IMG/VR virus record: IMGVR_UViG_3300027743_000078
Coordinates: 1-26,593 of that record
Direction: 5' to 3' (one strand)
Source: a virus
DNA length: 26,593 bases
Shown here: in pieces, positions 1 to 26,593 of the stretch
Layout: each line of letters begins with the position of its first letter
Position numbering within the stretch: position 1 is the stretch's first letter
Program-made: the position numbers and the translations under genes
Notes under the pieces: generated by a model
Databases searched by the model: none
What the model was told of the DNA's origin: nothing
The model's input: the letters and a program-made list of their open reading frames with translations, nothing else

Positions 1-696
1 GCAGCGCTGAAAGCGACCGCGTTCAAGGGCGAGGTATCGGATGCGCAATTCATGGCGCTCTGTATCGTCGCCGATCAGTACAAGCTCAATCCGATGACGC
101 GGGAAATTTTCGCATTCCCTGACAAGAATAACGGCATCGTGCCGGTCGTTTCGGTCGATGGCTGGTTGCGGATCATGAACGATCATCCGCAATTCAACGG
201 GATGGAGTTTGTCGATGGGCCGGTCGCCAAAGACAACCTGCCGGAATGGATCGAGTGCGTGATCCATCGCTGCGATCGCGAGCATCCGACGCGGTCGCGC
301 GAGTACATGGCCGAGTGCAAGCGAGGCACCGGCCCCTGGGGATCACATCCTCGGCGGATGCTGCGCCACAAGTCGTTGATCCAGTGCGCGCGCATGGCAT
401 TCGGCTTCGCCGGCATCTTCGACCAGGACGAAGGCGAGCGCATCGTGCAAGGCGAGGTGGTGTCAACGACCACGACCGGCGCCATCGCCGACATCAACGC
501 GCAGGTCAAGGGCAAGCCGGCGGTCGACGAGACGCTAGGCCCGACCTACGCCGAGGTGCGCCAGATGATCGAGCTCGCCAAGGATCACGACGACCTCGAT
601 GCGGCGGTGTCGATGGTCGACGGCTTGCCCGAGCAGTTCCGGCCCGAGCTGCACGAGATCGCCCGGCAGAGGCTCGCGAAGATGGGCGAGGAATGA
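1..696 (+). CDS. bet: Bet/RecT-family single-strand annealing protein (5' end cut off)
   Basis: The frame is open to the first base of the window, so the gene starts upstream; 231 residues are visible. The N-terminal part contains the hallmark stretch of phage recombination protein Bet (LKATAFKG, then DAQFMALCIVADQYKLNP, then AFPDKNNGIVPVVSVDGW). Next come the conserved RRMLRHKSLIQCARMAFGFAGI segment features, split here as RRMLRHKSL and QCARMAFGF. Family knowledge: Bet/RecT proteins anneal complementary single strands in phage recombination, usually with a 5'-3' exonuclease partner, which would lie outside the window to the left. The C-terminal ~80 residues are variable and rich in Glu/Asp. 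It is followed after 8 bases by a small ORF and then the excisionase-like gene, so it appears to be the end of an early recombination operon. The internal ATG at 52 is not the true start, because homology to the family continues upstream of it. Confidence 0.9.
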   Translation, partial: AALKATAFKGEVSDAQFMALCIVADQYKLNPMTREIFAFPDKNNGIVPVVSVDGWLRIMNDHPQFNGMEFVDGPVAKDNLPEWIECVIHRCDREHPTRSREYMAECKRGTGPWGSHPRRMLRHKSLIQCARMAFGFAGIFDQDEGERIVQGEVVSTTTTGAIADINAQVKGKPAVDETLGPTYAEVRQMIELAKDHDDLDAAVSMVDGLPEQFRPELHEIARQRLAKMGEE

Positions 697-704
697 GGTA
701 GTTA

Positions 705-998
705 GTGAGCTGGATCGATATGTGGATGGCGATGTACGACAACGCGCCGGCTTCGTCACCACAATGGCGTCAGGCAAACGCCCCGGCTGCTGTCCAAGCG
801 ATGTGCTGGATATGCGGCGACCATCATCACATGGACAAAGACGAATCGCAGCGGTGTCTCAAATGGCGACATGAGAACCATTTCTATGAGCGTTGCTATT
901 TGGCGGCGACCGCATACGACTTCACGACCCACGTAATACGGACAGACCCGACCGTGCGTTCAAAAGTTATCGAATACGCAAAGGCAATTACAAAATGA
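705..998 (+). CDS. small Cys/His-rich hypothetical protein
   Basis: 97-residue protein starting at GTG 705, with GAGG at 695-698 six bases upstream, directly after the Bet stop. I do not recognise a family. It holds CWICGDHHHMDKDESQRC at about residues 33-50, giving a CxxC, three histidines and a later cysteine that could bind a metal ion. The rest is helical and aromatic-rich (WRHENHFYERCYLAATAYDF). Position between the recombination gene and the excisionase-like gene, with close spacing, suggests an early-operon accessory protein. Base composition here is lower in GC than the late genes. Function unknown; the metal-binding idea is inference from residue spacing only. Confidence 0.6.
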   Translation: MSWIDMWMAMYDNAPASSPQWRQANAPAAVQAMCWICGDHHHMDKDESQRCLKWRHENHFYERCYLAATAYDFTTHVIRTDPTVRSKVIEYAKAITK

Positions 999-1017
999 GC
1001 CTCAAGGAGCCGGCCCC

Positions 1018-1242
1018 ATGAACGTACCCGTCACCTATATCTGGTTGAACGCCGAGGCGGCAGCACACATGCTGTCGACGTCCACGCGTCAGTTCCGCGA
1101 GCGCATCGCCTGTCAGCCTGACTTCCCGAAAGCGGTCAAGCAACGAGGCGTCGGGCTGCGCTGGAATGCGGCGGAAATCGATGAATGGATGCACGTCCAG
1201 CGTGACGCGCACGCCGGGCGCCCACGCAGCAAGAGCGCCTAG
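1018..1242 (+). CDS. xis: AlpA/excisionase-like winged-helix DNA-binding protein
   Basis: 74 residues with AAGGAG at 1004-1009, nine bases before ATG 1018. The pattern fits AlpA/MerR-type phage regulators: NAEAAAHMLSTSTRQFRERI (recognition helix region, residues ~10-29), QPDFPKAVKQRGVGLRW (the beta wing), then WNAAEIDEWM, a very typical ending of the AlpA/excisionase fold. Family knowledge: such proteins bend attachment-site DNA to favour excision or control the integrase. It converges on the integrase gene: its TAG at 1240-1242 and the integrase TAG at 1239-1241 share the palindrome CTAG, a 4-bp tail-to-tail overlap. The location beside int supports an excisionase role; a plain transcriptional regulator is the alternative. 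Confidence 0.75.
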   Translation: MNVPVTYIWLNAEAAAHMLSTSTRQFRERIACQPDFPKAVKQRGVGLRWNAAEIDEWMHVQRDAHAGRPRSKSA

Positions 1243-2243
1243 AGCTGGTCGGCGACGTCGCCCATGTCCGGCTGGTAGTAGGTGTTCAGCAGCACCTTCA
1301 AGTCCTTGTGGCCGGTGATCTTCGCCAGGGTCAGCACTTCCACCTTCCTGGCGAGGCGCGTGGTGCCCTCGCGCCGCGTGTCGTGGAATGTCAGCCCCTT
1401 GACGCGAGCGCTGCGCCGGGCACGATCGAACAGTTTGGCGAATCGGTTGTAATCCCTGATCGGGATCAGCTTGCCCCGCTTCGGCAGCAGCGCCAGCAGT
1501 TCGCGCGCCGCCGCCGACAGCGGCACGTCGCGTGCGCTCCCGTTCTTGGTCATCTCCAGGTGCGCCACCTTGCCGCCATTGATGATCGACTTGTCGTCCA
1601 GGCCGAGCATTTCGCTGACGCGCATGGCAGTTTCGATGCACCACCACATACCGATGGCCACGTAGTGATTTTCCTCGGTCGGCATCATGCCGGGTTCGTA
1701 GTTCAGCGCCAGCATCAGGCGTTGCAACTCATCCGCCGACGGCCGGCGCTTGCGTCCAGGCGCTTTCACCGGCCACGCCATGTCATCGAATGGCGAGAAC
1801 TTGAGATAGTTCCATTGCGTCCGCGCGTGCCGGAAGATGCGCGCGAGGATTTCAAAGTAGCCGAACAACGTGTTCGGCTTGAGTCCGCTCGTGCGCAGCT
1901 CGCGCATCCAATCGTCGATGTCCTCCTGGCTCACTTCCGACATCAGGCGATCGGCGAACGGCAGCTTGCGCTTGTCACTGAACGTGCCGAGCAGCGTGTT
2001 GATCTTGCTGGCCGAATCCTTGCCCCGGAGGGTAGGCGCCACCTCTTCCAGGTACTTCAACATCGCATGGCGCACCGACTTCTCGACCACGCGACCTTTG
2101 CGCATGTTCTGCAAGTCGGCTTCGCGCGCGGTCGCCCAGGCTTGCGCCTGCGCCTTGGTGTCGAACGTTTCGGACACCGGACTGAATCCGGCGCGGCGGA
2201 TTTGAGCCCGCCAGGTGGTGCCCCGCTTGGTAACTGTAGCCAT
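1239..2243 (-). CDS. int: tyrosine recombinase (phage integrase)
   Basis: 334 residues from ATG 2243, chosen over the in-frame ATG at 2276 because GAAGGGA lies five bases upstream and MATVTKRGTTWRAQIRRAGF is the usual start of the N-terminal arm-binding domain. A SAM-like core-binding domain follows at ~55-150. The catalytic domain shows Arg208 (TAMRVSEMLGL), Lys233 (MTKNGSARDVP), His287 and Arg290 (FHDTRREG), His312 (ITGHKD) and the nucleophile Tyr322 or Tyr323 (LLNTYYQP), so the active site is complete. Family knowledge: it recombines phage attP with a chromosomal attB through a 3'-phosphotyrosine intermediate. Upstream is the repeat-bearing gene-free region that probably contains its promoter and attachment site. 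It converges on the excisionase-like gene. Confidence 0.95.
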   Translation of the reverse strand: MATVTKRGTTWRAQIRRAGFSPVSETFDTKAQAQAWATAREADLQNMRKGRVVEKSVRHAMLKYLEEVAPTLRGKDSASKINTLLGTFSDKRKLPFADRLMSEVSQEDIDDWMRELRTSGLKPNTLFGYFEILARIFRHARTQWNYLKFSPFDDMAWPVKAPGRKRRPSADELQRLMLALNYEPGMMPTEENHYVAIGMWWCIETAMRVSEMLGLDDKSIINGGKVAHLEMTKNGSARDVPLSAAARELLALLPKRGKLIPIRDYNRFAKLFDRARRSARVKGLTFHDTRREGTTRLARKVEVLTLAKITGHKDLKVLLNTYYQPDMGDVADQL

Positions 2244-2258
2244 ACCGTCCCTTCTGTC

Positions 2259-2280
2259 TTGGCACACTTTTGGCACAATC
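2259..2280. repeat. 22-bp direct repeat, copy 1 (two TTGGCACA half-sites)
   Basis: Copy 1 of a perfect 22-bp repeat, beginning TTGGCACACTTTTGGCACA. Each copy is itself two TTGGCACA octamers whose starts are 11 bp apart (2259 and 2270), close to one helical turn, so a protein would meet both on the same DNA face. It sits 16-37 bp upstream of the integrase start codon, overlapping where its promoter or leader should be. Confidence 0.85.
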
Positions 2281-2305
2281 CCCGAGTGGTGCGGGGCGGC
2301 TTTTT
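2280..2305 (+). terminator. weak rho-independent terminator-like hairpin
   Basis: CCCCG (2280-2284), a 7-base loop and CGGGG (2292-2296), followed by CGGCTTTTT to 2305. The stem is only 5 bp and the T-run starts four bases later, so it is marginal. On the + strand it would stop early-operon transcripts that run past the excisionase gene and antisense through int. Confidence 0.35.
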
Positions 2306-2370
2306 GCGTAAAAACGACAGACGGGATCGTAACAGAATTGCGGGTTTGTGCGTAGTTTCTGTGGGAAGGT

Positions 2371-2404
2371 ACTGGGGAATGGTCTTGCTACCATGTTCCC
2401 CAGT
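2371..2404. repeat. imperfect inverted repeat, possible integrase core or operator
   Basis: ACTGGGGAA (2371-2379) pairs perfectly with TTCCCCAGT (2396-2404). Inside it TGGT (2380-2383) pairs with ACCA (2390-2393), leaving a 6-base loop and a 2-base bulge. There is no T-run on either strand, so it is not a terminator. It lies between the two 22-bp repeats. Confidence 0.7.
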
Positions 2405-2565
2405 GCGGCGGCCGATTTCAGGCCGGTTGAATCAACGTAAACTGGGGTTCAGCGCGTCCCTCAACCAGTCTCCAAGGAGGTTAATTGAGAGGACAAGTAG
2501 CACCAGCGTAAATCCGGGGAAGACCGTAATCCACTATACTGTTCGCACTATGAAAACACCCTCAT

Positions 2566-2587
2566 TTGGCACACTTTTGGCACAATC
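2566..2587. repeat. 22-bp direct repeat, copy 2
   Basis: Identical in all 22 bases to 2259-2280 and in the same orientation, 307 bp away; flanking bases differ on both sides. It again contains two TTGGCACA octamers 11 bp apart (2566 and 2577). Likely the far-arm binding site for integrase or an accessory protein. Confidence 0.85.
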
Positions 2588-2655
2588 GATGGCAAAAGTT
2601 GGGCGGTTTCATAGGGGGATCGGCAGGCCGGTGAGTGGGAACCAGCGTACACCGC

Positions 2656-3309
2656 CTAGACCAGCATGTACACCAACCAGGTATCCCTGACATGGCGCAA
2701 GTCCCAGCCGGCCGCAGCCTGCTCGTGCAGGTACTGCGCGACGTCAACGGTGCCGAGGTCGTTGTGATCGTGCCAGACGACTATCCCACCTGCGCGCAGA
2801 CGATCCATCGCGAGGAGGGTATCGTGAGCCACTCCTTCGTAGGAGTGGTCACCGTCGATGAATACCGCGTCACAGTCGGGAAGGTCGACACCTTGCAACT
2901 GCTGGGAGCCCTGTTCCGGGAGAAGTAGCTCGAAGCGCGGATCGTGCTCGGCCTCGCAGCCCGGGAGGCGAGGCACCTCCTTGCGCTGCACCGGCTTTGC
3001 CGTCACGAAGCCGAACGGGACATCGATGCCGACGTAGCGCTCGATGCCCGGCACGTACTCGAGCAGCGCCGCTGCCGTGCGGCCGATGTTGCAGCCGAAC
3101 TCAATCACCGTCCTGGGGTGCACCGACGCAACGAGGGTGATCAGTATCTCGAGCTCGCCTTCGTTAAGAAAACGCCGCGAACGCCCCGACCAGTCAACTG
3201 GCGTTGGCTGAACCTGTACTTGCGGCAGCGTGGGCTTGATGTCCGTACTCGCCGTGGAGCTCGGTTGTGGCTTTTGTGACGGCCGCATATGCATCCTCTT
3301 TACATTCAT
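2656..3309 (-). CDS. class I SAM-dependent methyltransferase (Methyltransf_24-like)
   Basis: 217 residues. SAM-binding motif I is at ~68-76 (VIEFGCNIGR), the acidic residue after strand beta2 is Asp96 (YVGIDVP), and FIDGDHSYEGV at 150-160 is the signature of the Methyltransf_24 / sugar O-methyltransferase group. HDHND near 180 may be a metal-binding or catalytic loop. Family knowledge: relatives methylate sugars or small molecules, so a glycan substrate is plausible; the substrate is not shown by sequence. The start is uncertain: ATG 3309 has AGGA upstream, ATG 3288 has AGAGG six bases upstream, and conserved sequence begins only near residue 38 (PVDWSGR). The first ~37 residues are read from DNA that in another frame encodes an AP2 domain, so the original start was probably lost when that element arrived. 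It is the last gene of the late operon. Confidence 0.8.
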   Translation of the reverse strand: MNVKRMHMRPSQKPQPSSTASTDIKPTLPQVQVQPTPVDWSGRSRRFLNEGELEILITLVASVHPRTVIEFGCNIGRTAAALLEYVPGIERYVGIDVPFGFVTAKPVQRKEVPRLPGCEAEHDPRFELLLPEQGSQQLQGVDLPDCDAVFIDGDHSYEGVAHDTLLAMDRLRAGGIVVWHDHNDLGTVDVAQYLHEQAAAGWDLRHVRDTWLVYMLV

Positions 3310-3688
3310 AACGTCCTAGATGGCGCCATTGTCCCCATGCGGAAATGGTCGCGCGCCATTTCTTCGTAGACTTGCACCACGACACTCCCTTGTATCCGCT
3401 CTTGTTGTTCCGGTTTTTACCCCGGTGCTGCTCATTCTGAAAATGGGTTGCTTCCCGCAGCATGGCGATACGGTTGTCATCACGTTCGCCAAGATGATCA
3501 ATCTGCGCCACAGGCCAGCGCCCGTGAACATACAGCCAGGCCACGCGGTGCAACTTGTAGCTATGCCCATCAATGCGGGCCGTCAAATAGCCATACGCAT
3601 CGCGACTGCCAAACTGCTGCCCCTCCGCCGCCCTGCTTCCGAGACTAATCCGCCAGCGAAAGACACCCGTCTGCGGGTCGTATCTCAC
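3194..3688 (-). CDS. HNH endonuclease with AP2 DNA-binding domain (homing-type), start uncertain
   Basis: In this frame the DNA encodes an HNH_3-type nuclease followed by an AP2 domain. Visible are YDPQTGVFRWR, GYLTARIDGHSYKLHRVAWL, QIDHLGERDDNRIAMLREAT (the H-N-H core Asp-His...Asn...Asn) and, after a basic linker, SGYKGVSWCKSTKKWRATI and HLGRYECKEDAYAAV (AP2). Family knowledge: these small proteins are free-standing homing endonucleases that nick DNA and spread between phages. The GTG at 3688, with AAAGGA four bases before it, is the best start, giving 164 residues. However, family-like sequence (LTQERLKEL) continues ~10 codons upstream without any start codon, into the 3' end of the glycosyltransferase. 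The 3' end overlaps the methyltransferase by ~116 bases. Whether it is translated is unknown. Confidence 0.7.
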   Translation of the reverse strand: MRYDPQTGVFRWRISLGSRAAEGQQFGSRDAYGYLTARIDGHSYKLHRVAWLYVHGRWPVAQIDHLGERDDNRIAMLREATHFQNEQHRGKNRNNKSGYKGVSWCKSTKKWRATISAWGQWRHLGRYECKEDAYAAVTKATTELHGEYGHQAHAAASTGSANAS

Positions 3689-4637
3689 CAGTTCCTTTAA
3701 TCGCTCCTGTGTGAGCGCTAGCGCTGGCGTAGTCCTTCTCGACGAACTGCTCGAGGCGCTGGATCGCGGTGGGGACATCGATGGCCTTTCGGCAGCGGTG
3801 CTTGTGGGAGAAGCAACTGCAGGGTGTGATCGGGTCGATGCCGAGGTACGGCGCGTGTCGCGCGCCGTCGGCAAAGCTCGATGAGTTTTCGTAGCCGCCG
3901 AAGATGCACACCGTGGGCGTGCCGACGGCCTGGCCGAGGATGGCCGCAAAGCCGGGACTGCAGTAAACCATTGTAGAACGCGCCGCGAGTCCTGCAAGTT
4001 CCTCGAAGGCGAGCTCCCCGTGGTGCAGCTCGACGTCGGGCGTGATGGCGCGGCCGACCAGCCATTCGATTTTCGGCACCAGGTCGGCCACGCTGACCAC
4101 GAAGAAGCCGTCGCGCACGGCCTGCAGGATCTGGTAGTACGCCTCGTAGTCCGGGTTGCGCGCAGCACACCCGCCCCACTCGGTGCGCTCAACCAGCGGC
4201 CGATACAGGAGCACCGGCAAATGGGGTTTCCAGGCGCGCAGGCGCGCGTCGGCCTGCTCGAGCCATGCGGATGGCACCGGCAGCGAGAAGTCGGCGCCTG
4301 CGAGGCTACAGCCCGCGTTGTGCAGCATGGCGGCGAGCACCGAGCCGCGCCGGCGCACGTCGTCGCCGCTGTACCACACGCGCAAGGGTCGCGCGCCGGC
4401 CGGCGGCAACGCCGTATAGGCCGACGCCTCGCGCCGCTCGTTCCTGGCCTGGGTGCGCAACCGGGAGGGCTTGCGCACCAGGCCGACGGCCAGGTCGTGA
4501 TAGATGCACGGCCACGGCGTCTCGAGATACACCCTGCGGCCGGCGGCGAGCAGTTGCCGGACGATCGCCCGCTGGTGCAGGTTGTCGCCCATGCCGTGCA
4601 TCCCTTGTAGCAGGATCGGCACGGCCTGGGAGGTCAT
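3645..4637 (-). CDS. GT-B-fold glycosyltransferase (family 9/heptosyltransferase-like)
   Basis: 330 residues. The N-terminus (ILLQGMHGMGDNLHQRAIV) resembles the glycine-rich acceptor-side loop of GT-B enzymes such as heptosyltransferases. The C-terminal half has YCSPGFAAILGQAVGTPTVCIFGG, the nucleotide-sugar domain pattern seen in GT9 proteins (serine/glycine loop then a V-I-F-G-G strand). Family knowledge: such phage enzymes may alter host surface polysaccharide or decorate virion proteins; sequence alone does not say which. ATG 4637 overlaps the upstream stop as ATGA. Its last ~25 residues (after about EKDYASAS) coincide with the start of the HNH element read in another frame, so the natural C-terminus may have been replaced. 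A downstream methyltransferase suggests a two-enzyme glycan-modifying pair. Confidence 0.7.
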   Translation of the reverse strand: MTSQAVPILLQGMHGMGDNLHQRAIVRQLLAAGRRVYLETPWPCIYHDLAVGLVRKPSRLRTQARNERREASAYTALPPAGARPLRVWYSGDDVRRRGSVLAAMLHNAGCSLAGADFSLPVPSAWLEQADARLRAWKPHLPVLLYRPLVERTEWGGCAARNPDYEAYYQILQAVRDGFFVVSVADLVPKIEWLVGRAITPDVELHHGELAFEELAGLAARSTMVYCSPGFAAILGQAVGTPTVCIFGGYENSSSFADGARHAPYLGIDPITPCSCFSHKHRCRKAIDVPTAIQRLEQFVEKDYASASAHTGAIKGTGEIRPADGCLSLAD

Positions 4638-5050
4638 GCGTCGAGCATGTCGATATGCGCGTCCTGCTCACGCCCGGGGTCGGCCGTGTACATGACGTAA
4701 TAGACCCAGTCGCCGTCGGGCGAGTTTTGCCACGGCACGCCGCCGGTGTGGGCGCCGCCCATGTTGTTCAAGTCGAAGCCGGCGTAGCAGGGATAGCCGC
4801 CCGAGCTGATCGCCCACGACAGTTTCTTTTTGCCGCGATTGCCGAAGGCGTAGTAGTCGCCCTGCTTGAGCTTGGTGGCGGAGGGAAAGCGGGTGCCGTT
4901 GTTGGTGGCCGCGCCGGCCGGATACACCGTGACGTTGCCGGTCGGCGGTGGCGGCGGTGTGGCCCCGCCGTTGCTGCCGCCACCCTCGACGGTTGCGCCT
5001 GCCAGTTGCGCCGCAGTCGCGTTCGGAAAATTGATGGTGATCTTGCTCAT
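4634..5050 (-). CDS. hypothetical protein with Pro/Gly-rich linker
   Basis: 138 residues from ATG 5050 with AAGGAG five bases upstream, a strong start. The first 24 residues (MSKITINFPNATAAQLAGAT) form a short module, then a glycine/proline linker (GGGSNGG, PPPPPTG), then a ~100-residue domain rich in aromatic residues and glycine (GDYYAFGNRGKKKLSWAIS, GGYPCYAGFDLNNMGG, DGDWVYYVMYTAD) ending in an acidic tail. I do not recognise a family. A small anchor, a flexible linker and an aromatic beta-type domain, just after the tail-tip genes, would fit a virion surface or carbohydrate-binding protein, but this is inference. It is translationally coupled to the glycosyltransferase by ATGA. Confidence 0.75.
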   Translation of the reverse strand: MSKITINFPNATAAQLAGATVEGGGSNGGATPPPPPTGNVTVYPAGAATNNGTRFPSATKLKQGDYYAFGNRGKKKLSWAISSGGYPCYAGFDLNNMGGAHTGGVPWQNSPDGDWVYYVMYTADPGREQDAHIDMLDA

Positions 5051-5071
5051 GGTTGCTCCTTGGTTGGTTAA

Positions 5072-5278
5072 TCACTTCGCGATGGCGTCGCGAAGATCCT
5101 TGATGGCGGCCTCGATGCGCTCGCGTGCGGCCCGCCAGTCCTCGCGCACTACGCTCATCTGCTTTTCCAGCGTCTCGACCCGGTGCTCGAGCTGGCCCTG
5201 CCCATACGCATAAAGGACGGCATTGACCGCGACCGCCGCCACGAAAGTAAAGGCGGCAACAAGCCAGTCGTGCTTCAC
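5072..5278 (-). CDS. small membrane protein with coiled coil
   Basis: 68 residues from GTG 5278, which overlaps the tail-tip hub stop as GTGA. One hydrophobic segment spans ~5-26 (WLVAAFTFVAAVAVNAVLYAYG), then a charged heptad-like helix (LEHRVETLEKQMSVVREDW, then RERIEAAIKDLRDAIAK) to the end. The layout, an N-terminal membrane anchor plus coiled coil, resembles inner-membrane spanins or small holin-like accessory proteins, but no lysin gene is visible beside it and XhlA-type proteins have the reverse order. Function unknown; a membrane or lysis role is a guess. Confidence 0.7.
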   Translation of the reverse strand: MKHDWLVAAFTFVAAVAVNAVLYAYGQGQLEHRVETLEKQMSVVREDWRAARERIEAAIKDLRDAIAK

Positions 5279-8200
5279 GTCAGTGCTTCGCTGTAGGCCT
5301 GCGAAAAGAGCATCGACCCAATCGCCGCCGTCGTGCCGTTTGACATGCCGGTATGGACGTCCATCAAACTTGTGTTGGCCGGTAGGTCGGTCGTCAGCGT
5401 GCCGGTCGCGGTGAATGCCGAGTCGAGCCGGTCCACGCGGTAATAGACCGTCGTGTCATTCGGCTCGCAATAGAACGCGCCGCGATACACCGCGTCCGCC
5501 GTCTTGCCGGGAAAGTTCGCGCCCAGGTCGATCTTGGTCGCGGTGCCGGTCCCGTCGTTGTGCATCACCTGCAGGTTCGAGTCGGCCGCGTCGACTCCGA
5601 AGATCAGAATATTGGTCTTGGCGGAAGGATTGGTCGCGGTGACGTTTCCGGTGGTGCCCCCAGTGCCGACGCCGTAGATGTAGCGCATACCGGATTGCGG
5701 CGTGACGATCGCAAACATCACTTGCAGGAAAAAACCGCCCAGTCCCGCCGCATTGCCGCGCCAGTAGCCGGGTTGGTTGAACGCCACGTTGGTGCCGGTG
5801 CCGGCGACGGCGGTCGACGTCATCAGTCCGCCGGTCATGCTCGCGCGCAGGCTGCCGGTGGCGACCGACTGCCCGCCGCCGGTGAAAGGCGCGGTCGCGT
5901 TCAGCCCGAATTGCTGCGGCGCCCCCGTGCCGCTGCTCCATGTCGCTTGTCGGACCTTGCGCGAGCCAAAATGCGACTGCGGCGGGTAGGTCGAGCCGCC
6001 TTGCATCCACGACAGGATGGTCGCCGCCGAAGAGCTGATCGTGGTGTTGGTGACCGACGTGATGTGGCCATTGGCATCGACGGCAAGGACCGGCACCTGC
6101 GTCGCGCTGCCGTAGGTCGCCGCCGTCACGCCGCTCACGGTGTGATAGAACGTGTAGGCCCCGCCGGCCCCGCCATCGGCACCCGCAATGGGCGACACCG
6201 TGACGATCTCCCGCGAGTTGGGCAGGCCCGGCTCGGCGCCGACGGTCAGGTATTTCTCGGTACCGCCACCGCCGCCGCCGCCCGGCACCTCCCACGTGCC
6301 GCACGCCGACAGGAACTTGCCGTCCGCACAGTCGCCCGGTTGCGCTGCCGGCACCAGCCCCGGGACGGATGAATGCGGCGGCGAGGCATCGGAGCCGTCA
6401 CCGATGAACGGCGGGATGTCGTCGACGACATCACCTGCGCCGGCGCCGGTGTTGGTGAACTCGACCGCGCTCGCGCTGGCCAGCGTACTGCCGGACGTGA
6501 CCGCCTTGTACAGATACGGCCGGTTGAGCTCGCTCTGCGGTGCGTCGACATTGATGACCGACGACAGCAGGACGAAGTCGTCACCGACCTCATGCCCCGC
6601 GATGTAGTCGCCGGTCCCATCGACGCCGCGCAGCAGGTTCGATAGCTGGTACTGGCCCGGCGCCACCAGGGTCGCGGTCTGAAACTGGAAGATCTCCCAC
6701 AGGTCGCCCGAGCGCAGCGCGGCCTTGTTCATGCCATTGGCGAGCCCCGCATCGTTGATCGACTCGAGGCTGTGCGAGGCATCGTGCAGTGTGATGTCGA
6801 CGGTGCCGGTGTCGTCGAATCCTGGCGCGCCGGGTGTGCCGCCGCCGGCGCCCACGCCGATCGCCGTGTGCGCCTTCGCTTGCGGACGCATGTCCTGATT
6901 GCTGGTGCCGCCGAACTTCCACGAGAACCATTCACCGGCCAGCACCCACAGCGGCGGATAGGCAACGCCGGCGCCGTACGCGATCCAGTCGGTGCTGTCT
7001 TCGCCGTGCGCGACCCACACCGGGACGCCGCCGGAACTGCACGCCACCGTCACGTCACAGTCTTCGACCACCTGCATCGTGTACACGGTTTCCGGCACGC
7101 CGCCGGGAATGACGCGCGTCTCCCACAGCGCCAGCGCACCGCCGCCGACCGGGGCACCGGCCGATGGGCTTCCGCCGCCGAAGTCGCCGAGCGCCGTGGT
7201 CGCGGTGCCGATCGTGGCCGGGTACGGTGTGCTCGCCACTTCGACATAGTTGACGCCGCCGTCGAGCGACTTGAACAGCGACGCGCCCGGCCACGCGCCG
7301 GCGCCCTGCGGTGCCATCGCGGCATAGAAACCATAGGTCGCGTCGCCGGACGATTGCAGCGGGATGTCGAGCAGCACCAGCTCGGTCGCCGCCTTGAGGG
7401 CGCTCGTCGGGTCTTGCGGAATGAACCCGCCGCCCGGCGCCCCGATGATCGAGTCCTGGTCGAAGACAAAGGCGCGGGTGATGAGCCCCGCGCAGCGCAC
7501 GATGCCGCTCACCGTTTGCTGCACCTGGGTCAGCCGGATGCGGTAACCCTGAATGGTCACCACGTCGGTGGGCACCAGGGCCGCCCACTTGCGCGATAGA
7601 CTGAACGAGACGGCGGTGCGCTCGACCCAGGCCGAATAGAGGATACCGTTGACGCGCTCGCGCGCCTCGGCGTCCTGTAGCACGATCGGGATATTGAGCG
7701 ACGTGTCGAGCTCGCTCTCGCTGGTTTCGCGCCGCGCGTACTGGGTCGCGGCCTGGTAGTCGGTATCCGTGTTCAGGTAGATGAGGTTGACGGTGCGCGG
7801 CAGTTCCGATTCCGGCGTGCGCGTCTGCTCGAGCAGCGGCGGCGCCTGCGAGCCCAGGTCGTGCACACCGAGCTCGTCGTCGTCAATGTCAGCGACCGCG
7901 TCATGCGTGCGGTGCTTGAACAGCACGTGATCGTCGACCTCGGCGCCGTCGAACAAGTACAGCGCGCGCAGCGGGTCGACGGCGTTCTTGCCGGTCATCT
8001 GGCCGGCGATGACGTAGCCGTACACCGTTTCCGGCAGATCGGAGACGTCGTATTGCGCGCCCGTGCCGCCAGCCAGGCCGCAGCGCTCGGAGATGTCGGC
8101 GACGATGTCGCCGAGGACGACCGACTCCGGCGGCGGCTTCAGCGAGATCACGCCGTCCGACGTCTGAATCAACCCGTTGCCGAGGTCCAGGAATGAGCCG

Positions 8201-9633
8201 ACGTTGCACGGAATTTCGCCGACATAGGTAAACGTGGTGCCGCTGATCGAATAGACGATCGCGGCCGACTCGAACGTCGTTGCGCTGATGCCCTGAAACG
8301 CCAGATAGCCGCTCCACACCACGAAGGGATAGCCGGGACTCCACTCCGGCGGGAGATCCACCGCTGGAATCGTATAGAGTAGGTTGAGCTCGAAGTCGAA
8401 TTTGGTAAGGGTATTCGCCCATGTGGCACCCATCGTCGAGTCGTGGGCTGCCCAAGCGTTGCCCGACTCGTCAACTGCGACGGCGATGTTTTGACCAGTG
8501 CTCGCGGTGGCGCCCGTGAACGAGTAGGACGCGACCGCCGTATTGAGCGGTTCGCGATCGACCATCGTCCACACCGCGATGTACGGCGCGCCAGTGTCGT
8601 CACCGGTGGCGTAGAGATAGTTGTGGTCCGGGCTGATCACCGGCGGCGACTTGACCGACAGCGCCGTATGCGTCCCCGCCGGATTGTTGACCGGGCCCCC
8701 GATGGTGCGCCCGTCCTTCACCCAGCAACTGACGTTGCCGGTCGACCCCATCCCGTTGTTGACGAAGAAAGCGATCCCGCTATCGTTGGTCGCCCCGTGA
8801 TAGATACCGTCGGCGAAGTTGTACGTCGCGAACTGCTCGATCGTGGTGTCGACGAATTCGCCCGACTCCAAATCGTAGCGGTCGACCAACCAGTCGCTGG
8901 TCGCGCCGTTGCTGCGATAGCGGCCGATGGAAACCATGCCAGCGTAAAGCGTCGCGCCGCGCACGTGCGCCGGTGCGCCGGGAATGGGCCCCGAGGGTGA
9001 CGGCGGCGGCGGGTCTTCGATATTGACGCGCGAGGGAATGGGGCCTGTGGCGGTGTAGACCTCGGCCTCGAGCTGGAAGATGCGGTTGCCGTAGTCACCG
9101 AGCTGCACGTCGGTGAATACGATGTAGGCCATGCCGCGATGCGCGGGCACCTCGCCGGCGCCTTCCTCGGCCTCGATGGTCGGGTCGGGTAGCTGGTCTT
9201 CAGTCCCGGTGTAGAGGACGAACTGGATGTCGTTGGTGGGGTTGCCGTCTGCAATGATCAACCGGCCATCGGCCCACAGTTTGCGAATGCCGGCGATCGG
9301 CCCTTCGCATAGCGCCACCGCCCACGAGGCGGTGTAGGTGTAACTCGTGATCTGCGGGCCACCCTTGCCGCTCGACTTCTGCTTGTGCTCGATGAGGTCG
9401 GTTTGCCAGATGACGTTGCCCGACACTCGCTTGGTGCCGTACAGCACCGGGATCATCGAACCGTAGGTCGAGTGCTGGAGCTTGAGATCGGAGAGCTTCG
9501 GCCCTTCGACCTTGGGCGGGTCGATCAGGCTGCCGACCAGGCTGCCGGCGAGATAACCGATGCTGGCGCCGACCGGCCCGCCGATCATGCCGCCGACAAT
9601 GGAGCCGGCGGTGCCGAGGACCAGCGATGCCAT
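5275..9633 (-). CDS. tail-tip hub / host-specificity protein (gpJ/GTA-hub-like) with inserted and C-terminal extra domains
   Basis: 1452 residues. ATG 9633 is chosen over 9681 because AAGGGG lies seven bases upstream and it overlaps the previous stop as TAATG. The N-terminus is a glycine-rich hydrophobic segment (residues ~5-36, VLGTAGSIVGGMIGGPVGAS) followed by DPPKVEGPKLSDLKLQHSTYG and IPVLYGTKRVSGNVIW, the start of GTA/gpJ-type baseplate hubs. The hub resumes at ~505 (VVLGDIVADISERCGL, then GYVIAGQMTGKNAVDPLRAL). Residues ~225-500 look like an inserted beta-propeller. After a WEVPGGGGGGG linker near 1115, the last ~340 residues resemble a tail-fibre receptor-binding part (VPVLAVDANGHITSVTNTTIS). 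Role by family: closes the tail tip and contacts the host. It follows DUF2460, DUF2163 and NlpC/P60 genes in the same order as in gene transfer agents. Confidence 0.85.
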   Translation of the reverse strand: MASLVLGTAGSIVGGMIGGPVGASIGYLAGSLVGSLIDPPKVEGPKLSDLKLQHSTYGSMIPVLYGTKRVSGNVIWQTDLIEHKQKSSGKGGPQITSYTYTASWAVALCEGPIAGIRKLWADGRLIIADGNPTNDIQFVLYTGTEDQLPDPTIEAEEGAGEVPAHRGMAYIVFTDVQLGDYGNRIFQLEAEVYTATGPIPSRVNIEDPPPPSPSGPIPGAPAHVRGATLYAGMVSIGRYRSNGATSDWLVDRYDLESGEFVDTTIEQFATYNFADGIYHGATNDSGIAFFVNNGMGSTGNVSCWVKDGRTIGGPVNNPAGTHTALSVKSPPVISPDHNYLYATGDDTGAPYIAVWTMVDREPLNTAVASYSFTGATASTGQNIAVAVDESGNAWAAHDSTMGATWANTLTKFDFELNLLYTIPAVDLPPEWSPGYPFVVWSGYLAFQGISATTFESAAIVYSISGTTFTYVGEIPCNVGSFLDLGNGLIQTSDGVISLKPPPESVVLGDIVADISERCGLAGGTGAQYDVSDLPETVYGYVIAGQMTGKNAVDPLRALYLFDGAEVDDHVLFKHRTHDAVADIDDDELGVHDLGSQAPPLLEQTRTPESELPRTVNLIYLNTDTDYQAATQYARRETSESELDTSLNIPIVLQDAEARERVNGILYSAWVERTAVSFSLSRKWAALVPTDVVTIQGYRIRLTQVQQTVSGIVRCAGLITRAFVFDQDSIIGAPGGGFIPQDPTSALKAATELVLLDIPLQSSGDATYGFYAAMAPQGAGAWPGASLFKSLDGGVNYVEVASTPYPATIGTATTALGDFGGGSPSAGAPVGGGALALWETRVIPGGVPETVYTMQVVEDCDVTVACSSGGVPVWVAHGEDSTDWIAYGAGVAYPPLWVLAGEWFSWKFGGTSNQDMRPQAKAHTAIGVGAGGGTPGAPGFDDTGTVDITLHDASHSLESINDAGLANGMNKAALRSGDLWEIFQFQTATLVAPGQYQLSNLLRGVDGTGDYIAGHEVGDDFVLLSSVINVDAPQSELNRPYLYKAVTSGSTLASASAVEFTNTGAGAGDVVDDIPPFIGDGSDASPPHSSVPGLVPAAQPGDCADGKFLSACGTWEVPGGGGGGGTEKYLTVGAEPGLPNSREIVTVSPIAGADGGAGGAYTFYHTVSGVTAATYGSATQVPVLAVDANGHITSVTNTTISSSAATILSWMQGGSTYPPQSHFGSRKVRQATWSSGTGAPQQFGLNATAPFTGGGQSVATGSLRASMTGGLMTSTAVAGTGTNVAFNQPGYWRGNAAGLGGFFLQVMFAIVTPQSGMRYIYGVGTGGTTGNVTATNPSAKTNILIFGVDAADSNLQVMHNDGTGTATKIDLGANFPGKTADAVYRGAFYCEPNDTTVYYRVDRLDSAFTATGTLTTDLPANTSLMDVHTGMSNGTTAAIGSMLFSQAYSEALT

Positions 9634-10079
9634 TACGCAACCCCTTGGAATCGGAAGACGTGCACGATGCGCGCGTCCCACACCTCGTCGATGCGGTTTT
9701 CAACCACGCCGCGCGACGTGGCCCAGGCGTGGATCATGTACGGCGGATCGTCGGCGCTCTTGATGGCGCAGTGCTGCGGATGAATGCCGCGGTGCACGTG
9801 CATGTAGAGCACGTCACCGGCCTGCGCGTCGGCCTTTGGAATCTCGGTCATGTAGCGGCGGAACGCGGCGAGCGAGCGCCCGTAGTCGGGATCACGCCCG
9901 TAGGCCTTGAGGTCGGGATCATCGGCAGCAGCTTGCGCGTTGGGCACGCCGACGGCGAGCGCGACCAGCAGCACGAGGCCGAAGCAATCGCAGGCGAGGA
10001 AGTCGGCGCGCGCCTGGTGTTGCCAGCGAAGGCCAAGTCTGGCCCTAGCGGCGAGCACGATCTCGTCGCGAGCGATCAC
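9633..10079 (-). CDS. NlpC/P60 peptidoglycan hydrolase of the tail tip
   Basis: 148 residues from GTG 10079, which overlaps the upstream stop as GTGA. The start fits because IARDEIVLAARARLGLRW is the normal beginning of this family. The catalytic Cys32 sits in CDCFGLV, His103 in HPQHCAI and the third polar residue is probably His117 (MIHAW), so the Cys-His-His triad is present. Family knowledge: phage and GTA NlpC/P60 proteins cleave peptide cross-links in the cell wall during DNA entry and assemble between the DUF2163 protein and the hub. The stop overlaps the hub start by one base (TAATG). Confidence 0.88.
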   Translation of the reverse strand: MIARDEIVLAARARLGLRWQHQARADFLACDCFGLVLLVALAVGVPNAQAAADDPDLKAYGRDPDYGRSLAAFRRYMTEIPKADAQAGDVLYMHVHRGIHPQHCAIKSADDPPYMIHAWATSRGVVENRIDEVWDARIVHVFRFQGVA

Positions 10080-10948
10080 GTATGCCGCCCGACCTGCACC
10101 AGCTTGTCGTTGCCTTGCAGGAACGGCTCGGCGCGCATGTTGACGATGTTGTCGAACACGTCGATGCAGGTGCGCCGCTTCTTGTCGCATCCAATGACCG
10201 CGGTAAACGTATCACCGTCGGCCACCTCATACGGTGGCGGCAATTGCAACACGATGGCGATACCGGGCGTGGACGTTTTCACCTCGAAGGTGAGTCCACT
10301 ATTCGCGCCGCTCGTGAATGTGATCTTGCCGACACCGGGGCCGGGCATGCTCACATCATCGGTGGCGATGTAGAGCGCGTCCCCATCCCACCCGTCGACG
10401 GCGCCGTCCTGGGTGAACGGCACCGAAGGCGAGCCGGCCGTCGAGCCGCCGGCCAGGTCCACGCCGCAGCGCTCGTCGCCCAGTGTTGCGCGGCAACCGG
10501 CCGAGGTGAGCTCGCCGATGGTCTTGGTGTAGGCCAGCGTCAGGCCCAGCAGCTCGGCGCGGAATTGCTGCTGTCCCTTGGTCACCTGGCCGATGTGGCC
10601 GATGCGCAGGTTGAGCGCACCTTGTGTGAGATCCGCCCAGTTGACTTGAAATATCTTGATCTCGGCACCATCCCACAGGCCGGCGCGCAGATCGTCCTCG
10701 GTGATCGACGGCGCTTCGAGAATGCCTTCGACCTCGAGGTTGTCGACGTCGAGATTGGTATTGCTCGCGACGTCAGTGGCGCTGTAGCCGGTGGCGGCCA
10801 CGTACAGGATCGCATCGAACTCGATGTCGCGATCGTGGTCGGTGAAGCCGAGCACGGTGCCGTCGACCCGCGTCACCCGCCAGCAGGTGGCGAGTGTGGT
10901 CAGCGGTTGCGCCAGATGGTCGGCGAGCGCGATGCTGATGGTCTTCAT
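10076..10948 (-). CDS. DUF2163/BR0599-family baseplate protein
   Basis: 290 residues from ATG 10948, overlapping the upstream stop as ATGA. The N-terminal DUF2163 region has the family pattern HLAQPLTTLATCWRVTRVDG, GFTDHDRDIEF, and YSATDVASNTNLDVDNLEVEG. The C-terminal BR0599 domain carries a set of cysteines (TSAGCRATLGDERCGVDL, then GCDKKRRTCIDVFDNIVNM), a feature of GTA-type proteins whose cysteines bind an iron-sulphur cluster or metal in some homologues. Role by family: baseplate component between the distal tail ring and the hub. The ending FDNIVNMRAEPFLQGNDKL is very typical (usually ...FGGFPFLPG-like). Confidence 0.88.
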   Translation of the reverse strand: MKTISIALADHLAQPLTTLATCWRVTRVDGTVLGFTDHDRDIEFDAILYVAATGYSATDVASNTNLDVDNLEVEGILEAPSITEDDLRAGLWDGAEIKIFQVNWADLTQGALNLRIGHIGQVTKGQQQFRAELLGLTLAYTKTIGELTSAGCRATLGDERCGVDLAGGSTAGSPSVPFTQDGAVDGWDGDALYIATDDVSMPGPGVGKITFTSGANSGLTFEVKTSTPGIAIVLQLPPPYEVADGDTFTAVIGCDKKRRTCIDVFDNIVNMRAEPFLQGNDKLVQVGRHT

Positions 10949-11568
10949 TCGCCCTTGACCTCGAGGATCGGCAGCGGGTCCCAGGCGACGAAGTAGCCTT
11001 TGCTGTTGCTCTTGTTGACGATGGCCGGCTTGATGAGGTCGGTGTCGAAGCGCACGTGCTTGTCGTACTGCCCCGACCATCCGCTCGGCGCACCGCCGTG
11101 CACGATGCCGGTGTCGTAGTCGACGGTGCCGCCGCCGACGAGCACGATGGTGCCGTTGACCGGCTTGGTTACCACGATGTCGGCGGTGTAGGCACCGAGG
11201 GTCAGGCGCTTCACCATCTGCATGCCGGCGGGTGATCCCTCGGCATCGATGAACAGTCCCTCGCCGACGGCGGCGCTGTAGTCGAGCGGATCGCGCGCGA
11301 GGAAGCTGTGCGCCATGCCGGCCATGATGCGAAAGAACGAATGCATGAGCCGGTAGTCGATGCGGATGGTGCCGTCGGGGGTGATGTTGTCGCTGCCATC
11401 CGAAAGCGTGCGGTCGTAGTGGCACTCATATTCGAGGCGCTCGAATTGCCAGCCCTGGTTGCGCGACTCCTTGCCGCTGGCGGTGACCACCACGTCGGTG
11501 CGAAAGCGCGGCCCGCCGCCGGAACCGAAGGACAGGCACAGCGGCAGGCGCAGTCGTTTGAAAGCCAT
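10945..11568 (-). CDS. DUF2460/TIGR02217 distal tail protein
   Basis: 207 residues from ATG 11568 with AGGAG six bases upstream; the in-frame TTG at 11571 is less likely. The start overlaps the tape-measure stop as TGATG. Family marks are LPLCLSFGSGGGPRFRTDVV and ASGKESRNQGWQFERLEYEC near the N-terminus, FRIMAGMAHSFLARDPLDY in the middle, and DTGIVHGGAPSGWSGQYDKHVRFDTD at the end, split here only for reading. Family knowledge: this is the GTA gp12-type distal tail ring that joins tube to baseplate. The following DUF2163, NlpC/P60 and hub genes complete the tip module. Confidence 0.88.
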   Translation of the reverse strand: MAFKRLRLPLCLSFGSGGGPRFRTDVVVTASGKESRNQGWQFERLEYECHYDRTLSDGSDNITPDGTIRIDYRLMHSFFRIMAGMAHSFLARDPLDYSAAVGEGLFIDAEGSPAGMQMVKRLTLGAYTADIVVTKPVNGTIVLVGGGTVDYDTGIVHGGAPSGWSGQYDKHVRFDTDLIKPAIVNKSNSKGYFVAWDPLPILEVKGE

Positions 11569-13700
11569 CAACGTCTCCTGGCAGCGCCGGCCGCCACACT
11601 GAACGCCTGCAGTGCGGCCTGCCGATGCGCGCGGGTGTCGGCGTTGCGGTCGATGTTCTGCACGATGGAAATGCGCGGGCCGACGTCGCTGGTGCGCACC
11701 TGGTTGTTGGGCCGGATGCGCGCGCCGGCCGGCAGATCGACGAGCTCCGGGCCCATCTCGCCGACCAACGCCAGGCCGCCGCGATGCACGCCGCCGGTGG
11801 AATACGGATACGGCCCCGGCGGAATCGCACTGCCGGCGGTGCCATAGCCGAGGCCGCCACCGCCCATGCCGCCGAGCATCTTCGCCAACATGCCGAACAC
11901 GTCGGCGCCGCCGCTGGTGTTGCCGCCGAATAGTGCGTTCGCCACGTTCTGCGACGCGAGGCGCGCGAGCTGCCGGGTGATGTCGTTGACCAGATCGCGG
12001 AAGGCATCCTTCGCCGACTTGGCGCCGGTCACGAAGTCGGTGAGCGGGTCGACCAGAGCATCGGAAAACAGGTTCTTGACCTCCTGCAGCTTCCTCGCTT
12101 CTTCCGCCATCTTCTCGGCGATGCGCAGGTCGCCGACGGCGGCATTCGCCTCGCGTAGCGCTGCGGCGACATCGCGGATCGCTTGAGCTTCCTCGGTCCA
12201 GCCTTGCGCTTCTTTGTCCGTCGCTTCGCGTTCCTTCGCGAGTGCCAGCGCTTCCCGCTTGGCGGCCGTGTACGCATCGAGCGCTTCCTTGCCGCCGCGC
12301 AGTTCGATGATCTGCTCGCGAATGCTCTCGTTGCCTCGGCGTATCCCATCCGCCTCGCGCTGTGCCGCTTCGATGGATTTGCGTGTGGCCTCTGCGAACT
12401 TTTCCTTTTCCTTCGCGGCGGCTTCCTGCGACTTCGCGAGTTCTTTGGCGACGCGGTCGGCTTCCTTGCCGGCGTCGATTTCCTTGGCCAGCAGCCGCAG
12501 TTGCGCTTCGCGCTCGGCCGTCAATCCGCTCGTCGCGTCTTTCTGAAGACGCGCGATCTCGAGCTCGACTTTGTCGACCTCGTTTAATTCCTGCTGGGCA
12601 ACGACTTGCCTTTGCAGTGCTTGAATCAGCCGTTCGGCGTCGGTGGTTCTTTCCTTGTCGCCGGCGCCGCCGCGTCCGGGCGGTGGCGGAGGCGGCGCGT
12701 TCGGCTTCGGGCCAAAGACGCCTGAAACATCCTTTTCTATCTGCGATCGCGCCTGCTCGCGTAACCGTTTTTCAAGCGTCGCTTTCTCGGCTTTCAATTG
12801 CTCCAGAACGGACGAATCAAAAAACTGCCGGACTGTGTCTAGTCCCTTGAATGGCGTCGACTCTTTGAGCGAGTCCTGCAGCGCTTCAATTTCTTTATTG
12901 ACGTCGCGCAGCCTCGCCGCATCGCTGCCCGATCGCAGCAATAGGTTTATGGTGCCGGTCAATCCGCGCCCGAAAGAATCGGCCGCGCTCGTCGTGTCGG
13001 TGAACGTCTTGATCAGCGTGATCAACGACGGGACGAGGCTATTCAATACGACTTCGGCGAACTTCTGGCTTTCGTAGCTAAGCCGCGCGTATTCCTTACC
13101 CAGCTGCTCTGCCGCCGCGACTTGCTCGGCGGTGCGCGTCGCCTGGACGTCCTGCAGCGACGACATTTCCTGCAAGATAGCCAGCGTCTTCTTGGCTTGC
13201 CCGCCCCAGATCGCCGTCGCTAGCGCTAGCTTGTTAGGGCCATCGGCATAGGTCGCCAGCTTCAGCGCCAGTTGTTCGAAGGCTTGCGCCGGGTCTTTGG
13301 CCGTGACACCGAGCAGCTGTAGCGTTTTCTGTACGCGCACCGACTGCCGGTCGGTGCCCGCCATGCCTTGCGTCAGCGTGATAAGCGCGTTGTTTAAATC
13401 ATCGATGTTCCCGCCGGCTATCTTCGTCTGATTGTTCAGACGCGATAGCGACTCGACCGACGATCCTGTGGCCTCGGACAAATCCTGAAGCGCGGCGGCT
13501 TCTTCGATGATTTGTTTGGTCGTTTCATAGATCGTCTTACCGATGGCAAGACTGCCGAGCACCTTGCCGATTTCGTCGATCGCCGTTTTGGTATTCGCGG
13601 CGAACTTCTTGGTTTGGTACTCGGCCTTGGTCAGGCCCTTGGTGTATTCGGCCGCGTCAAGGCCCAGCAGGACAACGAGACGACTCAGGACGTTAGCCAT
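11568..13700 (-). CDS. tail tape measure protein
   Basis: 710 residues from ATG 13700, with GAAGG six bases upstream. The N-terminal part (SRLVVLLGLDAAEYTKGLTK; later LQDLSEATGSSVESLSRL) is a classic tape-measure start. The middle, ~380-560, is long charged coiled coil (EKEKFAEATRKSIEAAQREA and similar). The C-terminal part has the lambda gpH-like DFVTGAKSAKDAFRDLVNDI and then a Gly-rich segment ending with GGLALVGEMGPELVDLPAG, a common tape-measure ending. Role by family: sets tail length and is ejected with DNA. At roughly 1.5 angstrom per residue the tail would be about 100 nm, a rough rule-based estimate. It overlaps the tail chaperone frame by 8 bases and is coupled to the DUF2460 gene. 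Confidence 0.92.
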   Translation of the reverse strand: MANVLSRLVVLLGLDAAEYTKGLTKAEYQTKKFAANTKTAIDEIGKVLGSLAIGKTIYETTKQIIEEAAALQDLSEATGSSVESLSRLNNQTKIAGGNIDDLNNALITLTQGMAGTDRQSVRVQKTLQLLGVTAKDPAQAFEQLALKLATYADGPNKLALATAIWGGQAKKTLAILQEMSSLQDVQATRTAEQVAAAEQLGKEYARLSYESQKFAEVVLNSLVPSLITLIKTFTDTTSAADSFGRGLTGTINLLLRSGSDAARLRDVNKEIEALQDSLKESTPFKGLDTVRQFFDSSVLEQLKAEKATLEKRLREQARSQIEKDVSGVFGPKPNAPPPPPPGRGGAGDKERTTDAERLIQALQRQVVAQQELNEVDKVELEIARLQKDATSGLTAEREAQLRLLAKEIDAGKEADRVAKELAKSQEAAAKEKEKFAEATRKSIEAAQREADGIRRGNESIREQIIELRGGKEALDAYTAAKREALALAKEREATDKEAQGWTEEAQAIRDVAAALREANAAVGDLRIAEKMAEEARKLQEVKNLFSDALVDPLTDFVTGAKSAKDAFRDLVNDITRQLARLASQNVANALFGGNTSGGADVFGMLAKMLGGMGGGGLGYGTAGSAIPPGPYPYSTGGVHRGGLALVGEMGPELVDLPAGARIRPNNQVRTSDVGPRISIVQNIDRNADTRAHRQAALQAFSVAAGAARRR

Positions 13701-14040
13701 TGGCGACCTTCTTTCGTTTCTGGCCGAGCTTGAAGATGCGCCCAGTGCCGGCGATGGCCGCGAAGGCGCTCGCCGCCACCGTCGCCGTCGCTGTCGGTTT
13801 CGGTGTCAGCGCTTCGCGCAGTTGCGGATCGAAGATAAATGGCGTGATGGAGTCTGCGCCGGCGGTCATGCGCGCGATGTTGGCGAGCAGCAGCTCGAAG
13901 CGACGGCCCGGCAACCAACGCTTGCGCGCGTAGGTCTGCCACGAGCGCAATTCGTGCTCGTACATGCGCGTGCCCAGTTCGTCCGCTGTCATGCCGAGTT
14001 CAAGCGCCAGGTCGAAGATCAACTCCTGGCGCTCGGTCAG
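13693..14040 (-). CDS. tail assembly chaperone T segment, made as G-T fusion by -1 frameshift
   Basis: This frame encodes 115 residues starting LTERQELIFDLALELGMTADE when read from the slip site at 14040; HELRSWQTYARKRWLPGRR follows, a DUF4035/lambda gpT-like pattern. The only local start is a TTG at 14022 without a good ribosome site, and conserved sequence begins upstream of it. The expected product is therefore the fusion with G (109 + 115 = 224 residues) made by slipping back one base on GGGAAAC. Family knowledge: G and G-T chaperone the tape measure during tail assembly and are absent from the virion. The 3' end overlaps the tape-measure start by 8 bases. Confidence 0.85.
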   Translation of the reverse strand: MTERQELIFDLALELGMTADELGTRMYEHELRSWQTYARKRWLPGRRFELLLANIARMTAGADSITPFIFDPQLREALTPKPTATATVAASAFAAIAGTGRIFKLGQKRKKVANG

Positions 14041-14046
14041 TTTCCC
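14003..14046 (-). promoter_or_regulatory. programmed -1 ribosomal frameshift signal
   Basis: On the minus strand GGGAAAC (14046-14040) sits in frame as G GGA AAC, immediately before the G stop codon TGA (14039-14037). A 6-base spacer follows, then a perfect 9-bp stem, AGCGCCAGG (14033-14025) with CCTGGCGCT (14011-14003), around a 13-base loop. Heptamer, spacer and stem match the layout of efficient -1 signals; lambda uses the sister heptamer GGGAAAG at the same place. Confidence 0.9.
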
Positions 14047-14366
14047 GGGTCACCCTCGAGCGGCCGGGTACCGGCCGCCGTCAGTAGCAGGTAGTCCGAC
14101 CAGTCGGCTTCCTTGAAGATCTCGACCCACTCGGCGGTTTCTTCCGGCGACAGGCGCTTGCCGTCCTCGGTGCAGAGCACACCGGCCATCAGCGTGGCCT
14201 TGGTCGTGTCGTCGGTCGAGTTGGCGATCGCCGCCAGCGCATTGCCGTCGGTGACTTTCAACGGACGAACATAGACCTCGCCGACGCCGGGAATGGTGAC
14301 CGGGATCGCCTTGGACCGGGTCGCGTTCTTCTCGCGCCAACGGCGCTTGGCTTCCGCGTTGTCCAC
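14037..14366 (-). CDS. tail assembly chaperone G
   Basis: 109 residues from GTG 14366, three bases after the tail tube stop; no strong Shine-Dalgarno is visible, so coupling to the tube gene is likely. The protein is small and mostly helical, with IPVTIPGVGEVYVRPLKVTD near residue 20, then LSPEETAEWVEIFKEADWSD. It ends GDPGN at the slip site. Position between tail tube and tape measure plus the frameshift signal identify it as the G-type chaperone more firmly than its sequence alone. Most ribosomes would stop here; a minority would continue into T. Confidence 0.85.
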   Translation of the reverse strand: MDNAEAKRRWREKNATRSKAIPVTIPGVGEVYVRPLKVTDGNALAAIANSTDDTTKATLMAGVLCTEDGKRLSPEETAEWVEIFKEADWSDYLLLTAAGTRPLEGDPGN

Positions 14367-14369
14367 GGC

Positions 14370-15044
14370 TTACGGCGAGGTCGCTGGATCGAGCACGAAG
14401 ATCGGGCCGGTGAGTTTGATGACGGCGTTGCCCTTCCACACCGCCTGGCCGATGGCACCGTTGAAACTGGTGGTCTGCACGGTGCCTAGCATGATGATCA
14501 CGCCGCCGTCGTTGGGGAGCGTGATCTTGACCGCGACGTCGTCGCCGCTCTTTTCCGCCTCGCGCAGTTTGGTCTGCACTTCGGTGAGCGGCGCGAAGTT
14601 GAAGTCGAGCGTGAGCGTGCCGGCATCGGCCAGGCCTTGCTCGAATTCCTTTGCCGTCGAGCAAATGGTGCTGACCTCTTCCTGGTCAGCGCCCCCGCCG
14701 GCCTGCGCCGCGCCGGTGAGCTCGCACATTTCTGAAAACAAGACCTCGGCCAGCGTGCCGCCCGACGTATAGGCGGCGCCCATGCTGTTATCCTCGCCGG
14801 CCAGCTCGAAGTCGCCGACGCCCGGGTTGTCCACCGCGTACAGATTGCCGTTGAACTGCACCGCGCCGACCACGTCGTTGATGCGCACGACGTCGCCGAG
14901 CTCCGCGTCGTGTCCCGCGGCACTGACCACGGGCGGGTTGGCTTGCGTGATGCCGCTGATGGCGAGCGGCGGCGACGTGTCTTCTTCACCGATGCCCACC
15001 TGGATGGTGGAACCCATGAACTTGTAGCGCTGGCCCTGCGACAT
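14370..15044 (-). CDS. major tail tube protein
   Basis: 224 residues from ATG 15044, with AAAGGGA about six bases upstream. It starts MSQGQRYKFMGSTIQVGIGE and has an all-beta composition with alternating short strands (GDVVRINDVVGAVQFNGNLY, then TLTLDFNFAPLTEVQTKLRE, then GTVQTTSFNGAIGQAVWKG). The A-P-L-T-E-V...L pattern and the final strand pair are typical of lambda gpV/HK97-like tube proteins. Its location just before G/T and the tape measure agrees. A terminator-like hairpin 26-45 bases upstream separates it from the preceding gene, so its expression may be set independently. Confidence 0.85.
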   Translation of the reverse strand: MSQGQRYKFMGSTIQVGIGEEDTSPPLAISGITQANPPVVSAAGHDAELGDVVRINDVVGAVQFNGNLYAVDNPGVGDFELAGEDNSMGAAYTSGGTLAEVLFSEMCELTGAAQAGGGADQEEVSTICSTAKEFEQGLADAGTLTLDFNFAPLTEVQTKLREAEKSGDDVAVKITLPNDGGVIIMLGTVQTTSFNGAIGQAVWKGNAVIKLTGPIFVLDPATSP

Positions 15045-15057
15045 GATTTTCCCTTTC

Positions 15058-15089
15058 AGAAAAGCAAAAGGGCCGGCGGATGCCGGCCC
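15058..15089 (-). terminator. rho-independent terminator-like hairpin before the tail tube gene
   Basis: On the minus strand GGGCCGGC (15089-15082), loop ATCC and GCCGGCCC (15077-15070) form a perfect 8-bp stem followed by TTTTGCTTTT. It lies in the 83-base gap between the tail terminator gene and the tube gene, ending ~15-25 bases before the tube start codon. Confidence 0.8.
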
Positions 15090-15127
15090 TCGTCGTCAAT
15101 CAACTGCCCGTCTTGCGGTTACGCTTG

Positions 15128-15505
15128 TTACGTCGTCGCGCTACTCGGCGCGAACGTGTAGAACAGGATGGCGCGATAGGTGCGCGTTTCCTCGTCATAA
15201 GTCAGGATCGGTGCCTCGTCGCGCGTGCACGGCGGATCGAGTCCCTGCATGGCGACCATCACGCCGGTGAGCAACGTGCCGCGCTCGGCGTGCGTGGTCG
15301 CCGCGATGTCAATCTGCACGCGCGCGTCGTCGGTGCTGCCGTCGTCGCTGCCGCACAGGTCAGGATGCGAAGTGCCGCCGACGAAGGTGTAGCGGCCGGA
15401 TGGAAACTGCGGCAGGCCGCCATCCTTTTGCATGAACGTGGACGGGTAGAAGCGTCCGCCGAAGATCGCCTTGCACGCCGCGCGCACCACGGTATCGATG
15501 CTCAC
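15128..15505 (-). CDS. tail terminator/completion protein (DUF3168-like)
   Basis: 125 residues from GTG 15505, overlapping the previous stop as GTGA. It begins SIDTVVRAACKAIFGGRFYP, has a central ARVQIDIAATTHAERGTLLTG segment matching the strand-helix core of tail terminators (a V-Q-I-D-x-A pattern), and ends RTYRAILFYTFAPS. Position between the gp10-like protein and the tail tube gene is exactly that of lambda gpU/HK97 gp10-type neighbours. Family role: caps the finished tail tube at the head end. Sequence similarity is moderate, so order supports the call. Confidence 0.75.
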   Translation of the reverse strand: MSIDTVVRAACKAIFGGRFYPSTFMQKDGGLPQFPSGRYTFVGGTSHPDLCGSDDGSTDDARVQIDIAATTHAERGTLLTGVMVAMQGLDPPCTRDEAPILTYDEETRTYRAILFYTFAPSSATT

Positions 15506-15942
15506 GTGAATAGCCGTTTGCGCAGGCGCTCGACCATGGCCTCGATCGCTTCTTGCTGGCCGCCTTCCAGGGCCGGCCCGAGGAACGGTTCGGCGTCCAT
15601 CTTGATGCTGCCGAACTCGACGATATTCGCGTAGGGCGCTTCGGACTGCTTCACCTTCTTGCCCTTGCGCTTGACCATCCGGCCGCGCCCGCGGACGGTG
15701 ACCATGTGCTCCGACGTGAGATCCGTTTCGCCCTTCGGCACCTTCTTGACGATGACCGACTCGAGCAGGCTGCGGCTTTGGACCGACGGATTGCCGAGGA
15801 TCTTCGCCTTCGCGCGTTTCTTGATGACGGTGGCCGCCGCACTGGTGGCCGAGCGCGCCGCGCCGAGCGCCTTCTTCTCGCCGAGCGTGCGCATCTTCTC
15901 GCCGAGCTCGCGCAGGCCCTTGACTTCGAAAGTGACGGCCAC
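15502..15942 (-). CDS. HK97-gp10-family head-tail/tail completion protein
   Basis: 146 residues from GTG 15942, two bases after the upstream stop. FEVKGLRELGEKMRTLGEKK at the start, a helix of alanines and ARSATSAAATVIKKRAKAKI, then APYANIVEFGSIKMDAEPFLG and PALEGGQQEAIEAM are the standard features of the HK97 gp10 family (the Y...EFG...A.PFL.PAL core is clear). Family role: tail completion or head-tail connection. Long runs of Lys/Arg in the middle (MVKRKGKKVKQ) are an unusual basic loop. Confidence 0.88.
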   Translation of the reverse strand: MAVTFEVKGLRELGEKMRTLGEKKALGAARSATSAAATVIKKRAKAKILGNPSVQSRSLLESVIVKKVPKGETDLTSEHMVTVRGRGRMVKRKGKKVKQSEAPYANIVEFGSIKMDAEPFLGPALEGGQQEAIEAMVERLRKRLFT

Positions 15943-15944
15943 GG

Positions 15945-16292
15945 CTAACCCGCGTTCAGTCCCGAGCTGCAGCGGAACTGCAGTTCCCGATGTGCGGTGT
16001 CGACGTCGATCGCCGCTTCGATGTTGTAGTAGGTGTCGGTCTGCGGAAAGTAGGCGCGATCCTTCGCTCGCACCGTCGCCATCAGGCTCGAGTAGCGCGT
16101 CGATATGAGCGTGTCGGCGGTGGATTCCACGCCGTCGGCAATGAATGCCTCGCGCCCGCGCAGAGGCTCCACCCGCGACCAGGCCACCTGCAGCGGTTCC
16201 CAGGCGCGCATCGGCTCGCCGGTGTCGTCGTCGATGGTGTCGACCGCGCGATCGAAGCGCACGCGGTGCTTGTAGTCGCCGGCGCCGTTCAT
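15945..16292 (-). CDS. head-tail joining protein (phage_H_T_join, SPP1 gp16-like)
   Basis: 115 residues from ATG 16292, overlapping the upstream stop as ATGA. GDYKHRVRFDRAVDTIDDDTG followed by WEPLQVAWSRVEPLRGREAF is the characteristic start of this family, and RYSSLMATVRAKDRAYF with the closing ELQFRCSSGL fits the last strands. Family role: a ring between connector and tail that blocks DNA leakage. The longer open frame extending to 16532 lies antisense-like over the connector gene in another frame and is not coding. Confidence 0.85.
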   Translation of the reverse strand: MNGAGDYKHRVRFDRAVDTIDDDTGEPMRAWEPLQVAWSRVEPLRGREAFIADGVESTADTLISTRYSSLMATVRAKDRAYFPQTDTYYNIEAAIDVDTAHRELQFRCSSGLNAG

Positions 16293-17113
16293 GCCATGCC
16301 CAGGTCTTCGCGCGGCAGTTTCGCCAAAAGCGACGCGACGCCGAGCGGAATCTCGGCCAGCTTGTCGGTGTCGGTGCCTGCGCGCTGGTCGTACAGGTGG
16401 CACAGCATGAGCAGCATCGCCGCCCGCGCGCGCGCCGGCAGCGGCAGGAACTGCGGCGAGTCGCCCGGCAGGCTGTGGCCGGTGACGTAGCGCACGCGCA
16501 CCGAGCCGATCGAATTGCGCGCGCTCGGCCACGACGTCGCGCCGTAGGCCAGCGTCAGCCGCGCATAAGGCCCGGTGGTGTCGAGTTGGTATGTCGCCGG
16601 GTCGACCGTCACCTCGAGCGCCGCAGCGGCGGCGGCTTCGCCGGCGGCTTCGGCCAGTTCAAGGTCGCCGCTGCTAATGAATTCGGCCTCATAGGCCGCG
16701 ATATAGGCCGCGTCCGCTGCGGCCTGGTCGAGATAAATCACGCTCTCCACCGACTGCACCGGACCCAGCGGCAGATACAACGCCGGGCCGGCAGGCGCGC
16801 GCACCTGCACCGATGGAAATCCATTGCTCACGAGCTCGAGCGTGCGCGGCGCGAACGAGCGCCCGCATTCGGCTTCGCAGTACTCGCGCGCCGCCGGAAT
16901 GCCGACGGTCTGCAGCCAGTCGTCGTCGTCGCTCGCCGGCGGTGAGCCGAAGGCGTCGATGCGGCAATGGGTCCACGCTGTTTCCAGATCGATCGGCTCG
17001 TCGGCCACCGGCACCACTTCGGCCACGCTGTACTGGTAGAGCAGCGCCGCCTGCCGGCGCCGGACATCGGCCAGGAACAACGTCGAATTGCCCACGTCGT
17101 CGTAGAAGATCAT
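16289..17113 (-). CDS. gp6/phiE125-gp8-like head-tail connector (adaptor)
   Basis: 274 residues from ATG 17113 with GGAGG four bases upstream; overlaps the upstream stop as ATGA. After a non-conserved N-terminus, DEPIDLETAWTHCRIDAFG starts the connector core, followed by AAREYCEAECGRSFAPRTLEL and LPLGPVQSVESVIYLD, a pattern typical of the phiE125 gp8 family. RVRYVTGHSLPGDSPQFLPL and RAAMLLMLCHLYDQR near the end are the final helix and strand. An alanine/glutamate-rich segment at ~165-195 (AAYIAAYEAEF, GEAAAAAALEV) is an insertion not usual in the short gp6 forms. Family role: adaptor ring under the portal. Confidence 0.85.
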   Translation of the reverse strand: MIFYDDVGNSTLFLADVRRRQAALLYQYSVAEVVPVADEPIDLETAWTHCRIDAFGSPPASDDDDWLQTVGIPAAREYCEAECGRSFAPRTLELVSNGFPSVQVRAPAGPALYLPLGPVQSVESVIYLDQAAADAAYIAAYEAEFISSGDLELAEAAGEAAAAAALEVTVDPATYQLDTTGPYARLTLAYGATSWPSARNSIGSVRVRYVTGHSLPGDSPQFLPLPARARAAMLLMLCHLYDQRAGTDTDKLAEIPLGVASLLAKLPREDLGMA

Positions 17114-17724
17114 GCCGCCGCCTCCAGGTCGTCGCGCAGGAACGGAAAGCAGCGCAAGGCCGACCCCGGCGTGCAGTTGATGACCTCGACGCCGGCCGGC
17201 AGGTGCTGCGCCATGTGCGCGATGGCGCGCGTGCAGCGCGCGAGGAACGACTGCGACGGGTTGCCGCACGGCCGCGCGTGCGGCGGGTGCCAGTGGCCGC
17301 CGTGCATGTCGAAGCCGAACAGCAGGACGCGCGCAGCACCGGCGTGAACCGCGATCTGGATCGCCTGGCCGCCGGAATTGCCGAGCGTGCGCAGGCACCC
17401 GGGATCGCGATCGAAGCCTTCCGCGCCGCTGTTGCGCAGCACGAGCGACGGGAATGGCAGATCAGGCAGCGTGCCGCGCGTGGGCTCGATGCTCACCCGC
17501 AGTCCGGGGCCCACGTGCGCGTCAGGATGCGCGAGCCACCAGCGGCGGTCGGCGGCGTAGACAATCTCGGCATCACGCGCGAGCTGCCAGGTGGTGTTGA
17601 TGGCGATGCGCGGCAGATGGCGCACGCCGTCGGCGACTGCCTGCGACATCGACGGGCCCGACGCCAGAATGGCGACCGTCTGCCCCGCCCACATGCGCGG
17701 CACGATCCAGTAACGTGCGGTCAT
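17110..17724 (-). CDS. Rossmann-like phage protein (DUF115/sialyltransferase-like fold)
   Basis: 204 residues from ATG 17724, overlapping the previous stop as ATGA. TVAILASGPSMSQAVADGV resembles the GxGPS loop of DUF115/MAF and GT-42 sialyltransferase-like proteins; INTTWQLARDAEIVYAADRRWW follows, and the second half has GNSGGQAIQIAVHAGAARVL and LLFGFDMHGGHW, where the G-F-D-M signature is common in these phage proteins. Family knowledge: homologues are often labelled only as phage morphogenesis-like proteins; GT-42 enzymes transfer sialic acid. A sugar-transfer role is an inference. It lies straight after three collagen-like genes, which may be its substrates. Confidence 0.65.
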   Translation of the reverse strand: MTARYWIVPRMWAGQTVAILASGPSMSQAVADGVRHLPRIAINTTWQLARDAEIVYAADRRWWLAHPDAHVGPGLRVSIEPTRGTLPDLPFPSLVLRNSGAEGFDRDPGCLRTLGNSGGQAIQIAVHAGAARVLLFGFDMHGGHWHPPHARPCGNPSQSFLARCTRAIAHMAQHLPAGVEVINCTPGSALRCFPFLRDDLEAAA

Positions 17725-18287
17725 ACGTTCTCGCGTTGCGGTACGGCGTCCGCGCCCTTCTTGACCGCGAGCTGCCAGTCGCGCGACGCGCCGCCGGGTG
17801 CCGCCTTGGTATCGCGCAGCGCGATCCACAGCGACCCGCCCCAGGTGTAGCACTCACCGGCACTCGCGCCGCTGGCCTTGCCCGACGCCCAGGTGCCGGC
17901 GTAGCGCGGCACTGGGAACGGCAACGCGAACTCCTTGACCACCGCGCCGCGGGTGAAGCGCAGCACCACCGTGCGGCCGTCGTCGCCGAGCTCGGCGGCC
18001 ATGTCGTCGAAGCCGACGCCATCTTCGCCGGCCGGCCCGGGGACGCCATCCTTGCCGTCGCGGCCATCCTTGCCGTCGCGGCCGTCGCGGCCCGATTGCC
18101 CATCCTGCCCGTTGTGGCCGATGCCATCGGAGCCGCGCTCGCCCGGCGCGCCATCCTTGCCGTCGGCGCCGCGCTCGCCGGGTGCCCCGGCCACCGGCGG
18201 CGGCAGTGCCTTGAGGCGCGCGTCGATGCGCGCGTCAACGGCGCGAAAGATCGTGTCGGCCAGCGCGTCGATTTCCGTTTGTGTCAT
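17721..18287 (-). CDS. collagen-like protein with C-terminal binding domain
   Basis: 188 residues from ATG 18287, overlapping the previous stop as ATGA. A ~30-residue helical head ([20 protein letters not shown]) leads into Gly-X-Y repeats at ~35-90 ([19 protein letters not shown], then [16 protein letters not shown]), rich in Asp/Lys/Arg that form salt bridges in collagen triple helices. The C-terminal ~85 residues ([39 protein letters not shown]) resemble a small trp-rich carbohydrate-binding type module found at the ends of phage and bacterial collagen fibres. It is likely a trimeric fibre. Third of three consecutive collagen-like genes. Confidence 0.8.
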
Positions 18288-20389
18288 GGGGTCGTCCCAA
18301 GTTGTGCTTCGAGCGTCTTCACGCGCGCCGACAATTCCTGAATCGCCTTGATCATCGGCGCGATGAACTCGTCGTAGCGCAGACTTACCGTGCCGTCGGG
18401 ATCGACGCCTTGATCATCGGGAAGCAGCGTCGGGTCGCCTCCGCGCACGAAGCCGCCGAAATCGACCACGCCGGACGCCTTGACCGCGTCGCTCACTTCC
18501 TGCGCGATCAGGCCGAAGTGCTGACGCACGCCGGGCAGCGGCGTGACCCGGTCCTCATACACCGGGCGCGTGGTCGCGGGCACCAGCACGTTGTCGATGG
18601 TGTAGTACGCCGGGACTACCTCTTCACCAACAACGACCCGTTCCTGCTTGTTGATGCCTTCGATCCACTTGTACGAAACCGGGCGCAGGGTTTCGATGAA
18701 GTCGAGTCCGAGCGGACTATCAACGATGTCCTTTTTGAGCCGCGCGTCGGAGGTCTGGATGGTGCCGTTCGCCGCCCAAACCGCCGTCCACCGATGCCCG
18801 CTGTCTCCGCAGGACAACGTATTGTCAAACCACATGAGCAGCGCCGTCTCGGCCTGCAAGTACATGTCGTGCCATGCGGTAGCGCTCAGGATTCCGTATT
18901 GAGGATAGCCACTGTCATGGGTGAGAATAAATCGGCGGTCGGTATACACCTGCACGTCGAGCGGCGCGCCAGGGCCCGCCGTCGAGTTGACGCCCAGATA
19001 TCCATCGACCACGAGCGTATTCGACAGCAGGAAATTCGCGCTGTTGAACGTCAGATAGTGCGTGTTGCTGTTGCCCAGCTGCATCGCGCCGACATCGTTG
19101 TTCCTGTGGGCAAAGACGTCGCGACAAGTAACAGACCCACCGGGGTATGCCGCCGACGTGGTAAGCGAGCCAACGGTTGCCACGCCCGCGACCGTGAGCG
19201 CGTCGGTGGCCTTGTCGTAGGTCAGGCCAGCATCACCGCCGAACGCGCCGCCGTCGTTGAACTGCACCTGCGTGTCCGAGCCAGCGGCCACGCCGGAACC
19301 TGTCGCACCCGTAGCGCCTGTTGCCCCTGTAGCGCCGGTCGCACCCGTCGGTCCCGGCACCGTCGAAGCCGCGCCAGTAGTACCCGTCGCTCCAGTCGCG
19401 CCCGTGGGGCCGGTTGGACCCGCCGCGCCCACGGCACCCGGCGTGCCGGGTGTTCCGGTCGTGCCGGTCGCGCCAGTAGCGCCTGTTGCACCCGTCGGGC
19501 CGGCTACCGTTGACGCAGCACCCGTCGCACCCGTGGGTCCGGTTGCACCCGTCGCCCCAGCTACACCGACACCCGTTGCCCCCGTAGGCCCGGTCGGGCC
19601 CGCTACGGTCGAGGTCGCCCCCGTTGCGCCCGTTGCGCCGGTGGCGCCGGTCGGGCCGGTGGGACCGGCCACCACCGAGCCAGCGCCCGTTGCGCCTGTC
19701 GCACCAGTAGCGCCAGTCGCACCTGATGCACCCGTCGCACCCGTCGGGCCAGCCACCAGCGAATTAGCGCCCGTGGCACCCGTCGGTCCCGTGGGTCCGA
19801 TCGCACCCGCTTCCCCTGTTTCCCCAGTCGGGCCCGTGGCCCCTGTTGCTCCGGTGGCGCCGCCGCCCGGCCCGGTGGCGCCGGTCGGTCCCGGCTCGCC
19901 TTGCAATCCCTGCGGCCCTTCCGGCCCGATCTCGCCCTGCGGCCCTGCGGGCCCTGTGGGGCCCGTGGCGCCGTTGCCGGTGCCGCTACTACCTCCGCCG
20001 AGGATTACCGCGCCTGGCTGGCCGCCAGGCCCCCGCAAATCGACGTATTGGCCCCACTCACCGCTCGGCCGCTCGAAGCGCAGCCGGGTGCCGCTCCACT
20101 CGTGCTTCGGCTTGTCGCCCTTCTCGCCTTCCGGCCCCTGCGGGCCCGGCGGCCCCATCGGTCCCGGCGGGCCGTCCTGGCCGTTGAAGCCATCGAGGCC
20201 AGGCGCGCCATCCTTGCCGTGCAGGCCGTCGACACCGGGCCGGCCGTCCTTGCCGTGCAACCCATCGCGGCCGGGTGATCCCGGCGCGCCATCCTTGCCA
20301 TCAATGCCGTGCCGCCCATGCCGCCCATGTCGCGACGGATTGCCCTTGAGCACCGCCACGTCGGCGGCGATTTGGTCAAGCGTTGGCAT
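18284..20389 (-). CDS. large collagen-like fibre with S74 intramolecular chaperone
   Basis: 701 residues from ATG 20389. A short helical head ([16 protein letters not shown]) precedes charged Gly-X-Y repeats, a spacer with [21 protein letters not shown] at ~95-117, and a long Thr-rich Gly-X-Y tract ([10 protein letters not shown] type) to ~370. [20 protein letters not shown] then starts a beta-type receptor or linker domain. Residues 546-701 are a peptidase S74 chaperone: [10 protein letters not shown] holds the catalytic serine (547), [11 protein letters not shown] follows, and [20 protein letters not shown] is the terminal coiled coil. Family knowledge: S74 domains trimerise the fibre and then cleave themselves off. 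The gene lies in the head module, an odd place for a tail fibre. Confidence 0.88.
19290..19870 (-). repeat. degenerate tandem codon repeat encoding Thr-rich Gly-X-Y
   Basis: About 580 bases of 9-base units (Gly-Ala-Thr or Gly-Pro-Thr codons) with third-base variation, interrupted regularly by short breaks of the type STVAGPTG or NSLVAGPTG. The breaks recur roughly every 30-45 residues. Coding repeat within the large fibre; silent differences between units suggest old duplication kept by selection. Confidence 0.85.
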
Positions 20390-20687
20390 CGGCTCGCGCA
20401 AACCGCAACTCGATCGCCTTCACCACGCGGCCGAGCAGATCGTCGACCTCGCGCAAATCAGCGTCCTTGCCCGGCGGCCCGCTCATCCCGTCCTGGCCGT
20501 CGGCACCGTCACGACCCGGCGCACCGCTGACCCCAGGCTCACCTGGTGAGCCTGGCGGCCCCGCCGGAATGCGCGTGATCGACGCCTCGAGCTCGCTCAT
20601 CCGCACTTCGATCGGCGCCAGCTCGCGCGCCACGTAATCGCGCGTCGTCTTGACGATGTCGGCGGCGATCTCATTCATGCTTGGCAT
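20376..20687 (-). CDS. small collagen-like protein
   Basis: 103 residues from ATG 20687, with AAGGGG five bases upstream; ATG 20678, overlapping the portal stop as ATGA, is the alternative. The N-terminal helix ([20 protein letters not shown], then [12 protein letters not shown]) has heptad-like spacing and resembles the head of the next collagen gene ([12 protein letters not shown]). About ten Gly-X-Y triplets follow at ~43-75 ([29 protein letters not shown]), then a helical end ([19 protein letters not shown]). Probably a short trimeric stalk or an anchor partner for the large fibre. First of three collagen-like genes; overlaps its neighbours by 13-14 bases. Confidence 0.8.
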
Positions 20688-22087
20688 GCAAACCCCTTCG
20701 TGATCTCGGCATGCAGTTCGAGCAGCATCGCCTTGGCCGCCGCTTCGCCTTCGGCGTTCGGCTCATTGGCCGCCGGTGCCGGATTCGCTGGCGCCGCCGG
20801 CGTGGCCTTGCCGAACGGGTCTTCCTTCGCGTCGCGCTTGGCGAGCGCTTCCAGCGAGTAGTTCTGCTGCTGCGCCATCGGCGACTTGCCGGCGCCATTG
20901 GCCACCGGCGGCAGGTCGAACTTCTGCCGCGCCTCGTCTGGCGCATAGATGGCGCGCTCGACCCCCTTGGCCACCACGTCCATTTGCGTCGCCGTGTCCA
21001 TGCGCAACAGGTCGTCGAGGTTGAATCGCGTTTGATAGCCGGCGTCGGTCAGGCCCAGGCCGTCGTCGAGCCCGCACTCGACATCCTGAATTTGCACCTG
21101 CAGGCAGTCGTTGTAGTAGATCTGCTCGAGGATCTGCGCGTTCTGCATGGCCGGCATCTCGCCGACGTGCACCTTGTACGGCGGCACGTGGTAGGTCGCG
21201 CACACCATCTTCGCCGACAGGCCCAACTGCTCGACCAGTTGCGAATCGACCGCGTTCTCGGCGATGACCTTGTAGTCGAGCCCGTTGCCGAGCACCGCCG
21301 TGCGACCGCGATTGCCGCCGGCGATGGCCGACTCGAAACGATCCTTGTATTGCTGCGCCAGCTCCTGCGTGATCGGTTTCGGCGTCACCAGCAGGCCGCC
21401 CGGCTTGCTCTGGTTGCGGAAGAACGTCGCCGCGTTGCGCTGGATCTCGAGGCCGTGCGCGGCCGCGAGCGAGGACGCGAACAACGGCGACAAGCCCACC
21501 AGCGGATGGAACAGGCACCACATGCGATCGTGGATGATCTCGCTCGCCGGCACCACGACGTCACCCTCCTCCGGCACGCCGGTCAGGTCGTCGGCGCCCA
21601 GCCGGTAATACACCGCGCCCGACGGCGCGATCAGCGTTTGCGTGGTCCACGGGTTTTGCACGGTGAGCGCCGTGACCACGTTGCGGTTGTCGCGGTGCTT
21701 CAACACGAACGTGTTGCCGTGCGACAGCTTCGACAGCATCCAGTAGCGCATGAACTGCGGCCAGATCTGGAACTCGTTCGGCTTGCGCAGCACCGGCGAG
21801 AACGCCGGCGACGTGATCTCCTCGAATACGCGGCTCTGCTTGCCGACCTCGCCCAGCATCACGCCCATCTTGCCCATGTCGCCGGCGATCAGCGTCTGGC
21901 AGGCGAACACCGCCCAGTTGGTCGGCGCCGTCCACGGGTCACACTCGCTGTCGCACTGGAACGCTTGCGGATGATGCGAGCCGCCGCTGTCCCACACCGT
22001 CGCCCACTGCCGCGCGTCGGCGACCGCTGACAGGTTGCGCGGCGACCGTTCCTTGCGCACCACGAGCTCGAAGCCGAAGAGGTTCAT
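20675..22087 (-). CDS. HK97-family portal protein
   Basis: 470 residues from ATG 22087, overlapping the upstream stop as ATGA; a longer GTG start at 22108 is less likely. The sequence follows the HK97 gp3 pattern: NWAVFACQTLIAGDMGKM, MLSKLSHGNTFVLKHRDNR, EIIHDRMWCLFHPLVGLSPL, GLEIQRNAATFFRNQSKPGG, LSAKMVCATYHVPPYKVHVG and NAQILEQIYYNDCLQVQI. The last ~60 residues are Ala/Pro/Asn-rich and probably disordered. Family role: 12-mer through which DNA enters and leaves the capsid and on which terminase docks. Here it lies downstream of the capsid gene instead of between terminase and protease. Confidence 0.95.
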   Translation of the reverse strand: MNLFGFELVVRKERSPRNLSAVADARQWATVWDSGGSHHPQAFQCDSECDPWTAPTNWAVFACQTLIAGDMGKMGVMLGEVGKQSRVFEEITSPAFSPVLRKPNEFQIWPQFMRYWMLSKLSHGNTFVLKHRDNRNVVTALTVQNPWTTQTLIAPSGAVYYRLGADDLTGVPEEGDVVVPASEIIHDRMWCLFHPLVGLSPLFASSLAAAHGLEIQRNAATFFRNQSKPGGLLVTPKPITQELAQQYKDRFESAIAGGNRGRTAVLGNGLDYKVIAENAVDSQLVEQLGLSAKMVCATYHVPPYKVHVGEMPAMQNAQILEQIYYNDCLQVQIQDVECGLDDGLGLTDAGYQTRFNLDDLLRMDTATQMDVVAKGVERAIYAPDEARQKFDLPPVANGAGKSPMAQQQNYSLEALAKRDAKEDPFGKATPAAPANPAPAANEPNAEGEAAAKAMLLELHAEITKGFACQA

Positions 22088-22422
22088 TCGGCGGTCGGCT
22101 TGTGCCACGGCGGCGTCACCGGCGTGGGCTTGGTGTCGGGTGCCACGACCGGCGTGACCGGCACTGGCGTCGGCGTGACTGCCGGCGTCGCCTGCGGTGC
22201 CTTGGTCGCGGCCGGCGCCATGTCGCGCCGCTTGTACTCGCGTTTCGGCGTCAGCAGCGCCGCGCGCGGCGCCTCGACGCCGAAACTGCGCTGCCCTTCC
22301 GGCGGCGCCTCGGCGATGTAACCCAGCGCCACCAGCGCGCGCGCGGCGGCGCCCGGCACGCGGATCGGCTCACCCGCCCGCGTGCGGCCGATGCGCCGCT
22401 TCGCGATCCATTGCTTGGTCAT
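22084..22422 (-). CDS. small hypothetical head protein with Pro/Thr-rich tail
   Basis: 112 residues from ATG 22422, with GGAG seven bases upstream and a terminator-like hairpin just before that. The first ~65 residues are basic (TKQWIAKRRIGRTRAGEPIR, then AAARALVALGYIAEAPP), then a low-complexity tail of Pro, Thr, Ala and Val (PQATPAVTPTPVPVTPVV, then TKPTPVTPPWHKPTAE). I do not recognise a family. Its position between capsid and portal suggests a structural or connector protein; the tail looks like an extended, mucin-like stalk. Coupled to the portal gene by ATGA. Confidence 0.75.
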   Translation of the reverse strand: MTKQWIAKRRIGRTRAGEPIRVPGAAARALVALGYIAEAPPEGQRSFGVEAPRAALLTPKREYKRRDMAPAATKAPQATPAVTPTPVPVTPVVAPDTKPTPVTPPWHKPTAE

Positions 22423-22433
22423 GTCGGAGCTCC

Positions 22434-22461
22434 AAAAAGCCCGGCCCATTGCGGGCCGGGC
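22434..22461 (-). terminator. rho-independent terminator after the capsid gene
   Basis: On the minus strand GCCCGGCCC (22461-22453), loop GCAAT and GGGCCGGGC (22447-22439) make a perfect 9-bp stem followed by TTTTT. It follows the capsid stop by ~10 bases and ends ~12-16 bases before the next start codon. Confidence 0.9.
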
Positions 22462-22471
22462 ATCGTTGCCG

Positions 22472-24421
22472 TTATGGCGATCCCTCGTTGCCCCAGTCGG
22501 CGTTGCCGATGTAGGCCACCGCACCCGCACGGCGAATGCCGAAGTTGATCGGCCGCACGACCTTGAGCGCCACGCTTTCCTCCTGGAACATCGAAGTAAA
22601 GTTCGCGCTGGCCGCCGTCGGCGTATCGGTCGCCCCGGTCGGCGCCGAGTCCTGCTCGATCATCGCCTCGGTCGAGGCCGAGAACGTGACGCCCAGGTCG
22701 CCGATCTTCCAGATGTCGGACGGCTTGAGCAGGATCACGTCACCGGGGCCGACGTTGTCACCGACCACGACGTTGTAGCCGTTCAGGTTGCCGCCTTCGC
22801 TGGTGAGCCCAGGGAATTCGGTCTGCCCGAGCGCGTTGCGCATCATGCCCAGCGACGCCGCCAGCGATGGCGTGGTCACCAGGTACAGGCCGCGCACGTT
22901 CTTCGCCGTGATGAAGCCCGACAGCAGCGCCATCAGGTCGGCGCGAATCGCCGCCGCATCGTTGCCGCTCGAGCTGCCCGCGACCAGGCCGTTCAGGATG
23001 CCCGCCGGCGACACCGTCGGCACCGCCGCCGCTGCCGACAGGAACGTCATGTCGATGCGCTGGGTGATCGCCTCGCGAATGCTGTCGCGCATGATCATCT
23101 CGGCCGACGGCGACGAGTCGCGCACCAGCTCCTTGCTCATCACGCAGATGGCGGCCACCTTGAGCGGCGACGTGTTCTGCGCGGCAAAGCTCGCGCTGGT
23201 GTTCGGGATCGCCTTCGACTCGCCGACCCAGAAGCCGGTCGATGCGCCGTCCTGGCTCTTGATCGACACGTTGTGCGGCACCTCGCGCAGCGGCAGCTTG
23301 TCGAACACCGTCTCGCCGTACAGGTACTCCACGAAGTCGCCGGTGTAGCGGTTGTCGGCCGACACGAGCTCGCTGCCCCACTCGCCGGTTCCCGTGCCGC
23401 CGCCCGGCACCGCTGCCTTCATGGTGGCCACCAGCATCGGATGCGTCTTGCCGTAGCGCTCTTCGGCGATCTGCGCCGGCGTCGTGAAGTTGCCTTCCTT
23501 CGCCTCGAGCACCGCGATCGCCTTGCAGATGACGCGCCGCAGGCCGCTCTGGCCCTTGAACTTGTCTTCGGGGTCGGTCTTGCGCACGAACGCCATCGGC
23601 GCCTTGTTGATCGCGCCCGGCAATTCGACCGGTCGCGCGCGGCCGATGTCGACCATCTGCGCTTCCTTCACCGCGATGTCGTCGTCGATGTCGGACATCT
23701 CGGCGCGGATCGCGCGCACCTCGGTGCGCTCGTCGTCGGTAAAGGCCCGGTTCTCGTTGGTGCGCAGCTCGTCGAGCTCCCTCGCCCGTGCCGCCTTCTG
23801 GCCGCGCGTGTCGCGCAGCGTCGACAGTTGTTGCGATAGCGTGTTCACTGGTTTGCCCTTCGTAGGCAATGCCGTAGCGCCGGCAAGTGGTAGTTGTCGC
23901 AGCGCTCTTGGATCACACGCGTTAAGCCGTAGCGCCGGCCGCGAATGAAACAGCGTTTTGACGGTCAAAATGCTTGCTTGCTGTTGCGCAGGAATCGTCA
24001 CGAGCGAGAGCTCCAACCATTCCCACGACTTGAAATGAAGCCCGCCGGTTTCCTTCAGATGCGAAAACTCGAGCGGGTTGAAACCGATCGACAGGCCGCG
24101 TTTGAGGCCGCGCTTCAGCTCGTAGTAGGCCGACGCCATGCGCTCGGCGATCGACACCGGCGCATCGGCCGGCGGGTTGTCGATGTAGCCGTCAACCTCG
24201 ATGTCGGTGCCGCTGACGCGCGCCGCCGTGATCATTCCGATCGGACGACCCGCGTCGTGCTGGTCGAGAAACGGCATCGGCAACTTGAAGCGCGCGCCCT
24301 TCGGCTCGACGATGTCGCCCTGCCGATCCGGCGTGATGGTCGACGCGATGCCGGTAAAGGTGCGCGTGCGATCGTTGACACTCTTGATCGTCAGGAAGCC
24401 GAAGGCGTTTTTGTGTTCCAT
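22472..24421 (-). CDS. fused HK97-type prohead protease and major capsid protein
   Basis: 649 residues from ATG 24421. Residues ~1-155 are an S78 prohead protease: FLDQHDAGRPIG holds His55, GLKRGLSIGF holds Ser111, and WEWLELSLVTIPAQ the acidic residue and final strand. A poorly conserved link (~156-191) leads to a charged coiled coil at ~192-265 (TLRDTRGQKAARARELDEL, then TDDERTEVRAIRAEMSDID), typical of the delta scaffold domain, then the capsid fold at ~290-649 (WGSELVSADNRYTGDFVEYL, IRADLMALLSGFITAKNVRG, VVVGDNVGPGDVILL). Family role: scaffold, self-cleaving protease and shell protein in one reading frame. A GTG at 23848 (codon 192) has GAAGGG seven bases upstream and could start free capsid protein. 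Confidence 0.93.
   Translation of the reverse strand: MEHKNAFGFLTIKSVNDRTRTFTGIASTITPDRQGDIVEPKGARFKLPMPFLDQHDAGRPIGMITAARVSGTDIEVDGYIDNPPADAPVSIAERMASAYYELKRGLKRGLSIGFNPLEFSHLKETGGLHFKSWEWLELSLVTIPAQQQASILTVKTLFHSRPALRLNACDPRALRQLPLAGATALPTKGKPVNTLSQQLSTLRDTRGQKAARARELDELRTNENRAFTDDERTEVRAIRAEMSDIDDDIAVKEAQMVDIGRARPVELPGAINKAPMAFVRKTDPEDKFKGQSGLRRVICKAIAVLEAKEGNFTTPAQIAEERYGKTHPMLVATMKAAVPGGGTGTGEWGSELVSADNRYTGDFVEYLYGETVFDKLPLREVPHNVSIKSQDGASTGFWVGESKAIPNTSASFAAQNTSPLKVAAICVMSKELVRDSSPSAEMIMRDSIREAITQRIDMTFLSAAAAVPTVSPAGILNGLVAGSSSGNDAAAIRADLMALLSGFITAKNVRGLYLVTTPSLAASLGMMRNALGQTEFPGLTSEGGNLNGYNVVVGDNVGPGDVILLKPSDIWKIGDLGVTFSASTEAMIEQDSAPTGATDTPTAASANFTSMFQEESVALKVVRPINFGIRRAGAVAYIGNADWGNEGSP
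23846..23858 (-). promoter_or_regulatory. possible internal ribosome site and GTG start for free capsid protein
   Basis: Inside the fused gene, minus-strand GAAGGG is followed after seven bases by GTG 23848, in frame with the capsid part. The product would be 458 residues starting at the delta domain (NTLSQQLSTLRD), the usual start of separate capsid genes. Supported by spacing and family boundary only. Confidence 0.5.
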
Positions 24422-24431
24422 GCGTTACCCC

Positions 24432-24465
24432 AAAAAAAAGGGCCACGCACGAATGCATGGCCCTT
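24432..24465 (-). terminator. rho-independent terminator before the protease-capsid gene
   Basis: On the minus strand AAGGGCCA pairs with TGGCCCTT (outer arms 24465-24458 and 24445-24438), an inner GCA/TGC adds three pairs around a 4-base loop after one mismatch, and eight T residues follow. It lies in the 77-base gap between terL and the capsid gene, directly before the capsid ribosome site. Confidence 0.9.
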
Positions 24466-24498
24466 GGGAGGGAGCTACCGACAGGACTGCTACAACGA

Positions 24499-26169
24499 CT
24501 ACACGGTGAACAGCTGCGGCGCTGCAGGCTCCGGGTTGAGCGACATCAACGCCACGGCGTTAAAGGTTGCGGCGAGCGGATCGATCTTGCCGCCGGCGTT
24601 CTGTTTCGTAATCACGACCGCATTGCCGCGCGGCTCGGCGCGCGCATTGCCCACGCAATACGCCATCAGCCGCGAGCCCGCGTGGATCATGCCGCCGCCG
24701 GCTAACTTGCGCTCGACCGTCTTGATCGCACCGACCAGCTTCCAACCCTGCGAAATGCCGACGATGCTCGTGCCTTCAATGCCGCGCGCCTCGAGCTCGT
24801 CGACCGTGGCACCAATGCCCGCCGGATCAACGCCAACTTTGTCGAGTAACCCTGCGGCATATATCCGCTCCACGATGTCGGCCGCCTGGCGCACGTCGTC
24901 GCCGATCGTCTCGACCAGCGTCAGGTCACCGTCGTTCACGAAATCCAGCAGCTTTGGCGCCTCGGCCTTGTTGCGCTCGAGCGCGATCGGATGCGCCCAG
25001 GCATGGCACCACACGCGCCAGCGCAGCGCCGTGCGCTCGCCACTGCCCGCCTCGCGCCCGATCACGCACATGCCGAACAGGTCGTCGAGCCCGCCACCGT
25101 CGATCCCGACGCACACCACCTCGCAGGTGTTGATGATCGAGTCGAGCGTCACGCCCGGCTCACCGCTTGCTTCCCAGTACGCCCCGCCGGCCCATCCGCC
25201 GGCCAGCAACGCAAGCCCGATCTCGATGTTCAGGTGCTGCGATGCCCACGCGCGCAATTCCTCGTCGCTCGTGTTCTGTGCCGTCTGCATGTCGCCGACC
25301 AACCGCTCCACGCTGATCGAGCGCCCGGCGTTCGGGTTGACCATCGCCCAGTTCTTCGAGTCGCGCCATGCGTCGGCCCGGCGCTGCATCGACGGCGGAA
25401 ACTCGTACAGCACCGGCAACATTGCGCCTTCCTGCGAGCCATCGCGTATCGCTCGCGCCTTTGAAAGTTCAGCATGGAACACCCCGCTCGGCGGTTCCTC
25501 GCTTTGCGTCGTGATGAACGCCATGAACGCTTCCGGAAACGGCAACATGCCGCCACGCAATTGCCGGATCGCACTCGCCGCCTTCGCATTGCGCGCCACC
25601 ACGTGCAGCTCGTCGATCAGCACGCCACCGCTCACCTTTTGCCCGGTCAGCACCTGCGGGTCGAACGTCATGATCTGCAACGTGGCGCCCGACACGCGAT
25701 GCACGATCGTCTTCACATGCTCGCGCACATGCATCACCTTCGACAGCACCGGATCCAACGCAATCGCACCGGCCGCCGCCGCGAACGCGAGCTCGGCGAT
25801 GTCGTGCACCGGCGCGGTCATGATGAAGCTCGCCTTCGGCCGCTCGTTCAGCCACAGCGCCGCCAGCATGAGCAACGCGCCGTTCGTGGTCTTGCTGTTT
25901 TTCTTCGGAATCAGCAGGAACAACTCGCGCACCCGGCGCTCGCGCGTCACCGGGTCGACCGACCCAAACAACGCGCGCACGATGTCGCGGAACCAATCAC
26001 CGCCGGCGTCCTTGAGCTGCGGCGTGCCCGGCACGTCGGCCAGGCGCAACAGGTTGAAAACCTTCACCGCCCGGTCGGCCTCGCCGACATCGAGCGGCAG
26101 CGTAGGCACCAGCGACCTACCGTCCCTTAACCGCCGCTCCCAGTCCTTGCACGACAGATCCCATGCCAT
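24499..26169 (-). CDS. terL: terminase large subunit
   Basis: 556 residues from ATG 26169, sharing one base with the terS stop (TGATG). The in-frame ATG at 26199 is less likely. The ATPase part has Walker A at ~86-95 (LLIPKKNSKTT) and Walker B at ~183-187 (GGVLIDELH, Asp186-Glu187). The nuclease part begins at VVCVGIDGGGLDDLFG with Asp357 as the first metal-binding acid, followed by LDKVGVDPAGIGATVDELEA and a final KIDPLAATFNAVALM segment. The organisation matches HK97-like TerL. Family role: ATP-driven DNA translocation into the prohead and cutting of concatemers. First big gene of the late operon. Confidence 0.95.
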   Translation of the reverse strand: MAWDLSCKDWERRLRDGRSLVPTLPLDVGEADRAVKVFNLLRLADVPGTPQLKDAGGDWFRDIVRALFGSVDPVTRERRVRELFLLIPKKNSKTTNGALLMLAALWLNERPKASFIMTAPVHDIAELAFAAAAGAIALDPVLSKVMHVREHVKTIVHRVSGATLQIMTFDPQVLTGQKVSGGVLIDELHVVARNAKAASAIRQLRGGMLPFPEAFMAFITTQSEEPPSGVFHAELSKARAIRDGSQEGAMLPVLYEFPPSMQRRADAWRDSKNWAMVNPNAGRSISVERLVGDMQTAQNTSDEELRAWASQHLNIEIGLALLAGGWAGGAYWEASGEPGVTLDSIINTCEVVCVGIDGGGLDDLFGMCVIGREAGSGERTALRWRVWCHAWAHPIALERNKAEAPKLLDFVNDGDLTLVETIGDDVRQAADIVERIYAAGLLDKVGVDPAGIGATVDELEARGIEGTSIVGISQGWKLVGAIKTVERKLAGGGMIHAGSRLMAYCVGNARAEPRGNAVVITKQNAGGKIDPLAATFNAVALMSLNPEPAAPQLFTV

Positions 26170-26558
26170 CAGTTCATGCGCGACGTGAGCGAATCCCACT
26201 CGCTGCCGTCGGCCGCCGTCAACGCGTCGGCATTCCGCTTCGCCTTCACGCCCACGCCGGCCACGTGTGGCGGGCCACCGTTCTCTGCCACCCCTGCCAG
26301 GAATCTCTGCGCCGCCGTCACATGGCCCTTCATCGCCTGCTCATACACCGCGTCAACCACACCCATCCGCAACTGACTGGCCCGTATCGTCAGCTCCACC
26401 GGACACGTCGCTCGCAGCAACTCCACCGTAATCCCGTAGGCCTGCGCGATGTCCTCGAGCGACATCCTGCCCGCCGCCGCCCGCGCGATCTGCTGACGCA
26501 TCGCCGCCGTCGGCTCGAACACCGACGGGTCGCGCAACTTGCCGTGCTTAGTGCCCAT
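26169..26558 (-). CDS. terS: terminase small subunit
   Basis: 129 residues from ATG 26558; no good ribosome site is visible upstream and the frame is open further, so a start outside the visible end cannot be excluded. FEPTAAMRQQIARAAAGRMS is followed by a helix-turn-helix-like LEDIAQAYGITVELLRATC, then a helical oligomerisation region (RMGVVDAVYEQAMKGHVTAAQRFL). Direct adjacency to terL and the helix-turn-helix support the call. Family role: recognises the packaging site (cos or pac) and hands DNA to TerL. Confidence 0.82.
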   Translation of the reverse strand: MGTKHGKLRDPSVFEPTAAMRQQIARAAAGRMSLEDIAQAYGITVELLRATCPVELTIRASQLRMGVVDAVYEQAMKGHVTAAQRFLAGVAENGGPPHVAGVGVKAKRNADALTAADGSEWDSLTSRMN

Positions 26559-26567
26559 TGCCGGGAC

Positions 26568-26576
26568 GGGGGGGGG
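26568..26576. repeat. nine-G homopolymer upstream of terS
   Basis: Nine G residues in a row on the + strand, 10 bases from the terS start codon. Such tracts are prone to slippage and to sequencing error, and sit where a packaging site may lie. Confidence 0.9.
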
Positions 26577-26593
26577 AGAAACGTACGGAAGCG

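Follow-up and report, generated by a model that had tools for sequence, protein, structure and literature searches.

Phage lambda carries its tail genes in the order tail tube, G, T and tape measure, and a −1 slip on a GGGAAAN heptamer near the end of G produces a GT fusion. The G/GT system was reviewed in PMC5009743, where Levin 1993 and Xu 2004, 2013 and 2014 are cited. The lambda heptamer is GGGAAAG and lies 15 nt from the stop codon. In E. coli, lambda's G_GG.A_AA.G is among the best motifs, whereas G_GG.A_AA.C is a low-efficiency motif, yet very likely used by IS elements (PMC4066793). GGGAAAC is used by the Caulobacter phage Colossus (PMC3556154). In Burkholderia phage KL1 (gp18/gp19, JF939047), GGGAAAC stands right before the TGA of the G gene, and a stem-loop was predicted when this site was published (PMC3483164). 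The Streptomyces phages Dubu (gp13/gp14) and phiSASD1 (gp35/gp35.1) have the same GGGAAAC-TGA site in an annotated joined CDS; G-T fusions at this site are annotated in all three phages. In HK97 (gp13/gp14, Hendrixvirinae), T is annotated as "translated due to a −1 frameshift", the heptamer is GGAAAAG at 15 nt before the stop, and there is no significant stem. In relatives of HK97 the heptamer lies right at the stop, for example GGGAAAG-TAG in FSL SP-016. Outside tail genes, the IS3 family and dnaX combine a heptamer with a downstream hairpin stimulator. The published rules for bacterial −1 frameshift stimulators (PMC4066793) describe a hairpin of 17–140 nt, located 4–10 nt past the motif, with a stability of at least 7.6 kcal/mol, a G-C first pair and at least 3 further pairs.

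The window, i.e. the whole stretch of 26,593 nt analysed here, has a GC content of 65.6% and encodes terminase, head/protease, portal, head-tail connector/adaptor, tail, tail fibre and integrase genes. An ORF that matched a phage sialyltransferase family (17110–17853, minus strand; phrog_4603, E 3e-36) sits amid the genes of the head-tail block. Judged from the sequence comparisons below, the tail module of this uncultured, siphovirus-like, integrase-bearing phage very probably contains a signal for programmed −1 ribosomal frameshifting of the kind known from lambda G/GT. The feature is on the minus strand; the earlier note, from which the analysis started, had given plus-strand coordinates for the G-T site. 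The G-like tail assembly chaperone ORF (14037..14366, minus strand) has a GTG start, encodes 109 aa and matched phrog_344 (E 3.6e-7). The major tail (tube) protein gene (14370..15044, minus strand; phrog_584, E 1e-27; PF16460) is located upstream of G. The tape measure protein gene (11568..13700, minus strand; phrog_1538, E 1.3e-14) is located downstream, and its ATG overlaps the 3′-end of T. Read in the −1 frame starting at the heptamer, the T-like region (13693..14046, minus strand) begins with GKLTERQELIFDLALELGMT and comprises 117 open codons and a stop. It matched the tail protein family phrog_337 (E 5.5e-12), and its match to PF06223 Phage_tail_T (E 0.001) was short of the curated cut-off. 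As in lambda, two ORFs lie between the tail tube and tape measure genes, the second in the −1 frame, and both show homology to tail chaperone families (phrog_344 and phrog_337). The predicted fused G-T product is 224 aa long.

The 3′-end of the G-like ORF reads GAG GGT GAC CCG GGA AAC TGA on the minus strand. The heptamer G_GGA_AAC (14040..14046, minus strand) is in slippery phase and is directly followed by the zero-frame TGA (14039–14037, minus strand), just where the earlier note had described it. The site differs from that of lambda in that its heptamer has C, not G, as the last base and abuts the stop. The −1 frame reads TGA CCC GGG AAA CTG ACC GAG CGC CAG GAG TTG ATC TTC and continues with GAC CTG GCG CTT GAA CTC GGC ATG; the post-slip peptide given in the earlier note is thus present. 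The TGA at the beginning of this reading (14050..14052, minus strand) lies one codon upstream of the heptamer and bounds the shift window on that side. Passage from G into the T frame therefore has a stretch of only about 10 nt available, and T cannot simply be initiated further upstream in an overlap with G. A second in-phase heptamer, CCCGGGA (14043..14049, minus strand), overlaps GGGAAAC in the tandem run CCCGGGAAAC; a slip at CCCGGGA would yield a product identical to that of a slip at GGGAAAC. The same tandem run was found in one relative (L176). The heptamer at 14046–14040 was the single in-phase GGGAAAN in 7080 codon steps of the 17 ORFs of the window, in which GGG (98 of 756 Gly codons) and AAA (44 of 251 Lys codons) are minority codons. 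Most matches to the bare pattern GGGAAACTGACNNNNNNCAG were due to chance.

Relatives were gathered with a T protein profile that relied on the peptide pattern [FL]x[MF]DLAL[EA][LS]G alone and was blind to the heptamer. The profile scan yielded 23 loci, about 17 of them distinct after near-identical contigs (L162–L165, L167/L168 and L181/L182) were merged. An in-phase XXXYYYZ heptamer was present at the end of G in 22 of the 23 loci. GGGAAAC was the majority form, and GGGAAAA, CCCAAAA, AAAAAAG and AAAAAAC also occurred. The sole exception, L178 (around position 1501), had no XXXYYYZ heptamer in the G-T overlap; this locus may shift differently or may be misread. Between the heptamer and the zero-frame stop, 21 of these 22 loci have 0 or 3 nt, and L177 has 24 nt. 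GGG and AAA were used in 12 of 12 lineages, against expected third-base shares of 0.22 and 0.18. The −1 peptide GKLTxRQ was kept from the heptamer onward across the relatives. In the close relatives L003, L004 and L006, which show 74–81% identity (likewise for the G homologues of L003 and L004), neither the heptamer nor the TGA nor the 8-bp core of the stem differed. The proposed G-T fusion of the tail chaperones by −1 frameshifting was consistent with every comparative test made, and, as expected of a lambda-type G/GT site, a slippery heptamer is conserved in phase close to the end of G.

The phage collection contained no direct homologue of the G or T of the window, and the genome contigs scanned contained no relative of it. 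T is linked to annotated phages only via one relative (L149), and FSL SP-016 and Dubu extend this link to HK97 and numerous other phages; the T of HK97 and that of FSL SP-016, which served as query, are homologues, and the T of Dubu is a distant homologue. The T of KL1 showed no recognisable similarity beyond GKL, and KL1 has an extra gene before the tape measure gene. We compared 25 known phage G-T junctions for heptamer, stop and stem. The heptamer abutted the stop in KL1, Dubu, phiSASD1, FSL SP-016, Pm34, Psymv2, AbIPP1, H4907, IME1369_02 and PPompW. Strong stems were found at 3 of the 25 junctions, namely those of Dubu, Mcat14 and H4907. In the synonymous-shuffle test, the stem was absent or weak in KL1, lambda and phiSASD1. 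The structure at the KL1 site was not above codon-shuffle expectation here (z about 0.3). Lambda had no stem beyond this expectation (z about +1), in line with the contrast drawn in the earlier note between the lambda GGGAAAG without a clear stem and the window with its downstream stem. The stem of Dubu (z −1.9 to −2.7) differs from that of the window in sequence and position.

In Moraxella phage Mcat14 (L157, KR093638; about position 1480), AAAAAAG is followed by one codon and the stop, the stem is strong (z about −4), and the annotation lists G and T as two separate genes, with no fusion. In Halomonas phage vB_HmeY_H4907 (L192, OQ832096; about position 1007), AAAAAAC stands on TAA with a strong stem (z −3.9), and the tail chaperone is annotated without a fusion. 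A trade-off in which weak heptamers with Z = C carry stems and strong ones with Z = G do not was unsupported on the 25 known phages, because Mcat14 (AAAAAAG) has a strong stem and KL1, phiSASD1, Psymv2 and AbIPP1 (Z = C) have none.

RNAfold predicted a hairpin of 35 nt that starts 4 nt after the heptamer and has 11 bp, including one G-U pair. Its 5′ arm is CGAGCGCCAGG (14025..14035, minus strand) with the conserved core GCGCCAGG (14032–14025), and its 3′ arm is CCTGGCGCTTG (14001..14011, minus strand) with the conserved core CCTGGCGC (14011–14004). The conserved core comprises 8 bp, and the first pair is C-G. A further inner helix of 4 bp was predicted inside the 13-nt loop. The 9-bp stem with a 13-nt loop described in the earlier note is a correct subset of this structure. 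The 6-base spacer given there corresponds to TGA and CCG before the 9-bp stem; the count includes the stop codon, and the RNAfold spacer is 4 nt. The minimum free energy was −22.2 kcal/mol, compared with −12.8 ± 2.6 kcal/mol for dinucleotide shuffles (z −3.6). With 35 nt, a 4-nt spacer, a C-G first pair and −22.2 kcal/mol, the hairpin falls within the rules of PMC4066793. The site thus resembles those of the IS3 family and dnaX in spacing and strength; it differs from them in the gene concerned, and no upstream SD was shown for it.

The arms of the stem encode the conserved residues R-Q and D-L-A-L. This gives rise to the reading that competes best with ours, in which the frameshift is real and the stem is a by-product of RQ....DLAL written in GC-rich codons, with no stimulation. 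Such a peptide in such codons favours a stem of this kind by itself. As a control for coding, synonymous codons were resampled by each contig's own usage, and the shuffles already folded substantially (mean −13.3 vs. −22.2 kcal/mol observed in the window). For the window alone, the stem was stronger than 97–98% of the resamples (p 0.02–0.03). The test was extended to 17 lineages picked without regard to their DNA. Among 13 downstream and 6 upstream windows, over-folding was greatest in the segment just after the heptamer (Stouffer −4.64), and the excess folding over synonymous shuffles was significant with the clade of the window (Fisher 4.5e-6) and without it (1.3e-4). As the 17 lineages are related to one another, the p-values lack strict independence; the unconstrained loop and downstream codons within these sequences served as a control for this. 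The excess was carried by the lineages with the RQ motif, among them the window (Fisher 1.8e-6, with energies beating the shuffles in most of these lineages); the lineages without RQ showed none (Fisher 0.48). Conservation of structure beyond coding constraint was therefore found for the RQ-type lineages only.

Wobble bases were unusually uniform only in codons 0–2 (heptamer and stop), 4–5 and 11–13 (stem). This constraint was absent in the loop codons and in twelve downstream codons, and stem wobble bases far more uniform than those of the loop or downstream codons argue against a by-product. Individual relatives point the same way. In L147 a G-C pair is replaced by A-U through two synonymous changes, and in L176 the stem is lengthened to 11 Watson-Crick pairs; the stem of L138 contains G-U pairs. 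Compensatory change was not above shuffles (111 of 500 shuffles were as high), with one double change in a near-invariant helix. Covariation was dropped as proof of the stem for this reason, i.e. too little variation, and the support for the stem thus rests on synonymous constraint and fold energy. That covariation fails to exceed shuffles is itself in favour of the by-product reading, as are the many G-T sites without a stem; among the relatives, the stem was absent or weak in L009, L132, L167, L180 and L181. Weighing both sides, we consider that the stem has probably been selected, and that a stem arising purely from coding is unlikely, though it deserves the most weight among the rival explanations.

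Other folds were also seen in the relatives. L180, L181 and L182, which have no RQ motif, form a hairpin from other segments with an outer pairing of AGCCAC with GGTGGC, and its energy was not above synonymous shuffles; L181 and L182 have AAAAAAC-TAA in place of GGGAAAC-TGA. A second, weaker fold excess was observed in T at +129 to +190 nt from the heptamer across the 17 lineages (Stouffer about −3.1 at +129 to +144; Fisher 0.001 at +144).

With a selected stem and programmed slippage as the preferred reading, the site may work as follows. We infer that slippage occurs at GGGAAAC. Most ribosomes translating G would terminate at the TGA after GGA AAC and release the short chaperone. In a minority, the tRNAs would re-pair from GGA AAC to GGG AAA, and further translation in the −1 frame would give the 224-aa G-T fusion. 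The hairpin, 4–6 nt downstream, would stimulate slippage at the intrinsically weak heptamer by pausing the ribosome or by pulling on the mRNA, and we regard such a stimulatory role as likely. By analogy with lambda, the G part would bind the tape measure protein, the T part would recruit the tail tube protein, and the slip rate would set the G:GT ratio. The earlier note had proposed that the stem might raise the efficiency of frameshifting. Since GGGAAAC is of low efficiency in E. coli, the stem is more likely to compensate than to boost; it may only make up for the weak heptamer. For the same reason, set against the GGGAAAG of lambda, the presence of the stem should not be taken to mean that this site out-performs that of lambda.

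A different mechanism would place the abutting stop at the centre: slow termination, with UGA in the A site and slippage of the P-site tRNA. UGAC is a poor termination context. The stop adjoins the heptamer in most relatives and in about 10 of the 25 known phages, as slow termination would have it. However, one sense codon separates heptamer and stop in L131, L132, L175 and Mcat14, and lambda has 15 nt between them. UGA, UAA and UAG all occur as stops, and XXX and YYY are both conserved, as two-tRNA slippage predicts. We think it improbable that slow termination is the main driver of the slip.

Still less probable is a separate T protein, made by reinitiation or internal initiation coupled to G, with the heptamer incidental. 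The earlier note had named TTG as the only start that T could have of its own. The TTG (14020..14022, minus strand) has an SD-like GGAG at zero spacing and is missing in the closest relatives, and it is not the only candidate, as an in-frame ATG (13990..13992, minus strand) follows. Start codons near the beginning of T are thus available. The ATG at 13992, however, has no SD, and its use would delete the conserved first 18 codons of T, while the −1 peptide is conserved from the heptamer on. No T start codon was common to all relatives examined, unlike the heptamer. The earlier note had set a normal T start and a missing heptamer in relatives against the frameshift; the relatives showed neither pattern, with the heptamer in 22 of 23 loci and no universal T start. 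An independent start, with the TTG at this spacing and the ATG without SD, was rejected as the main route to T in the window.

In eight relatives (L160, L138, L144, L009, L010, L131, L175 and L149), T has an in-frame ATG at codon 10–11 with AGGA(G) 6–7 nt upstream of it. This pair is found some 30 nt downstream of the heptamer; the 5′ arm of the hairpin carries the SD, and the loop contains the ATG. It speaks for separate initiation in those phages, where some free T could be made; codon 10 of T in the window is TTC. A broader proposal is that, across a widespread clade of uncultured phages, the hairpin both drives slippage at a weak, stop-abutting heptamer and holds the SD and ATG for free T. 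We consider this dual role improbable. If it were true, G, GT and T would come from one site in many members of the clade, but not in the window, which lacks the SD and ATG.

An assembly error or pseudogene, conceivable for a single metagenomic contig, is hardly credible, as about 17 independent contigs show the same heptamer and the same relation of the two frames. Readthrough of the stop codon was rejected: it would stay in the zero frame and meet the next TGA after five codons, so T would not be reached.

Overall, the site appears to belong to the known lambda-type G/GT frameshift family, in a clade with a conserved, stimulator-like hairpin. Obtaining two forms of a tail-building helper protein from one gene, through a one-base backward slip of a few ribosomes, is a familiar trick of tailed phages, and this picture is left unchanged. 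A stem at such sites is also already known from the prediction made for KL1, whose GGGAAAC-TGA site is identical (PMC3483164). What is added to the G/GT frameshift family is a clade of uncultured phages in which the hairpin is backed by synonymous-site constraint, rather than by one fold alone. The case for the hairpin matters because the lambda site has no hairpin, and because it has been doubtful what hairpins contribute at tail-chaperone sites. With its weak heptamer and its stem, the site would be a short natural cassette in which their control of the G:GT ratio could be measured.
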